Assembly (NCBI RefSeq): GCF_008580665.1
Contig: NZ_BKDJ01000010.1
Span: forward strand, 1-64,000
Length of the DNA: 64,000 bases
Source: Zafaria cholistanensis
GTDB taxonomy: Bacteria; Actinomycetota; Actinomycetes; Actinomycetales; Micrococcaceae
Direction: 5' to 3'
A program made the translations under genes and the position numbers. Under the pieces are notes generated by a model that did not search any database, had not been told where the DNA came from, and saw nothing but the letters and a program-made list of their open reading frames with translations. Shown here one piece after another: positions 1 through 64,000 of the stretch (its first letter is position 1; every line of letters starts with the position of its first letter).

Positions 1-244
1 CCTTGCGGGCGTTGAGCAGCTCGCGGAAATTGAAGAGGACCTGCACGCGCCGGGCCAGCGAGGTGTCGCGCCAGGCCGGGAAGGCGGCGGCGGCGGCCGC
101 GACGGCCTGACCGACGGTGGCGGTGCTCGCGAAGGCCACGCGTCCGCTCACCTTGCCGGTGGCGGGGTTGGTGATCTCGCCAAAGCGGGAATCCGCGGCC
201 TGCCCGGCCGGGGCGCCGTTGATCCAGTGGGTGACGGTCTGCAT
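1..244 (-). CDS. mmsA: Methylmalonate-semialdehyde dehydrogenase, N-terminal part (runs off the window)
   Basis: The 81 visible codons start at an ATG (complement of 242-244) and begin MQTVTHWINGAP, followed by an NPATG segment and a FPAWRDTS segment. This matches the N-terminus of CoA-acylating methylmalonate-semialdehyde dehydrogenases, which act in the cytoplasm in valine, thymine or inositol breakdown. The catalytic cysteine lies outside the window, so only the family start is seen. The gene diverges from the PucR gene with 128 bp between the starts, so PucR may control it. A generic aldehyde dehydrogenase is the main alternative. Confidence 0.8.
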   Translation of the reverse strand, partial: MQTVTHWINGAPAGQAADSRFGEITNPATGKVSGRVAFASTATVGQAVAAAAAAFPAWRDTSLARRVQVLFNFRELLNARK

Positions 245-335
245 GATGTGCGGGGCCTTTCTGCGTATGCGTGCCACCCCATGGCGGCGTTACTGTCCAT
301 CCTGAACCCCGGATCCGGCCTCTGGAAGAGACATC

Positions 336-372
336 TTGTAATGGGTTGCCGACTGATCGATACACTCTGTAA
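336..372 (+). promoter_or_regulatory. Leaderless promoter of the PucR gene
   Basis: A TACACT -10 box occupies 361-366, and the ATG starts at 373, exactly where transcription would be expected to begin. TTGTAA (336-341) is a poor -35 with a 19-bp spacer. No Shine-Dalgarno sequence precedes the ATG, so a leaderless mRNA is likely. Confidence 0.45.
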
Positions 373-2151
373 ATGACTATGCCGCTCCGGCCCACCACTC
401 CGCCGGAAAATATTCCGAACGGCTTTTCCGGCACCGCCACGCCGGCTCTGACAGTGCGCACGGTCCTGGCGCTGGAGGAGATCCGTTCCGGGGAGCCCGA
501 GCTCCTCTCCGGGGCCGACGCCCTCGACACCCCGGTGCGCTGGGTGCACATCGCCGACGGGGAGCGGGTGGGGGCCATCCTGGAAGGTGGCGAGCTGGTC
601 CTCAGCTCCGGACTGTCCTTCCGTTCGCCCTCCTTCCACTCCGCAACGCAGGCGGCCGCACGGTTCCTCGAAGAGCTCCAGGCCGCGGGGGCGGCCGGCG
701 CCGTCGTCGAACTGGTCGAACCCGACGGAACCCCGGCCACCGCAGCCGCCGCGGCACTGCGGGAGGCGGCCGCGGGCCGGACCCTGCCGGTGGTGCTCCT
801 AAAACGGGCCGTCCGCTTCGTGCGGGTGACCGAGGTGGTGCACCGGATGCTGGTGGGCGAGCAGCTGGCGCGCGTGGAACGTGCCCGCCAGCTGCACGAG
901 GTGTTCACGGAACTGAGCCTGCAAAACGCCAGCGAGCAGCAAATCGTGGACCGGACCGCGGAACTGGTGGCGGCCCCCGTGGTCCTGGAGGACGTGGCGC
1001 ACCTTGTGCTGGGCTTTGCGGCCGCGGGGCGGGATCCCGAGGCGCTGCTGCGGCAGTGGACCGAACGTTCCCGCCGCGTCGGGTACCGGGAGCAGACCGG
1101 GCGGCGCGGGCAGGACGGACAGCGCGGACAGGGCGGGCAGGGCGAGGACTGGCTGCAGACGCCGGTGGGGGTCAGGGGGCGCCGCTGGGGCCGGCTGGTG
1201 GTCCCGGCCGTGCTCGAGGACGACGCCGACGCCTCCCAGGTCCTGGACCGCGCCGGGCAGGCGCTGACCATCGCCCGGATGGCCGGGCGCGACGAACGCG
1301 ACCTCCTGGAAGCGGCCCGGGCCGGGCTGATGCACGAGCTGCGCCAGCCGCTGGCGATGGCCGAACCGGAGGCCCGCACCCGCGCGGTGGCCCTGGGGCT
1401 GGACCCGGCGGCGCTCTACGTTCCGGTGGTGATCCGGCTGGACCGGCTGCCCGGGGAGGAACCTACCGGCCTGCAGTTGCGCGAACGGGCCCTGCTGGAG
1501 TCCCTGGGTTCCGCCGTTCGATCCGCACGGCGGTCAATGCTTGCCGCGGGGCTGCATTCCGGGTCCTTGGGCGTCCTGCTGGGCGTTCCGGCACGGCAGC
1601 TGGAGGACCCGCTGCTGGAGCGGGTGTTCGGGGAACTGGCCGAATCCGCGGCGCCCTCCGGCCCGCACGGCGCCGGTCCGCGGGAACCGGAGGCGCAGTG
1701 GTCCGTGGGCGTGGGCCGGTCCCGGGCCTCCCTGGTGGAAGCGGCTGCGGGCCTGGACGAGGCCACGCAGGTGGCGGACATTGCCGCCACCCTGGAGTCC
1801 CGCCAGCGCCGGTACTACCGCTTCGCCGACGTGGGGCTGCGGGGCCTGCTGGCGCTGATGCGCTCCGACCCGCGGCTGCGCGCGTTCGCCGAGGCCGAGT
1901 TGGGCCCGCTGGTCGATCCCCCGGACCCCGAGGCCCTGGCCCTGTTGGAGCTGTACCTCAAGCACGGCGGAAACAAGTCGGCCCTGGCCCGGACCGGCTA
2001 TCTCAGCCGTCCGGCGCTGTACGCCCGGCTGGCCCGGCTGCAGGACCGGCTGGGGGTTTCCCTCGATGACGCCGAGGCCCGCACCGCGCTGCACGTGGCC
2101 CTGCTGTGGCACCGCCTGCGCGAGGTGGGGCAGGCGGCGGCCCCCCGCTGA
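373..2151 (+). CDS. PucR-family transcriptional regulator
   Basis: The product is a 592-residue cytoplasmic activator or repressor of the PucR type. An N-terminal PucR/purine-catabolism domain spans roughly residues 35-150 (TVRTVLALEEIRSG, then ELVLSSGLSF). A middle GGDEF-like region carries the low-complexity stretch GRRGQDGQRGQGGQ near residue 245. The C-terminal PucR helix-turn-helix (LELYLKHGGNKSALART, SRPALYARLARLQDRLG) lies in the last 70 residues. Length and domain order fit the family. It diverges from mmsA, a typical arrangement for local regulation of amino-acid or nucleobase catabolism. The inducer is unknown. The start is the first ATG and lacks a ribosome binding site. Confidence 0.85.
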   Translation: MTMPLRPTTPPENIPNGFSGTATPALTVRTVLALEEIRSGEPELLSGADALDTPVRWVHIADGERVGAILEGGELVLSSGLSFRSPSFHSATQAAARFLEELQAAGAAGAVVELVEPDGTPATAAAAALREAAAGRTLPVVLLKRAVRFVRVTEVVHRMLVGEQLARVERARQLHEVFTELSLQNASEQQIVDRTAELVAAPVVLEDVAHLVLGFAAAGRDPEALLRQWTERSRRVGYREQTGRRGQDGQRGQGGQGEDWLQTPVGVRGRRWGRLVVPAVLEDDADASQVLDRAGQALTIARMAGRDERDLLEAARAGLMHELRQPLAMAEPEARTRAVALGLDPAALYVPVVIRLDRLPGEEPTGLQLRERALLESLGSAVRSARRSMLAAGLHSGSLGVLLGVPARQLEDPLLERVFGELAESAAPSGPHGAGPREPEAQWSVGVGRSRASLVEAAAGLDEATQVADIAATLESRQRRYYRFADVGLRGLLALMRSDPRLRAFAEAELGPLVDPPDPEALALLELYLKHGGNKSALARTGYLSRPALYARLARLQDRLGVSLDDAEARTALHVALLWHRLREVGQAAAPR

Positions 2152-2384
2152 AGCGGTGCCGCAGGGCCTTGGAGGACGGAGGCCGGTGCAGGTCAGTACC
2201 GTCAGGCCGGAAACACGGTGGCCTGTGCGGGACACCCGGGTCTGCGACCGCCCGGAAGGCGGCCTCGGAGCGCGGGACTGGCGGAGCCCCGGGCAACGGC
2301 AACGGCAACTGCAACGGCGGCAAGCATGGGGGCTTCTGGCACGGCTCTGCATCGGGCTCCCGGAAGCGTCCTGCCGCTCCACCC

Positions 2385-3053
2385 TTAACGCCGTCGGGCG
2401 TAGCGCAGCACCATCCGGTCGCCTGAGAACTGGAGCGCCTGCACCAGCAGCACCTGGAGCGCCACGGTGACCACCATGACGTCGGTCTGGAAGCGCTGGT
2501 AGCCGTAGCGTATGGCCAGGTCACCCAGGCCCCCGCCGCCGATCACGCCAGCCATCGCGGTGTAGTCCAGCAGGGCAATCGCGGTGACCGTGCCCGCGGC
2601 GATGAGTGCGGGCCGCGCTTCGGGCAGCAGGATATGGATGATCGTCTGCCAAGTGGAGGCCGCCATCGCCTGCCCGGACTCGATCAGCCCGTTATCCACC
2701 TCGCGCAACGCGATCTCCACCAACCGGGCCAGGAATGGCACCGCGGCGATCACCATCGGGGGCACGGCCCCGCGCACGCCGAGCGTGGTGCCGGTCAGGA
2801 ACGCCGTCAACGGCAGCACCGTGATCATGAGGATGATGAACGGGACCGAGCGGAGCAGGTTCACCACGAAGGACAGCCCCCGGTAGACGGGTGGGGCCGC
2901 CCGCAGGTTTCCGCTGGCGGTCAGATACATGAGCGTGCCCAGCGGCAGGGCCAGCAGCAGCGTGAACAACAGGCCGGCGGACAGCATGATCAGCGTGTCC
3001 AGGACCGCCTGGCCGATCTCGGGCCAGCTCACGTTCGGCAGCAGCGTCTCCAT
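2385..3053 (-). CDS. metI: MetI-type ABC transporter permease
   Basis: The 222-residue inner-membrane protein has five or so hydrophobic segments and the BPD permease loop around residues 130-160 (ESGQAMAASTWQTIIHILLP). This is the MetI family, which takes up methionine or related organosulfur compounds together with a MetN ATPase and a MetQ binding protein. It starts 6 bp after sfnB and is clearly co-transcribed with it. The matching metQ-metN genes sit in the divergent unit, so the transporter is split between two facing transcripts. The 233 bp to the convergent PucR gene contain short GGCAAC repeats but no clear terminator. Confidence 0.88.
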   Translation of the reverse strand: METLLPNVSWPEIGQAVLDTLIMLSAGLLFTLLLALPLGTLMYLTASGNLRAAPPVYRGLSFVVNLLRSVPFIILMITVLPLTAFLTGTTLGVRGAVPPMVIAAVPFLARLVEIALREVDNGLIESGQAMAASTWQTIIHILLPEARPALIAAGTVTAIALLDYTAMAGVIGGGGLGDLAIRYGYQRFQTDVMVVTVALQVLLVQALQFSGDRMVLRYARRR

Positions 3054-3059
3054 TAGGGC

Positions 3060-4292
3060 TCAGTTCCAGGAGTGGCGGGCCGGGCGCACGCCATTGAGGA
3101 CGTAGTTCCCGATCAGGTGGAACTTCCAGCGCACCGGGTCGTGGAGGGTGTGGACGCGGGCGTTGCGCCAGAAGCGGTCCAGGCGCTTGCCGCCCACGGC
3201 GGAGCGGGTTCCGCCGAGTTCATTCAGCTTCGATCCGGCCGCGAGCGCGGCCTCGGTCGTGAGCACCTTGGCGCGGGCGACGGCGACCGAGGCGGCCGCG
3301 ACGGAATCCTCCGTCGAGTGGGCCTTGGCCTCGTCCAGCGCGGCGGCGGCACGCTGGACCAGCGCTCCGGCGGCGGCGAGGTCGACATCGAGGCGGCCGA
3401 GTTCGGAAAGCGTGAGGGGATCCGCGGTGGCGGCCTCGACGTTCGCGTCGATCCACGGGCGGGAGGCCCGGACGGCCTCCAGCGCGGCGGCGAAGGCGCC
3501 GCGGGCAATGCCCAGGTCGATGGCAGCCGTAGTGATCTGCGCGAAGGGGCCCGCGATGGTCGGCTCCTCATATTCGCGGTACATCGGGAAGACGCGGGAC
3601 GCGGGTACACGCAGGTCCGTGAGCACCACGGACCCGGAGGCAGTGGCACGCTGGCCGAAAGCGTCCCAATCCCCGACCACGTGCAGCCCGTCGGCATCGG
3701 CCGGGGCGAAGGCGAGCAGTTCACGGCCTTCCCCGTCGACGCCCAGCACCGGGATCCAGTGTGCGTAGGCGGTGCCGGTGGCGTAGAACTTGCGGCCGTT
3801 GACCACGTAGTCGCCACCGTCGCGCAGGATCCGGGTGGAAACGTCGGCGGCGGTCTTGCCACCGGCCTCGGAGAACGCGTTGGCGGTGCGGGCCCCGTCC
3901 AGGATCAGGTCGAAGAAGAAACGCTTCTGCTCCGCAGTGCCGGAGAGATTGATGTCCTCGACCAGGCAGAAGTGGTTCTGCGGGATCTGGCCCAGGGAAG
4001 GGTCGGCGGCGGAAATCCGGGCAATGACTTCGACCAGGGTGGCGGTGGAGGCACCGAGGCCGCCGTATTCGGCTGGGATGGTGATGGCCCAAAGCCCGGA
4101 GCCGGAGAACTCGTCAACCACGTCGGGGGGCAGGATGCCCGTCGCATCGATCTCGGCGCCGAGGGCTGCGAACTTGTCCGCGAGCCGGGCCGCGGTTTCC
4201 AGGGCTTCGGCTTCTGAACCGATGCGATGAGCCGGGGCGAGGGGCCCGGCGACAGGATGGGCGGGGGCAGGGGTGGGAAGGGACGGGTTCAT
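3060..4292 (-). CDS. sfnB: SfnB-family sulfur-acquisition flavin oxidoreductase
   Basis: The 410-residue protein has the acyl-CoA-dehydrogenase/flavin-monooxygenase fold, with AEYGGLGAS and NHFCLVED near the N-terminus and the family ending WKFHLIGNYVLNG. SfnB-like enzymes are reduced-flavin-dependent oxidoreductases induced by sulfate starvation, probably in release of sulfite from organosulfur compounds. The partnership with the MetNIQ-type transporter supports this. An in-frame ATG 21 bp upstream (4313) is also possible; neither start has a strong ribosome binding site, and 4292 gives the usual family length. The substrate cannot be read from the sequence. Confidence 0.8.
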   Translation of the reverse strand: MNPSLPTPAPAHPVAGPLAPAHRIGSEAEALETAARLADKFAALGAEIDATGILPPDVVDEFSGSGLWAITIPAEYGGLGASTATLVEVIARISAADPSLGQIPQNHFCLVEDINLSGTAEQKRFFFDLILDGARTANAFSEAGGKTAADVSTRILRDGGDYVVNGRKFYATGTAYAHWIPVLGVDGEGRELLAFAPADADGLHVVGDWDAFGQRATASGSVVLTDLRVPASRVFPMYREYEEPTIAGPFAQITTAAIDLGIARGAFAAALEAVRASRPWIDANVEAATADPLTLSELGRLDVDLAAAGALVQRAAAALDEAKAHSTEDSVAAASVAVARAKVLTTEAALAAGSKLNELGGTRSAVGGKRLDRFWRNARVHTLHDPVRWKFHLIGNYVLNGVRPARHSWN

Positions 4293-4470
4293 GACGCTAC
4301 TTCGCTTCTTCATCGGAGGGAGGCCGGGACTTCCCGATGATGGCCTCCGCCGGGCCCGCTGCCCGCACCGCCCGTCACATTTGCCGCGTGTGGGTCCTCG
4401 CAGGCTTAGCAATCAGTCACAAAATGCCACAAAGGCCTTTCCACATGACGCAATGTTCAGAAATACGCCG

Positions 4471-4483
4471 TCGCGTGACGCGA
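4471..4483. promoter_or_regulatory. Perfect 13-bp palindrome between sfnB and metQ
   Basis: TCGCGT-G-ACGCGA is a perfect inverted repeat in the 288-bp divergent region. It lies 98 bp before metQ and 179 bp before sfnB. Its symmetry suits a dimeric repressor or activator that controls both units. The regulator is unknown. Confidence 0.4.
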
Positions 4484-4580
4484 GGCCCGAAGGATATTCG
4501 ATCCCCTCCTACCCTTGACCTCCAGCGGGACCGGGCCTGGTCCGGCCCCCTTCCCGTCCGCGTTCCACTCAGGAGTCCCC

Positions 4581-5495
4581 GTGTCCACCGACAGCAATTC
4601 GCCCGCACCAGGTTCCGCAGGACGCCTCGCCGCAGCAGCCGCGGAGCGCCGTGCCCAAACGAAGAAGCGCAATATCGTGGTCGGCTCGGTCGTCGCCGCC
4701 GTCACTGTCGCCGCCTTCGCCGCAGCCGCCATCATCCCCACCCTTGGGGGCAAGGAAACCGCTGCCGCCGCGGCGCAGCGCCAGACGCTGGTGATCGGTG
4801 CGACCCCCGTACCGCACGCCGAGATTCTGGAGCAGTTGAAGCCCGCCTTGGCGGAGCAGGGCGTGGACCTGGAGGTCAAGGTGTTCCAGGACTTCATCCA
4901 GCCCAACGCACAGCTGGCCAGCGGTGAACTGGACGGGAACTACTACCAGTACCTGCCGTTCCTGGACAACTTCAACAAGGAGAACAACCAGGACCTGGTA
5001 CCGGTCGTGCCGGTGCATATCGAGCCGTTCGGTGCCTACTCCACCAGGTTCGCCTCGCTGGACGAGGTGTCCAAGGGCGCCAGCATCGCCATTCCGAACG
5101 ATCCCGTCAACGCCGGCCGCGCCTTGGTGCTCCTGGAGGAGCAGGGCCTGCTCACGCTGAAAAACCCGGGCGACTCCCAGTCCAGCATCCGGGATATTGT
5201 CCAAAACCCCCGGGAACTGGATATCAAGGAACTCGAAGGAGCCCAGCTGGCCCGCTCCATCGACCAGGTGGACGTCGCCTTCGTGTTCGCCAACTACGCG
5301 CTGGATGCCGGCATCGACGTGAACACCGCCATCTTCACCGACCAGGCCAACCCGAAGTACGCCGAGTACCTGGTCACCCGCCCGGAGCTCAAGGGCGATC
5401 CGGGCATCGCGAAGCTGGGCGAGGCCCTGAACTCAGAGGCCACCCGACAGTTCATCCTGGACAAATACCAGGGCGACATCTCGCTGGGCTTCTAG
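4581..5495 (+). CDS. metQ: MetQ/NlpA-type substrate-binding protein
   Basis: The 304-residue protein follows an AGGAG ribosome binding site (4571-4575) and starts at GTG. A charged N-terminus is followed by one hydrophobic segment at about residues 32-55, then a NlpA lipoprotein-type domain (VIGATPVPHAEILE, GELDGNYYQYLPFL). There is no lipobox cysteine, so the protein seems to be held by an uncleaved membrane anchor or to be released, unlike most MetQ proteins. It would pass methionine or an organosulfur compound to MetI/MetN. The stop codon directly abuts the metN start. Confidence 0.85.
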   Translation: MSTDSNSPAPGSAGRLAAAAAERRAQTKKRNIVVGSVVAAVTVAAFAAAAIIPTLGGKETAAAAAQRQTLVIGATPVPHAEILEQLKPALAEQGVDLEVKVFQDFIQPNAQLASGELDGNYYQYLPFLDNFNKENNQDLVPVVPVHIEPFGAYSTRFASLDEVSKGASIAIPNDPVNAGRALVLLEEQGLLTLKNPGDSQSSIRDIVQNPRELDIKELEGAQLARSIDQVDVAFVFANYALDAGIDVNTAIFTDQANPKYAEYLVTRPELKGDPGIAKLGEALNSEATRQFILDKYQGDISLGF

Positions 5496-6566
5496 GTGTC
5501 CGCCACTGCCGCCCGAGCGCACGCCCCCGCCCGCGGCGCGGTGCGCTTTGAGCACGTGACCAAAACGTACATGCCCAGGAACGGCAGGCCCGGGACCGGC
5601 GTCACCGCGCTGGACGACGTCACGCTGGACCTGCCCGCAGGACGCATCACGGGCGTGATCGGACGTTCCGGTGCCGGGAAGTCGACCCTGCTGCGCACTG
5701 TGAACCTGCTGGAGCGGCCCACCTCCGGGCGGGTGCTGCTGGACGGCGAGGATATCGCGACGGCGACTGGACCCGCACTGCGGGACCTGCGGCGCCGCAT
5801 CGGCATGGTGTTCCAGCATTTCTCCCTTATGGCGTCCAAGACGGTGTGGGAGAACGTGCGCCTGCCGCTGCGGCTTGCCGGAGTGGGGGCCGCGGAGGCG
5901 GACCGCCGGGTCGCCGAGCTGTTGGAACTGGTGGGGCTGGACCACCGGGCGGATGCCTACCCAGGACAGCTCTCCGGCGGCCAGAAGCAGCGCGTGGGCA
6001 TCGCCCGGGCGCTGGTCCAGGACCCGGAGATCCTGCTCTGCGACGAGGCAACGTCCGCGCTGGACCCGGAGACCACGCATTCGATCCTGGCCCTGCTGCG
6101 CCGGATCAACCGTGAGCGCGGAGTGACGGTGCTGCTGATCACCCACGAGATGGGCGTGATCCAGGAGATCTGCGACGAGGTGGCGGTGATCGACGGCGGC
6201 CGCGTGGTGGAGCACGGGCCGGTGTGGCGCGTGCTGAGCGCGCCGGCGCACGGCACCACGCGCGCACTGCTGCATTCTTTCCGCCGCAATTCGGCGGAGG
6301 AGCTGGAAGCCGAGGTCGCGGACGTCGAACACGGCGGCGGAGCACGCCTGGTGCTGCGCTTCGATGGCCTGCGTCCGGTCGACGTGGCGGCCGTGGTCGC
6401 CCACCTCCAGCACGACGCCGGCTCTCCGGTCCAGCTGCTGGCCTCCAGCGTCTCCCCCGTGCAGGGACGCCCGCAGGGGCATCTGGTCCTGGCCGCCCAG
6501 GCGCCCGATGCCGGGGCGCTGCTGGAACGGGCACGGGCGGTCGCGGACCGCGTCGAAGTCCTGTAG
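5496..6566 (+). CDS. metN: MetN-type ABC transporter ATPase
   Basis: The 356-residue ATPase has Walker A GRSGAGKS (about 56-63), the ABC signature LSGGQKQ (159-165) and Walker B ILLCDEAT (179-186). The last 90 residues form the NIL-type regulatory domain found in MetN proteins, which senses substrate in characterised members. It begins with GTG immediately after the metQ stop, with no gap, so translation is coupled. It is expected to power MetI, encoded on the opposite strand 2.4 kb away. A strong hairpin follows the gene. Confidence 0.92.
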   Translation: MSATAARAHAPARGAVRFEHVTKTYMPRNGRPGTGVTALDDVTLDLPAGRITGVIGRSGAGKSTLLRTVNLLERPTSGRVLLDGEDIATATGPALRDLRRRIGMVFQHFSLMASKTVWENVRLPLRLAGVGAAEADRRVAELLELVGLDHRADAYPGQLSGGQKQRVGIARALVQDPEILLCDEATSALDPETTHSILALLRRINRERGVTVLLITHEMGVIQEICDEVAVIDGGRVVEHGPVWRVLSAPAHGTTRALLHSFRRNSAEELEAEVADVEHGGGARLVLRFDGLRPVDVAAVVAHLQHDAGSPVQLLASSVSPVQGRPQGHLVLAAQAPDAGALLERARAVADRVEVL

Positions 6567-6574
6567 GGCCTGGC

Positions 6575-6618
6575 CCTCCGGCCGCCGCCGGCGGAGAAGA
6601 ACCGGCGGCGGCCGGAGG
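6575..6618. terminator. Bidirectional hairpin terminator between metN and the GntR gene
   Basis: A perfect 17-bp GC-rich stem (6575-6591 with 6602-6618) closes a 10-nt loop between two convergent genes. There is no U-run, as is usual for actinomycete terminators. Confidence 0.75.
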
Positions 6619-6628
6619 ATACCTGCGG

Positions 6629-7411
6629 TCAGAGGTTGCTGACGAACAGCGTCCGGTCGCCGCGGTGGCGGGTGAAGCCAAACTCCACCGGCTCACCGGA
6701 GTCGATGCAGTTGACCCGCTCGGTCATCAGCACGGCCGCGTTCTCCGGGATCCCCAGCAGCACGGCGGCGGAGGCGTCGGCGTTCACGGCCTCGAAAAGC
6801 ATCCGTTTGCAGTGGGTCTCGCTTCCGGTGATCCGGGCGATCAGGTCCGGAATGAAGCAGTCCAGCGGGGCTGCCTCGATCCCCGGCACCCGATCCAGCG
6901 GCACCCAACTGGAGCGCAGCCGCTGGCGTTCGTTGTTCAGCGAGATGCCCACCTCCACATAGAGCACGGGATCGCCCGCCTGGATCTCCAGCATCCTGGC
7001 CACCGTGTCGGGGCACCCGGTGACCTGCGCGTTGATGCACTGGTAGGTCCCGTCCGGATAGCCCTCGATCCGGGTTTCCGCGTAGGCGGGTGCGGCGGTG
7101 CGCTTCTGGTCAGGCTCCAGCGTCACCATCACGCGGGACTCCTTGCGGTCCACGTTGAAGCTCGTCCCCGGGGCCAGCGCGAACGTCCCGGAGCCGGGGA
7201 TGCGGCGCAGGAGGTTTTGCCCTTGCAGGATCGCCATGGCATCGCGCACCACGTTGCGGGTTGCCCGGTAAATCTCCACCAGGTCCCATTCGTACGGCAG
7301 GCTCACAGGGAACCGGTTGTTGACGATGTCCGACCGGATCAGGTCGGCCACCTGCCGGGCCGAATCCGTACGCCGGGTGAAACCGGTGAGCACTTGCGCT
7401 TTGGTCTGCAC
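6629..7411 (-). CDS. GntR-family (HutC-type) transcriptional regulator
   Basis: The 260-residue protein starts at GTG after a GAGGAGGGG ribosome binding site. An N-terminal winged helix (about 15-80: QVADLIRSDIV, ATRNVVRDAMAILQ, GSGTF) precedes a UTRA-type ligand domain (about 95-250). It diverges from the transporter/amidase operon with a 285-bp gap and is its likely repressor. The ligand is probably the imported substrate or a breakdown product. No obvious operator palindrome was recognised in the gap. Confidence 0.85.
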   Translation of the reverse strand: MQTKAQVLTGFTRRTDSARQVADLIRSDIVNNRFPVSLPYEWDLVEIYRATRNVVRDAMAILQGQNLLRRIPGSGTFALAPGTSFNVDRKESRVMVTLEPDQKRTAAPAYAETRIEGYPDGTYQCINAQVTGCPDTVARMLEIQAGDPVLYVEVGISLNNERQRLRSSWVPLDRVPGIEAAPLDCFIPDLIARITGSETHCKRMLFEAVNADASAAVLLGIPENAAVLMTERVNCIDSGEPVEFGFTRHRGDRTLFVSNL

Positions 7412-7696
7412 GGGCGGAGCCCCTCCTCAATATGTGCCTTGCGGCCCGGAAACGCCGGGAACTGGAACAGCGTATCGGCCCCGCAGGCCCCCGGTTGCGG
7501 GAACCAGGGTGGCGCAACAACAGATTTACCCTCCGCAAGACGGACGGAAACATCGCCGCTATTGCATGGTGTCCCGGGAGCACCCGGGGATCCACCAGGC
7601 GCCACGTTACCCCCGGGGCCCGACCAGCCAGCGACGCCGGCGGCGGAATCCGTCTCCGCCCCGCTTCCATCCGCACACCGATTGCCGAGGTTCCCG

Positions 7697-8857
7697 ATGA
7701 AAACCACACGCCGCATCGTCCCCGCCCTGGCCGGCATGGCCACCCTTGCCCTGGCCCTGAGCGCCTGCTCCGGCAGCTCCGAGGCTTCCGGAGCCACCGC
7801 AACCGACACCGCCGGCGTGCAGCATGCCAGGGACCAGATCGCCGCCTTCTCCCAGGACCCCCAGTTCACCTTCGCCGGCACGCCGTTCGACATGTCCGGG
7901 ATCAAGGGCAAGACAATCTTCAACATCCCCAACAGCAGCTCCGTTCCGTACATCGAGGTTGTCGACATGGAGGCCAAGCGGCTCGCCGAGTCCTACGGAG
8001 CCACCTGGGTGGAGTACTCCACCCAAGGCCTTCCCACCGAGCACACCGCGGGCGTGGACCAGGCGATCAGCCAGAAGGCGGACCTCATCATCCTGGCGCA
8101 GGGCATCAACGCGGAACTGATCATCCCCGCCCTCGAGCGCGCCAAGGCCGCGGGCATACCGGTGCTGATCACCCACACCTACCAGAACGGCACCGCGCTT
8201 CCGGCCGCCCTGGAGGGCCTGGTCACCGGGTACATCACGGCCCCCTTCAACGAGGCAGCCCGGCTGATGGCCGACTACGCCATCCAGGAGACCGGCGGTG
8301 ACGGGGACATCCTGCTGGTCAACTCCAGCGAGGTCCCGCCCTCCAACGGCATGATCGAGGCCATGAAGGACGAACTGGCCACCCACTGCAGCGGCTGCGG
8401 CGTCAGCGAGGTCGACGTCCCGGTCTCCGCCTGGGCCACCGACATTGCCTCCACCGTGCAGGCCGAATTGCAGACCAACCCGGAGATCGACTTCGTCCTG
8501 CCGGTGTACGACTCGATGATGCTCTACGTGGAGTCCGGCGTCCTGTCCGCGGGCAAGACCGGTCAGGTGAAGACGGCCTCCTTCAACGGAACCCCCGCGA
8601 TCCTCAAGCTCATGCAGGACGGGGACACCGTGGCCATGGACGTGGGCGAGGACGTCACCTGGCTGGCCTGGTCCACGCTGGACGAGGCCGGGCGCATCCT
8701 GACCGGTGCCGAACCCACCGCCGACGGCAACCAGCATACCCCGCTGAAGGTCATCACCGACGCCAACGTCGCCGACACCGGGACCCCGCCGGTCTCCGGG
8801 CAGGGCTACGGCAACGCCTACGTGGCCGGCTACGAGGCGCTCTGGGGCAAGCCGTGA
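7697..8857 (+). CDS. Sugar-type (CUT2) ABC transporter substrate-binding lipoprotein
   Basis: The 386-residue exported protein has a lipobox (ALALSAC, Cys about residue 22) and a periplasmic-binding fold of the ribose/LacI type (DQAISQKADLIILAQG, GIPVLITHTY). It is the first gene of an operon with an ATPase, permease and two amide-cleaving enzymes. The substrate may therefore be an amide- or urea-containing compound such as a ureide or nucleoside derivative rather than a plain sugar; this is inferred from the neighbours. A GAGG site precedes the ATG. The last codons overlap the next gene (GTGA). Confidence 0.85.
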   Translation: MKTTRRIVPALAGMATLALALSACSGSSEASGATATDTAGVQHARDQIAAFSQDPQFTFAGTPFDMSGIKGKTIFNIPNSSSVPYIEVVDMEAKRLAESYGATWVEYSTQGLPTEHTAGVDQAISQKADLIILAQGINAELIIPALERAKAAGIPVLITHTYQNGTALPAALEGLVTGYITAPFNEAARLMADYAIQETGGDGDILLVNSSEVPPSNGMIEAMKDELATHCSGCGVSEVDVPVSAWATDIASTVQAELQTNPEIDFVLPVYDSMMLYVESGVLSAGKTGQVKTASFNGTPAILKLMQDGDTVAMDVGEDVTWLAWSTLDEAGRILTGAEPTADGNQHTPLKVITDANVADTGTPPVSGQGYGNAYVAGYEALWGKP

Positions 8858-10389
8858 TCAGCCGGCGCCCGGTGGGGTCCGACGGCGAGCTCGTCGGGCT
8901 CCCGGGCCGGTCCGAGCCCAACGTGCGGCTGCAGAACGTGTCCATCACGTTCGGCGACAACAAGGCCCTGGATTCGGTCAGCCTGGAGATCCCCGCCGGC
9001 GAGGTCGTGGGCCTGGTCGGCGAGAACGGGTCGGGGAAATCGACCCTGATCAAGATCCTCAACGGCGTCTACCGGCCGGACTCAGTCACCCGCCTTTTCA
9101 TCCGCGGCGAGGAGATCTTCCCCTACGAGGACCCGTCGGCGTTCCGCCGGCACGGCATCAGCTTCGTCCACCAGGACCTCGGCCTGGTGCCCGCCCTGTC
9201 CATCACGGAGAACCTGCTCCACGAACGCATCCTGCACGCCCGGGGCGCGTTCATCAACTGGCGTGCGATGCACCGCGAGGCGGCCGGCCTGCTGGCCCGC
9301 TTCGGCATCGCCGCCGACCCGCGGCAGCCCATCTCCACGCTGGCGGACACGGATAAGGCACTGGTCGCGATCCTGCGGGCCGTCGAGGAACTGGGGCCGA
9401 ACAAGACGCTGCTGGTGCTCGACGAACCCACGGTGTTCCTGCCCCGTTCCGGTACCGAACTGCTGTTTGGCGCCGTCCGGAAACTGCTGGACGAGTACGA
9501 CATGAGCGTGCTGCTGGTGACCCACGACCTCGAGGAGGTCATCGAAAACAGCGACACGATCGTGGTGCTCAAGGGCGGGCGGCTCCAGAGCGTCCTCCCC
9601 GCGGAGTCGGCCACCCCGGCCTCGCTCAGCGAACGCATCGTGGGGCGGACCGTGGGCACCGGCCGGCCGGTGCGCGCCGCGGGCCCGGCCGAAACCGTGC
9701 TGGACTGCACCGGACTGGTGTCCGGACGGGCCGCCGGGGTGGACTTCGAACTGCGCCGCGGCGAGGTCCTGGGCCTGACCGGCCTGGCCGGCTCGGGGTT
9801 CGAGGATGTGCTTCCGGCGATCTACGGCGCCGCGCCGCGGGGGGCGCTGGCCCGGGGCATCGTCTACGTTCCCGCCGACCGCAAGACGGAGGGCGGCATG
9901 CTGGAGGTCAGCGTCGCGGAGAATGCGCTCATGCCGCGGCTGGGCGCCCTCTCCGGCCCTTTCGGCCTCTCCCCGCGGACGCTGGCCCGCCACGGGCGCG
10001 ACTTCGTGGAACGCTACGACGTGCGGCCCTCCGATCCGGGCAAGGACTTCCGGATGCTCAGCGGCGGCAACCAGCAGAAGGTGGTGCTGGGCAAGTGGCT
10101 GGACACCAACCCCTCCGTAGTGCTGCTGCAGGACCCCACCCAGGGGGTCGACGTCGGTGCCCGGGAAGGCATCAACCAGCGGCTGCTGGAGGCCGCCGAC
10201 GACGGGACTGCCGTGCTGTGCGCCACCACCGACTATGAACAGCTGGCCCTGATCTGCGACCGCGTCCTGATTATCGAGGATGGCCGGGTGGTCGGCGAAC
10301 TTGCCGGCGCCGACGTCGAACGCAACACCATTGCCATGCACGTGATGCAGGGACATCGCGGCACCGACCCGATCCGAAAGGTGGGCTGA
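8854..10389 (+). CDS. RbsA-like ABC transporter ATPase with two nucleotide-binding domains
   Basis: The 511-residue protein has two ABC domains, as in RbsA/MglA. The first has an intact Walker A (GENGSGKST, 56-64) and Walker B (LLVLDEPT), but its signature motif is unusual (STLADTDKALVAI). The second has a degenerate Walker A (GLTGLAGSGFEDV) and a canonical signature LSGGNQQK, as is normal for this family. It starts with GTG overlapping the stop of the binding-protein gene and is followed by the permease after 3 bp. It should energise uptake of the operon's substrate. Confidence 0.88.
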   Translation: MISRRPVGSDGELVGLPGRSEPNVRLQNVSITFGDNKALDSVSLEIPAGEVVGLVGENGSGKSTLIKILNGVYRPDSVTRLFIRGEEIFPYEDPSAFRRHGISFVHQDLGLVPALSITENLLHERILHARGAFINWRAMHREAAGLLARFGIAADPRQPISTLADTDKALVAILRAVEELGPNKTLLVLDEPTVFLPRSGTELLFGAVRKLLDEYDMSVLLVTHDLEEVIENSDTIVVLKGGRLQSVLPAESATPASLSERIVGRTVGTGRPVRAAGPAETVLDCTGLVSGRAAGVDFELRRGEVLGLTGLAGSGFEDVLPAIYGAAPRGALARGIVYVPADRKTEGGMLEVSVAENALMPRLGALSGPFGLSPRTLARHGRDFVERYDVRPSDPGKDFRMLSGGNQQKVVLGKWLDTNPSVVLLQDPTQGVDVGAREGINQRLLEAADDGTAVLCATTDYEQLALICDRVLIIEDGRVVGELAGADVERNTIAMHVMQGHRGTDPIRKVG

Positions 10390-10392
10390 ACG

Positions 10393-11442
10393 ATGACCGC
10401 CACCGCCGACCAGAAATCAACGGACAAGGCAACGCAGCAGGACGCCCCCACCGGCGCCCGGCGGGCGGCCCGGGGGCCGGCCTGGCTGTCCGCCCACAAC
10501 CTGGAACGCTTCGCCCTGCCGGGGGCGTGGGCCCTGCTGCTGCTGGTCTTCAGCGCCATCCTGCCGGAGAACTTCGCGACCGCCGGAAACTTCCAGAACA
10601 TCTTCGGCTCCCAGGCCGTCCTGCTCATCATGGCCGCCGGGTCCCTCATCCCGTTCACGGCCGGGGAGTATGACATGTCCATCGCCTCCACTATGTCCCT
10701 GTCCGCCATGACGCTCAGCGTCCTGAACGTCCAGCACGGCGTTCCGCTGGGGGCCAGCATCGCGGCCGCGATCGCCGTCGGGCTGGTGGCGGGGGCCGTC
10801 AACGGCTTCTTTGTGGTGGTGCTGAAGGTCAGCTCGCTGATCGCCACGCTCGGCTCCGGAACCCTGTTCCTGGGCATCGTGTACTGGATGAGCAACTCCT
10901 CCACCGTCACCGGGATAGACCGCGGCCTCTCCACCGCCACCGCGGGGTCCCGCGTGCTGTTCGGCCTGCAGCCGCAGTTCTTCTACGGCCTGGCCGTGGC
11001 CGGCATCATCGCCTTCGTCCTCTCCCGCACCCCCTACGGGCGCCGGCTGCTGTTCGTGGGCCAGGGCCGGCAGGTGGCGCACCTGAGCGGGCTCAAGGTG
11101 GACCGCATCCGGGCCGGTTCCTTCATCGCCTCCGGGCTGGTCATGTCCCTGGCCGGCATCGTCTACGCGGGCAGCCTGAACGGCGCGGACCCCTCCTCCG
11201 GGCAGTCCTTCCTGATGCCGGCGCTGGCCGCCTGCTTCCTGGGCTCCACCGCCTTCGTCCCCGGCCGCTTCAACGCCTGGGGCACCCTGGTCGCGGTGTA
11301 CTTCCTGTACTCCGGCGTGGTGGGCCTGCAGATGCTCGGGGCCAAGAACTTCGTGCAGGACATCTTTTACGGCGGGGCCCTGGTCGCCGCCGTCGCCCTC
11401 TCCCAGGCCATCCGGCACAGGAACGCCGCCACCCGGTCCTGA
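10393..11442 (+). CDS. RbsC-like ABC transporter permease
   Basis: The 349-residue integral membrane protein has eight to ten hydrophobic segments and CUT2 permease sequence (PENFATAGNFQNIFGSQ, LIPFTAGEYDMSIAS, GSGTLFLGIVYW). An N-terminal cytoplasmic tail of about 35 residues is charged. It completes the three-component importer with the two preceding genes. Its ATG follows the ATPase stop by 3 bp. Confidence 0.88.
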   Translation: MTATADQKSTDKATQQDAPTGARRAARGPAWLSAHNLERFALPGAWALLLLVFSAILPENFATAGNFQNIFGSQAVLLIMAAGSLIPFTAGEYDMSIASTMSLSAMTLSVLNVQHGVPLGASIAAAIAVGLVAGAVNGFFVVVLKVSSLIATLGSGTLFLGIVYWMSNSSTVTGIDRGLSTATAGSRVLFGLQPQFFYGLAVAGIIAFVLSRTPYGRRLLFVGQGRQVAHLSGLKVDRIRAGSFIASGLVMSLAGIVYAGSLNGADPSSGQSFLMPALAACFLGSTAFVPGRFNAWGTLVAVYFLYSGVVGLQMLGAKNFVQDIFYGGALVAAVALSQAIRHRNAATRS

Positions 11443-11482
11443 CCCTCACCCAGCCCTCCACTCCTCCCCAGAAAGACGGACC

Positions 11483-12508
11483 ATGACCCACCTGCACCAG
11501 AGCAGCTCCGAACAGACCATCCGCACTTCCCAACGGAACATCTGCGCCTCCCAACGGAACATCTGCATTGTCCAGTCCGGTGGAATGGCCGGCGACCTGG
11601 CGCAGGACCTGGAGCGCCTGCTCCACCTCTTCGCCGAGGCGGCCGCGCCGGGCACCGGTCCGCGCCCCGACCTGGTGGTCTTCCCCGAACTGTGCAACAC
11701 CCCCTACTTCGGCGCCACCGGAAACGATGCCTACAAGCTGTGGGCCGAACCCCTCGACGGGCCCACCCTCACCGCCTTCCGGCAGGCCGCCCGGGAGCAC
11801 GGGACCGCCGTCGTGCTGGGCTTCTACGAGGCCGGTGCGGACGGGGCGCTCTACAACTCCGGGGCCGTGATCGAGGCGGACGGCACCCTGGTCCACGGCA
11901 CCGGCCTGGACGGCCGGACGGTCCCGGCCTACCGCAAGACCTCGATCCCGCAGAGCCTGCTCGCGGACGTGCCGATCGATGAGAAGCACTTTTTCGCCGA
12001 GGGCTCCGGCCCGGCCGTCTTCGAGGTCGCCGGCATGCGGATCGCCCCGTTGATCTGCTATGACCGCACCTTCCCGGAGTACTGGCTGGGCGCCCGGGCG
12101 CTCGGCGCGGACGTGGTGGTGCCGCTGGTCAGTTCGCTGGGCAGCCGCGAAAAGCTCTTCCTCCAGGAACTCCAGGTCCGCGCCTTGGAGACCCAAACCT
12201 GGGTCCTCGCGGCCAACCGCGGCGGCCCGGAAACCCTGGACGGGCGCACCGTGGACTACTTCGGGCTCTCCTGCGTGGTGGACCCGTTTGGGGACCTGGT
12301 GGATCACCTGCCCGCCCACCACCACGACGACCTTCTGCGGACGGACATCGATTTGGATGCCGTTCCCCAGGCCCGCGCCGCGTTCCCGCTGGGCCGGGAC
12401 CGCCGCCCGGACCTGCTGGAGCAGGCAGCCCGGAGGTTTGCGGCGGAGCCTGTAGGGGCGGCGGCGCTGGCAGGCCCGGCGCTGGCGGACTCGGCGGCGC
12501 TGGCATGA
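11483..12508 (+). CDS. Carbon-nitrogen hydrolase (nitrilase superfamily, N-carbamoyl amidase-like)
   Basis: The 341-residue cytoplasmic enzyme shows the Glu-Lys-Cys triad: E69 (VVFPELCN), K152 (PAYRKTSI) and C192 (LICYDRTFPE). The residues around it resemble N-carbamoyl-D-amino-acid or N-carbamoylputrescine amidases, so release of ammonia and CO2 from a ureido compound is likely. It sits between the importer and an amidase, which suggests sequential breakdown of the imported compound. The first 30 residues contain a duplicated seven-residue unit (SQRNICA/SQRNICI) that is not part of the fold. The Ala-rich C-terminal tail is also extra. Exact substrate unknown. Confidence 0.8.
   Translation: MTHLHQSSSEQTIRTSQRNICASQRNICIVQSGGMAGDLAQDLERLLHLFAEAAAPGTGPRPDLVVFPELCNTPYFGATGNDAYKLWAEPLDGPTLTAFRQAAREHGTAVVLGFYEAGADGALYNSGAVIEADGTLVHGTGLDGRTVPAYRKTSIPQSLLADVPIDEKHFFAEGSGPAVFEVAGMRIAPLICYDRTFPEYWLGARALGADVVVPLVSSLGSREKLFLQELQVRALETQTWVLAANRGGPETLDGRTVDYFGLSCVVDPFGDLVDHLPAHHHDDLLRTDIDLDAVPQARAAFPLGRDRRPDLLEQAARRFAAEPVGAAALAGPALADSAALA
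11528..11566 (+). repeat. 21-bp tandem duplication in the nitrilase-type gene
   Basis: TCCCAACGGAACATCTGC occurs at 11528-11545 and 11549-11566, separated by GCC. The 21-bp period keeps the reading frame and duplicates seven residues before the catalytic domain. Confidence 0.9.
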
Positions 12509-14175
12509 CCGCAACGGACACCCGGGCTGACGGTTCCAGGGAGGCGATCCGACGCCAGGCAGAGGCCGGCCAGGCGCTGACCCGCAGCCGGGCGCTGCCC
12601 GCCTCCCCCGACGCCGGGGAGCTGGACCCGGACGCCTACGCGGCCCGGCTCGCGCGCCTGCGCGGCGCCGCCCGCCCGTCCGGCGTCGCGTCCTCCGGGG
12701 CGGTGGCGTCCGACGCCGGCACGCCCGCCACCTGGGAGGGTGCCCAGCGGGAGGGTGCCCAGCGGGAGGGTGCCGGCGGGGACACGGGCCGGCCGGACGT
12801 GGCCGGGCTGCTGGGCGTATTCGGCAGCGGCACCGCCACCCCGTCGGCCGTGCTGGAGCGGTACCTGGACCACTGGGCGGGATCCGCGACCACGGCCGCC
12901 GCGGTGCTGCACCGCATCGAGGGGGCCCGCGAGGCGGCCGCCGCCTCCGACGCCCGCTGGGCCGCCGGCACCGCGCGGCCGCTGGAAGGGATCCCTTTCG
13001 GGGTCAAGGACATCATCGACGTCGCCGGGGCACAGGTCACCTGCGGTTCCCTGCAGACCGGCGACCGGACCGCCACGGAAGATGCCGCCGTCGTGGCCCG
13101 GCTGCGGGAGGCAGGCGCCATCCCGGTGGCCATGGTGGCCACCACCGAGTTCGCCATGGGATCGGCGTGGAATGCCCGCTACGGCCCCGTGCCCAACCCG
13201 TGGAACCCGGGGCGCTGGACAGGGGGCTCCTCCACCGGTTCCGGTGCCGGGCTGGCCGCGGGCCTGTTTCCGTTCGCGCTGGGGACGGACACCGGCGGAT
13301 CGATCCGCATCCCGTCCGCCTTCTGCGGAACCACGGGACTGAAGCCCACCTATGGGCGGCTGCCCCGCACGGGCGTGGCCACACTGTCCTGGTCCCTGGA
13401 CCACGTGGGCCCCATGGGCCTGAGCGCGGCCGACCTGCAACTGCTGCTGCCGGTGCTCGACGGTTCCCCGCCCGCATCCGCCGCCCCGGTTCCCGCGCTC
13501 CCCGGCCCCGCCGGCGCCCCGCTGGCCGGTACGGGCCTTGGCGTGCTGGGCGGTTGGCACGGCGAACCCGTGGACGCCGCGGTCGCCGAAGCCTTCGCCA
13601 AAGCGCTGGACACGCTGCGCTCCCTGGGCGCGGAAGTGAAGGTCTTCGACGCCCCGGGCTATGACCCGGAACTGTCCCACGTGGAGGCCTGGAACGTCTT
13701 CTACGGGGAGATCGCCGCCACCCAGGAGGCCAACCTGCCGCGCCAGGAACTGTTCGACGCCGGCACCCGGGACCGCTTCGAGCAGGGCCGCAGGCTGGCC
13801 GCGATCGACTACCTGCGCGGGCTGCGCCGCCGGGCCGGCGTGCTGGAAGCGCTGCTTGAGGGTATGGACGCTTCCGGCGTCGACTACCTGGTGCTGCCCA
13901 CCGTGCCGGCGGCGGCTCCGCGGCTGGCGGACATGACCATGCTGGTCAACGGGGAGGCCCTGAACATCCACGACGTGCTGCCGCGCAACACCCGCATCTT
14001 CGACTACACCGGCATGCCCGCGCTGGCCCTGCCCATGGGGTTCGACGCCGAGGCCATGCCGCTGTCCCTGCAGGTGGCCGGCCGGCCCTGGGACGACGAG
14101 GGGGTGCTGGCGGTGGGCGCCGCGTTCCAGTCCGCCACCGGATTCCACCGCCGCGTTCCGGGGACGGAATGCTGA
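12505..14175 (+). CDS. Amidase signature family enzyme
   Basis: The 556-residue enzyme has the Ser-cisSer-Lys triad of the amidase signature family: K168 (FGVKDIID), the GGSSTGSG serines (242/243) and the nucleophile S266 (DTGGSIRIPS). It overlaps the preceding hydrolase by 4 bp (ATGA). Residues 50-95 are a low-complexity linker containing a 15-bp repeat (REGAQ units). The family hydrolyses amides, including allophanate and indoleacetamide; the context suggests the second nitrogen-releasing step of the same pathway. The C-terminal allophanate-lyase domain of some relatives is absent. Confidence 0.82.
   Translation: MTATDTRADGSREAIRRQAEAGQALTRSRALPASPDAGELDPDAYAARLARLRGAARPSGVASSGAVASDAGTPATWEGAQREGAQREGAGGDTGRPDVAGLLGVFGSGTATPSAVLERYLDHWAGSATTAAAVLHRIEGAREAAAASDARWAAGTARPLEGIPFGVKDIIDVAGAQVTCGSLQTGDRTATEDAAVVARLREAGAIPVAMVATTEFAMGSAWNARYGPVPNPWNPGRWTGGSSTGSGAGLAAGLFPFALGTDTGGSIRIPSAFCGTTGLKPTYGRLPRTGVATLSWSLDHVGPMGLSAADLQLLLPVLDGSPPASAAPVPALPGPAGAPLAGTGLGVLGGWHGEPVDAAVAEAFAKALDTLRSLGAEVKVFDAPGYDPELSHVEAWNVFYGEIAATQEANLPRQELFDAGTRDRFEQGRRLAAIDYLRGLRRRAGVLEALLEGMDASGVDYLVLPTVPAAAPRLADMTMLVNGEALNIHDVLPRNTRIFDYTGMPALALPMGFDAEAMPLSLQVAGRPWDDEGVLAVGAAFQSATGFHRRVPGTEC
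12735..12774 (+). repeat. 15-bp tandem repeat in the amidase linker
   Basis: GGAGGGTGCCCAGCG occurs at 12735-12749 and 12750-12764, with ten bases of a third copy to 12774. Frame is kept; it encodes repeated REGAQ. Confidence 0.9.
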
Positions 14176-15737
14176 GGCCGGGCCGCCCGGAGCAGCGGCA
14201 GCAGCAGCACCAGCGGCAGCAGCAGCACCAGCGGCACCAGCGGCAGGGCGCGCGCCGCTCCGAAGCGGCGCGCGCCTGGTCCGTGCTGGCCGTCACCAGC
14301 GTCACGGTGGTGCTGGTGTTCCTGAACTCGTCCAGCCTGAACGTGGCGCTGCCGGCCATGTCCCGGGACCTGGGCGCCTCCCCCACCCAGTCCTCCTGGT
14401 TCCTGCTCTCCTACATGCTGGTCACCACGGCGCTGATCCTGGTTTTCGGACGCCTCGCGGACCTGTTCGGGCGGCGCCGGCTCTACATCGGCGGGATCGT
14501 GGTCTTCGCCGCCGGCACCCTGGCCTGCGGCCTGGCCCCCACCGCGGATTTCATGATCGCCTTCCGGTTCGTGCAGGGCGTGGGGGCCGCCTCCGTCATC
14601 ACCAACAACACCGCCATCCTCACGGACGCCTTCCCGCCGCGGCTGCTGAGCACCGGGCTGGGCATCAACGCCACCGCCGCGGCGGTAGGCCAGGTCCTGG
14701 GCCCGGTAGCCGGGGGCGTGGTCGTGGAACTGATGGGCTGGCGCTGGATCTTCCTGCTCGGCGTGCCGCTGCTCGCTGCGGGCCTGGCCGCCTCCCTCAA
14801 GCTCATCCCGGGGTCGGACGGGGGCGCCCGGACCGAAAAGCTGGACCTGTTCGGCGCGCTGCTGGTCACCTCCGGGCTGGCGGCCCTGGTGGTGGCCGTC
14901 AATGAGCTGCCCGGCTCCGGGGGGTGGACCAACCCGTGGATCCTGGGGGCGGGCCTGGGTGCGCTGGCGCTGATCGCGCTCTTCGTGCTGGTCCAGCGCC
15001 GCCGCACCGACCCGCTGGTGGACCTGGGGATCTTTGCCGACCGGTCGGTGGCCTACCTCTATGCAGCCGGATTCCTCAGCGCCTTCGCCACCTACGCCGT
15101 GGTGCTGCTGGCCTCCCTCTACCTGCAGTCGGCGCGCGGCCTGACGGCGCTGCACGCCGGGTTGATGGTGGTCCCCGCCCCGGCGGGCACTATGCTGGCG
15201 GCCCTGGTCGCGGGGCGGCTGACCGGCCGCATCCACCACGGGCTGCTCTCCGCCGCCGGCTGCGTCCTGATCGCCGCCGGAGCCGCCGCCGTCGGCGCCT
15301 CCATTTGGCTGGGTATCTCCATCTGGCCGGACAGGGCGACCGCGGGCCTCGCGGCGGGCCTGTTCGTGGTGGGGTTTGGAACCGGGCTGTTCATGACCCC
15401 CAATACCAGTGCCCTGATGCTCACCGTCGCCCCCGAACGGCGCGGCATCGCCAATGCCGTGCGCTCCACCCTGCAGAATGCCGGGTACCTGTTCAGCACC
15501 TCGGTGTCCCTGGGGCTGGCCACCGTCCTGCTCGGGGACGCGGACCGCTCCCTGGCCTATGCCGGCACGCTGTCCACCTCCGGTGGCGACGTCGGGGCCT
15601 TCGTGGGGGGCCTGATGGTTGCCTTGGCCGTGCTGGTCGCGGCGGCGGCGCTCGGGGCCCTGGCCTCGGTCCGCACGCGGCGCTTCCCCGCCGCCCCCTC
15701 CCCCCGGCCGGCCGCGGAGGGCGCCCCGGCCCGCTAA
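14169..15737 (+). CDS. MFS transporter, DHA2 (EmrB/QacA-like) family
   Basis: The 522-residue membrane protein has about 14 hydrophobic segments and DHA2 motifs (SSSLNVALPAMSRDLG, GRLADLFGRRRLYIGG, GPVAGGVVVELMGWRWIF). It would export a drug or toxic intermediate, or move a pathway product, by proton exchange. Its ATG overlaps the amidase stop by 7 bp, so it closes the operon. The N-terminal 35 residues are a Gln/His/Arg repeat (QRQQQH units) that is unusual for the family and is encoded by an 18-bp repeat. Translation could start further downstream, but no better start was seen. Confidence 0.82.
   Translation: MLRPGRPEQRQQQHQRQQQHQRHQRQGARRSEAARAWSVLAVTSVTVVLVFLNSSSLNVALPAMSRDLGASPTQSSWFLLSYMLVTTALILVFGRLADLFGRRRLYIGGIVVFAAGTLACGLAPTADFMIAFRFVQGVGAASVITNNTAILTDAFPPRLLSTGLGINATAAAVGQVLGPVAGGVVVELMGWRWIFLLGVPLLAAGLAASLKLIPGSDGGARTEKLDLFGALLVTSGLAALVVAVNELPGSGGWTNPWILGAGLGALALIALFVLVQRRRTDPLVDLGIFADRSVAYLYAAGFLSAFATYAVVLLASLYLQSARGLTALHAGLMVVPAPAGTMLAALVAGRLTGRIHHGLLSAAGCVLIAAGAAAVGASIWLGISIWPDRATAGLAAGLFVVGFGTGLFMTPNTSALMLTVAPERRGIANAVRSTLQNAGYLFSTSVSLGLATVLLGDADRSLAYAGTLSTSGGDVGAFVGGLMVALAVLVAAAALGALASVRTRRFPAAPSPRPAAEGAPAR
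14193..14246 (+). repeat. 18-bp CAG-rich tandem repeat in the MFS N-terminus
   Basis: CAGCGGCAGCAGCAGCAC occurs at 14193-14210 and 14211-14228, with a variant copy at 14229-14246. It encodes Gln/His/Arg repeats. Confidence 0.9.
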
Positions 15738-15776
15738 AATACCCTCCCGCCTCCCCTTTCGGCGGCGGCCTGCCCG

Positions 15777-15820
15777 CGACGGCGGGGCCGCACCCTGCAC
15801 AGGGTGCGGCCCCGCCGTCG
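15777..15820 (+). terminator. Strong hairpin terminator of the transporter/amidase operon
   Basis: Arms 15777-15797 and 15800-15820 are perfectly complementary over 21 bp, with only CA between them (an effective loop of four or more bases). It lies 40 bp after the MFS stop codon. Confidence 0.85.
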
Positions 15821-16159
15821 TGCGTGGTGCCTGCTCAGGCACCGCCGCGGGCCGTGGCGCGGCGGTGGGACGGCAGGGGCGGTGGGACGGCAGGGGCGGG
15901 CGCGGGTTTTTCGGACGCGTGGCGTTTGCCCGTTCGGATCCGCGGCTTTCCGCGGATCTTTCTGGCTTAACTGGGGGGCAATGTGCGCGCAAAAGGAATG
16001 TCCGCCGTATTTACACGTGCCTTACACGGGACACACGGGGGCGCAAAACAGCCTCCATAGATTGAAGGCAATCGCAGGACGCAGGTTCCCGTGAATCACC
16101 GGCAGCGCCCAGTCCCTGGGTGTGCCGTCCCTGATAGCAGCATGCGAAGGAGTCACATT
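15821..16159 (+). promoter_or_regulatory. Control region before rutA with paired TTACACG boxes
   Basis: This 339-bp stretch has no gene. TTACACG occurs at 16011-16017 and 16022-16028, 11 bp apart (one helical turn), followed by GGACACACGG. This may be a regulator site. A GAAGGAG ribosome binding site (16146-16152) precedes the rutA ATG. Confidence 0.35.
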
Positions 16160-17245
16160 ATGGACATCGGCATCTTCATCCCGATCGGCAACAACGGCTG
16201 GCTCATTTCCGAGAACGCGCCGCAGTACAAGCCCTCCTTCGAGCTGAACAAGGAGGTGGTCCAGAAGGCGGAAGGCTACGGCTTCGACTTCGCCCTCTCG
16301 ATGATCAAGCTGCACGGTTACGGCGGCAAGACCGAATACTGGGACTACAACCTGGAGTCCTTCACCCTGATGGCCGGCCTGGCCGCGGTGACGGAGAAGA
16401 TCAAGCTGTTCGCCACCACCGCCGTGCTCACCATGCCGCCGGCCATCGTGGCCCGCATGGCCTCGACCATCGATTCGATCTCCAACGGCCGCTTCGGCAT
16501 CAACATGGTCTCCGGCTGGCAGCGCGCCGAGTACGACCAGATGGGCCTGTGGCCCGGGGACGTGCACTTCGAGCGCCGCTACCGCTACACCACCGAGTAC
16601 ACCCAGGTCATGCAGGAGCTGTGGGCCAACGGGGAATCCAACTTCAAGGGCGAGTTCTTCACCATGGACCACTGCATGATGAAGCCGCAGCCGTCCAAAA
16701 AGATCGAACTGGTCACCGCCGGCCAGAGCCCGGCCGGCATCGACTTCGCCGCCAACTACGCCGACTACAACTTCGTGATGGGCCTGGGCATCAACACCCC
16801 CACCGCCCACGCCGCCGGCGTCAAGAAGCTTGACGACGCCGCCGCCCAGACCGGCCGCGACGTGGGCAGCTGCGTCCTGTTCATGGTCATTGCGGATGAC
16901 ACCGACGAGGCCGCCTTCGCGAAGTGGGAGCACTACAGGGCCGGCATCGACGTCGAGGCTATCGCGTGGATGACCGGGCAGGCGCTCGAGGACAAGACCG
17001 CCGACTCGACCTCCACCGCGAAGACCATCTCGCTGCCCGAAGGTGCCGTGAACATGAACATGGGCACCCTCGTTGGCTCCTACGAGTCCGTGGCGCGCAT
17101 GCTGGACGAGGCCGCCGCCGTCGAGGGCACCAAGGGCATCATGCTGACCTTCGACGACTTCATCCAGGGCACGGAGAACTTTGGCCAGAAGATCCAGCCG
17201 CTCATGGCCTCCCGCGCCCACATCGGCATGGCGGCGGCCGCATGA
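16160..17245 (+). CDS. rutA: Pyrimidine (uracil) monooxygenase RutA
   Basis: The 361-residue protein is a luciferase-like flavin monooxygenase with long RutA-specific stretches ([51 protein letters not shown]). RutA uses FMNH2 and O2 to open the uracil ring between N3 and C4, giving ureidoacrylate peracid. It forms a two-gene operon with the next gene by a 4-bp ATGA overlap. None of rutC-rutG and no flavin reductase RutF are adjacent, so other steps must be encoded elsewhere or the product differs. Other cyclic amides may be the true substrate. Confidence 0.88.
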
Positions 17246-17925
17246 GCGCGGACGCCACCGCGGAGGCGTTCGCCTCCGCCGGCTACGGCGGCAGCCCCGT
17301 CGGCTTCGGACGCAAGGCGGCCATCGTCGTCGTCGACTTCCAGCTCGGGTTCACGGACCCCGCCTACCGGATGGGACGCAGCCCCTACACCCAGGCCGCC
17401 GTCGGAACCGCCGCCGGGACCCTGGAACAGGCCCGCGCGCTCGGGGTGCCGGTGCTGCACACCGTGGTGGAATACGGGTCCCTGGCCGACGTCGGTAACT
17501 GGAAAACCCGCGGGCTGGAGGACTTCACGCCGGGAAGCGAGATGGTGAAGGTGGATCCGCGCGTCTGGGCCGAAGGCGACGTGCTGGTCAAGAAGCACTT
17601 CCCGTCCGCGTTCTTCGGCACGGACACCGCCTCCATCCTGCGCTTCTGGGACGTGGACACGGTGGTGGTCATGGGCTGCACGACCTCCGGGTGTATCCGT
17701 GCCACGGTGATCGACTCGTTCTCCCACGGGTTCCGGACAATCGTCGCCGAGGACTGCTGCGGGGACCACGACCCGGCCACGCACGCGTCCAACCTGCAGG
17801 ACGTGGAGCGCCGCTACGCCGACGTGCTTCCGGCCGCGGAGATCCTGGCGCAGCTGGCGCAGGTCCCGGACGCGGTGGCGGCGATGGATCAGGTCACGGC
17901 GCTGGATCAGGTCGCGGCGCTGTAG
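17242..17925 (+). CDS. Isochorismatase-fold cysteine hydrolase (N-carbamoylsarcosine amidase-like), probable RutB role
   Basis: The 227-residue enzyme has the Asp-Lys-Cys triad of the fold: D32 (VVVDFQLGF), K118 ([10 protein letters not shown]) and C151 ([11 protein letters not shown]). The sequence around the cysteine and the [12 protein letters not shown] stretch resemble N-carbamoylsarcosine amidase more than canonical RutB. Coupled to rutA, it would remove the carbamoyl group from the ring-opened ureido product, giving CO2 and ammonia. The last 15 residues contain a [13 protein letters not shown] repeat that looks like a tail extension. A terminator follows. Confidence 0.78.
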
Positions 17926-17939
17926 CGGGCCGGCCGGCC

Positions 17940-17988
17940 GCGGCGGGGAGTGCACGGTGCCCTGGGGGCACGGTGCACTCCCCGCCGC
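17940..17988 (+). terminator. Hairpin terminator of the rutA operon
   Basis: Arms 17940-17962 and 17966-17988 pair over 23 bp with one mismatch and a 3-base loop. A short T-run (17991-17993) follows. Confidence 0.85.
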
Positions 17989-18082
17989 GCTTTCAGGGGG
18001 CGCATTTCCCCTTCAGGCCCGCAGCAGCGGGGCCGCTTCCGGGCTATTTACGGCGCCGCCGGGCCCGGTCTAGGGTCGGGAC

Positions 18083-19312
18083 ATGCCAGTGACGATCCGC
18101 ACCATCAAGACGGCCGTTCCCCCGACGATCCTCCACCAGGAGCAGGCCCGCGACGTGTTTGCCGCGCAGCCGGGACTGACCCGGCTGGGACAGCGGCTGA
18201 TTGCCACTTCCTTCGACTCGGCTGCCATCTCCACCCGCCGCACCGCCGTCGCGGAACTCACCCTGGACCGCAGCTCCGAGAACCCCGTCTTCTTCGACGC
18301 GGCCACCCGGCTGCTGTTGAGCCCCAGCACCCGGGTCCGCAACGAACTCTTCGCGCGGGAGGCGGGACCGCTGTTCGTGGAGGCAGCCCGCCGGGCGCTC
18401 GAAGCGTGCCCGGACCTGTCCCCGGAGGACATCACCCACGTGGTGACCGTCTCCTGCACCGGCTTCTACAACCCCGGTCCGGACTACCAGGTGGTGCGCG
18501 CGCTCGGGCTGAACCCGCAGACGCGGCGCTACCACCTGGGCTTCATGGGCTGCTACGCCGCCTTCCCGGCCCTGCGCGCGGCCAAGAGCTTCTGCGAGGC
18601 GGAGCCGGACGCGGTGGTGCTGGTGGTCTGCGGCGAACTGTGCTCGCTGCACGTGCGCAGCTCCAACAACCCGGACACCATCATGGGCTCGGCCCTATTC
18701 GCCGACGGCGCCGCCGCGGCGGTGGTCACGGCCCGTCCGCCGGGCGACGGCGGGGGCGTTGCGCCGCAGCTGCTGCTGGACTTTTTCGAAACCACCCTCA
18801 CCCCGGTGGGCGAGGAGTCGATGGCCTGGAACATCGGCGACGAGGGGTTCGAGATGGTGCTGGGAACCTACGTCCCCCACATCATCGACGACCACATCGT
18901 CGGTGCGCTGGAACCGCTGCTGGACCAGGACCCCACGCTTCCCGACGCATACTCGGAGATCCCGCACTGGGGCATCCATCCCGGCGGCCGGGCCATCCTG
19001 GACCGGGTGCAGCACCGGCTGGAACTGGACGACGCGCAGCTGGCCCCGGCCCGGCGCGTGCTGCGCGACTACGGGAACATGTCCAGCGCCACCGTCCTGT
19101 TTGTCCTCAAGGACATCCTCGACGGCAGCGGGCCGACGGCGGCCGCGGCCGGCGAGCGGGTCTGCTCCATGGCGTTCGGCCCGGGGCTGACGGTGGAGAC
19201 CGCACTGATGACCCTGCTTCCCGGCCCCGCCTCCGGGTCCGGGTCTGTCACCGGAGCCGGACCTGTCACCGGGGCCGGACCTGTCCCGGGCCCGGGCCCG
19301 GAGGACCGGTAG
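18083..19312 (+). CDS. Type III polyketide synthase (chalcone/alkylresorcinol synthase family)
   Basis: The 409-residue enzyme shows the thiolase-fold triad: C125 (VTVSCTGFYNPG), H299 (WGIHPGGRAIL) and N332 (YGNMSSATV). It condenses an acyl-CoA starter with malonyl-CoA units, giving pyrones or resorcinols; starter and length cannot be read from sequence. It heads a compact cluster with a methyltransferase and an FAD monooxygenase. The last 30 residues are an added Gly/Pro/Val tail with an 18-bp repeat (19245-19280). The start is the first ATG; no strong ribosome binding site is seen. Confidence 0.87.
   Translation: MPVTIRTIKTAVPPTILHQEQARDVFAAQPGLTRLGQRLIATSFDSAAISTRRTAVAELTLDRSSENPVFFDAATRLLLSPSTRVRNELFAREAGPLFVEAARRALEACPDLSPEDITHVVTVSCTGFYNPGPDYQVVRALGLNPQTRRYHLGFMGCYAAFPALRAAKSFCEAEPDAVVLVVCGELCSLHVRSSNNPDTIMGSALFADGAAAAVVTARPPGDGGGVAPQLLLDFFETTLTPVGEESMAWNIGDEGFEMVLGTYVPHIIDDHIVGALEPLLDQDPTLPDAYSEIPHWGIHPGGRAILDRVQHRLELDDAQLAPARRVLRDYGNMSSATVLFVLKDILDGSGPTAAAAGERVCSMAFGPGLTVETALMTLLPGPASGSGSVTGAGPVTGAGPVPGPGPEDR
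19245..19280 (+). repeat. 18-bp tandem repeat in the polyketide synthase tail
   Basis: CTGTCACCGGAGCCGGAC (19245-19262) is followed by a copy with one change (19263-19280). The frame is kept and gives VTGAGP repeats. Confidence 0.85.
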
Positions 19313-19331
19313 CGGGGACGGGCGGGCGCCC

Positions 19332-20159
19332 ATGCGACGCGCCGTGGACGCGGTCGAGGAGATGGACCGCCCCGACTGCGACCCGCTGAAGCTGCAGCGG
19401 ACTTATGCCCAGTTTCCGCTGGTCAACCGCGCGTTCGCGCACTGGCACGGCATCTACCGGGACCTGCTGCGCCCCGTTTTGGCCACCGCCGCACAGACCC
19501 CGGCCTCCGGCACCTCCCTGCGGCACGGACGTACTGCCACCGTGCTGGACATCGGCTCCGGGGGCGGGGACATCGCACTGGCGCTTGCGGGCTGGGCCGC
19601 ACGGGACGGACTCGCCGTACAGGTCACGGGCATCGATCCGGACGCACGCGCCCATGCCTTCGCCTCCGGGGAGGCGGCCCGGATAGCGGCCCGCGCGGGC
19701 TCCCGCAGTGCTGCCGCGCCGGGTGGCCCCGGCGTCGTGTTCCGCCGCGCGCACAGCGCGGACCTGGTGGCCGAAGGCGCCCGGTTCGACGCGGTGGTCT
19801 CCAACCACGTGCTGCACCACCTGGGGCAGGAGGAACTGGCCGGTCTGCTGGCGGATTCGCAGGCGCTGGCCAGTGGGATCGCGGTGCACGCGGACATCCG
19901 CCGTTCGCGCGCAGCGCTGCTGCTGTTCGGGGCCGTGACCCTGCCACTGGCGGGACGGTCCTTCATCCGCCGCGACGGACTCACCTCGATCCGGCGCAGC
20001 TACACGGAAGCGGAACTGGCGGCCCTGGCCCCTGCGGGCTGGGAGGTCCGCTCCCGGGCCCCGTTCCGGAACCTGCTCATCCACACAGCCGCACGGCCCG
20101 GCCGGCCCGGCACCCCCGGGGGTCCCGGTGCCGCCGGCGGCGCGAAGGACGTCCCATGA
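19332..20159 (+). CDS. Class I SAM-dependent methyltransferase of the type III PKS cluster
   Basis: The 275-residue protein has the SAM-binding motif VLDIGSGGGDIALALA (about 75-90), an acidic loop GIDPDARA, and SNHVLHHLGQEEL in the motif III region. It starts 19 bp after the polyketide synthase stop and overlaps the following monooxygenase by 4 bp. It probably O- or C-methylates the polyketide product. Substrate is inferred only from the cluster. Confidence 0.82.
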   Translation: MRRAVDAVEEMDRPDCDPLKLQRTYAQFPLVNRAFAHWHGIYRDLLRPVLATAAQTPASGTSLRHGRTATVLDIGSGGGDIALALAGWAARDGLAVQVTGIDPDARAHAFASGEAARIAARAGSRSAAAPGGPGVVFRRAHSADLVAEGARFDAVVSNHVLHHLGQEELAGLLADSQALASGIAVHADIRRSRAALLLFGAVTLPLAGRSFIRRDGLTSIRRSYTEAELAALAPAGWEVRSRAPFRNLLIHTAARPGRPGTPGGPGAAGGAKDVP

Positions 20160-21592
20160 CCGACGTCGACGTGGCGATTGCCGGGGCCGGACCTTCCGGA
20201 CTGGCGCTGGCGATCCTGCTGGCGCAGCGGGGCGTCTCGGTGCGGGTGCTGGAGGAGCGGGCGCAGCCGGGGACCCATTCGCGGGCCATCGGGCTGCACC
20301 CGCCCGGACTGGAGGTCCTGGACCTGGCAGGCGTGGGGGCCGCGGCGGTGGAGGCGGGCGTGCGGATCACCTCCGGGGTCGCGCTCCATGGGCCGGGGCC
20401 GGACGGCGCAGTGGGGTCCGGCACAGTGCGGCCTGGCACCGTGCGGCCTGGCACCGTGCGGCCCGGCACAGTAGGGCCCGGCGTGTCCGCGGTGGCATCG
20501 ATGGACTTCGGGGTGCTTCCGGGCCCGCACCGCTATGTGCTGGCGCTGCCGCAGACCGCCACGCAGGCCCTGTTGGAGGAGCGGCTGGCGCTGCTGGACC
20601 CCGGGGCGCTGCGCCGGGGCATCCGCGTGGAGGCCTTCCATCCGGGGCCGGACGGGGTGTGCGTGCGCACCAGTGCCGGCGGCGCGGGCCCCTTCCGGGA
20701 GGGCGGGACACCCCACGGCGAGACACCACACGGCGAGACACCACACGGCAGGCCACCGGTTTCCCCGGTCCTGACGGCAGGGTCCCTGACGGCACGGTTC
20801 CTGGTGGGGGCGGACGGGGTGCGTTCCGGAACCCGCGACGCGCTGGGACTGCCGTTCCGCGGCGTGGCCCATCCGGACCGCTACGTGATGGCCGACTACC
20901 CAGACACCACGGGCTTCGGCCCCACCGCCGCGCTCTTCCTGCACCCGGAGGGCATTGTCGAGTCCTTTCCCCTGCCGGGCGGGCAGCGGCGCTGGGTGGC
21001 ACGGCTCCCCGGCGGGCGGGCCACTCCCCCTCCGCCCCGCAACGGCACCGGGGACGGATCCGCGCCGTGGGAGGCGGCGGAGGGACCGGCACCGGACAGG
21101 CTGCACGAAGCGCTGGCGGCGACCATTGCCCGGCGCACCGGACATTCCGTGGAGGAAGCCGGCGCCGTCCCCACCGTGTTCGGCACCGCACGGCGCCGCG
21201 TGCCGCGGATGGCGGATGGACCGGTGGTGCTCATCGGGGACGCCGCGCACGAGGTCAGCCCCATCGGCGGACAAGGGATGACGCTGGGGCTGCTTGACGC
21301 CGCCCAGCTGGCCGGGATCCTCTGCGCAGCGCTGGCCACGACTCGCGGGACGGGACGCGGGGCGGGACGCGGAGCGGTGCCCGATGCGGCGGCCCGGGCG
21401 GCGCTGGAGCGGTTTTCGGCGCGGCGGCTGCGGGCAGCGCGGGCCGCGGGCCGGGCGGCGCACCTGAATATGGTGCTGGGCCGGCCGCTGCCGGGTGCGC
21501 TGCTGCGCGGAAGGGACAGGGCGATCGGGGCGCTGGTGGGGCGCGGCGCCGTGCACGACGCCGTCGCCCGGCACTTCACGATGCAGGGCTAG
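20156..21592 (+). CDS. FAD-dependent aromatic monooxygenase of the type III PKS cluster
   Basis: The 478-residue enzyme has an N-terminal dinucleotide motif (AIAGAGPSGLALAILLA) and the GD motif VLIGDAAHEVSPIGGQG typical of PHBH-type flavin hydroxylases. It likely hydroxylates the resorcinol or pyrone product, toward quinone-like compounds. Two 15-bp minisatellites add PGTVR repeats near residue 90 and GETPH repeats near residue 190. These fall in poorly conserved loops, so the enzyme may stay active. It ends the cluster and faces a terminator. Confidence 0.83.
   Translation: MTDVDVAIAGAGPSGLALAILLAQRGVSVRVLEERAQPGTHSRAIGLHPPGLEVLDLAGVGAAAVEAGVRITSGVALHGPGPDGAVGSGTVRPGTVRPGTVRPGTVGPGVSAVASMDFGVLPGPHRYVLALPQTATQALLEERLALLDPGALRRGIRVEAFHPGPDGVCVRTSAGGAGPFREGGTPHGETPHGETPHGRPPVSPVLTAGSLTARFLVGADGVRSGTRDALGLPFRGVAHPDRYVMADYPDTTGFGPTAALFLHPEGIVESFPLPGGQRRWVARLPGGRATPPPPRNGTGDGSAPWEAAEGPAPDRLHEALAATIARRTGHSVEEAGAVPTVFGTARRRVPRMADGPVVLIGDAAHEVSPIGGQGMTLGLLDAAQLAGILCAALATTRGTGRGAGRGAVPDAAARAALERFSARRLRAARAAGRAAHLNMVLGRPLPGALLRGRDRAIGALVGRGAVHDAVARHFTMQG
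20411..20485 (+). repeat. 15-bp tandem repeat in the FAD monooxygenase gene (PGTVR units)
   Basis: The best copies of GTGCGGCCTGGCACC are at 20426-20440 and 20441-20455, with degenerate copies at 20411-20425, 20456-20470 and 20471-20485. Confidence 0.88.
20711..20755 (+). repeat. 15-bp tandem repeat in the FAD monooxygenase gene (GETPH units)
   Basis: Three units of CCACACGGCGAGACA type lie at 20711-20725, 20726-20740 and 20741-20755; the third is diverged. Confidence 0.88.
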
Positions 21593-21608
21593 CCGACCGG
21601 GCAGAACG

Positions 21609-21662
21609 CTGCTTGGGAAGTGCGCCTTATAGGCCGCCCATGGGGGCGCACTTCCCAAGCAG
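21609..21662. repeat. Long inverted repeat after the polyketide cluster
   Basis: Arms 21609-21626 and 21645-21662 are perfectly complementary over 18 bp around an 18-nt loop. It may act as an extra terminator or an mRNA-stabilising hairpin. Confidence 0.6.
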
Positions 21663-21710
21663 GCTGGCCCGCGCCCACGGCCCGTTGCCGCAATAAGCAG
21701 CAGGCACTAA

Positions 21711-21766
21711 CGGGTACGATGGCGGGAGGCCGGGGCATGCGCCCCGGCCTCCCGCCGTCGTACCCG
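21711..21766. terminator. Bidirectional hairpin terminator
   Basis: Arms 21711-21736 and 21741-21766 pair over 26 bp with a single T/G mismatch and an ATGC loop. It lies between convergent genes, 14 bp from the stop of the secreted-protein gene. Confidence 0.88.
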
Positions 21767-21780
21767 TCGCGGTGCGTACC

Positions 21781-22407
21781 CTAGCTGTCGCTGTCCCCGT
21801 CGGTGGACTCCGGGTTGCCACTGTCTTCGTTGCCGCTGTCTTCGTCAGTGGACTCGGGGCTGTCGCCCTCCTCCCCGATCGGCTCCAGGTCGGCGCCGTC
21901 CTCCTCCGCGGGCTCCAGCACCACCACCAGCGTCTGCCGGTCGGATTCGGTCAGGACCGCGGACCAGACGTTGCGCTTGGTCTTCTTCACCTTGTTGCCC
22001 TTGCCCTTGGTCTTGACCACAACCTGCTTGACCAGGGTTTGGTACTTGACCTCGATGGTGACCTGGTAGGTCCCAGCGCCCAGCCGGGCCTTGTGTGCGC
22101 CTTCGACCACCACGCGGTCACCCTGCATCACGGTCAGGGTCTTGGAGACCAGTTTGGTCCGCTTCCCGAGCTTGACCTTCGGCTTGACCGTGGCCAGCTC
22201 GCCGGCCTCAACGGTCCGGTCCGCGAGGTCCCGGATAACCACGGCCGGCTTGGACTGGGCCTTCGACTTGTGGCTTGCGACGACGATCGGCTGGGGTCCC
22301 TGGACGGCGGAGGCCGCCGGAGAAGCCGAGGCAATGACAGCGCTCCCCAAAACCAGCGATGACGCAGCAACAAGGGCCGCGGTGGCGCGGCCAAGGCGGA
22401 TCAACAT
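21781..22407 (-). CDS. Secreted protein of unknown function with acidic repetitive C-terminus
   Basis: The 208-residue product is not recognised. A Sec signal peptide (MLIRLGRATAALVAASSLVLG, cleavage likely after ASASPAASA) is followed by a Lys-rich, beta-prone region (YQVTIEVKYQTLVKQVVVKTK). The last 40 residues are acidic Ser/Asp/Glu repeats (ESTDEDSGNEDSG). The basic-then-acidic layout may suit cell-wall contact or metal binding, which is only a guess. The start at 22407 places the signal peptide at the N-terminus; longer in-frame starts exist upstream. Confidence 0.65.
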   Translation of the reverse strand: MLIRLGRATAALVAASSLVLGSAVIASASPAASAVQGPQPIVVASHKSKAQSKPAVVIRDLADRTVEAGELATVKPKVKLGKRTKLVSKTLTVMQGDRVVVEGAHKARLGAGTYQVTIEVKYQTLVKQVVVKTKGKGNKVKKTKRNVWSAVLTESDRQTLVVVLEPAEEDGADLEPIGEEGDSPESTDEDSGNEDSGNPESTDGDSDS

Positions 22408-22748
22408 ATTCCCCACTTTCAGGCCGGGTGCGTGCGGCCGATTGATTTTGACTGGGGGAATCATAGGCATCACTAAGGGGTAAAAACGAGGGGTAAGAGC
22501 CCACAAATTAACAGGGTTTGTGTAACCGCATGTCAGGGGCGAAACGGGATTCCGCGCGCCCCCACCGCGCGGTTCCCGGCCCGCGATTCCCGGCGCCGGG
22601 TGACGGGGCCCGGGATGCCCCGGCCACCGGGCCGGCAAGCCCCACCGGCCACTTCTGTGCCCGCCCGCTCTTCCCGCGCGGCCGTGGCCGTGCGTCAATG
22701 GGGCCGGGAGCACCCGCCCCACGGTCCATCGAACGATCCGAGCCAGCC
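22408..22748. other. Divergent intergenic region, no gene seen
   Basis: These 341 bp separate two divergent genes for exported proteins. The part near 22440-22520 is AT-richer and probably holds the promoters; no clear repeat, riboswitch or RNA gene was recognised. Confidence 0.4.
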
Positions 22749-23231
22749 ATGAAAACCACAGCACTCCTTACGCCCCTGGCCGTCCTGGCGGCGGCCGCGG
22801 GACTGGTCGCCTCGTCGGCCCCCGCCCACGCCGCCGCCGACGAGGTCCAGTTCATCAACGCCCAACTGCTCGCCAACGGCGCCGCGATCAGCGCAGAGGT
22901 CGGCTTCGCATGCCAGAAGGGCTGGCAGAGCACCATCAGCATCGCGGTGTCCCAAGCCAACGGGCGCGAGGCCGCAATCGGCCGCTACTACCCCGGCCAC
23001 CTCAACGAATGCACCGGGCAGCCGCAGACCCTGGAGGCCGTCATCCTGCCCGAGACCCTGGTCTTCCGGGAAGGCAGCGCCGCCATCTGGGTCACCCTGG
23101 ACCTGTGTCCGGCCGCGCAGCCCATGGGCCCTGTCCCGGCTCCGGAGGGAACAGCTCCGGACGGAATAGCCCCGCCGGCAACCTGCCGCTCGGGGGACAC
23201 GCTGGTGCTGGAAACCAACCTGGCCCAATAG
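22749..23231 (+). CDS. Small secreted protein with four cysteines
   Basis: The 160-residue product has a clear signal peptide (MKTTALLTPLAVLAAAAGL, cleavage after AHA near residue 29). The mature part has four cysteines (in ACQKG, NECTG, LDLCP, ATCRS), enough for two disulfides, and a beta-rich pattern. No family was recognised. The ribosome binding site is weak. It stands alone between a divergent secreted-protein gene and a hydrolase gene. Confidence 0.65.
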   Translation: MKTTALLTPLAVLAAAAGLVASSAPAHAAADEVQFINAQLLANGAAISAEVGFACQKGWQSTISIAVSQANGREAAIGRYYPGHLNECTGQPQTLEAVILPETLVFREGSAAIWVTLDLCPAAQPMGPVPAPEGTAPDGIAPPATCRSGDTLVLETNLAQ

Positions 23232-23334
23232 CCCGCCCCGCCCACGCAGCCGTCCATCCCTGCCCCATCCCCCCGCTGCCCACGCTGCCGCGGTAGGCTC
23301 GGACCGGCCCCGAATCTCCCGCCGAAAGTGACCC

Positions 23335-24138
23335 ATGCGCACCGCCACCATCAACCACACCGCCATCGCCTACCTCGATTCCGCCCCGGGCGCCGGAACG
23401 GACAGGGTCCTGTTGCTGCTGCACGGGCACGCCTTCGACAAGTCCATGTGGGACCGGCAGGTTCAGCACTTCGGCGCCCTGGGCTGGCGCGTCCTGGCCC
23501 CGGACCTGCGCGGCTTTGGGGAGTCGGAGGTGACCCCCGGGATCGTCTACACGGAGGAGTTCGCGGCCGACGCGGTGGGGCTGCTGGACGCGTTGAAGGT
23601 GCCCTCCGCCGTCGTGCTGGGCTATTCGATGGGCGGGCAGGTCGCCATGGAGATCCAGCACTCCCATCCGGAGCGGGTGCGCGCACTGGCGATCGTGGAC
23701 ACCGTGCCGCAGGCCGAGGACGCCGCCGGCAGGCGCCGCCGCAACACCACCGCGGACCGGCTGGTCGCCGAAGGCATGCACGCCTACGCCTCCGACGTAC
23801 TGGGGGTGATGATTGCCGCCTACAACGTGCAGGCCAAGCCGGAGGTCGCCGCCAAGGTGCTGGAGATGATCCGCCGCTCCCCCGCCGCCGGATCGGCCGC
23901 CGCCATGCGCGGGCGCGCCTCCCGCCGCGACTTCGCGGAGACTCTGGCTGCGGTCACCGTCCCCGCGCTGGTGATCGCCGGCGCGGATGACGCGTTCGAC
24001 GGCGGGGCCGCGGCCCGCATGCACGAACTCATGCCGCACAGCACCTTCGTGCGGATCGACGGCGCCGGGCACACCCCCAGCATGGAGCAGCCCGAGGCGT
24101 TCAACGCGGCGCTGGAGGAGTTCCTGGCCAAGCTGTAG
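23335..24138 (+). CDS. Alpha/beta-fold hydrolase
   Basis: The 267-residue cytoplasmic enzyme has the nucleophile elbow GYSMGG (S98), a likely acid in AGADDAFDGG and the histidine in GAGHTPSME. The oxyanion-region motif LLLHGHAFDKSMW is present. The layout is that of esterases, lactonases or C-C hydrolases; nothing more specific can be said. It converges on ribA. Confidence 0.8.
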   Translation: MRTATINHTAIAYLDSAPGAGTDRVLLLLHGHAFDKSMWDRQVQHFGALGWRVLAPDLRGFGESEVTPGIVYTEEFAADAVGLLDALKVPSAVVLGYSMGGQVAMEIQHSHPERVRALAIVDTVPQAEDAAGRRRRNTTADRLVAEGMHAYASDVLGVMIAAYNVQAKPEVAAKVLEMIRRSPAAGSAAAMRGRASRRDFAETLAAVTVPALVIAGADDAFDGGAAARMHELMPHSTFVRIDGAGHTPSMEQPEAFNAALEEFLAKL

Positions 24139-24150
24139 GCACTGCGCCGG

Positions 24151-24201
24151 CCTGCCGGTTGCGCTGGCCTGCCGGTTGCGCTGACCTGCCGGTTGCGCTG
24201 A
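24151..24201 (+). repeat. 17-bp intergenic tandem repeat, three copies
   Basis: CCTGCCGGTTGCGCTGA-type units at 24151-24167, 24168-24184 and 24185-24201; the first differs in its last base. The unit is not a multiple of three, unlike the repeats inside genes. Confidence 0.92.
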
Positions 24202-24252
24202 CCCGAACCCTGCTGCCCTGTGGCTGCCTGTCGGCAGGCTCGGGGTTACGGG

Positions 24253-25017
24253 TCAGGACAGCGGCATTCGGGGACTGGACTGGCCCAGGTCCAGGGTGTG
24301 GGCGGTGTGGTCGCGCTTGGCGGTGAGGTACTGGATGTTGGCGTCGGAGAGGAACACCCCGGTGGGCACCCGTTCGGCGACCGCCACGCCGTGGAACTCC
24401 AGCTGGGCCGCCTTGTCCGGGTTGTTGCTCAGAAGCCGGATCCTGCCGGCCCCCAAGGCAAGCAGCATCTGGGCCGCGGAACGGTAGTCACGCTCGTCCT
24501 CCGCGCGGCCCAGCGCCACGTTGGCCGCATAGGTGTCCAGGCCGGCATCCTGCAGGGCGTAGGCGTCGAGCTTGGCGTACAGGCCAATCCCGCGCCCCTC
24601 CTGGCGCAGGTACAGCAGGAAGCCGCCGGTGCCGGCGATCCGTTCGACCGCTTCGCGCAGCTGCGGGCCGCAGTCGCACCGCCGGGATCCGAACACGTCG
24701 CCGGTCAGGCACTCGCTGTGGGGCCGCACCAGCGGCGCCTCCCCGCCCGCGGCGGAGCGGGCCAGCGCCTCCTCCCAGCCGCCCAGGCCCACCAGCAGAT
24801 GCTCGCGGCCGTCGGCCAGGCCGTCAAAGGTGAACACGTCGGCGGTGGTGGCGTAGCCGTCGGCAAAACCCAGCGGAACCCGCACCCGCGTGCGCACCAG
24901 CGCGCCTGCGGGATCCGGTGCCGGCACGCCGGAGGATTCCGGGGAGGGATGCAGGGCGGGAACAGCTTCGGCGGCAACGGCCCGCCCGGATGCGGATGTG
25001 GGGCAGATGGTCGTCAT
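24253..25017 (-). CDS. ribA: GTP cyclohydrolase II
   Basis: The 254-residue enzyme opens the imidazole ring of GTP, the first step of riboflavin synthesis. The zinc cysteines are seen in HSECLTGDVFGSRRCDCG and the catalytic stretch in LRQEGRGIGLYAKLDAYALQD. It stands alone, without the DHBP synthase domain of fused RibAB. An N-terminal extension of about 45 residues is not conserved. It is probably a second copy serving flavin-dependent enzymes, since no other rib genes are near. A GGAG site precedes the ATG. No FMN riboswitch is visible upstream. Confidence 0.9.
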   Translation of the reverse strand: MTTICPTSASGRAVAAEAVPALHPSPESSGVPAPDPAGALVRTRVRVPLGFADGYATTADVFTFDGLADGREHLLVGLGGWEEALARSAAGGEAPLVRPHSECLTGDVFGSRRCDCGPQLREAVERIAGTGGFLLYLRQEGRGIGLYAKLDAYALQDAGLDTYAANVALGRAEDERDYRSAAQMLLALGAGRIRLLSNNPDKAAQLEFHGVAVAERVPTGVFLSDANIQYLTAKRDHTAHTLDLGQSSPRMPLS

Positions 25018-25117
25018 CGTCGCTCCAATGCTCGAAGATTGAAACGACCCTACGGCAGATACGTTGATCCTTCAATAATATTTCGTGATGACCGGACGTG
25101 CGGTCTGCTCCGCGGCG

Positions 25118-25149
25118 CGGCATTCCCGGGACACGGCATTCCCGGGACA
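25118..25149 (+). repeat. 16-bp intergenic tandem duplication
   Basis: CGGCATTCCCGGGACA occurs at 25118-25133 and 25134-25149, directly beside the terminator hairpin. Confidence 0.9.
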
Positions 25150-25193
25150 CGGTTCGACGCCGGCACCCTTTCCCGGGTGCCGGCGTCGAACCG
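25150..25193 (-). terminator. Hairpin terminator of the MFS/metallo-hydrolase operon
   Basis: Arms 25150-25168 and 25175-25193 are perfectly complementary over 19 bp with a 6-base loop. It starts 10 bp after the MFS stop. Confidence 0.85.
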
Positions 25194-25203
25194 CATCCGC
25201 CCC

Positions 25204-26670
25204 CTACGGGGCCGAAGCGAGCCTTTCGCCGCGCCGGCCGCCGGCCGCGGTGCCGGCCGCGTCGGCCGGCCCATCAGTGCCCGGGGTCCGGCCGTCCAAG
25301 TCCTGGATCTCCTCCCCGGAGCGGTCCTTGGCCCTCAGCAGCGCGGCCAGGCTCATCCCCGAGAAGGCCATCCACAGCACGGCCACGAGCCACAGCGATC
25401 CGCCGCCGGCTATCACCAGGGCCGTGGCGATCATTGGGGTGAAGCCGGCGCCGAGCGTGGAGGCCAACTGGTAACCGATCGAGGTGCCGGAATAGCGCAC
25501 GGACGTGGGGAACAGTTCCCCGACGAACGCGCCGTACGGGCCGGCGGTGAAGCCCTGCACCAGGCTCAGGCCCAGGAAGATGGCCAGCAGGAAGGCGGCG
25601 GTGGAGCCCATCTCCAGCAGTCCCATGACCGGGAAGGCCAAAAGCATGGCCCCGATGTTGCCCCAGATCAGGATGCGCCGGCGTCCCAGCCGGTCGGAGA
25701 GCTTGGAGGCGACGATGATCGCCACGATCGTGCTCACGCCGCCGATCGCCTTCAGGTTGAGCACCTCGGTGGGGGCCATGACGGCCTGCTGAACGGCGTA
25801 GGAGATGGCCCATGCCCCCATCAGGCCCTGCGCCATCTGGCCGGAAAGGCCGGAGACCACCGCGATGAGCAGGGATTTGGGATGCTCGCGGAACAGTTCG
25901 GCCGCCGGGACGCGGCTCTTCTTCGCCTCGCTCTTGGCGGAGAGTTCCTTGAATACGCGTGATTCGGAGACACGCATGCGGATGAAGATGCCCAGGGCCA
26001 TCAGCACCGCGGAGAGCACGAAGGGAACACGCCATCCCCAATCAAGAAACTGCTCCTTCGGGAGCGTGGACATGGCCGAGAGCATCAGGGTGCCCAGAAT
26101 GGTGCCGGCCGGGGCTCCCATGTAGGCGAAAGCGGCCGCGAATCCGCGGGATTCCTTCTTGGAGTTTTCGAAGGCCAGCAGCATGGCCCCGCCCCATTCG
26201 CCCCCGACGGCGATCCCCTGGAAGAGCCTCAGGGTCACCAGGAGAATGGGGGCCCAGACGCCGATCTGTTCGCTGGTGGGCAGCAGGCCGATGGCCGTGG
26301 AGGCCAGGCCCATCATCAGGACGGTCCCCACGAGGATCGACTTGCGGCCGACCTTGTCCCCCAGGTGCCCGAATATGAACCCGCCCAGCGGACGGGCGAT
26401 GTAGCCGACGGCGAGGGTGCCGAAGGAGACGAAGATGGCCAGGCTGGGGTCCATCCCGGCGAAGAACACCTGGTTGAAGACGATTCCCGCCGCGGTGGCG
26501 TAGAGGATGAAGTCGTAGTACTCCACCGCGGTGCCCAGGAAGCTGGAGAAGAGAATGCGGCGCATCTCCTGCGGGCTCGCGGTGTAACCGGCGGCCGGGC
26601 CGGGCTCCGGTCCCGGTGGGTTGGCGCTGTTGGGGTGGGTGCTGTTGGGGTTGGCACTGTTGGGAGTCAT
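25204..26670 (-). CDS. MHS-family MFS transporter (metabolite:H+ symporter)
   Basis: The 488-residue membrane protein has 12 hydrophobic segments and MHS motifs (FLGTAVEYYDFILYATAAG, GHLGDKVGRKSILVGTV, FQGIAVGGEWGGAMLLAFE). Relatives import organic acids, shikimate, proline/betaine or aromatic acids with protons. It lies 22 bp after the metallo-hydrolase gene and is probably co-transcribed. The N-terminus carries three PNSANP-like repeats from a 15-bp minisatellite, before the first membrane segment. An AAGGA site supports the ATG at 26670. Confidence 0.87.
   Translation of the reverse strand: MTPNSANPNSTHPNSANPPGPEPGPAAGYTASPQEMRRILFSSFLGTAVEYYDFILYATAAGIVFNQVFFAGMDPSLAIFVSFGTLAVGYIARPLGGFIFGHLGDKVGRKSILVGTVLMMGLASTAIGLLPTSEQIGVWAPILLVTLRLFQGIAVGGEWGGAMLLAFENSKKESRGFAAAFAYMGAPAGTILGTLMLSAMSTLPKEQFLDWGWRVPFVLSAVLMALGIFIRMRVSESRVFKELSAKSEAKKSRVPAAELFREHPKSLLIAVVSGLSGQMAQGLMGAWAISYAVQQAVMAPTEVLNLKAIGGVSTIVAIIVASKLSDRLGRRRILIWGNIGAMLLAFPVMGLLEMGSTAAFLLAIFLGLSLVQGFTAGPYGAFVGELFPTSVRYSGTSIGYQLASTLGAGFTPMIATALVIAGGGSLWLVAVLWMAFSGMSLAALLRAKDRSGEEIQDLDGRTPGTDGPADAAGTAAGGRRGERLASAP
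26621..26665 (-). repeat. 15-bp tandem repeat in the MHS transporter N-terminus
   Basis: Three diverged units at 26621-26635, 26636-26650 and 26651-26665 (TTGGCGCTGTTGGGG type) encode NSANP/NSTHP repeats. Confidence 0.88.
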
Positions 26671-26692
26671 GGCGTTCCTTGGGGTGGGTGGT

Positions 26693-27808
26693 CTACCAGC
26701 CGGTGGCGTTGCCGGCGGGAACGGGCTGCTTGGAATCGGCGCCGGCGCCGAAGGCGATGACGTCGAGGTCGTCCGGGATGGACAGCGGGCCGGAAAACGT
26801 GGTGCGGGCCTTCTGCCAAGCCTCCGGAGGGGAGTACGTCGGCACCAGGTGGTGCAGGGCAAGGTGGCGCGCACCGGCGTCCGTGGCGATTTGTCCGGCC
26901 TGTTCGGCGGTGGTATGGGCGCGGCGGTGGTGGTCCATGGTGGCCTGGAGCATTCGCGCGTCGGAGTATTGCGCGGCCAGGATGTCCAGGTTGATTGCCT
27001 CGTGCAGCAACAGGTCCGTGCCGCGGGCCAGGCGCACCATGTTGGAGCAGGGGGCGGTATCCCCCGAGATGGTGACCGAACCCTGCGCGGTGTCGAACCG
27101 GAAGGCGTAGGCGGGGGCGGTTGGGTGGTGGGACACCAGGATGGCGCTGACGGTGACGCGGCCGTCCCGGAACACCTCGAACGGCTCCATCTCCGGGGCC
27201 ACGTTGTGGTCCGGGTCAAACCCGGTCCCTTCCGGCAGGCGGATCTCGCGTGCCTCGAACTGCTCCAGGGGCGAGGTGGCCAGGGAGTCGAAGATGCGGT
27301 CGTTGCAGTCGGTTGCGTAGGCGGCGAGCAGGCCCTCGACCAGGCCGGCGACGCCGGGGGTGGGCCGCCCGGGGGCGACCGGCACGGGCACGGAGGCGGC
27401 GCGGGGCGAGAGTGGAGGCAGCTTGCCGCGGTCGCCCGGGCCCACGATCGGGATGGGTCCGCGGGTGGTGTCCTTGAGCTCGAAGGCCCCGAAGAGCAGC
27501 AGCGAAGGCAGGTCCACGGTGTGGTCCGAGTGCATGTGCGTCACGAAGATCCCGCCGAGGTCCGCCATCTTCAGGCCGGCCGCGTTGGCTTGGCGTCCGG
27601 CGCCCTGGCCGCAGTCCACCAGGTACCAGGTCTGGCCGACGACGACGGCGGTGGCGATTCCGAAGCGCGGCGTCCCGGTGTGGTCCTTCCACCACCGCGG
27701 GCCGCCGGCGGTCCCCAACGTGACGACGTACGGGGCTCCGCTGGGGGGTACAGCGTTTGGAGGGACGCTTGCATGCGGGATGGCGGCCGCGCGGGGCGTT
27801 CCGGTCAT
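26693..27808 (-). CDS. Metallo-beta-lactamase-fold hydrolase
   Basis: The 371-residue enzyme has the metal-binding motif THMHSDH (about residue 92), GDTAPCSNMVRLARG and a late DHHRRAHTTAEQAGQIA stretch, as in RNase Z/arylsulfatase-like MBL proteins. With the acid-type symporter it probably degrades an imported lactone, ester or sulfate ester. The start follows an AGGAG site. It diverges from a LysR regulator across 148 bp, the usual layout for LysR-controlled catabolic genes. Confidence 0.82.
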   Translation of the reverse strand: MTGTPRAAAIPHASVPPNAVPPSGAPYVVTLGTAGGPRWWKDHTGTPRFGIATAVVVGQTWYLVDCGQGAGRQANAAGLKMADLGGIFVTHMHSDHTVDLPSLLLFGAFELKDTTRGPIPIVGPGDRGKLPPLSPRAASVPVPVAPGRPTPGVAGLVEGLLAAYATDCNDRIFDSLATSPLEQFEAREIRLPEGTGFDPDHNVAPEMEPFEVFRDGRVTVSAILVSHHPTAPAYAFRFDTAQGSVTISGDTAPCSNMVRLARGTDLLLHEAINLDILAAQYSDARMLQATMDHHRRAHTTAEQAGQIATDAGARHLALHHLVPTYSPPEAWQKARTTFSGPLSIPDDLDVIAFGAGADSKQPVPAGNATGW

Positions 27809-27875
27809 GGGGTTTCTCCTTTGGATGCCGCCGCTTTTGGGGAAGGACGGCCAGTCGGGGTGGTGCCTGGACCCA

Positions 27876-27907
27876 AGTTTGGTGGCGCGCATCACATATG
27901 CCAAACT
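27876..27907. promoter_or_regulatory. Inverted repeat between the metallo-hydrolase and LysR genes
   Basis: AGTTTGG (27876-27882) and CCAAACT (27901-27907) form a 7-bp inverted repeat with 18 bp between, including CATATG. This is a candidate LysR binding site. Confidence 0.35.
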
Positions 27908-27956
27908 ACAATTTCTGGTCAGTGCCATAAGAAAAACTCATGCAAGGGGAGCAGGC

Positions 27957-28997
27957 TTGAAGGAAATCACGCTGCGCCAATTGGAGTACTTCGCGGCCAT
28001 CGCCGAAACGCAGTCGGTCACGGAGGCGGCGCGCCGCTGCAGCGTCAGCCAGGCGGCGGTCAGCCTGGCGCTGGGACAGTTGGAGGACGCCCTCGGCGCC
28101 ACGCTGGTCATCCGCCGCCGCGGCAAGGGCGTGGCGCTGACGGCCGAAGGGCAGGCCATCGCCACGCGGGCCCGGTTGGTCGCCGACCAGGTGGCGGAGA
28201 TGTCCACCGCGCTCCACCAGGTTCACGGGGAACTCTCCGGCCGCCTGGTGGTGGGGGTCTTCCGCACCCTGGCGATGCACGTGATCCCGCACTTGGTGGA
28301 ATGGTTCACCACCCGCCATCCCGCCGTCGAACTGGACTTCACGGAGGGCACCGGACCGCAGATCCAGGAGGCCATGCTGGCCGGGCGTGCGCAGCTGTGC
28401 GTGGTCTACGAGGCGCAGGTCGAGCCGCAGTGCGCCACGCTGGTGCTCAGCGAAGAGCGCCGGAAGGTGGTGCTGGGGGCGGGGCATCCGCTGGCGGGAA
28501 GGGAGTCAATCCGGTTCCGGGACTTGGCCAGGTACCCGGCGGTGCTTATGGACGAGGAGCCCTCCCTGCAGCGGACCATCGCCGAGTTCCAGCGCCAGGG
28601 CGTGGAGCCGCTGGTGCGCTGGCGCAGTGCCAGTGTGCAGGCGATCCAGTCGATCGTGGGCCGGGGGCTGGCCTATTCGCTGCTGATGCAGGAAACAGCC
28701 CTCTCCCCCGAAGGACGGCCCCTGGTCTTCCGGCCGCTGGCCGACGATGTCCCCACCAACTCCGTGATGGCGTCACTGCCGGCCGGGGTGGCCAGGAGCG
28801 CACTGGTCGAGGAAACGCTGGAAGCGCTGCGGGCGCGCTGGCCGCAGAAGCAGGCGGGCCGGCAGGCAGGCAGGCCAGTAGCCGAGCCGGCAAACAGGCA
28901 CAAAGCCGAAGGACTGACCGCCCCTACGCCGTCCGTTCCACCGCCGTCCGTTCCACCGCCGCCAGGATGGCCGCCGCCAGCTCCGCCGGCTTGGTGA
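27957..28997 (+). CDS. LysR-family transcriptional regulator
   Basis: The 346-residue regulator starts at TTG, chosen because a GGGGAG site lies just upstream and the family begins KEITLRQLEYFAAIAE. The winged helix covers about residues 1-60 (RRCSVSQAAVSLALGQLEDALG) and a LysR substrate-binding domain covers 90-295. It probably controls the divergent metallo-hydrolase/MHS operon. The last 50 residues (from about 297) are an unusual Gln/Pro tail ending SVPPPSVPPPPGW. That tail overlaps the end of the opposite-strand hydrolase gene by 74 bp and is partly made by a 15-bp repeat. Confidence 0.85.
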   Translation: MKEITLRQLEYFAAIAETQSVTEAARRCSVSQAAVSLALGQLEDALGATLVIRRRGKGVALTAEGQAIATRARLVADQVAEMSTALHQVHGELSGRLVVGVFRTLAMHVIPHLVEWFTTRHPAVELDFTEGTGPQIQEAMLAGRAQLCVVYEAQVEPQCATLVLSEERRKVVLGAGHPLAGRESIRFRDLARYPAVLMDEEPSLQRTIAEFQRQGVEPLVRWRSASVQAIQSIVGRGLAYSLLMQETALSPEGRPLVFRPLADDVPTNSVMASLPAGVARSALVEETLEALRARWPQKQAGRQAGRPVAEPANRHKAEGLTAPTPSVPPPSVPPPPGWPPPAPPAW

Positions 28998-29643
28998 ACT
29001 GCGGCCAGTGGCCGGTGGGCAGGTCCACGAATTCAACGTCGTGGACGCGGGCCAGTTCGGCCACGTACGGGTGGCCGGAATCGAGCCACTCCTGCAGCAG
29101 CGAGGACGGGTAGGTGCAGGCGATGACGGTGGCCGGGACGGCGTACCGGCGCACGTCGTGGAGGTGCTGCGGGTCTTGGGCCACCCCGCGAGGTTCCGGG
29201 ATGGCCCGGGCCCGCAGCGCCTCCCTGAGCTCCTCGTCCAGGTCCCGCAGGTCCGCCTCCTCGAAGCCGTCCCACGGCGGCAGCGGGACCTCGTCGCCCT
29301 CGGCGGGCAGGTCGGCGTTGATGGATTCGCCCTCGCCCAGCGGGCCGCTGTCGACGTAGATGGTGCGGGCGATCCGCTCCGGCCTCGCGTCGGCGGCCGC
29401 ATGGATGAGGGCGCCCCCGGCGGAGTGCCCCACCAGCACCACGGGACCTTCCAGCCCATCGACCAGCCGCACGACGGCGGCCACGTGGTCCGCCAGCCCG
29501 ATGCCCGCCCGCGGCGCGTCCACCGATTCCAGGCCGGGCAGCGTCAGCGCGTGCACCCGGTGCCCCGCCGCGGCCAAGGCCGGCACCACCCCGTCCCACG
29601 AGGAGGCGTCCAACCAGAACCCGGGAACCAGAACAATGTCCAT
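28924..29643 (-). CDS. Alpha/beta-fold hydrolase (esterase-like)
   Basis: The 239-residue protein has VPGFWLDASSWDGVVPAL at its start, a nucleophile elbow GHSAGGALIHAA (about residue 72) and a late GHWPQFTKP that supplies the histidine. This is the RsbQ/EstC-type esterase group; substrate unknown. It ends AVERTAVERTA from a 15-bp repeat that is also coding, on the other strand, for the LysR tail. It lies 20 bp before the molybdoenzyme stop and may be read from the same strand's downstream end. Confidence 0.82.
   Translation of the reverse strand: MDIVLVPGFWLDASSWDGVVPALAAAGHRVHALTLPGLESVDAPRAGIGLADHVAAVVRLVDGLEGPVVLVGHSAGGALIHAAADARPERIARTIYVDSGPLGEGESINADLPAEGDEVPLPPWDGFEEADLRDLDEELREALRARAIPEPRGVAQDPQHLHDVRRYAVPATVIACTYPSSLLQEWLDSGHPYVAELARVHDVEFVDLPTGHWPQFTKPAELAAAILAAVERTAVERTA
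28928..28957. repeat. 15-bp tandem repeat coding on both strands
   Basis: GCCGTCCGTTCCACC occurs at 28928-28942 and 28943-28957. It gives SVPPP repeats in the LysR tail and VERTA repeats in the hydrolase tail. Confidence 0.9.
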
Positions 29644-29663
29644 GGGCCGACCCTACCGCCCGC

Positions 29664-31247
29664 CTACCCGACGGTGAAGCGGACCTCGTGCCAGCCGCTG
29701 GCCCCGTTCGGGATCGGGTCCGCGCGCTCGCCGGTCTGCTGGGCGCCGGTGGCGTCGTAGGCGCGGACCCGCGCGGTGTGGTCTCCGGGCTCGGCGTCCT
29801 CCCACCGGTAGGACCACTGGCGCCAGGAGTCCACCGTCGCCTCGGCGGCCAGGACCGCCTCACGCCAGTCGCCGCCGTCGAGCTGGACCTCGACGCGGGA
29901 GATGCCAATCCCCTGCGCCCACGCGGTGCCGCCAATATCCACCGTTCCGGCGGGCAGGCGGGCGAACCCCCGCGGGACGTCCACGCGGGAGGCCAGCTTG
30001 ATGGGCGCCCGCTCGTCCCAGCCGCGGGCCGTCCAGTACGCCTGCTTGTCCGCGAAGCGGGTAACCTCCAGGTCCACCACCCACTTGGTCGCCGAGACGA
30101 ACCCGTACAGGCCCGGGACCACCATGCGCACCGGGAAGCCGTGCTCCAGCGGCAGCGGTTCGCCGTTCATGCCCACCGCCAGCAGCGCATTGCGCCCGTC
30201 CCGCAGCACCTCCAGCGGGGTGGAGGCGCTGAATCCGTCGGCGCTGGTGGACAGCACCATGTCCGCCCCGGGCAGCGGGCGGGCCCGCTCCAGCACCTGC
30301 CGCAGCGGCAGCCCCAGCCAGCGCGCGTTGCCGGCCAGGTCCCCGCCGACGGCGTTGGACACGCAGGTCAGCGTCACGTCCGCCTCCACCAGCCCGGACT
30401 CCATCAGCTCCGCGTAGGACAGCTCGACCTCCTGCTCCACCATGCCGTGCACCCGCAGCCGCCAGCTGCCGGGGTCCACCTCGGGGACCACCAGGGCGGT
30501 GTCGATCCGGTAGAACTGCGCGTTGGGCGTGGTGTACGCCGGCATGCCCGCCACGGGCGCCTGCACCCCGGACGGCAGCGGCGCCGCGGGCCGGGTGGGG
30601 GCGGGCAGCCGGATCGCCTCGCGCACCTGCCGGACGCCGCCGCGGACCGCCTCCACCACCCGGCTTCCGGCGCCCAGCACGACGGCGCCCGCCGCCCCGA
30701 GCACCGCGGCCCGCAGGAACGAGCGGCGGTCAGCGGCCGGGCGGGTGCGGACCTCCCCGGCGTGGGTTGCCCCCGTGCGGGCCGCACGAGTGGTGAGCCA
30801 GCGCAGCGCGGCCAGGCCCAGGACCGTTCCGGCCGCGGTGGGCAGCAGGTCCACCGTGTTAGTGCCGGCCCGGGTTCCCACGGCCGCCATGAGCGCAGCG
30901 CCGATCAGCGCCACCATGAGCAGGCCCGCCCGCAGCCAGCGCCGGGACACGATCCCGATCGCGGCGGACCCAATCAGGGCCATGATGCCGATCGACACGC
31001 CCAGCGCCAGCTTGTCCGCCGTCCCAAAAAGGCCGATTGCCAGGTCTTTCAGCCACGCCGGGGTGATGTCGATGAACCAGGCTCCCGCCGCCACCAGCGG
31101 CGAAGACGCCGGGGCCAGGAACGCGGACACGAACTGCGCGCCGCCGAACATCAGGGCCGCGGCGACGACGCCGGCGAGCGCGTGGCGCCCCGTTCTAGCA
31201 CTGGCCCGGGCGCCGGATCCGGGGGTGCCGGTTTGTGGAGTGCTCAC
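29664..31247 (-). CDS. Membrane-bound sulfite-oxidase-family molybdopterin oxidoreductase
   Basis: The 527-residue protein starts at GTG after an AGGAGG site. Residues 20-150 hold about four membrane segments. A second hydrophobic stretch (RRSFLRAAVLGAAGAVVLG, near 185) follows. The molybdopterin domain starts near 220 and contains the cofactor-ligand cysteine in TLTCVSNAVGGDLAGN; a C-terminal dimerisation domain follows. This matches membrane-anchored YedY/sulfite-oxidase-like enzymes of actinomycetes, possibly repairing oxidised methionines or reducing S-oxides outside the membrane. Its promoter resembles that of the fasciclin gene, suggesting SigK control. Confidence 0.85.
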   Translation of the reverse strand: MSTPQTGTPGSGARASARTGRHALAGVVAAALMFGGAQFVSAFLAPASSPLVAAGAWFIDITPAWLKDLAIGLFGTADKLALGVSIGIMALIGSAAIGIVSRRWLRAGLLMVALIGAALMAAVGTRAGTNTVDLLPTAAGTVLGLAALRWLTTRAARTGATHAGEVRTRPAADRRSFLRAAVLGAAGAVVLGAGSRVVEAVRGGVRQVREAIRLPAPTRPAAPLPSGVQAPVAGMPAYTTPNAQFYRIDTALVVPEVDPGSWRLRVHGMVEQEVELSYAELMESGLVEADVTLTCVSNAVGGDLAGNARWLGLPLRQVLERARPLPGADMVLSTSADGFSASTPLEVLRDGRNALLAVGMNGEPLPLEHGFPVRMVVPGLYGFVSATKWVVDLEVTRFADKQAYWTARGWDERAPIKLASRVDVPRGFARLPAGTVDIGGTAWAQGIGISRVEVQLDGGDWREAVLAAEATVDSWRQWSYRWEDAEPGDHTARVRAYDATGAQQTGERADPIPNGASGWHEVRFTVG

Positions 31248-31311
31248 GGGTGCCTCCTGGCGGGTCTGGCGGCAGCGTCGGCTGGCACCTGCTTCAATGG
31301 TCCTGCCTGGG

Positions 31312-31338
31312 GTTCGGAGCGGAAACGGTTCCGGATGG
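31312..31338 (-). promoter_or_regulatory. Predicted SigK-type promoter of the molybdoenzyme
   Basis: On the minus strand CCATCC (31333-31338) and CCGAAC (31312-31317) are 15 bp apart. The 15-base box TCCGCTCCGAACCCC is identical to the one before the fasciclin gene. The start codon lies about 65 bp downstream. Known mycobacterial SigK promoters look like CCATCC...CCGAAT. Confidence 0.55.
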
Positions 31339-31452
31339 GTGCGGGGGCCGGTTTTTTGCCGGCGGACCGGCCAGGGTCCTAACAACAAGCAGGCCCAAAT
31401 GACAGCAGGCACAAAGAACACAGCAGGCCTTAAGAACACAGGGGGAAGCACC

Positions 31453-32259
31453 GTGGGAAGACTGCGTGCCGTGAGGCGCATCGGGACCGTCGGCGCCGTG
31501 GCGCTGGCCGCCGCACTGTCCGCGCTCCCGCTGGGGAACGTACCGCACGCCTCCGCTGCCGGCACCACGGCGCCCAAGGCCTTCACCGCCGCCGGGACAA
31601 CATCCCAGTACCGCGTGTACGCGGCCGGCACCGGGGATCCCAAGGGCATCCTCTTCTACCTGGACGGGGACGGACAGTGGGCCTTCAACCACCCCGCCAG
31701 CCCCTATGCGCTCGGCGGCAGCACCGGCATCGTGGCCAATGCCCGCACCCGCGGGTACATCACCGTTGCCGTGAAGACCCCCGACCGGAAGGGCACGCCC
31801 ACCTGGTGGGAGGACGGGGCGAAGAACGCCGCGTACTTCGACGCGCTCCGGCGCAAGGTCCAGGGCCAGTACCCCAAGGCCGAACACATCTGGCTCGCCG
31901 GCTACTCGGGCGGCGCGGAGTTCCTCACCGAGTCCTACCTGCCCCGGTACCCCTCCGCGATTGCCCGCGGTGGCGGCGCCGTCCTGCTCGGTGGCGGAAG
32001 CGCGCCCTACCAGCGGGCCAAGTCCTTCCCTCAATCCAAGGCTGCCAGGTTCGCCATGCACTGGTACACCGGTGCGGCGGACACCGCGGCGAACTCCGGC
32101 GCCGGCTTCGACGCGCTCCGCCAGGCCAAGGCCGGCAAGGCCTGGTACGCCAAACGGGGGTTCCGCACCACCTCCCAGTACCCCGCCGGCGTCGGGCACG
32201 ACCTCTCCGGGCGGTTCGGGCGCGTAATCGGCGCGGCCCTCGACCGCAACGGGCGCTAA
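31453..32259 (+). CDS. Secreted alpha/beta hydrolase
   Basis: The 268-residue product starts at GTG after GGGGGAAG. A signal peptide (VGRLRAVRRIGTVGAVALAA..., cleavage near HASA) precedes a hydrolase domain with LFYLDGDGQWAF and the nucleophile elbow GYSGGAEF. A late GVGHDLSGRFG may supply the histidine. Resembles secreted esterase/depolymerase-like proteins; no substrate known. An ATG at 31399 is in frame but would bury the signal peptide. It diverges from the molybdoenzyme. Confidence 0.75.
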   Translation: MGRLRAVRRIGTVGAVALAAALSALPLGNVPHASAAGTTAPKAFTAAGTTSQYRVYAAGTGDPKGILFYLDGDGQWAFNHPASPYALGGSTGIVANARTRGYITVAVKTPDRKGTPTWWEDGAKNAAYFDALRRKVQGQYPKAEHIWLAGYSGGAEFLTESYLPRYPSAIARGGGAVLLGGGSAPYQRAKSFPQSKAARFAMHWYTGAADTAANSGAGFDALRQAKAGKAWYAKRGFRTTSQYPAGVGHDLSGRFGRVIGAALDRNGR

Positions 32260-32511
32260 GCCGCCCTTCCGGCGCGCGACTGCGCCTCCCCGGGTCCCCT
32301 TCCCCGCGCCTCTTCCCCGGGGGAAAAAACGGGATCATAATGGGATCTACCCGAAAAAGCTAGGGAAAGAGGCTTCCCGGCACCTCGGCGACACACGCAT
32401 CACACATGATCCGGCCACCATGGCACCCCGCCTGGCAACTGGCGGTTCCCCCGCCGGATCAGTGCATCCCGCAATCGCACCAAATCCTCGCACTGTGAAA
32501 GACCCCAAGCC

Positions 32512-33087
32512 ATGAAAAAGCTCCAGGCGTGGCTCGCGACCATCCTGCTGGTCGCGGGGCTGGGACTCGTCGCCCCCAGCACCGCCACCGCAGCACCCAG
32601 CACCACCACCGCAGTACCCAGCGCAGCCCCCTTCTGCGGCATCACTTGGGGATCCCTGCCCAAGACCTCCTCGACGAAGTACGTCCCGGTGGTCACCAAC
32701 GTCCGGGCCGGCCGGCATCGCTGCTTCGACCGCCTGGTGATCGACCTCAAGGGCAAGCGCCCCGGCTACGACGTCCGCTACGGCGCGGTCTACACCGAGG
32801 GCCAGGGAGCGCGGGTGCACCTGCGTGGCACCGACATGCGCATCACCATCAAGGCCCCGGCCTACAACAGCAAGGGCCAGGCAACGTACACGCCGCGCAA
32901 CCGGTCCAACATCGTCAACGTCAGCAACTTTGACACCTTCCGCCAGGTCGCCTGGGCCGGAAGCTTCGAGGGCCAGACCACCATCGGCCTGGGCGTCCGC
33001 GCCCGCCTGCCGTTCCGCGTATTCACCCTCGCCGGCCCGGGGCCGAACCAGACCATGCTGGTCATCGACGTCGCCCGCCGCTGGTAA
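32512..33087 (+). CDS. Secreted AMIN-like domain protein
   Basis: The 191-residue protein has a signal peptide (MKKLQAWLATILLVAGLGLV, cleavage near TATAA). The mature part is a beta-rich domain with CFDRLVIDLKGKRPGYDVRY and a C-terminal FRVFTLAGPGPNQTMLVIDV. This is the actinobacterial AMIN-like domain, often found on secreted or lipoproteins and thought to bind cell-wall material. Two cysteines (CGITWG, RCFD) could pair. A short APSTTTAVPS linker follows the signal. The 252 bp before it show no other gene. Confidence 0.75.
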   Translation: MKKLQAWLATILLVAGLGLVAPSTATAAPSTTTAVPSAAPFCGITWGSLPKTSSTKYVPVVTNVRAGRHRCFDRLVIDLKGKRPGYDVRYGAVYTEGQGARVHLRGTDMRITIKAPAYNSKGQATYTPRNRSNIVNVSNFDTFRQVAWAGSFEGQTTIGLGVRARLPFRVFTLAGPGPNQTMLVIDVARRW

Positions 33088-33204
33088 ACAAGCGCCGGCG
33101 TCCGCCCGGGCAAACGCTGCCCGGGCGGCCGCCGCTTGCTGGAGAGGGTCCCTGGCCTAAAGACGTGCAGTCTGGAAGGCATGCAGCCTAGAGGACGTGG
33201 GGCC

Positions 33205-33251
33205 TCATAGCGCGTGGAGCAGGATGGGCTCGGTGGTGGGCTGCGGGGAAC
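33205..33251 (-). pseudogene. Displaced 3' end of rskA
   Basis: This segment encodes PQPTTEPILLHAL and a stop, the same 13 C-terminal residues as the intact rskA 0.84 kb away, with several synonymous differences. 33215-33251 matches 34059-34095 with two mismatches in 37 bases. It looks like the original gene end pushed aside by the vsr insert. The remaining 33088-33385 stretch holds nothing else recognisable. Confidence 0.75.
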
Positions 33252-33385
33252 ATGATGACCCAGGCCGTATCACTGCCGCGCCCAATCCAACTCGCTGCGG
33301 CACTAAGCGGTCCGGGAACCAGCTCAGGGACGCACCCTACCCACCCGCTTCCGAGCGGCGGAAGGAAACCTGTGGGTCGTCACTT

Positions 33386-33799
33386 CTAATCCACGCGGCA
33401 AGGTCTTCCGTGACCCTTTCCAGCGACCCCCCCCTGTCCGCGCAGGGCACACTCCCATACAGTGGCGATTCGCCACCCAGCCTCGGTAAGCTGTTTAACA
33501 ACCCGCTCGTCCCTGGCCTGATTGCCGCCAATCTTTTCTTCCCAGAACTCCTGCCTGGTCTTGGGCCAGCGGAAAAGTGGGCAGTCATGGCCATGCCAGA
33601 AGCAGCCATGGACCATGATCACGGCCTGATACCGCGGCAGGACGATGTCAGGTTTCCCCGGCAGCTGCTTCACATTGACGCGGTAGCGGAATCCCCTGCT
33701 GTGAAGACTCCGCCTGATGGCTACTTCGATTTTCGTATTGGTTGACCTGACGGCAGCCATGTTCCGGCTGCGGGCCTCTGGAGTGATCTTATCGGCCAT
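33386..33799 (-). CDS. vsr: Very short patch repair (Vsr) type endonuclease
   Basis: The 137-residue protein has the Vsr core: RNMAAVRSTNTKIEVAIRR near the N-terminus, KPDIVLPRYQAVIMVHGCFWHGHDC with the catalytic Asp and zinc/histidine residues, and KTRQEFWEEKIGGNQARD, then a typical GWRIATVWECALRG. Vsr enzymes nick beside T:G mismatches made by deamination of 5-methylcytosine, and usually sit next to a cytosine methyltransferase; none is adjacent here. It is slightly shorter than the E. coli enzyme at its C-terminus. The base composition is lower in G+C than its neighbours, and it lies in an insert bounded by copies of the rskA 3' end. Confidence 0.88.
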   Translation of the reverse strand: MADKITPEARSRNMAAVRSTNTKIEVAIRRSLHSRGFRYRVNVKQLPGKPDIVLPRYQAVIMVHGCFWHGHDCPLFRWPKTRQEFWEEKIGGNQARDERVVKQLTEAGWRIATVWECALRGQGGVAGKGHGRPCRVD

Positions 33800-33872
33800 A
33801 CCTTATTGTCCATGCATGAGATTCCGGCTCCGGTCCATCAGGACGGGTACGGTACCGCTCTCTCTGCTGCGC

Positions 33873-34001
33873 TCATGGTGGGTTCGCGGACTCCAAAACC
33901 TTGATGCTGTCGACGAAGTCGGGCTTCCGGTCGGCGTCTTTACGGACGCTGATGTCCATGGCCAGCGTGACGCCCGACCGTTTCCAACAGGCGCCTTTCA
34001 G
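33873..34001 (-). pseudogene. Possible C-terminal remnant of an unknown gene in the vsr insert
   Basis: A 42-codon open stretch with no start at its head ends in a stop at 33873. It includes SGVTLAMDISVRKDADRK and FVDSIKVLES, which look like real protein sequence. No family was recognised. It lies between rskA and vsr inside the insert. Confidence 0.25.
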
Positions 34002-34048
34002 TCAGGGCTTCAGGGCCCGGTGGCCGCCTCGATACAGGATGCTGTGGC

Positions 34049-34885
34049 TCAGAGGGCATGGAGCAGGATCGGCTCGGTGGTGGGCTGCGGCGAACCCGCC
34101 GCCGGTTCCACCGTGATACCCAGGTGCGTGACGCCCTCCATCTGGCCCTCCACCAGCGCGACGCCGCTGCCGGGCATCATCCCGGCCGGGGTTGCCCCGT
34201 CCGCGGAGATCAGCCACAGCTCGTAGCCGTGCCCTTCCGGCGCGTCCGGCAGGTCCTCGCCGGAGACCGTCATGAGCCCCTCCGAGGGCGAGTAGGCCAG
34301 CACGACGGCGGCGCCGCCGACGGTCTGGGCCTGCGCGGCCCGCAGGTCCGGGGCCTCGAGGAGCCGGCGCATCTGCGCGGCGTCGTTTTGGGCCGCCGCC
34401 AGCTGCTGGCGCATCTGCTCCTGCTGGTTCTGCTGCCACAGCACGGTGCCGCCCAGGCCGGCGGTCGCCACCAGCAGCGCGGACGCGGCCAGGGCCAGGC
34501 CGCTGAACCAGCGGCGCTTGCCGGCGCGGCGGGAACGGCGGGTGGGGTCAAGCCACACCGGTGCGGCCTCGGGTGCCGGGACGGGTGCGGCCGCCGGAGC
34601 CGGTGTGCCGGCGTCGTGCTGGTTCCCCTGGTGCTGGTCCCCGTCCTGCTGGTCCGTGTGGGACCGGGCCGCGTCATCTTCCGCGGGCAACTGAGGAACG
34701 GAGCGGATCGCGGCCATGACGTTGCGCTTGAGGGAGGGCGGCGGGGTCTCGGCGACGGCCAGGCCCAGCAGGGCGGAGACGTCGGCGTCGAAGTCCGGCT
34801 CCGCGGTCTCCTGCCATTCACTGCCCTGCGAACCGCTGCCCCGCATACTGGGGTCCTGCAGGTTCTGGTCCTTGTTTTCCATCAT
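34049..34885 (-). CDS. rskA: Anti-sigma-K factor RskA
   Basis: The 278-residue protein has an N-terminal zinc-less anti-sigma region (DADVSALLGLAVAETPPPSLK), a Pro/Ala linker, one membrane segment (RRWFSGLALAASALLVATAGLGG, about 123-145) and a C-terminal extracytoplasmic RskA domain (YELWLISADGATPAGMMPG). It holds SigK inactive at the membrane until cleaved. Its ATG overlaps the sigK stop (ATGA), so the two are translated together. The last 13 codons seem to have been supplied by the inserted vsr element, since a second version lies beyond it. Confidence 0.88.
   Translation of the reverse strand: MMENKDQNLQDPSMRGSGSQGSEWQETAEPDFDADVSALLGLAVAETPPPSLKRNVMAAIRSVPQLPAEDDAARSHTDQQDGDQHQGNQHDAGTPAPAAAPVPAPEAAPVWLDPTRRSRRAGKRRWFSGLALAASALLVATAGLGGTVLWQQNQQEQMRQQLAAAQNDAAQMRRLLEAPDLRAAQAQTVGGAAVVLAYSPSEGLMTVSGEDLPDAPEGHGYELWLISADGATPAGMMPGSGVALVEGQMEGVTHLGITVEPAAGSPQPTTEPILLHAL
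34059..34095. repeat. Direct repeat, copy at the present rskA end
   Basis: These 37 bases match 33215-33251 with two mismatches in the same orientation. The two copies bound an insert of about 0.8 kb containing vsr. Confidence 0.85.
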
Positions 34886-35508
34886 GCCACCCCCATCCTG
34901 TTCCTCAGCTTGGCCAATCCGTCGCGTATCCGTGTCTTCACTGTTCCCAGCGGCACGCCGAGCCGCTCGGAGAGTTCCTGGTGGGTGAGCCCGTCGTAGT
35001 AGGCCAGCGCAATCACCTCGCGTTGGGCCTCGGGCAATTCGAGCAGGGCCCGGCGGGCCCGCTGTCCGTCGGCATTGAGGACGGCAAGATCCTCAACGTC
35101 GTCCTGCGCCTCCTGGAAGCCGCGAATACCCTCGCGCATATCGCGCGTGCGGCTGGCCTGTGAGGCGCGGACTCGGTCCACCGCGCGCCGGTGGGCGATT
35201 GCGGCGATCCAGGACAGCGCGGCCCCCCGGGCGGGGTCGTAGCGGGACGCTGTCTGCCACACCTCCACCAGGACCTCCTGGGCGACCTCCTCGGCTTGGG
35301 CCGCGTCGGCAAGAACGCGGCGGGCCAGGCCGTAGACCATGGGGGCGGCGGCGTCGTACAGGGCCTCGAAGGCGGCCTCATCCCCGCGTGCCGTGCGCGC
35401 GAGCAGGGCGTTCGGCGAGGTCGGAACGTCCGGCTCCCCGGTGGTCTCCGGTGTCCCGGGCGGCGCGTCCGCCCGGGAGGGCTGTGGCTCGTACATGGTG
35501 GTTAGCAT
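34882..35508 (-). CDS. sigK: ECF-type RNA polymerase sigma factor SigK
   Basis: The 208-residue sigma factor has region 2 (DEAAFEALYDAAAPMVYGLA, EVWQTASRYDPARGAALSW) and region 4 (LPEAQREVIALAYYDGLTHQ, LGVPLGTVKTRIRDGLAKL). Identity as SigK rests on the coupled rskA and the nearby fasciclin gene, an arrangement known from the mycobacterial sigK/mpt83 system. The ATG at 35508 follows GGAAG; 35496 is an alternative. It is expected to activate the fasciclin and molybdoenzyme promoters. No SigK-like box is seen before sigK itself. Confidence 0.87.
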   Translation of the reverse strand: MLTTMYEPQPSRADAPPGTPETTGEPDVPTSPNALLARTARGDEAAFEALYDAAAPMVYGLARRVLADAAQAEEVAQEVLVEVWQTASRYDPARGAALSWIAAIAHRRAVDRVRASQASRTRDMREGIRGFQEAQDDVEDLAVLNADGQRARRALLELPEAQREVIALAYYDGLTHQELSERLGVPLGTVKTRIRDGLAKLRNRMGVA

Positions 35509-35775
35509 CTCACGTCTTCCGCCTCGTGGGGTGTGAAAGCCGCGTGGGGCTGTGGCGTTGGGGCGCGGCCGCCGCCGCGTCCCCGCCCGCGGTCGGGGGC
35601 CGGGCCGTGCGGTTTTCCGCCCCGGCCCGGCCCCCGGCCGCACTCCCCTACCGCTCCCCTTGACCTGCCGGACAGGACCACCGGGCCTGGAGCCCTGCCG
35701 GTTCCGTGTCCGGCTGGTCCCCTGTCCTGCTGGTTCTGTGCCCGGCTGGTTCTCAGCCGGCTGCTTCCGGGCGGG

Positions 35776-36444
35776 CTACTTCTTGGCCGACGGCATCAGC
35801 ACCGAGTCCACCAGGTACACCGTGGCGTTGGCGGTCTGGACGCCGCCGCAGATGACGTTGGCGCCGTTGACCTTGAGGTTGTCGCCGGAACCGGTGACCT
35901 CAACGTCCTGGCCCTGGACCGTGGCGTGGGTGCCCTCGACCTGGTCCGGGCTGAGCTGGCCGGAGACCACGTGGTAGGTCAGGATGGAGGTGAGCATGTC
36001 CGCGTCGGAAGCGACAGCCTTGAGGTCCTTCTCCGGGATCGCCTTGAAGGCGTCATCCACCGGGGCAAAGACCGTGAACTCGTCGCCATTGAGGGTGTCC
36101 ACCAGGTTTACGTCCGGGTTCAGCTCGCCGGAGACCGCCGCGGTGAGCGTGGTCAGCAGCGGGTTGTTAGAGGCGGCAACCGCCACCGGGTCCTGGGCCA
36201 TGCCGGCAACCGAGCCGTCCCCGTCCGGGACCTGCTTTGCGTAGTCCGCACAGCCGGGACCCGCCAGGTTGGCGGCCGGATCCATCATGGACTCGGACGG
36301 GCTGACGGAGGCGCTGGTGGGGGCAGCGGCGCTGGCCGGGGCCGAGGCGGCGCCCGTGGAGGAGGTGCCTCCGGAACAGGCGGTGAGTCCGAGGGCTGCG
36401 GTGGCTGCGAGTCCGAGCAGGGTGTTGCGGGCGATGGTCTTCAT
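35776..36444 (-). CDS. Fasciclin-domain lipoprotein (MPT83-like)
   Basis: The 222-residue lipoprotein has a lipobox LGLTACSG (Cys about 23), an Ala/Ser linker and one fasciclin domain from about residue 90 ([62 protein letters not shown]). It is probably a surface adhesion or stress protein. The gene lies 268 bp from sigK on the same strand and has a SigK-like promoter. GAAGGAG supports the ATG. The 35509-35775 gap shows GC-rich sequence without a gene. Confidence 0.9.
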
Positions 36445-36515
36445 GGCGATCTCCTTCGATCCGCGGACCGGTGTCCGCTTCCCTTCCCGCCGGTCCCGGC
36501 GGGCTGTCGAAGGGG

Positions 36516-36542
36516 GTTCGGAGCGGAGGGGAAGGTGGATTG
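36516..36542 (-). promoter_or_regulatory. Predicted SigK-type promoter of the fasciclin gene
   Basis: On the minus strand CAATCC (36537-36542) and CCGAAC (36516-36521) are 15 bp apart, with the same 15-base box TCCGCTCCGAACCCC as the molybdoenzyme promoter. The start codon is about 70 bp downstream. Confidence 0.55.
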
Positions 36543-36689
36543 GAAGATTTTCGAGAGATTTTTTAGGCCTCAGCCCGGGCGGCCCTGAGAGTCGACTTTC
36601 GCCCCTCATGACTCCAACAGCCTGCCTGCCTGCCTGCCATCAGGCGCGTTGCATCTGGATACGGCTGCCGTTGCCATAGTCTCAGCGAC

Positions 36690-37682
36690 ATGAGCATCCC
36701 TCTACGGATCACCCTCACCATGGCCCAACGGCTCGCGGTGATGAGTCCTGCGGACAATATGCTGCGGGATCCCGCACCACTTCCACAGGCCGTGGTTCCG
36801 CTAGCTTCCTGGCTTACGGACGCTGTTACCCCGGATCAGCGTTGGGCGAAGCTTTTGATCGCGCAGCCGATGGCGGAACGGGTGGAACTCCAGTTGGGCG
36901 GTAAACGGACTGTTTCCGCAGCCGCCATCCCGGGCCTGAATCCGGCTGCCGCCCGAAAACTGGCACAAGTGATCGGGGCCGAGTGGGTGTGGTTGCAATC
37001 CAAGGCTGGGCGAACCGATGCCTGCTTCTCGGGTTCCCGGAGTCGCTTCACGCTGGGCAGGGCTGATGTGCTCGCGGCCCAGCACGGAGGGACCTTGGAG
37101 AAGACATTGCGCAATCGCGGCTTCGACTTCGCAATACCGCAGTGGACGAATGTCGATCGTCCGGGCTGGCACCTATCAAACCTCGGTGCGACCTGCCATT
37201 GCGGACGCAACCTCGTGCTCGTGGACTGGTGGCATGCCGAAGCCCCGCGGCGTGCCAACAGCCACTTCGTGGCCTGCTCTGCCCACGGCATCGTCGGTGC
37301 AGTGGAAGGCGCCCCATGGCGAAACCTAGTCCAACTCCGCCGCGAACTCGATGCGGCCTTAGCCGTCCAGGGCCCTGCCGCCCGCCGCTACAGCGTTTAC
37401 GTGGTTGAGGTCCTTGGTCTTCCGCGCAGCAGCAAGCGTCCGGTGTACGTGGGCATGACCAGTAAGCCGATCCCGGTTCGGCTGGAGGAGCATGCCATAG
37501 AGGGTCATCCCCTTCAGGGAAGAGTCTTTAGGAAGGCCAAGGGAGGGCGGGTTGGTCAATTACTTGCCGAGGAGACCAAAAGCCTTCCCGAATTGCGTTC
37601 CCAATTGGCTGCCCGAACCGCCGAAGCATGGGTGGCCGAAGTCCTCAGGCTGCGTGGCTTCGACGTGCATGGCGGGCATTAA
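36690..37682 (+). CDS. Protein with C-terminal GIY-YIG-like nuclease domain
   Basis: The 330-residue protein is unknown over its first 220 residues, which include a CHCG motif (GATCHCGRNLVLVDWWH) and a further cysteine that could bind zinc. The C-terminal part (from about 225) has RYSVYVVEV...RPVYVGMTSKPIPVRLEEH, the pattern of a GIY-YIG nuclease. It is the first gene of the AT-richer island after the SigK locus. No ribosome binding site of note is seen before the ATG. A role in DNA processing or defence is inferred from the domain and setting. Confidence 0.6.
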   Translation: MSIPLRITLTMAQRLAVMSPADNMLRDPAPLPQAVVPLASWLTDAVTPDQRWAKLLIAQPMAERVELQLGGKRTVSAAAIPGLNPAAARKLAQVIGAEWVWLQSKAGRTDACFSGSRSRFTLGRADVLAAQHGGTLEKTLRNRGFDFAIPQWTNVDRPGWHLSNLGATCHCGRNLVLVDWWHAEAPRRANSHFVACSAHGIVGAVEGAPWRNLVQLRRELDAALAVQGPAARRYSVYVVEVLGLPRSSKRPVYVGMTSKPIPVRLEEHAIEGHPLQGRVFRKAKGGRVGQLLAEETKSLPELRSQLAARTAEAWVAEVLRLRGFDVHGGH

Positions 37683-37750
37683 CCACCCCAAGACCACCAC
37701 GGCAAAACTTGAAGCCGGAGGGGACGCTATCTGCCTGCAGTCTCGGTTGA

Positions 37751-37990
37751 TCAGGGTTGTCGTAAGCTTCTGGCCGCTTCTCCGACTTGCCGGTAAACCT
37801 TCCTGGCTTGCTCGCTTGACGCGACTCTATAAATGTCGCTGGCAGTCTTGACTGCCCGCTCAACCAGCAGCCGAGCTTCCGGGTCTTTGGCCAAGCGAGC
37901 TACGCGCTGTGCGACCGCGGCTGCCCTCTGCGCGGCCGGTAATGCCGCTCGAGCTGCACCGGTTGCAGCCCTCAATGGATTCTCGCTCAT
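37751..37990 (-). CDS. Small Ala/Arg-rich protein divergent from the Gly/Ala-segment gene
   Basis: The 79-residue product is helical, positively charged and Ala-rich (AALPAAQRAAAVAQRVARLA, then LVERAVKTASDIYRVAS). No family was recognised. An AAAGGA site at a good distance supports the ATG. Its first 16 bp overlap the start of the oppositely directed gene, so the two start regions lie within each other. It may be a partner or antitoxin-like regulator of that gene, which is speculation. Confidence 0.45.
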   Translation of the reverse strand: MSENPLRAATGAARAALPAAQRAAAVAQRVARLAKDPEARLLVERAVKTASDIYRVASSEQARKVYRQVGEAARSLRQP

Positions 37991-39579
37991 TCCGCATCCT
38001 TTTTGGCAGAGACTACAACAAGATTGGGGGTCCTGCAGATACGCTGCCCCACTCCGACATTGGCGCTATCGAAAGAACAGGGATAGTCGAAATCGAGCTT
38101 CATCTCGACGAATCGACAGTTATCCTCGACGGCAAAGTGGCGTTGCGTACCCCCTCAGTAGTGACTTCCGCCGATGAGCAAGTACTACGTACTACGGTCT
38201 ATGGCCTGTGGTTGAATTGGTGCCGCTACCACCGTTTAGAGTGGATATCAGCTTGGGGAGGGGAAGACGTGACCACCGATAACACGGCGTCCGTGCCAGT
38301 ATGGACACTCGCTACGGAGGCCGTGAGTGTGCCGAACGTGCTTGGCAATGAAAGCATGACACCGGCCCGGCTCGCAGAACTGCGAACTGTCCTCGCAACG
38401 CTTGCGGCTTCCCCCATCGCCACGCTGGAAGCGCATCCGATGCCGGCCACGCGCGAGCGCGCCGGTGGCATTGCGCTTCACGCAGCCAGTCCACTTGCCC
38501 AGCAGTTGTCGCAGCTCGTGGCCCGGACCGCGAAGTCAGTGCCTGCAGATCTGGACGTCGCCGCGACCGGTGAAGTGCTTTACCGGATGGTAGTACCGGC
38601 AAAGGTCGCCGCGCAGGTCGGTGAGGGACTCGTGAAGCCCATGGCTTCGAAGGCCGTGGCGGGAGGCGTATACAGCGCGCTGCGCGACTCCACCGGCATC
38701 GTAGCTAAGGCTACGTTTGTGCCCGTTGCAGGCAATACCGCTGTTGCAGGTGCGGCTACAGGTTCGGCTGCCACGGCTGGTGTGGCCGTAGCCAGCGCCG
38801 GGGCGTTGACAGTGGCCGCCCCTCTTGTGCTGATGGCCGTCGCGGTCAGCGTCAGTGCCTACGCCGATCACCAACGCCAGCAAGCGATCGAGCGAATCAC
38901 CGACCTGTTGGAACAGTTGCGCGAAGACAACCTCGAGAAGGAACGCAACGGGTTGGACGGTTGCCGTGACGCGATCGACAAGGCAACATCGGTCCTCCTC
39001 GACCAAGGTAAAATCGGCCAATCTTTAGGACTGGATTCAGCCTCGCATGAGATCAGCACCGCGATCGCCGCAGCCAGGAATCGGCTCGCCAAATGGCAGG
39101 CTGCCCTAAAGGCGCTGCCCGAGGGCCCGGTTGATCTTGGTGTATTGACGAAATCATTCCCCGGGCTTGCCGAGGAAGGCGGCGAATTCCGCGCCCACTT
39201 AGAGCTTGCGCGACTCGCCATTGCTCTCAAACGCCGAGTGCTCGTGCTTCAAGCCGTTGAACACGCTCAGCGGGATACGAACAATCCGTTCAAGAGCTTC
39301 ATCGGAGAATTGCGCGGCGACGAGCGTCGCGTTGACGAGTTGGAATCGGGCATCAACACGGTTCTCCTTCGACTGTCGGCTCTCGAGGTGAAGCGCCATG
39401 GCGGCTTCCGAATTCCCGCATTTACGCCGGGAGAGGTCGACTACCTGCTCCAGGCCGTCTATCGCCTGCGCGCCTTGGGCGATGGCCTCAACGCGGGAAC
39501 CCAGCAAGCTGACGTAGTGATTGAGATCGAACGTAGCAGCGACGGATCGCTTGTAGTGTTCCCTGGAGTCGCTGCCTGA
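37975..39579 (+). CDS. Unknown protein with central Gly/Ala-rich hydrophobic segment and coiled coil
   Basis: The 534-residue protein is not recognised. Residues 1-190 look globular. From about 225 to 300 runs a Gly/Ala/Val-rich region (GNTAVAGAATGSAATAGVAV, PLVLMAVAVSVSAYA) able to enter a membrane. It is followed directly by a heptad-like charged helix (QAIERITDLLEQLREDNLEK) and more helical sequence. The layout resembles pore-forming or membrane-acting effectors, but this is inference. No ribosome binding site precedes the ATG. A terminator hairpin separates it from the convergent HNH gene. Confidence 0.55.
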   Translation: MDSRSFRILFGRDYNKIGGPADTLPHSDIGAIERTGIVEIELHLDESTVILDGKVALRTPSVVTSADEQVLRTTVYGLWLNWCRYHRLEWISAWGGEDVTTDNTASVPVWTLATEAVSVPNVLGNESMTPARLAELRTVLATLAASPIATLEAHPMPATRERAGGIALHAASPLAQQLSQLVARTAKSVPADLDVAATGEVLYRMVVPAKVAAQVGEGLVKPMASKAVAGGVYSALRDSTGIVAKATFVPVAGNTAVAGAATGSAATAGVAVASAGALTVAAPLVLMAVAVSVSAYADHQRQQAIERITDLLEQLREDNLEKERNGLDGCRDAIDKATSVLLDQGKIGQSLGLDSASHEISTAIAAARNRLAKWQAALKALPEGPVDLGVLTKSFPGLAEEGGEFRAHLELARLAIALKRRVLVLQAVEHAQRDTNNPFKSFIGELRGDERRVDELESGINTVLLRLSALEVKRHGGFRIPAFTPGEVDYLLQAVYRLRALGDGLNAGTQQADVVIEIERSSDGSLVVFPGVAA

Positions 39580-39612
39580 CCGGGCGCCGTTCCCGCGACA
39601 CAGCATCACGCC

Positions 39613-39676
39613 GGCGTAGTCGATTGCTTTCGTGCAAGAGGGAGTCATTCCCTGCAGGAAAGCAATCGACTATGCC
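39613..39676. terminator. Bidirectional hairpin ending the 534-residue gene and the HNH gene
   Basis: Arms 39613-39631 and 39658-39676 pair over 19 bp with one T/G wobble, and inner bases (TGCA, GGGA/TCCC) extend the stem. The right arm overlaps the HNH stop codon. Confidence 0.75.
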
Positions 39677-40614
39677 GCAGTGCCCGCCAGGAATCGCCCG
39701 TAGGCCATATCCAAGAGTTCGCGCTTCGGACGTTCTCCGCGGGCTGACGGCAGCTTCATCAGAGGCTTACCGTGGAGTTCCTTAAGTCCATGCTGAAGCA
39801 TCGGCCCGTCGACCTCTTCCAGTAAGTCAGGACGGATTTGCACGACATGGTCTGGCCGGATTCCCATGAGGAAAGAGTCAAAGGCAGCATGGTGGATCTT
39901 GCACAGGGCCATTCCATTCACGACGGAGGCGATGCCCAAGTCATGGGAATCTGGGATGATATGCGCTGCATCGAGGAGTTCCCTATGGCCCAGGTTGCAG
40001 ACGGCGCATCTATCTTCGTAGGCACGCAAAACGGTCGAACGAAATACAGGCTGGTGCAACCTGACCTTTGTCTCGCGGCTCATGTAACGCTTGATCGTGG
40101 CCTGCAGGACGGTGTCTCCGTCGGTTGGCCGCCGTACGAAGGCCTCTTCATCCATGGGTGCAATGACGAATCGTTGGAGCTCGGGTTCTTCTTCGATGAT
40201 GTAAACAGGACAAACTGCTTGAAACAGGGCGGGCTTCATCCCGACACCGATAAACCAGATCAATGGAAGTTCGAGCTCCATGGCCCGTCTCAGCGCACGG
40301 TTTTCCGCTAACGCCGGGTCATCTCCCCGCCACATGTATCGAATGAGACCATCAGCGCCAACGGTGTCATCGTAGGGCCTCTCTTTGCCCGGTGGTCGGT
40401 AGACCGTCTGGATCGATAAGGCGGCATCGAAGACCGCCGGCTTGCGAATCCCCTGTTGTGTGGGTTGCAGTCGAAAGGAATCACCCTCGAACTTAAAATC
40501 CAGAATTTCGTCCCTAGTCAAGGGAACAGCGCCATCATCGGTTCGAAATTTCAACCAGTCGATTGCCGTCTGCCGGAGCTTTAGTTCGCGAGCAGCTGCC
40601 CAAGTTCTTGCCAC
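39670..40614 (-). CDS. HNH endonuclease with SRA-like N-terminal region
   Basis: The 314-residue protein starts at GTG. The C-terminal HNH domain (HNH_2 type) is seen in CAVCNLGHRELLDAAHIIPD and ALCKIHHAAFD, about residues 205-255, with two zinc cysteines in CAVC and one in ALC. The N-terminal region contains RPYDDTVGADGLIRYMWRG and PLIWFIGV, which recalls the SRA-like reader domains of type IV restriction enzymes such as ScoMcrA; this link is inferred. It would cut DNA carrying modified bases. The gene is flanked by hairpins on both sides and lies in the defence-like island. Confidence 0.7.
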   Translation of the reverse strand: MARTWAAARELKLRQTAIDWLKFRTDDGAVPLTRDEILDFKFEGDSFRLQPTQQGIRKPAVFDAALSIQTVYRPPGKERPYDDTVGADGLIRYMWRGDDPALAENRALRRAMELELPLIWFIGVGMKPALFQAVCPVYIIEEEPELQRFVIAPMDEEAFVRRPTDGDTVLQATIKRYMSRETKVRLHQPVFRSTVLRAYEDRCAVCNLGHRELLDAAHIIPDSHDLGIASVVNGMALCKIHHAAFDSFLMGIRPDHVVQIRPDLLEEVDGPMLQHGLKELHGKPLMKLPSARGERPKRELLDMAYGRFLAGTAA

Positions 40615-40639
40615 TGATACCTGCTTCCCTGCTGGGCGC

Positions 40640-40673
40640 CGCCTGCCCGGAGTCAGGTGACTCAGGGCAGGCG
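40640..40673 (-). terminator. Hairpin terminator after the large helicase gene
   Basis: CGCCTGCCC pairs with GGGCAGGCG, and an inner GAGTCA/TGACTC pair closes a 2-base loop, with one mismatch between. It lies 43 bp after the helicase stop and before the HNH start, so the HNH gene probably has its own promoter. Confidence 0.7.
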
Positions 40674-40715
40674 GGATACCGATATTGTCTCGCGGTAATG
40701 GATCTTAACTGGTGA

Positions 40716-43700
40716 TTACCGCGCAGGTACGAGGGCCGGTGTCACACCGCGGACCGCGGCATCCAGAACTGGAAGTGCCTGCCGACCAAACTCGAAGAAA
40801 TCGCTGGGGCACACCCGATAACCCGCTGCGGCCTCGATAGCGGCGCTCTCTGCCTCCAACTGCCTAGCGTCGGGCTCTTGCCGGTCCCGAAGCCACAGCG
40901 GATGCCCTACCAAAACGGCGACCTTTTCAGCATCTAGAACCAGCAGCGGTGCTGCGTCCGGCCCCACGAGCTCGACCCGAATCTCATTGTGGATTCCCTT
41001 GGCGACTGAACGGATCTCTTCGCTCCGTCCAAACCATCGGGAGAGATCCAACGACCGACCAGAAGACAGGTCGAGCATATCGAGCGCCAACCGCCAGTCC
41101 AGGACACCGTGCAATCGCTGGTTATCCCAGGATCGCAGGCAGTCGGGACAGGATGTGGAGCAGCTACTGTGGTCCGAGCCCTCGTATTCCTCCTGCAGGC
41201 CTGTTCTCGTTTCCTCGAGCAGCTGCCGGAAGACGTCTGCCTTCGCGATTTGAGCGGCATAGCCGGCCCCGTTGTCCAGGGTGTCTGCGAGGAATACGCG
41301 CGCCGTTGCAAGGGCGCCATTCATTCGGTGTTGCAGACCTGCCTGCATCTCCTGCGGATCAATATCCAGCTGCCGTTTTGCGGCTGTCCGCAAGACTTCC
41401 GCAAGCGACCAGAGGGCAGAGTGCCCTGCCGGAACGACGTGGCTCGCTGTTGGCATGAAACCACCGGGAGTCTTCAGCCGAGCGAAATCCACGGTCAGAG
41501 CGTCCGTAGTGCGGATCTCCCCAATGGCGCTCTTTCCGAGCTCGGTCCCGGTCGATGGCATGCCGTTCCACCCCCCACGGTAGAGGGAGGCGTCCGAAGC
41601 GACCACGGAATCGTCGTCGTCCGTCCTCACCAAATTGAACAAGCGTCCCCTATTGTCGTTGTACTGGAGAAGCTTGCCCTGTTCATACAGCCGGAGGTCC
41701 ACGCTTTCGACTTCCACGAGTGAGGATTCCTCGTGCGCTGACACGAAGGTGGGCAGGCTCTTGGTCTGGGACCTCGACTGGTCGATGCGGTAGGGCCGGG
41801 CCTTGTAGGTGGTCCGGAAACCGAGCGGTTCATAGAGCGTGAACTCGTCCATTGCCGCACGGCAGTTTGGACATTCTGACATTGCGGGTCCATCGATCTT
41901 TGTGGTTGCGCATTGCGGGCAGCGGACGATCTCGTGCCGCTTGCCGAGCGGGTCAGTGGATGCCATAAACTTCCCCCTCCGCTCATAGTTCACAAAACCC
42001 GCGGCAACATGCACCATTCGGTCCCGGACAACTTCTGCTCCTGGTGCATAGTTGGTGATGGCCATGCTGAGGGGACGGTCTGAAACAATGTAGTGGTCCA
42101 GGTTCTTCACGCTGGGCTTCTTGTCCTGGTATAGGTTGCGCACCCTTGTGGGAAAACCAAACATCGGAAGCAGGCCGCCGAGCGCCAGCGATTTGCTGAG
42201 CTCTGGTTCCGAGATGTCGGGTTGGGCAAGAATCCGGTCGATTTCGGTGACGATGTCCTCCCGGGCCCAGCTCACGACGGCGGCCACGTCATCCGCCGAC
42301 ATCAAGGTATGTGACGCTAGCCGCTCCACGACCACGGAAATCTCGGGAGCTGTCTGCAACCATGCGGCAATTTCCTTGCGGTGACCTAGCCACGCGTCCA
42401 CGGTCCCAAAGGTTCCGTGCAGGCTCTCCGGACCCCACTCCGGAGGGGCAGACAAGGAGGCGAACGCTCGTTTGAGCACTTCCGCTGCAACCACCCGCTG
42501 AAGAATTCGGATACGGCCCAGGTCAAGGAACGGCTGCGGCGGCAAGTCACCCGTCATGCGATAGGCGTGATTGAAGTAATACTCGTCATGGGCAGAGTCT
42601 CGGCATGACGTGATAGCGAACGAGAATGCCTGCCCTGCACGGCCCGCACGGCCGACGCGCTGCTGGTAGTTGAACCGCTGCGGCGGCATGTTGGCCATCA
42701 GGGTCGCGTTCAGCGAACCGATGTCGACGCCGACTTCCATCGTGGTCGTGACACTGAGAACGTCGAGTTCACAAGTCAGCTTGTTTTCCTTGGGCGCCGG
42801 AAGTTGCACGCCCTTGAACCACCGCTGGCGACGGCGCTGCTCCTCGGCAGGTTTCGTCTGGGCCGTCAACTCCGCAACGGCGATGCGGCGCACTTGCTGG
42901 TCAGCGAGCCAGCCGTAGTAGTCACTGCCCGCGTCGGCGCGTGTAGCGAGGGCAAGGTCGGTCGAATCACACCCCTTATTAGCGCAGACTCCCGCGGATC
43001 CATGTAGATGATTAAAGCCGCATCGAACACAGACCCATACTTCGCTACCGGCCATGGCGAACCGGACGCGACTTGTCCCCCCGTGAATTTGCAGAACCCA
43101 GCCGTCCGCCACCCCGGCATCCCGAAGGGTCGAGTAGACCCACAATTGCAGCGCATCCTGGTCCACGTCGTGGTGTTGAGCCACCTTGACCAGGAAGTCC
43201 TTGATCGCGGTGGGCGCCTTTGCATCCGGCTTGTCACCCGTCCACGACCCCTGGTAACGCCTTTCCAGTCCGAGCATACGCACGCAGCTCGCCAAGACTT
43301 GTGAGCCAATTTGCGACTCCAGGGGGCCAATGTTGCCCGCCGGGATATCTACACGGAACCATGCCAAGTGGGTCGATTCGACATCACGTCGGCCTGAATC
43401 GAAAATCTGCCGGGCCAGTTCGTCGTCGAGCATCTTCCTGAACCGGTCCTGCGCCTCGGCTGATGTCGCCGCATCGGCCTGGTCCCAAAGCCCCTTTTGA
43501 GGTGGAGTGAAGAATGTGTACCAAGGTTGGCCCGAGAATTGCTGCGCTGCCTGGGAGCTTCCTGCTGGGCTCAATCCCAGCTCGATCATCTGGGTTTCCA
43601 CCCTCGCTCGAAGGTCGCCCCAGCCGATTCCGTCGGCGGCTTCACCCAGAGCCTTCGCAATCATCGCCTGCTGCTCATGGGAAGCGAATCCCTTGTCTTG

Positions 43701-46082
43701 AGCCATAACTGCCATCAGCAGAGCCGGGTCGGTAACGACGACATGCTTAGCCTGGGCCTGTTCCTGGGCAGACAGCGCTGATGGATCCTGGGAAAAGCGA
43801 GTTAGCAAATCGACGACGTTGAGCTCCGATGCCTCCTGAAGGCCTCGTCGGAGCATCTGGACCAAGATGTCGCCATACTGCCTGGTGGCGAGCGAAGCTG
43901 CCGTCCGTGCTGCGGAGTCCCGATTATCGGTGAAGACAATGGTTCTGTAGTCCTCCGGCCGCTCCCCGAGGGTGCGCGGCAACTGACGGAGATAGATCGA
44001 CGTTGCCTGGGCAGGCGATGTCGCATGACCCTGAAGCGGTGTACTGGCCTGCCCCTGCTTAAATTCCTCGGTTTGCCGGTTGGACTGGCCGCAGTGGGGA
44101 CATTTCGTGGGAACGGCCGGGGCGGCGCTGGTGTCGCCCTTGCCATCAATCTGGAGTACCCATCCGTTGGGGCGGTCAACCGCACCGATCTCCAACAGGC
44201 CCGCGGGACTGAGGCTCGCGGGGATCCAGCCAACCTTAAATCCCTGGATGGTCCACGGCTTGCCGGCACCCACCGGTTGGTCCATGTTCGAAGGCCAGAA
44301 CCATCTGTAATTCTTCCGTTCCCGACGTGTGGCGAGACCTGGCGCATCAGCGAGGACTCCCGTAGGCGTAGCGCTCAAGGACTCAACGTGGTCCGGCAGG
44401 GCGAGGACGTAACCGGCAAGGCTCGCATCGCCGCATTCACTGCACATGATCAGTTCGAGCACGCGCGAGCCGCACTCGTCACACACAGACAGCGGCTGGC
44501 CGAAGAGTTTGCCTACCCGGCGGTGTTCGTCGCGCCGGTCGTCGGCGACTCCGGTGCACGTGGCATTGGTGCATGCCCAAAGTCCGGACAACACCCGCGC
44601 AAAGATGTGACCACGCAATGGGACAGACGTCGATCTACCGTTCGCGATGGCATTGAAAACCGCCGTCAGCCCAGCGAATCCGGGATCTTCCTGGCCAAAC
44701 AGTCGTTCAGCGATGGTCCTCAGGTACTGAGCCCGGTACCTGGCCTCGTCGGGGTCGAAACAGGCAACAGCTACGGCCTCTGACAGTTCGTCCGATCGCT
44801 CAGCGAGAGTCCCCGCCGCTGTGGCAGCCAGGACCTCATCTCGGTCCAAGGGTAAGTTCGCAACGATTCGCTTCGGCTGCCCGGCGGTCACGGCGAACGT
44901 GGAACCAGCGACACCGAAGAATTGCTGGAGGAAGTCCAGCCCTGACTCACTTGCTTCCAAGGACGCGGAGGCAGCGACGATTCGTAGCTGGGGGCTATCA
45001 GGCTCCAGGCCCAACCGGTCGAGGATACGCCGCAGTAGGAGGGCCACCTCGCTTCCGGACGCACCGCGGTAAGAGTGCAGTTCGTCGACCGCCAATGTGA
45101 AAACGTGGTCCGGTGAAGCCTCCAGCCAGGCCCGGGTCTTCACAAAGACGGGATTCTCGAATTCCCGCATGAGAATGGCATTGATCATCGAAAAGTTGGA
45201 GACGAGGACGTCCGGCGGGTCATTGACCATGTCCCACCGGGTGACCATCTCATTGTTTGTTGGATCCGTGAACAGAGCCAGATCCGATTCCTTCACGGTT
45301 CCGGATCCACGCAGACTAGCGAACTCCTGTTCAAGCTCCTGGATTTCCTTGGCGACTGCAGTCACCATCGACCTGTCCGCGGAGTTCCTGGGTAGCCGGT
45401 TCGCTCCCGGCGTTGCCCCGGTGTAGCGGCCGAACCACAGCCGAGCCTCGGGTCGCTCCTCCGCGATTCGGCGGAAAGCGAGCCGGAGTCGGGTCAGTTG
45501 GTCTTCGACCAAGGCATTGGTCGGGTAGAGAATCATGGCTCGAACCGCTGCGGGCCGCTTCTCCCCCGCTCGCATACGCTGATATTTGGGGTCGGTCCCA
45601 CGCCACCAGCATTCGACGGGTCCCGGTTTATCCCACCGTTCCGATTCCTCCACGAGCCTCAACAAGATCGGAAGCAGGAGTGCCTCGGTCTTGCCGGACC
45701 CCGTACCGGACGTGACAACGACGTTGTGCTTTCCTGCTTCGCCCTGCCCGCGGTTAATGAGAACGGATTCGGCCTGGTGATGGCGCAGCCCGAGCCTCTC
45801 GCCCTCTCCGACATAATCACGGAAAAAGGCGGAACCCACGCTCTGGGCGACGGCCTCCGAGTAGCCGGCACGTCCGGCGACGTCGAGAAGGTCGTCGGTG
45901 GTGGGATAGGGAAGGACCGGCTCTACGAGCGGTTCCCTGAAAATCTGGCCCTCCTTGCCCACGAGGTCTTCGCGGTCGGCGGTCAAACCCGGAGATCGAA
46001 GTCGATAGTTGGTATTGAAGTACCGGAGGAATGCTTCGCGCAGGTCGTTCGAAACACTGATTGGCTGTGGTTTAGAGGTCAT
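40716..46082 (-). CDS. Large DEAD/DEAH-box helicase with C-terminal DUF1998-type zinc domain (DruE-like)
   Basis: The 1788-residue protein has Walker A SGTGSGKT (125-132), a DELH box ([14 protein letters not shown]), SASLEAS motif [20 protein letters not shown], and motifs V/VI ([31 protein letters not shown]). Several zinc-type cysteine clusters interrupt it, and the end carries [19 protein letters not shown] of the DUF1998/MZB domain. Similar giant helicases are the motor of Druantia (DruE) and relate to DISARM DrmA. Its ATG overlaps the stop of the 1030-residue partner gene. Size and partner favour a Druantia type III-like assignment; the exact type needs a profile search. Confidence 0.72.
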
Positions 46083-49000
46083 GAGGTCAGCTTTCGAATC
46101 AGAAGGGACGCGGTCTCCGGGGTCAACCCGATGTAGCTCAATGAGTAGGAACGAAGATCTGAAGCGGGCAGCTTGCCCGATGCAAGCACTGCAGCCCGGC
46201 CATAGAGGCCTGGAAGGTCCGCGCCAAGCGGTACGCGGAGAACCATGGTTTCCGGGTTGTACGCCAGCAAGTGCCATCCGAGAGCGCTAGCCGCCAGGTG
46301 TTTCCCGAGCTCGGCCCAAACGCGTGCTCCGCTGCCTTCACCGATGTCCCTTTGCGTTCGCAAGAAGTAACCGGATCCGTAGACGCGCGGGAGGCGATAC
46401 AGCCCGGGGACCGTCGCGTCCTCAATTTCCGCCCACGATGCATTTTGCAAGTTGAAGTACTCGTAGTTCGGGGCGGATGGAAACGACTGACGAGGCAATT
46501 CGCGGAGCACCTGGCTTAGAGGCGGCAGCACTGCGGCGAGCTTGTGAGCGGCGTGGGGGGTGATGTAGTCCGGCGAGACTAATTCGTCCGCGACAGCCGG
46601 CATCGCCTCGATCACGATGCCTTCGATGCGAGTCGTACCTTGCGTCGACGGATCGATCACGCTGATGTCCCCACCGGCGTTCTCCACGGCATCGCGAAGC
46701 TGATTCTTCTCCGGTTTTGTCCACGCGCCGGTCAGTATCCAGGACTCCTGCCCCAAGCCCGCGATCCCCTGGATCGCCACTTCCCACGCCAGGACCTCAA
46801 GCTCCTCATCCCGCTGCACTTCAATGACCGCGAGAGATTCAAGGGCATGCAGTAGTTGGCGTTCGAAGAGTGCTGAATCTTCGATCTGCCGGGCCAACAT
46901 TGAAAAATCCCTGCGCGTTCCGCCTCCCATATATACAAGCGCGTCCAGGAAAGCGGTCCAGTTCGGGCCGGAGGCCTCCCTGACAGGAGGCTCCAGCGGC
47001 TTCCTCCAAGTGCTTTCCGGATGTTCGGACTTTGCCGCCTTCTTAAACCTGGTCGGCTGCCTCTTGCTCATGCCGCAGCCGAGGCATTCCCCGTACATCC
47101 ACTCCGTCTTCGGGTACTTGCCGTCGAAGGTTGGAAAGATGAACCGATGTGTTCCAGTCACAATGCAGGAGTCGGCGGCAGGCCCGGGCAGACGCAGCTT
47201 TCCCCGCCTGGGCGTCACATTGCTTGGATCAGTCCAGGACAGCTTGGCAGAGACAGCCAGTCCCGACGCGCCGCTTTCGACGGGCTCAGCCTCGACACTG
47301 GACCCATCAATCCAGCCAATGGCTTCGTCGCTGTCCTCGACGGATTTCAGAGGCCAGAGCGGCTCCCCCACCGCATGGGCAAGATTGCGTGTTACCCAGG
47401 TTGTGTTCGCCTCGCCGGTCCCCGACCCGCGGAGTCGAATCTGCATGTTCTGAAGGTTCTTCGCTCCATGCCGAAGCGACAGAGTGAAATCGGCCAGGCC
47501 CGCGCGGAGGTCGTCGACAGGCAGCTCGACGGGGGGTTGTAGACCTTGGCGGACTCTCGTCTCGACATTGCGCAGCGACTCTGGATCACGTTCGATTCGA
47601 TAAAGGTCAAGGGGAATGTCGTCGTCGGAGGTGACCACGAGCGTGAGTGATGCTGCGGCGCTCCAGCGCTGCATCCTGCCGGGCAATTTCAATCCACCCT
47701 GCAGCGACATCTGGGTCGTCAGGCGAGGCTGGAATGCGAAGAGATCGCGGCCCGCCAGGAGTTCGGACGCCGGTGACCGAAGGAAGGTGACGCCGAGATA
47801 TCCGGTCCAGCCCTCGGGGATTCCCTGCTGTCCGCCGGCTACCTTGCAGAAGCCAGGTTGTGCTGCATCGTCGAGAATGGCATCGACCTTGACCTCAAGC
47901 TGGTCTGTTTGCTTAATAAGAATCCGTGCCTCGGAACCAGCGAGTGCACGGTCTACTTCGACGTAGGAGGCCGTTAGGGCGTCACGAACAAAGATGACAA
48001 CGTTCTTCGGGATACGACGCAAGAGGCGGTCTGTCGCGGTTCTGATCTTGATGTCGCTACCGATCAGCGACAAGGAGTCAACGTCATTGCCTCCGAAGTC
48101 GATGCCGAGAGAGCCATTACCTGCCGCACGGAAGGAGACGCCGAGTTCGGCCCCGTCCTGGGTCTCGATGGTTCCGCTGCCGCCGTCTACGGCGCCGTGC
48201 ATGGCAACGAGCCCGAACTTGGAAATCGATGACAGGAACTTGCGCTCGCTTCTCCATGTCAGGAGGCAGCGCGCCCCCCTGGCGCTCTGATTCCCGCCGG
48301 CGGAGAGGCCATCCGGCCCCTCCCACGTGGAGAACTGGGCGAGGGCCAGATCTGTGATTCGGTCACGACTGCTGGCCGTTTCCCACATCTTCCGCAGCGC
48401 CTGATTAGCGCTACTGCCCACCGAGCTGACCCACACATCCAACGCAGCGTTCATCTCCGCGGGAGGCACGGCCGTTCCCGCGACGAACCCCTGCTCATCG
48501 AAGAACTTCTCGAGATTACGGCGCTCTGTATCGCGAATGAGTGCCTGCGAAATCGGCAGGCCTACATACCGATGCATGAGGGCGTAGGCGCTTGGTAGGC
48601 CTCGTTCGCCGCCCTGATCCTCCAGCCAAACGCTCAGCGCCTCCCAATACGCCTCGGTGGATTCCGCGAACGAGAGTCGAAGCCGGGACGATTCACTCTT
48701 GGGCACATCCAACAGCGCTTCAAGCTGCGAATAGTATCCCGACGGCGTGGCATCCCCGTTGTTCCCCCGTGCACCCATGCTTTCCGCAGCGATGGACATG
48801 GCGGTCAAGAGGGCGATATGTGGTGGCAGCGGCACTTCGCCGTGGTCTCGGAGAGCTCTTCGGCGCTGGAACAGCCAGCATTTGGTCATTATGTCATACT
48901 CCGCAAAGGCCGCACGTTGGGTGCGTCGCCAGCAGATCCTGGACCTGACTGCACCGGCCAGCGATGCCAGCGCCTCATCGTCTGCATTTAGACCGAGGAC

Positions 49001-49171
49001 CTCGCACGCTTTGCCGAAGGCATGGTCGTCTCGGTCCAAATACACAAGTTGGCCTGCACGCTCTTCGCTGAAGAACGCTTGGCCAAGCGCCTCATTCCAC
49101 GATGCGTAGTCGACCGATCGCCGCTGAACCGGCGCCACCCTCAGCGCGGCGCCGGCATATCCCTCCCCCAT
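46079..49171 (-). CDS. Large unknown defence protein coupled to the DUF1998 helicase (DruH-like candidate)
   Basis: The 1030-residue cytoplasmic protein has no recognised catalytic motif. One CxxC (CLGCGMSK, about residue 690) could bind zinc with other residues, and a Ser/Gly-rich beta region spans about 370-560. It starts after GGGGGGAAG, 46 bp beyond the UvrD-like gene, and overlaps the helicase start by 4 bp (ATGA), so strict co-expression is expected. In Druantia type III a large protein of this size (DruH) pairs with DruE; the match is by size and position only. It would form the sensor or scaffold of a phage-defence complex. Confidence 0.5.
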
Positions 49172-49217
49172 TACTTCCCCCCGAAAATGACCCTGATCCG
49201 AATAGTTGAACGTTACG

Positions 49218-51180
49218 TCAAGCCACTGACACTTTGGCGGAAGCGGCTGCCAACAGCCCCGACGGTGTCCCACTCCAGCTGACCACCAGTTCGTCGCGGG
49301 CACGCGTTGCAGCCACATACAGCAGCGAGCGTTCGCGCAGCAGGGCGTCCTCCCGCTCCGCTTCGGCCAACCCGGCAGTGACGTGCCCTAACGGTACTGA
49401 TGCATCGTTCACGCCGAACAACAGCACTTTGAAGAACTCCATACCCTTGGCCCGGTGCATGGTCATGTACAGCGGCTTCGACCCGTCCCCTGGCTGGTCG
49501 ACGCTGCGCACCTCGACCTTGCGTTCGTCCATACCAGTCTGAAGCTTTTGCAGCTGGTTCTTCGTACGGGCAATAATTCCGATGGCGTTCCCCGACACTC
49601 CCTCGGCAATCCACTGCCGGATGGTAGCCGCAGCGGTATCGAGTTCCGATGCCAGCGAGTCGTTGCCGGCTTCCTGAGGCACCGGACCGGACCGCATGGA
49701 GTGGTATCCGTTTGAGTTTTCGGCGTCCCCTTCGAGCCCTTCGATTTCCTTCCCATCCAGCAGCCGGACGGCGTAGGCGAGGTTTTGCGCCGTGGTCCGG
49801 TAGTTCAGGGTCAGGCGCCTCGAGCGGCCGATGATCGCGATCCCGTACCTTGACAGGGGAACTTTCTGGCCGTAGATCCGCTGGTGTGAGTCCTCGGCGA
49901 TGAACAGATCGTTCGCTCCGGGTGCCACCACAGCGCACGCAAGAACAACCAGTGGGCTGCGCGGAGGTCCTGGGCCTCGTCGATCAGCACATGGTCGACG
50001 AGCGAACCGCGGCCCGACGCCTCACGGTGCCGCTGGGCCGCGCCTGCCACGGCTGCCAGCTCCGTGAAGGAGATGCTCTCGGCCACGCGCTCCGTCTGGC
50101 GGTATGCCTCGATGACCTTCCAAACGCCAACCCGTTTCGGCCGAGTGAGCAAGGTTCCCCGTCCCACACGCGGCACCTTGAGGTATTCCTCCTTAGATTT
50201 CACCGCGTTGGCCAGGACAACAGCTACATATTCCTGTTCCAGGAAGGTCGGGTTGGCGAGCTCCGCTTCCAGGCCGTGGTCAACGGTTCCCAGCGCTACC
50301 TTCCACTTGCCAACGGAATCCATGTCGGGGCGGAGTTGGGCATTGGCATGGGCGTCCCCGAGAATCTCGCGCAAAGCAGCCTGCTTTTCGGCGGCACCGG
50401 CGCCGTTGAGAACCTGAAGGGCCAGAGAATCGATGCCGCCGACGTAAATACCCGATTCGCCTGGCTTGGCGGCGATGGCCAGTCCCGGATCGAGCCGACT
50501 CAGGCTCTGCACCAGGGACAACGCAAGGGTTCGGGTGAAGGTGGTGACAAGGACCCGTGCCGCCGTGTTCCGTTCAGCCAGGACCTTGGCACGGTGCAGC
50601 ACGACGACGGTCTTCCCCGTTCCGGCTCCTCCGGACAGGTGAAACGGACCATTCCAGGAACCGTCCGCATAGCGATGCTGTTCGGGATGCAGGAAGGTGC
50701 GCCAGGCGTCCGCGTCGCCGCCCTCGATCACCTCGCGCAGCGCGTCCGCGGTATCCCCGATGTAGGCAAACTGCAAGCGGGCAGCCGGCTTGGCGAACCC
50801 TTCGGCGATCTTCTGGTCTTCGGTCTTCTCTTCAGGGGTGGTTCCGGAGATGGCCGGGCTGCCCTCGGTTTCAGGCTGGCGCCTGGTCAGCCTCAGTTCA
50901 TCCATGCTCTCCTCCAGCGACTTGCCAGCGGCGAGATTCAGAAGCACCAGCCCTTGCCAGTCGGGGGCCTGGTCGGTGACCTTGTGGAAGGCGGCCTCGG
51001 TTGCTGCGGCGAGGGCCTTTTTCGCGATGCCGGGTTTGATGCCAGCCTCCTCCACGAGGTAGGCCGCATCGTAACCACAGCAAATCAGCCCATTGGCCCC
51101 CCTTTGGCCCAAAGAGCGGAGGTCGCCGGATTGTTCGTCGGCGCTGCCGGCGGCACCGGCACATCGGGCGATGTCGGCAT
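49218..51180 (-). pseudogene. UvrD-like DNA helicase, frameshifted twice
   Basis: Two reading frames together make a superfamily 1 helicase of about 650 residues. The upstream part (to about 49930) has Walker A GGAGTGKTVVVLHRA and the LIDEAQDL box. The downstream part has LTLNYRTTAQNLAYA, TMHRAKGMEF and LLYVAATRARDEL. The frame changes at CTGTGGTGG (49926-49933), where two extra bases seem present. A second shift is likely in a run of six G near 51095-51100, which would join an N-terminus starting at 51180. Further upstream the same frame stays open to 51363 and encodes a Cys-rich ribbon but has no start codon. Sequencing error in the G-run is possible; real decay is also possible. It heads the operon of the large helicase. 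Confidence 0.7.
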
Positions 51181-51330
51181 GACCGTCACGGTCGGTGCTA
51201 CCGGGGGATGGCCATCATTCACATGTTCGTCCGGCTTGGTCCCTTCGATAATCTTGGGCCCCCACCTGTGATGCCCGCATGCACACAGGGCGTACCAGTT
51301 GCCTGGCCTGCAAAGAGATTTTGAGCACTC

Positions 51331-51359
51331 TTGCGAAAAACAGTTCCCGCCCCTACTCT
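51331..51359 (+). promoter_or_regulatory. Promoter of the ADP-ribose operon
   Basis: TTGCGA (51331-51336) and TACTCT (51354-51359) are separated by 17 bp. The start codon follows at 51411 with AGGGGGAA just before it. Transcription would begin near 51366. Confidence 0.55.
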
Positions 51360-51410
51360 GGATTTATCGCAGAAGCGCTCAAAATATCCTGACTACTTCC
51401 AGGGGGAACC

Positions 51411-52298
51411 ATGAACATCGGACAGCTTCACCTCGGCGCCGGCCACCAAGCCGGGCCACTCACCCTCTTTCCGGTTTGGGCCGAGGGGACGGCCACCACC
51501 GGAATCACCACCGGTGCCGCTGCCAATCTGGAGGTCTCCGAGCTCGCTTCCGGCCCGCAGGTTTCCCGCCTTACCGTCACCAACCGCGATACCCGGACTG
51601 TCCTCCTGCTTGAGGGAGAACTTCTTGAGGGCGGCCACCAGCACCGCGTCTGCGCCCGGGACACCATCCTGGCCCCCAATGAAACCCGGGATGTGGAAAC
51701 CTACTGCGTCGAGAAGGGCCGGTGGAGCGGCGCCACCCGGCACAGCCGTTCTGCCCGCCGGGCGCCGTTGAGCGTGCGCACTGAACTGCACCGCCCCAAC
51801 CGCGGCGCGGACACCCAGTCCCGCATTTGGGACCGGGTGGATCGCTACCAAGGCCTCAATACGCGCTCGGCCACCGGATCCCTCCTCGAGCACCTCGACG
51901 CCGGCTCCCGGCGGACCGAGCGCGAGCAGACCCCGCTGCCGGCCCCAATCGATGGCCAGCGCGGCTTCGCGATCGGCTATGGCGGGCAGGCCCTGATGCT
52001 GGAACTGTTCGGCAGCCACGAACTGTTCCTGGCACACTATCGCCCGGCGGTGGAGGCCGCGTGGCTGGATTTGCAGCTCCTGACGGGGAAACTGCCGGCT
52101 GTCGCCACGCGCGCCCAGTCGGCCCGGGATCTGGCAGTTCGCCTGATGCGCGTGGACCTGCCCCGGGACTCACACGATTTCCAGGGCACCAGCGGGCCGG
52201 TAGCCTTTCGCGGCATCACCACCCGTAATTCAGGCCCTGAAGCCATGCTTGCCCACCTCAGCGGCTGGGACGTCCGCCACCCGCTCATGGCTGGATGA
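51411..52298 (+). CDS. ARPP-1-like domain protein
   Basis: The 295-residue protein is made of one domain with TVTNRDTRTVLLLEGELLEGG and NRVCARDTILAPNETRDVE-like beta strands, followed by a helical half ending WDVRHPLMAG. This fits the ARPP-1 family, found next to ADP-ribosylglycohydrolases in predicted NAD/ADP-ribose pathways. Its function is not known. It is followed after 46 bp by exactly such a glycohydrolase gene, so the two probably act on the same ADP-ribosylated target. AGGGGGAA precedes the ATG. Confidence 0.68.
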   Translation: MNIGQLHLGAGHQAGPLTLFPVWAEGTATTGITTGAAANLEVSELASGPQVSRLTVTNRDTRTVLLLEGELLEGGHQHRVCARDTILAPNETRDVETYCVEKGRWSGATRHSRSARRAPLSVRTELHRPNRGADTQSRIWDRVDRYQGLNTRSATGSLLEHLDAGSRRTEREQTPLPAPIDGQRGFAIGYGGQALMLELFGSHELFLAHYRPAVEAAWLDLQLLTGKLPAVATRAQSARDLAVRLMRVDLPRDSHDFQGTSGPVAFRGITTRNSGPEAMLAHLSGWDVRHPLMAG

Positions 52299-52344
52299 CC
52301 CGCGTTCCGTCCGTGACCCATTCCGTCTTCCCAGGAGCAGCCCT

Positions 52345-53457
52345 ATGAATCTCCCCGTTCGACTCGATTCCGCCCAGCGCGACCGCGCTGCCGGCACCCT
52401 TGTAGGCCTTGCCGCGGGCGACGCCCTCGGGGCTGGCTACGAATTCGGAGACCCGCTGCCGGAGGCCGCCCCGGTCGGCATGATTGGTGGCGGCCCGTTC
52501 GGCTTCGCTCCTGCCGAATGGACGGATGACACCTCCATGGCCGTCGTCGTCGCCCGCGCCCTGCTTCCGGCGTCATGCTCCAATCCGGCACGTCCGGAGA
52601 CTGAGGACGACGCCGGCGCGCTCCTTCCGGACGACGCCCGCCTTTCGGCGATGGTCGACGGCTGGCGGGACTGGGCACAGGACGCCAAGGACGTCGGGGC
52701 CCAAACCCGTGCGGTGCTGGGACGCGCCGGCCGGCTGGTGGGGACGGCCGGCCCCTCGGGCGAAGTTACGCCGGCGCAGGCGGCCCGCACCGCCGCCCGC
52801 GAACACCACGAGGCGAACGGGCGCTCCGCCGGCAATGGCTCGCTGATGCGCACCGCACCCCTGGCTGTGGCCTTCCTGCACGACGAGGCCGCCGCATGGG
52901 ATGCCGCCATGCACGTCAGCGAACTGACGCACTTCGAGTCCGACGCCGGCGAGGCCTGCGCCCTGTGGACGGTTGCGATCCGCCACGCGGTGCTCACCGG
53001 CGAACTCGACGTGCGCCGGGGCCTGCCGCGCCTCGCTAAGGACCGGGCCGCGCTCTGGGCCTCCCGCATTGACGCTGCCGAGCAGTCCGCCCCGCGCGAT
53101 TTCACCAACAACGGCTGGGTGGTCGAGGCCTTCCAGGGCGCATGGAGCGCGATCGCCTCCATTACCCGCGGGAAGGCGGACGCAAATGCAAGCCCCGGCG
53201 TCGAACCCGGAATCGCGGCAACCGCGCCGGACACGACCTCACTGCGCCGCGGGATCGAGGCCGCGGTCCGCGGGGGCCGGGACACAGACACCGTCGCGGC
53301 AATTGCTGGATCCCTGCTCGGTGCCGCCCATGGACACTCCGCCATCCCGTCCGGATGGCTGAACGACCTGCACGGCTGGCCTGGGCTCAAGGCCAACGAT
53401 CTCGCCGAACTGGGTCTGGCACTGGCCACACGGGAAGGAATCAAGCAAGAGTCTTGA
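52345..53457 (+). CDS. ADP-ribosylglycohydrolase family protein
   Basis: The 370-residue enzyme has the metal-binding motifs EWTDDTSMAV (about 55-64), NGSLMRTAPLAV and RGGRDTDTVAAIAGSLLGAAHG near the C-terminus. These are the ARH/DraG signatures: two magnesium ions bind ADP-ribose and the enzyme removes it from proteins, nucleic acids or small molecules. It follows the ARPP-1-like gene in one operon. Some insertions in the middle, around residues 290-305, are low in conservation. A CAGGAG site precedes the ATG. Confidence 0.87.
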   Translation: MNLPVRLDSAQRDRAAGTLVGLAAGDALGAGYEFGDPLPEAAPVGMIGGGPFGFAPAEWTDDTSMAVVVARALLPASCSNPARPETEDDAGALLPDDARLSAMVDGWRDWAQDAKDVGAQTRAVLGRAGRLVGTAGPSGEVTPAQAARTAAREHHEANGRSAGNGSLMRTAPLAVAFLHDEAAAWDAAMHVSELTHFESDAGEACALWTVAIRHAVLTGELDVRRGLPRLAKDRAALWASRIDAAEQSAPRDFTNNGWVVEAFQGAWSAIASITRGKADANASPGVEPGIAATAPDTTSLRRGIEAAVRGGRDTDTVAAIAGSLLGAAHGHSAIPSGWLNDLHGWPGLKANDLAELGLALATREGIKQES

Positions 53458-53491
53458 CCCGCCCGCTCCGCCGTTCGCCACGGCAACTGGG

Positions 53492-54256
53492 TCAAATGGC
53501 TCGCATGCGAAGCGGCTGTTCCCGGCGCCGGTATACCTGCGCCGGGCGGCCGCGCCCGGAGCCTGCACTCCGCAAGTCACTGCGCATCGCTGGATCGCCT
53601 TGGAGGCTAAGCAGGCTCTCCGACCCCAGCGGGGCGACCCGCTTGTCGGTGGCTACCAGTTGCGGCTCCATCAGGCGGCGGAAAGTGTCCCGCTGCAGGC
53701 GGGAACCGGCGACGGCCTCGTGCACGGCGCGCAACTCGCTCATGGTGAACTCGCTCTCAAGCAGTCCGGCTGGATCGGGGTTGGCCGCATACTCGGCGCG
53801 CACCGCCGCCGCGGCGAAACCAATGATCTGCTCATGGTCATAGGGCAGCGGCTCGTGGAGTTCGGCGGACAGGAAGTCGTCGACGGGACGCAACTCCCGA
53901 TCCCCCGGCGAGAGCACCGGTTCAAGCTCGGCGTACGGGACGACGTCGACGTGCGCCACCGAGAGCACCCAACCGCGGGAATCCCGTCCGGGTTCGTCAA
54001 AGACGTGCAACTGCCGCGGCGCCCGCCCCCGGATCCCAACCTTCTCTTGGAGGCAGTCATGGACGGCGTCGACCAGGGTCTGGTGGGGCCGGAGGAACCG
54101 GCCCGGGAGGGCGAAGCGGCCCGCTTCGTCCCCCTCGGGGCGCCGGACCAGCAGCACCTGCAGCTCACCCCGGCGCACTGTCAGCAGTGCGACGTCGACG
54201 GCGACACTGGGGCGGGGGTAGTCACCCAGGGAATCGGCAGGCTTCTTGGGAGGCAT
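53492..54256 (-). CDS. Nudix/winged-helix regulator (NrtR-like)
   Basis: The 254-residue protein has an N-terminal Nudix fold (about 18-160: DVALLTVRRGELQVLLVRRP, GRFALPGRFLRPHQTLVDA) in which the canonical Nudix box is altered (VHDCLQEKVGIRG), so catalysis is doubtful. A C-terminal winged helix (about 165-240: FTMSELRAVHEAVAGSRLQRDTFRRLM) is typical of NrtR, an ADP-ribose-sensing repressor of NAD genes. It faces the ADP-ribose operon tail to tail. It probably controls the module and itself. A GGAGG lies only one base from the ATG, inside a palindrome. Confidence 0.82.
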   Translation of the reverse strand: MPPKKPADSLGDYPRPSVAVDVALLTVRRGELQVLLVRRPEGDEAGRFALPGRFLRPHQTLVDAVHDCLQEKVGIRGRAPRQLHVFDEPGRDSRGWVLSVAHVDVVPYAELEPVLSPGDRELRPVDDFLSAELHEPLPYDHEQIIGFAAAAVRAEYAANPDPAGLLESEFTMSELRAVHEAVAGSRLQRDTFRRLMEPQLVATDKRVAPLGSESLLSLQGDPAMRSDLRSAGSGRGRPAQVYRRREQPLRMRAI

Positions 54257-54262
54257 GCCTCC
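54249..54262. promoter_or_regulatory. 14-bp palindrome over the NrtR-like start codon
   Basis: GGAGGCATGCCTCC is perfectly symmetric and includes both the GGAGG and the ATG. A protein bound here would block translation initiation or transcription start, so it is a candidate autoregulation site. Confidence 0.35.
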
Positions 54263-54492
54263 AATTTACGCAGTATTCAGCAAAAAGCGGAAAGGGTGAT
54301 CGTGGGTACGGTATGGCGTCAGTGGGAGAGGCAGGTTCCCCCCGGCGCGGATCATCAGGATAAATAATTCCACAGTCATTTAAACCAATTTCTAACTTGT
54401 CAGGGGCGGGTTTTAGGCTTCCCACCAATCGGTGCGTCGAGCTAGAAGGAGGCACCAAAGCTCGCAGTCCACCCGCGCTTCAGGAGGTCACC

Positions 54493-55446
54493 GTGCAGTA
54501 CCCCGTACCCGTTCCGCCGGCTCGCCGTTTCATCCCTGCGGCCGAAGAGGTTCTCGGACGCCAAGGCGTAACCGTGTTGGTTCGGCCCTGGCGCGAAAAC
54601 CTCGTGTGGGCCGTGGCGCGAACCAACGGTGGAGAAACGCTGGGCACGCTCACCGGGCACATCACGGGTCAGGTCGGCGACTCACTGGGCCGTGGCCCGG
54701 CCGCCCACCCAAACCGCGGCAAGCTGCTCGACGCCGTCTGCAAGGCGGTTGTCCAAACCCGCTCCTGCCCCACAGAAGCGATCTATTCCGAGGATGAACT
54801 GCTGGGCGAGCAACTGGCGGCCGCCGGCCTCGCGGTCAACCCCGGCTACCCGCCGGCCGTTGGGCTCTCCACCGCCGAGGCTGCCATCATCCGACACCTC
54901 AACGGGCTCCAGTCGCGGTTGGAGATCGCTACCGATGCATCCGTCGGACGCCGCACCAAGTGGATGGGATTGGGCTGGATTATGGATTTTGGTCATGGCT
55001 TGCCTCCCGTGCTGGGGTCCCGCACCACCCACCGCGGAGGGGTCTTGGAGGGCGAACTGCGCGCCATCCGCCACGCTCTCGCCGCGGCACGGAGCGCGTC
55101 CCCGCTGGTCAGTATCGGCAAATGCGCCGTGACGTTGCGTTCCGACAGCAAGTTGGCACTGCGGATGATCACAGCGCCCGGTTGGGAACCGCCCGGCAGC
55201 AACGGCCACTGCCGGGTGGAGGTCGAACGCATCCAGCAGCTTTCCCTCCACGTCGACGTGGAGTTCCGCTGGGTCAAGGGCCACGCGGGCGACCATCTCA
55301 ACGGACTTGCAGACCGCCTCGCAGTATTGGCCCGCCGCAAGGCGGAGGCGGACCTCACCAAAGATCAGGCCGGGCGCCTGCTGAACCACATCCATGAGGC
55401 GACCAGGGCAGCCAAGACGCGTGTCGACGTCGCACTGGCTGCCTAG
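54493..55446 (+). CDS. RNase H type 1-domain protein
   Basis: The 317-residue protein starts at GTG after a strong AGGAGGT. Residues 1-145 form an unrecognised N-terminal domain. From about 155 comes an RNase HI fold with its acidic residues in IATDASVG, EGELRAIRHA, LRSDSKLAL and the end of WVKGHAGDHLNGLADRLA, so activity on RNA:DNA hybrids is likely. The N-terminal addition distinguishes it from housekeeping RnhA. It diverges from the NrtR-like gene. The 236 bp between are AT-rich and hold the promoters. Confidence 0.78.
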   Translation: MQYPVPVPPARRFIPAAEEVLGRQGVTVLVRPWRENLVWAVARTNGGETLGTLTGHITGQVGDSLGRGPAAHPNRGKLLDAVCKAVVQTRSCPTEAIYSEDELLGEQLAAAGLAVNPGYPPAVGLSTAEAAIIRHLNGLQSRLEIATDASVGRRTKWMGLGWIMDFGHGLPPVLGSRTTHRGGVLEGELRAIRHALAAARSASPLVSIGKCAVTLRSDSKLALRMITAPGWEPPGSNGHCRVEVERIQQLSLHVDVEFRWVKGHAGDHLNGLADRLAVLARRKAEADLTKDQAGRLLNHIHEATRAAKTRVDVALAA

Positions 55447-55545
55447 GGTTCCAAGACGATACCTGCAAGACGCGTGCGTCCGCGGCGCAAGAGACCTTCC
55501 TTGCTACCCCCCGGAACGTCCACGCCGGTGGCATAAGGTGTTCCC

Positions 55546-56499
55546 GTGTCTGATCTGCAATCCCTTGTTCTGGACGTGCCAGCCGAAACGGCAGCCCCTG
55601 TCACGCCGGCGTCCCCTGCATCCCTCACCCTCGGCCATGTGCTCGCCGGGATGGGCGCGGACCATGACCCGGCAATCGGGCTGGAGGACATTCTCGTTAT
55701 CCGCCATGCTTTCAGGCCCGGGGATGCCCATGCGTTGCGCGGGCCGGAGGATCTGACGGAGGACAGGGTCCTCGCCTACACCAGGGTGCAGGACGCCTCG
55801 TCCCGGCGCTTCCCCCTGGACCCGCCCCGGTACTGGGTGATCCTCATTGCTGACGGCCAGCGCCGGTCCCGTCTCTGGGGCACCTTCGAGAACCACGGCG
55901 AGGTGGCCGCGGAGTGCACCGGGACGCGGCGGTCCTTCGACCTGCGCCTGACAGGGTTCCTCGCGCCCCTGACTGAGCGGCTCGTGGTCGAATGGGACAA
56001 CCCCCGCAGCTGGCACCGCAGGGCCAGCGCCGCCAGCGCCGCGCGCATGTCCGTGCTGGAGATCGCGGACCGGGACAAGGTTCCTTTCCCTGGGTTCGAT
56101 CGCGTGCTGCTCGCCTATCACCAGCTGCGCGAGATGGTGGAGGACCCGCGCTACGCCGACTGGCGTGCCGCCCTGTCAGAAGTCCAAGGCATCTACCTCA
56201 TCACCGACGCCACCAACGGCAAGCAGTACGTTGGCAAGGCCGACGGTGCCGAACGCATCCTCGGCCGGTGGACAACCTACGCGCGCGACGGCCACGGCGG
56301 TAACGTCGCCTTGCGCGAGCTTGCCTTCCACAGCGGCGTTGGGGATGCGCCGGGGACGAAGACGGATCATGCCAGGCACTTCGTGTTCAGCCTTCTTCGC
56401 GTGTTCGGTCCCAGCACCCCCTCCTCAGAGGTGGACGCGGCTGAGTCCCACTACAAGGAGGCGCTGATGACCCGCAAATTCGGCCTCAACAGGAACTGA
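55546..56499 (+). CDS. GIY-YIG nuclease family protein
   Basis: The 317-residue protein starts at GTG. Residues 1-215 are an unrecognised domain rich in hydrophobic strands. The C-terminal 100 residues are a GIY-YIG domain (VQGIYLITDATNGKQYVGKA, then ERILGRWTTYA with the conserved Arg), with a Glu in the ESHYKEAL stretch as likely metal ligand. Such proteins with long N-terminal parts are common in defence and mobile regions, and some act in repair. It is 99 bp downstream of the RNase H gene in the same direction. Confidence 0.72.
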   Translation: MSDLQSLVLDVPAETAAPVTPASPASLTLGHVLAGMGADHDPAIGLEDILVIRHAFRPGDAHALRGPEDLTEDRVLAYTRVQDASSRRFPLDPPRYWVILIADGQRRSRLWGTFENHGEVAAECTGTRRSFDLRLTGFLAPLTERLVVEWDNPRSWHRRASAASAARMSVLEIADRDKVPFPGFDRVLLAYHQLREMVEDPRYADWRAALSEVQGIYLITDATNGKQYVGKADGAERILGRWTTYARDGHGGNVALRELAFHSGVGDAPGTKTDHARHFVFSLLRVFGPSTPSSEVDAAESHYKEALMTRKFGLNRN

Positions 56500-56586
56500 T
56501 CTATTCGCCCTGCCACTACCGAACGCCCTATTATCGGAACCGGCCAGCGAGATCCCGGTCCGGTCAAGCCCCAGGGCCACGAATCT

Positions 56587-57081
56587 TCAGTACATATGCA
56601 GCGCGGCCCCGTATCCCAGGGGCAGTCCGCGCCCGGCTGCCCAACTGGTGAGCACCTCGATGGTGCTCGCGGTGTCCAACTCCTGCATCCCTTCGGTTCC
56701 CGACGCCGGCGAGTTGCCGGCGTCATCCGCCGCCGAACCGTAGCCGATCCGCCAGTTGTAGGTGCCCTCCGGCCGGCAGGCCGCGGTCTCCACGTGGAAG
56801 GCGCCCGCGTCGATCAGCATGACCTGCGCATAGCGGGTAATCGGCTCCTCATCCTCCACCTGCAGCCAGTCGCCCGGTACAGCCAGCGACTTCACCAAAC
56901 CGGCAAGCTGGCCCAAGCTCTGCAGCTCGCTCCAGTCGGACAGGTCTTCGTTGTACTGCGCCCGCCACCAGAGTTGGCGTTCCCCCACCGTCTGCAGCAT
57001 CAGATCCAGTCGTTCATCCACGACCATCGAAGTTCCGGCCCCGCCCAAAGCCGCGGCACCAGCCACCACACCATCAACCAC
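56587..57081 (-). CDS. Unknown 164-residue protein, second gene of the S1/coiled-coil operon
   Basis: No family was recognised. The protein starts at GTG after GGGGGA, has a hydrophobic Ala/Gly start, and then an acidic, aromatic sequence (RQLWWRAQYNEDLSDWSELQ, YNWRIGYGSAAD) consistent with a small globular domain. It follows the large S1-like protein by 38 bp on the same strand and is probably co-expressed, perhaps as partner or immunity protein; this is inferred from position only. Confidence 0.5.
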   Translation of the reverse strand: MVDGVVAGAAALGGAGTSMVVDERLDLMLQTVGERQLWWRAQYNEDLSDWSELQSLGQLAGLVKSLAVPGDWLQVEDEEPITRYAQVMLIDAGAFHVETAACRPEGTYNWRIGYGSAADDAGNSPASGTEGMQELDTASTIEVLTSWAAGRGLPLGYGAALHMY

Positions 57082-57119
57082 AACATCCCCCGATCTGTAT
57101 TTGCCTACAGTTGCATGCC

Positions 57120-58895
57120 TTACACGTCGTACCGGTCGTGCAGGACCACCTCATGCAGCTCAATGTCCCCGTCAGGCAGCTTCCAGAAATGGACCCTGCG
57201 CGCCGAGGGCACGTTGTTTTCCACCGCCATCCGGAAACACAGGGCGCCGTCTTCCCGGGCCTGCTGCGGGTTGTTCCCGCCCAGGCCTGTCCGCAACGGA
57301 TGGACTTCCCGGCCGTTGACGTACCCGGCCCGTCCGACCAGCAGGTCAACGAGCGCCTTCGCCGCCTTGGAGCGCACCTCGGCCGGCTGCGCGAAATAGG
57401 ATTCGACGAACTTCGGTCCCACCCGGTAGGAAGCCAGCGGAAGATCGGCCTTCTCCGCCGGCGAAATCCGGCCCACCCACGCCGAATGCACCTCATGGCG
57501 CAGAGCTTCCTCCACGGTTCCAAACAGTTCCAGCGCGCTGCGTTCCGCAGCGGGCCTGGAACGTACCGCTTTGCGGGCCCGCTCCTGGGCATCGTTGCGC
57601 TGCTTCGTCAACTGCCGATTGGCTTTCTGCAGCCGGGTGTTCTCCTCGGTCAGTTGGCGGAGCTGGTCCAGCAGCTCCTGTTCCAGCACCGCCCAGTCCT
57701 CGCCGGGCTCCGCAACCTCCGTCCTGGCGGGATTGGGGATGCCCACGCCCGAGGTACCACCGGCCGCCCTCAGCTGCGCCTTCAGGGAATCGATTTCCAG
57801 CAGCGCCGTCCGCAGCGCCCGGCCCGGATCCACCGTTTCGGCAGGCCCTGAGGGGGCCGCGGATGTTCCGCCCCCAGTCACTGGCACCGCTGCACTTTCA
57901 ACCGCCGCACTGCCGGAAGGCAAGAACCTGCCGTCGTCCTCCTCCGGCGGCAAGAGATCGCGGCCCAGCTCCAGCCACGGCAGTCCACCCTCAACGAACG
58001 CTGGGCAGGGGACGACGGGCTCGTCGTCATCCACGTCTACAAGAACCAGGCGCTTCAGGCCCTTGTTTTGGACCAGGCGCGCGGGCACCACCTGCCCGGG
58101 CGACAGCAGCGAGTCCACGTCGTCGAGGTCGTTGGAGCTGATCTCGGCCCGCCCGATCGTTAGGGATTCCCCGGGCAAGGGGGACAGTACGGCCCGGTCC
58201 GCTTCGGCGGACTCGACCAGACACAGCACCACCTGGCCCCACGTGTAAGCCTTCGCCAGCCGGGGCCGGCTGACGGAAGCGGAGATGTCCAGGACGCGCG
58301 TGTCGGGGTCCAGGAGCCCCGCGACCGGTTGCCCCTTCGCCAGCAGCCAGTCCAGTCGAGCCCCCGGCACAACGTCTGCCTGCCGGATATGGGCCCTGCT
58401 CCCGTCCTCGAGTTCCACCCAGGCGCGTTCGCCCTCACCGATGAACCCCGTCACCGTGCCGCTGCGGCGCTGCGGAACGACCGGCAGCGGGCCCGTAACG
58501 GCCGCAGGCGCTCCACCCTTGGGCATGGGCAGGCGAAGCACCAGATCGATAAGATCCTCGGTCATCCGGGGCAGGTCCCGCGGGAATCGCGGAGTGAAGT
58601 ACTTGGTCGGCGTCCCGCGCTGTCCGCCGGTTTCCGCATACCGGTAGGCGCGGGCCGCGTTGCCCCAAACCTCCCAAGTCAGCGGCAGTCCGTCCGCGAA
58701 ATCCTCTGTCATCTGCCCGTTCTCGATGACGACGACGTCGGCCCAGTCCCCGACTTCACCCGCAACATAGGCCGCATCGAAATGCAGCGGCTCCTCCCCC
58801 AGCTTCCGGGAGACCACCACCAGGTGGCGTTCCCTCCCGGACAGCACCAGCTCCGCCAGTTCCCCACCGCTGCGCTCCCACACCGTCACACCCAT
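57120..58895 (-). CDS. Large protein with S1-like repeats, coiled coil and conserved C-terminal domain
   Basis: The 591-residue protein starts at ATG after GGGGGA. Residues 1-130 are an unrecognised domain (WADVVVIENGQMTEDFADG). Two S1/OB-like beta units follow near 145-205 and 215-280 (GTVTGFIGEGERAWVELEDG; GQVVLCLVESAEADRAVLSP), suggesting RNA binding. An acidic Ser/Pro linker leads to a coiled coil near 355-445 (QLRQLTEENTRLQKANRQL). The final 140 residues form a compact domain (FVESYFAQPAEVRSKAAKAL, VHFWKLPDGDIELHEVVL). Its end recalls RelE-like folds in pattern only. It lies upstream of the 164-residue gene and diverges from a small-protein gene. Confidence 0.55.
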   Translation of the reverse strand: MGVTVWERSGGELAELVLSGRERHLVVVSRKLGEEPLHFDAAYVAGEVGDWADVVVIENGQMTEDFADGLPLTWEVWGNAARAYRYAETGGQRGTPTKYFTPRFPRDLPRMTEDLIDLVLRLPMPKGGAPAAVTGPLPVVPQRRSGTVTGFIGEGERAWVELEDGSRAHIRQADVVPGARLDWLLAKGQPVAGLLDPDTRVLDISASVSRPRLAKAYTWGQVVLCLVESAEADRAVLSPLPGESLTIGRAEISSNDLDDVDSLLSPGQVVPARLVQNKGLKRLVLVDVDDDEPVVPCPAFVEGGLPWLELGRDLLPPEEDDGRFLPSGSAAVESAAVPVTGGGTSAAPSGPAETVDPGRALRTALLEIDSLKAQLRAAGGTSGVGIPNPARTEVAEPGEDWAVLEQELLDQLRQLTEENTRLQKANRQLTKQRNDAQERARKAVRSRPAAERSALELFGTVEEALRHEVHSAWVGRISPAEKADLPLASYRVGPKFVESYFAQPAEVRSKAAKALVDLLVGRAGYVNGREVHPLRTGLGGNNPQQAREDGALCFRMAVENNVPSARRVHFWKLPDGDIELHEVVLHDRYDV

Positions 58896-58966
58896 GTCGT
58901 CCCCCTCTCGCAGGCACCCCAAGTGCCCGCCTGTCCCCTTAGGCCACCAGTGTCCGTGGCCCATCT

Positions 58967-59098
58967 GACAGTTTGGATACGCCCCTGGACGCACAGAGAC
59001 GCGACCGGGCGGGGGCAGTTCGGCCACCCCACCGGCACCGGCCCGCCAAACTGTCGGTACCGGTTGATGGACTGCAGGTGCCGGACCACACAGTTCGG
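58967..59098. promoter_or_regulatory. Four related ACAGTTTGG-type boxes in the divergent region
   Basis: GACAGTTTGG (58967-58976), GGCAGTTCGG (59014-59023), the reverse complement of GACAGTTTGG (59046-59055) and CACAGTTCGG (59089-59098) share one consensus. They lie between two divergent genes and may bind a common regulator, possibly the HTH-like protein at 59461. Confidence 0.4.
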
Positions 59099-59138
59099 CA
59101 GGGGAACCGCCGTGGGGACGGCAGAAAGCAGGGGGACC

Positions 59139-59411
59139 ATGTCCGACCATTGGGAAATCATCTCTGACTACAAGCCGCTGGGACGGCCCATGCATCCGGC
59201 TACGAAGGCCGAGAAAAGGGAGATGCTTCAGGAGCTGCGGGTGTTTGGGAGCACCAGCCGGGAAGAGCTCTTGGACGTGCTCGTCAAGATCCTGGGACGG
59301 CCCCTCCTGTCCCTCGATTCGCTGTACTCCTCTGAGGCCCGCAGGGTGATCGAGCACTGCCAGCGCGCCAAGCGCCGCCGTGGAGCCGGCTTGAGTGTTC
59401 AACATCCTTGA
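59139..59411 (+). CDS. Small unknown protein of 90 residues
   Basis: The product is charged and helical (KAEKREMLQELRVFGSTSRE, LSSEARRVIEHCQRAKRRRG-like). AGGGGGACC precedes the ATG. No family was recognised. It lies after the box-containing region and just before a leaderless promoter. A small DNA- or RNA-binding partner is possible from its basic end, but is a guess. Confidence 0.5.
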   Translation: MSDHWEIISDYKPLGRPMHPATKAEKREMLQELRVFGSTSREELLDVLVKILGRPLLSLDSLYSSEARRVIEHCQRAKRRRGAGLSVQHP

Positions 59412-59425
59412 CCAAATGCGCACTC

Positions 59426-59454
59426 TTTACACATACGCAGTTTTTGCTCATACT
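59426..59454 (+). promoter_or_regulatory. Leaderless promoter of the HTH-like gene
   Basis: TTTACA (59426-59431) and CATACT (59449-59454) are separated by exactly 17 bp. The ATG at 59461 falls on the expected transcription start, and there is no ribosome binding site. Confidence 0.65.
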
Positions 59455-59460
59455 CAATCC

Positions 59461-59844
59461 ATGAGCAACACGTCGCACCAACGCATTGCCCGGGCCATGG
59501 CCCTGCTGGACAACCTGCCCGAATCCGCGCTGGATCAGGTGGAGGTCCTGGGCGAGGTCCGGGAACTCGTGGATGAGGCACTGAACGAGTCGATGGCCCG
59601 GGCCACCCTGGACGGAGCCTCCATCCGCGCCGTCGCACTCCGGGCGGGCCTGTCGCCAAACGCGGTGCCGCCCCGACTGGCGCGCACCGAACCGCTGCAG
59701 GCGTACTCCAATCCGGACGGCAAGGTCGTCGCTTCCTCGCTCGAAAGGGCCAGGTACGACGCCGAACTCGACCGCACGCCACCGGCTTCAACCAACCCGC
59801 CGCGCTTCCAGAAGCGCCGGCCCACCAGAGGGGGAACACCGTGA
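59461..59844 (+). CDS. Small protein with helix-turn-helix-like segment
   Basis: The 127-residue protein begins MSNTSHQRIARAMALLDNLP and has a helical acidic middle (LGEVRELVDEALNESMARA). The segment GASIRAVALRAGLSPNAVP (about 65-83) looks like a helix-turn-helix. The C-terminal tail is basic. It is probably a small regulator, perhaps of this operon. It is read from a leaderless promoter and overlaps the VWA gene by 4 bp, so the two are coupled. Confidence 0.6.
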   Translation: MSNTSHQRIARAMALLDNLPESALDQVEVLGEVRELVDEALNESMARATLDGASIRAVALRAGLSPNAVPPRLARTEPLQAYSNPDGKVVASSLERARYDAELDRTPPASTNPPRFQKRRPTRGGTP

Positions 59845-60539
59845 GCAAGACCCGTACCGACATCGTGATGCTGCTGGACCGTTCAGGATCGATGGCTTCC
59901 ATCGCCGACGACATGGCCGGTGGATTCAACGCCTTCATCGATGAGCAGCGCCGGAGCGACCCGGACGGCACCGTCTCCCTGTACCAGTTCGATGACAAGT
60001 TCACCGAGGTCTACGTCGAAAAGCCCCTGCCCGAGGTCGGACCCCTGGTCCTGGTCCCGCGCGGAACCACCGCCCTGTTGGATTCAATTGGCCGCTCCAT
60101 CGCCGAAACCCGGGCCCGCATCCAGGCCAAGCCGGCCGCGGAGCGCCCCGACACCGTGGTGTTCGGCATCATCACCGACGGGCATGAGAACGCCTCCCGG
60201 GAGGTCACCCACGCCGCCGCCAGGGCGCTGATCGAACGCCAGGAAGAGAAGGACGGCTGGACGTTCCTTTACTTGGGCGCCAACCAGGACGCCATCGAGG
60301 TCGGGGCCGGCCTGGGCATTGCCCGGGAACGCTCCATGACCTACGCCCCGGACCGCGTCGGCGACGCCATGGTGGCCATGAGCGACTCCGTCCATGCGCT
60401 GCGCACCGCCCGCGCACAGGGCATGGATATCGACGCCGCCCGCGGTGCGGCCACCTACTCCGAGGCTCACCGTGAGGCAGCCATGTCCGAGTCGCCACGA
60501 CGCCGGGGCAAGGGCGGCAAGCCGGCCAATCCACGCTAG
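59841..60539 (+). CDS. VWA-domain protein with intact MIDAS motif
   Basis: The 232-residue protein starts at GTG overlapping the previous stop (GTGA). It is a von Willebrand A domain with the metal-ion site DRSGSMAS (D13, S15, S17), PRGTTALLDSIG for the threonine and ITDGHENASR for the aspartate. The C-terminal tail (from about 205) is basic and disordered. Such small cytoplasmic VWA proteins act in protein-protein assembly. It probably works with the HTH-like protein. No MoxR ATPase is nearby. Confidence 0.8.
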   Translation: MSKTRTDIVMLLDRSGSMASIADDMAGGFNAFIDEQRRSDPDGTVSLYQFDDKFTEVYVEKPLPEVGPLVLVPRGTTALLDSIGRSIAETRARIQAKPAAERPDTVVFGIITDGHENASREVTHAAARALIERQEEKDGWTFLYLGANQDAIEVGAGLGIARERSMTYAPDRVGDAMVAMSDSVHALRTARAQGMDIDAARGAATYSEAHREAAMSESPRRRGKGGKPANPR

Positions 60540-60588
60540 CCCTGCGGGGATAGGCGGACGGCCCAAGCCTTCAGGGTCCAGCCGAAAA

Positions 60589-60622
60589 GGTGGGGCGCCG
60601 GCTCAGATGCCGACGCCCCACC
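60589..60622. terminator. Hairpin terminator between convergent VWA and SRPBCC genes
   Basis: GGTGGGGCG pairs with CGCCCCACC, with a further CGG/CCG pair inside and one mismatch, closing an 8-base loop. Confidence 0.7.
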
Positions 60623-60646
60623 GAACCGTTTGCTCGGAATGCACCC

Positions 60647-61144
60647 CTACCGGACGCCCTGCCCGGCCAAGATCCCGTCAATCTGCCCGAGGGCCTGGCC
60701 CATGCCCTCCTCCATGCCCATCTTGAGCATCTCCTCCATTTGGTCGAGGCTTTCAAAGGTGGACACCAAGGTCATGCGGGTGCCCCCGCCGGTCTCTTCC
60801 AGGGTCACTACGCACGTGGAGGTCCCCAGGAAGCCACTCGGCTCGCCGTCCTCGCCGGCGAACCCGTCCTGGAATTCCAGCCGGTGCGGGGCCTGGACGT
60901 CGGTGATGGTCCACCAGCCGCGGGGCGTCTCCCCGTCCGGGCCGGTCATGTAGTAGCGGCAGCTGCCGCCGGGCACGAACTCGTACCGTTCGAAGGTCGC
61001 CGGATACGTCGGCGGCCCCCACCAGCGCTCCAGCTGGCGCGGGTCCTCCCACACCTGCCACACGCGCTCCACGGTCGCGTCGAACTCGGTCACGAACGTG
61101 AGCGTCAGGTTCTCCAGGTCCTTGTTGCTGCTGACAACGGTCAT
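60647..61144 (-). CDS. SRPBCC/AHSA1-family protein
   Basis: The 165-residue protein has the START-like AHSA1 pattern (FDATVERVWQVWEDPRQLERWW, PGGSCRYYMTGPDGETPRGW, TLEETGGGTRMTLVSTFESL). Members bind hydrophobic ligands, and many form pairs with ArsR regulators. It lies 16 bp after the ArsR gene and is co-transcribed. The ATG at 61144 follows GGGGAAG. The ligand is unknown. Confidence 0.82.
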   Translation of the reverse strand: MTVVSSNKDLENLTLTFVTEFDATVERVWQVWEDPRQLERWWGPPTYPATFERYEFVPGGSCRYYMTGPDGETPRGWWTITDVQAPHRLEFQDGFAGEDGEPSGFLGTSTCVVTLEETGGGTRMTLVSTFESLDQMEEMLKMGMEEGMGQALGQIDGILAGQGVR

Positions 61145-61160
61145 GGCGCTTCCCCTTCTT

Positions 61161-61493
61161 CTATGGTCCCGAGAGGATCTCTCCAATACGATCGGCCCGG
61201 CCGCGCCAGACGTCCTCATAGGCGTCCAGCAGCCGCGCCGCCCTGCGGAGCGCCTCCGGGTTGGGATGCACCACCTGCTCCCGCCCGCGCCGCTCCTTGA
61301 TCACCAGCGAAGCCCGCTCCAGCACCGCCACGTGTTTCTGCACCGCGGCGAAACTCATGGCATAGCGCCGTGCCAGCTCCGAAACCGACTGTTCCCGCAG
61401 CATCGCCTGTTTGATGATGTCGCGGCGGGTCGCATCGGCCAGTGCCTGGAAGATGCGGTCAACGTCGGCGTCACTCAGCTCATATACAACCAT
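61161..61493 (-). CDS. ArsR-family transcriptional regulator
   Basis: The 110-residue winged-helix protein has DVDRIFQALADATRRDIIKQ, SVSELARRYAMSFAAVQKHVAVLE and the wing LVIKERRGREQVVH. There are no metal-binding cysteines, so it is not a metal sensor; it is of the type paired with AHSA1 proteins. It probably represses its own two-gene operon. No ribosome binding site precedes the ATG. Confidence 0.85.
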   Translation of the reverse strand: MVVYELSDADVDRIFQALADATRRDIIKQAMLREQSVSELARRYAMSFAAVQKHVAVLERASLVIKERRGREQVVHPNPEALRRAARLLDAYEDVWRGRADRIGEILSGP

Positions 61494-61511
61494 TTGGTTG
61501 TAGGTTAGCGC

Positions 61512-61554
61512 GGCCGGAAGGACCCCGCAAGGGGTGTGCGGGGTCCTTCCGGCC
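61512..61554 (-). terminator. Hairpin terminator of the dioxygenase-like gene
   Basis: Arms 61512-61529 and 61537-61554 are perfectly complementary over 18 bp with a 7-base loop, 15 bp after the stop of the dioxygenase-like gene. Confidence 0.82.
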
Positions 61555-61569
61555 CGCACGAGCCCGGGG

Positions 61570-62676
61570 TCAGGCGTTAGTAACCGGCACCCCGGGACCG
61601 GTTCCGCCTGAGACGCCGCCGGCCACCCCGCCGGGCATCCCTCCAGACACCCCGCCGGGCCTGCCACCTCCCCCGAACATGCCGCCACCGGTGGGCGCGG
61701 TGCCGGTGTCCACGCCCACGGCCAGCGCCACCGCGTACCCCTTCTCCACGTTCCCGGTGAGGGTTCCGAGCTGGCTCGCGCCGCCGTCGTCCCCGAAGAT
61801 GTTGTCGCTGGCCAGGGTGACGCCCGCGAGGCTGCGCACCGAGGACTCGTAGCCGGCGGTCGCGTAGACCGCGGTGCAGGCCTCCTCCGGAAGCGCGACC
61901 TGCGAGGTGGCGATCGCGTTCGCCGAATCGGCGATGGAGGCCTGGTCCGGGTAGACCTCAAAGTGGATGTGCGGCCAGCGCCCGGGATAGCAGGCCGGGA
62001 AGATGCTGGTGAAGCGCACCTTGCCGGCGGCATCGGCGATCTGCACCCCGCGCAGGTAGTTCTGGTCCTCCACGCCGGAGGAGTACAGCGAGTAGTTCCC
62101 GCCGGCGTCGCAGTGCCACACGTACACCGCGACCCCGGCGAAGGGCGCCCCGCCGTTGGCCAGGTCCGTGATGGTCAGTTCCAGCTCCATCGGGACGCCC
62201 CCGGCGGTGCCGGAGGAATCCCCGAAGCTGGAGCGGATGTCGCGGCGCACGATCCCGCTTTGCTCCAGCACGTCGGGCCCATTGGAGCCATCCCCCGGGT
62301 AGGGCCCGGCGGTCTCGTCCGGGATCTCCCCGGCCGAGGTGCCGGAGGCGCCCGCGGTGGAGGACGACGGCGTCTGTCCGGTCCCGCACGCGGCCAGGCC
62401 AAAGGCCATGGCCCCGATCCCGAAGGCCTTCAGCACGTTGCGGCGGCGCAGCAGGGTCTCGACGTCAAAGCCGAGCCCCTGGTCTTCGAGGTCCTCGTCC
62501 GGGCGGGGCAGGGGCCGGCCCTGGTAGTGGGTGCCGGGTGCGGGTGAGTCCGCGGCAGGCGTGCGGTCCGCGCCTCTTGAAGGCACGCCCCTTGAAGGCA
62601 CGGGCCTTGGGGGTACGGGCCTTGGCGGTACGTCTTCTGTGGGCATGTCTAATGTGGGTACGTCTTTCGGGAACAC
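61570..62676 (-). CDS. Exported intradiol dioxygenase-like protein
   Basis: The 368-residue protein starts at GTG after AGGAGG. A proline-rich N-terminus with 15-bp repeats is followed at about residue 105 by a twin-arginine-like motif (LRRRNVLKAFG) and a lipobox (GLAACG), so folded export as lipoprotein is likely. The dioxygenase core has GVAVYVWHCDAGGNYSLYS and the histidine pair in GRWPHIHFEVY, with further tyrosines as possible iron ligands. Exported intradiol-like proteins are known in actinomycetes; the substrate is not. The C-terminus is a Gly-rich repeat tail. The cytoplasmic N-terminal 100 residues are unusually long for a signal. Confidence 0.78.
   Translation of the reverse strand: MFPKDVPTLDMPTEDVPPRPVPPRPVPSRGVPSRGADRTPAADSPAPGTHYQGRPLPRPDEDLEDQGLGFDVETLLRRRNVLKAFGIGAMAFGLAACGTGQTPSSSTAGASGTSAGEIPDETAGPYPGDGSNGPDVLEQSGIVRRDIRSSFGDSSGTAGGVPMELELTITDLANGGAPFAGVAVYVWHCDAGGNYSLYSSGVEDQNYLRGVQIADAAGKVRFTSIFPACYPGRWPHIHFEVYPDQASIADSANAIATSQVALPEEACTAVYATAGYESSVRSLAGVTLASDNIFGDDGGASQLGTLTGNVEKGYAVALAVGVDTGTAPTGGGMFGGGGRPGGVSGGMPGGVAGGVSGGTGPGVPVTNA
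62576..62635 (-). repeat. 15-bp tandem repeat in the dioxygenase-like gene
   Basis: Units of CTTGAAGGCACGCCC type at 62576-62590, 62591-62605, 62606-62620 and 62621-62635 diverge toward the gene start. Weaker copies seem to continue to about 62665. Confidence 0.88.
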
Positions 62677-62799
62677 CGTTCCTCCTGTTTGCCGGGTTGG
62701 TCCCAGCCTAGGAGGGGTCCCTATGGGATCGCTGTGGCAGGGGGCAGGCCCCGCTGTGGCAACCCGAGCCGCCATCGGGGAGCTGTTGAGGCTCCCGCC

Positions 62800-63582
62800 C
62801 TACCCCAGCCGCCGCTGGCGGAACATGGGGAACTGCCGGCGCACCTCGGCGATCCGTTCCAGCGAAACGTCCGCGGCGGCCACGGAGGGTTCCAGCCCCA
62901 GCTCCGTGAGCACCGCGCCCATCGGGTCCACCAGCAGGCTGTGCCCCACCGAGACCGGCGGGGCCTGGCAGGCACCGGCCACGTAGAGCCCATTCTCGAT
63001 GGCCCGGGCCTGGGCCAGGGCAATCCACTGCCGGGTCTTGTGCTCGCCCGGCACCCAGGAGGAGCACGCCAGCAGCACGTCGGCCCCGGCGTCGGACAGC
63101 GCCCGGGCCAGCTCCGGGAAGCGCAGGTCGTAGCAGGTCATCAGGCCAAAGTTCACGCCGCCGAAACCGAACACCACCGGTTCCGCCGAGGGCGCGGGCT
63201 TGATGAACCGGGATTCCCCGATCCCCTGGGCGTCGAAGAGGTGGATCTTCCGGTAGCGGGCCAGCAGGGCGCCGTCGGGCCCGAACGCGGCCAGCGTGTT
63301 GTAGGCGCGCTCCGGGTCCCCGGAGGCCTCGACGACGCCGGCCACCAGCGCCACCCCGTGCCGGCGCGCGATGCCGGCCAGGGCGGTGCCCACGGGACCG
63401 TCCAGGGGCTCGGCCACCGCGGGGAAGGAGGCGTCCACCACCTTCTTCTCATAGCTGGCGTACTCCGGGAAGGCCACCAGCTGTGCGCCGTCGCGGGCGG
63501 CCTGCGCGCTGAAGCGCTCGATCGCCGCGAGGTTGGCCTGGATGTCCGTCCCCGATTCCAGCTGCCCCAGCGCAATCCTCAC
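62800..63582 (-). CDS. Nitrilase-superfamily carbon-nitrogen hydrolase
   Basis: The 260-residue enzyme has the triad E40 (LVAFPEYA), K112 (RYRKIHLFD) and C150 (LMTCYDLRFPE). It resembles omega-amidase or Nit-type deaminated-glutathione amidases. It follows a permease gene by 61 bp on the same strand and probably hydrolyses an imported amide. Length and motifs are normal. It is distinct in sequence from the 341-residue hydrolase at 11.5 kb. Confidence 0.82.
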   Translation of the reverse strand: MRIALGQLESGTDIQANLAAIERFSAQAARDGAQLVAFPEYASYEKKVVDASFPAVAEPLDGPVGTALAGIARRHGVALVAGVVEASGDPERAYNTLAAFGPDGALLARYRKIHLFDAQGIGESRFIKPAPSAEPVVFGFGGVNFGLMTCYDLRFPELARALSDAGADVLLACSSWVPGEHKTRQWIALAQARAIENGLYVAGACQAPPVSVGHSLLVDPMGAVLTELGLEPSVAAADVSLERIAEVRRQFPMFRQRRLG

Positions 63583-63643
63583 GGCTTAATCCTCACAGCT
63601 CAATCCCCACGGCCCCAGCCCCCTTCCGCGCCTGTCCGGACGC

Positions 63644-64000
63644 CTAGGCCGCAACCTTTTCGGTGGCGGCCATCTCCGGCGGCGCCGCCTTGAAGCCCCG
63701 GGTGATCGTGGCCAGCAGCAGGACGCCCGCGGCAAGCCAGCACAGTCCCAGCGTAATCGCGTGGCCGTCCAGCCGGGACAGCAGGTAGGCGCAGACAATT
63801 GCCCCGACCGCCGGCACCGCCACGTAGCTGACCGGGTTCAGCCGGTTCCCCTCCCGGCGCTGGCGCACGAAGTGGAAGACCACCGAGAGGTTGACCAGGG
63901 TGAACGCGGTGAAGGCGCCGAAGTTGATGAAGGAGGTGGAGGTGGCCACGTCCAGGAAGATCGCGATCAGGCCCACCGCCCCGGTGACCGCCAGGTTCAC
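63644..64000 (-). CDS. APC-family amino-acid permease, C-terminal part (runs off the window)
   Basis: The 118 visible residues include three to four membrane segments (FINFGAFTAFTLVNLSVVFH, LNPVSYVAVPAVGAIVCAYL, GLCWLAAGVLLLATITRGF) typical of the end of APC superfamily transporters. The start lies beyond 64000. It is upstream of the nitrilase-family gene in the same direction, suggesting uptake of that enzyme's substrate. Confidence 0.75.
   Translation of the reverse strand: MNLAVTGAVGLIAIFLDVATSTSFINFGAFTAFTLVNLSVVFHFVRQRREGNRLNPVSYVAVPAVGAIVCAYLLSRLDGHAITLGLCWLAAGVLLLATITRGFKAAPPEMAATEKVAA

Follow-up and report, generated by a model that had tools for sequence, protein, structure and literature searches.

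A plasmid-related insert carrying vsr between two synonymous copies of the rskA 3' end in Zafaria cholistanensis

Integrases use tRNA genes and some protein genes as attachment sites, and the integrative elements found at the 3' ends of such genes are the closest described counterparts of the locus reported here. A second relevant group is formed by Vsr, a mismatch-repair nuclease that shares its fold with the EDxHD homing endonucleases. We have analysed a window of 64,000 nucleotides (the whole stretch of DNA that was studied) from Zafaria cholistanensis, in which a short segment carrying a vsr gene adjoins the 3' end of rskA, the gene of an anti-sigma-K factor (Table 1). The segment at the rskA end is foreign and plasmid-related, and overall we regard the locus as a genuine scar of horizontal DNA entry, though one of an ordinary kind. 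It is of interest because the uptake of DNA would here have exchanged the end of a regulatory gene for a foreign copy with synonymous changes only, rskA remaining functional.

Table 1. Features at the 3' end of rskA in the Zafaria cholistanensis window
Feature	Coordinates	Strand	Evidence or remark
Tail copy 2, second rskA 3' end, belonging to no gene	33205..33251	-	five synonymous differences from copy 1
797-bp insert between the tails	33252..34048	.	GC ~0.58-0.65 vs ~0.69-0.76 in most neighbouring windows
Out-of-frame vsr continuation, SLERVTEDLAAWIRSDDPQVSFRRSEAGG and a stop	33337..33426	-	
Open frame of vsr (137 aa), encoding a canonical Vsr whose last ~14 residues are out of frame	33386..33799	-	PF03852, TIGR00632, 1cw0 alignment
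C8 tract, read as G8 in the coding strand, at which vsr loses its frame	33427..33434	.	
Decayed 5' parB fragment (~codons 13-60), frame broken, plasmid type	33824..33969	-	DNA similarity
Tail copy 1, current rskA 3' end, SPQPTTEPILLHAL and a stop	34049..34095	-	repeat search and translation
rskA, intact anti-sigma-K factor (278 aa)	34049..34885	-	PF10099 E=1e-22; C-termini of relatives align in register

The 3' end of rskA is present twice, as direct copies of a 47-nt block that includes the stop codon, 42 of the 47 positions being identical. The first-pass annotation had described a pair of 37-mers with two mismatches at 33215-33251 and 34059-34095, which is correct and is the better-matching portion of this block. 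It had also taken the copies to encode the last 13 residues of RskA plus a stop; a shared RskA end is indeed found, but the common tail consists of 14 residues plus the stop, which the 37-mer alone misses. Both tails translate on the - strand to SPQPTTEPILLHAL followed by a stop, and copy 2 reads GCGCTATGA. In a direct-repeat search the strongest repeat near the site spanned 33189-33251 and 34033-34095, and the flanking repeat score of 33 at rskA was about twice the best score (17) beside vsr elsewhere, i.e. at 29 other vsr loci of the family and a vsr fragment in the same genome, most of which scored 11-13 or had no repeat; therefore, the repeat of the rskA tail is not a matter of chance. The five differences between the tails (TCG/TCC, CCG/CCC, CAT/CAC, GCC/GCG and CTC/CTA) are all at third positions and, as had been noticed at the outset, all synonymous, for which the chance probabilities are 0.0025 and ~0.0015, respectively (P ~0.002 overall). 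Since all five are of this kind, the two tails most likely diverged while each of them ended a functional rskA. Furthermore, both tails share the ending LLHAL, which is absent from every relative's tail that was read, so the second tail probably came from a congener, that is, a species of the same genus. By these data either tail may be the native one; under an insertion model, copy 2 would be native and copy 1 would have arrived with the insert.

Two simpler origins of the repeat were considered. A transposon target-site duplication was rejected, as it is expected to give identical copies or random differences rather than five synonymous ones, and its usual length is far below 47 bp. Drift of an initially identical duplication after the insertion is disfavoured by the same P of ~0.002, though changes limited to the functional copy could still account for the pattern.

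Between the two tails the insert consists of a parB fragment followed by vsr, the latter being the only near-complete gene; the gene remnant reported next to vsr in the first-pass annotation derives from the 5' portion of such a gene, a plasmid parB. Translated pieces of this remnant had no Pfam match, and its identity came from DNA similarity instead. The fragment matches 23 plasmid records at 68-83% nucleotide identity, all of them from Arthrobacter, Pseudarthrobacter or Paenarthrobacter, and 19 of these plasmids are typed as conjugative. In plasmid pACHL02, the two pieces that match the fragment are collinear over 147 bp, compared with 145 bp here.

The vsr product is a canonical Vsr, matching TIGR00632 with 156.3 bits (cut-off 97.85) and PF03852 with E=2e-32 and 111.4 bits (cut-off 27). 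An alignment with E. coli Vsr (PDB 1cw0) covers residues 8-123, and in it the residues that we take to be catalytic (E25, D51, H64 and H69) and zinc-binding (C66, H71, C73 and C117) in the E. coli enzyme are all kept. The gene had been recognized correctly as that of a nuclease, but it is not intact over its full length: near its 3' end the C8 tract interrupts the reading frame, and the C-terminal homology runs on in another frame to 33337, a frameshift that a homopolymer sequencing slip may have caused. The nearest relatives of this Vsr, found in genus g31, on the Arthrobacter agilis plasmid pAAG24-152 and on viral contigs, adjoin dcm and often also a type II restriction enzyme gene. No dcm is found in the window, and no C5-cytosine methyltransferase (PF00145) in the genome, which is 99.96% complete. 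A second vsr fragment, broken and with 82% DNA identity, occurs in the same genome on another contig (C11:81106-81317), where it is flanked by a LysR-type gene and an ORF of 161 aa and lies ~1 kb from a Mutator-family transposase; no copied gene end is found beside it. In Caulobacter, a Vsr-like protein without a methyltransferase partner leads to a DNA damage response and reduced fitness (PMC12907096), and the decay of the orphan vsr here fits this harm. Judged from these sequence features, vsr looks like a passenger rather than the driver of the insertion.

The comparison of the sigK-rskA locus proposed in the first-pass annotation was carried out on relatives of other genera, since a search of the genus gave only the present genome; a scan of genome contigs for a close relative gave only Glutamicibacter sp. 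PS, with an RskA identity of 54%. Most of the 21 rskA loci of the family have the arrangement fas-sigK-rskA-(DUF4383)-molybdopterin oxidoreductase along a single strand, and the oxidoreductase usually follows rskA within ~1-2 kb. In all 21 loci, read over 5-12 kb downstream, rskA is uninterrupted and neither vsr nor a second tail is found. A tail pattern run on 395 family genomes, a partial test as it detected the tail in 47 of them, gave two neighbouring copies in the Zafaria cholistanensis genome only, and insertions at this end of rskA do not recur among the family genomes searched. In Glutamicibacter sp. PS, a tandem pair of molybdopterin oxidoreductase genes follows rskA-DUF4383 (L063:6300-9594).

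The surroundings of rskA have changed as well. Here rskA is separated from the oxidoreductase gene by two further genes on the + strand, one AMIN-like (32512-33087) and the other a hydrolase-like ORF (~31411-32259); as the AMIN-like gene is located elsewhere in relatives, the interval between rskA and the oxidoreductase was rearranged beyond the vsr insert, and more than once. In relatives, a SigK-type promoter-like sequence, CCAATCC-N-CTCCGAA, lies just after rskA; it was not found after rskA here, and the single such site is at 36517-36543 (-), upstream of fas. The insert and the nearby rearrangement may thus have removed the downstream oxidoreductase from SigK control. Adjoining fas, at 36690-39579 (+), are two ORFs of 330 and 556 aa with a lower GC (0.54-0.68) and no Pfam match, which possibly form another island; on visual inspection the former ends in a C-terminal stretch resembling GIY-YIG, and the latter has a weak PADLOC match to LeoBC (E=0.002).

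A foreign insert that brought a substitute gene end fits the finding that all differences are synonymous, the fragment of a plasmid parB and the relatives that have no vsr at this locus, and to this extent the first-pass proposal that an element entered the 3' end of rskA and supplied a new end holds, apart from the role of driver that it suggested for Vsr. As to the nature of this element, we put the chances at about even that the insert is what is left, after shrinkage, of a plasmid-derived element for which the rskA 3' end served as attachment site and which later lost its integrase. Such an element would have entered the 3' end of rskA, whose end would thereby have been replaced by a synonymous copy that originated in another species, in all likelihood a congener, while the old end would have been stranded beyond the insert as copy 2. 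The integrase and most of the cargo would have been lost afterwards, and the parB fragment and vsr would be what remains. The vsr gene itself would have been cargo of a dcm-vsr-restriction cassette, of which the methyltransferase partner was lost and vsr is decaying. Evidence for this reading comes from the pattern of the tails, the plasmid parB, the low GC, the relatives that do not have the structure, the dcm-linked kin of the Vsr, the absence of PF00145 from the genome and the second, broken vsr. In addition, a gene-end repeat borders the insert and its near copy completes an intact RskA, as expected of an integrase-type element at a gene 3' end. Several observations stand against the integrase route. 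In agreement with the first-pass annotation, no integrase lies between the copies; the searches revealed neither an integrase nor traces of one in the insert or close to it, and no recombinase gene on its contig (C10), the matches to PF00589 in this genome being on contigs C20, C1 and C8 and those to PF00239 on contigs C8, C14 and C15. The site is not recurrent, searches with the rskA tail on phages, plasmids and viral contigs gave chance-level matches only and no attP-like copy, and the similarity of the tails past the stop codon is weak (10/16 over 16 nt, P ~0.03).

Another route is homology-assisted illegitimate recombination, which we regard as possible though less probable. Congener DNA containing rskA followed by parB and vsr would have recombined through homology on one side, whereas on the other it would have been joined non-homologously to the resident gene, inside its final 47 bp, so that the native tail was left over as copy 2. 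Such an event requires no integrase, and none is present; it accounts for tails that differ like two functional orthologues, and it is consistent with the similarity ending abruptly at 33251/34095, with an upstream score of 0. However, the join must land by chance in the last 47 bp of the gene, a position that an attachment-site mechanism predicts. The attachment scar of an integrase is somewhat favoured over this route, either route being inferred. It is unlikely that copy 2 is the residue of a lost paralogue, i.e. of a tandem-duplicated rskA that was mostly replaced by plasmid DNA carrying vsr. Two functional paralogues would likewise differ synonymously, tandem duplication is known in this region from the two molybdo-oxidoreductase genes of Glutamicibacter sp. 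PS, and one relative (G050) has two separate sigK-rskA loci; yet a tandem rskA is seen in no family genome that was read, and the survivor would have to be exactly the last 47 bp by chance. Finally, that an active Vsr of canonical fold made a break in the rskA 3' end and its gene was copied into this place during the repair, a mismatch-repair nuclease having turned homing nuclease, is very improbable in spite of the fold common to Vsr and EDxHD homing endonucleases and of a small insert with vsr as its only near-complete gene, since this Vsr has the score and the catalytic and zinc residues of a canonical enzyme, its nearest relatives are dcm partners, it is orphaned and its frame is broken, break repair from an allele would not alone explain the parB piece, and the search suggested earlier for other vsr genes bordered by a copied end of the neighbouring gene gave 0 of 29 family loci, leaving a single case with no repetition across genomes.

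The preferred reading, a plasmid-derived element at an attachment site, can be set against the described systems as follows. In contrast to integrative elements at the 3' ends of genes, no integrase is left here, the insert is just 797 bp long, and no recurrence at rskA is seen in the genomes searched; like the islands at tRNA and protein genes, on the other hand, the locus has a foreign segment bordered on either side by a direct repeat of the gene end, of which the near copy completes the gene and the far copy belongs to none, and the repeat is as long as typical attP/attB identity blocks. Unlike E. coli Vsr and the dcm-vsr-restriction cassettes such as that of pAAG24-152, the vsr gene has no dcm adjacent to it or elsewhere in the genome and its C-terminus is frameshifted, but the product belongs to the same family over residues 1-118 and has the same catalytic and zinc residues. 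Similarly, the parB fragment is truncated at both ends and broken in frame, unlike the ParB genes of Arthrobacter-group plasmids such as pMK-1 and pACHL02, with which it nevertheless shares ~145 bp of the 5' coding part at the identities given above.
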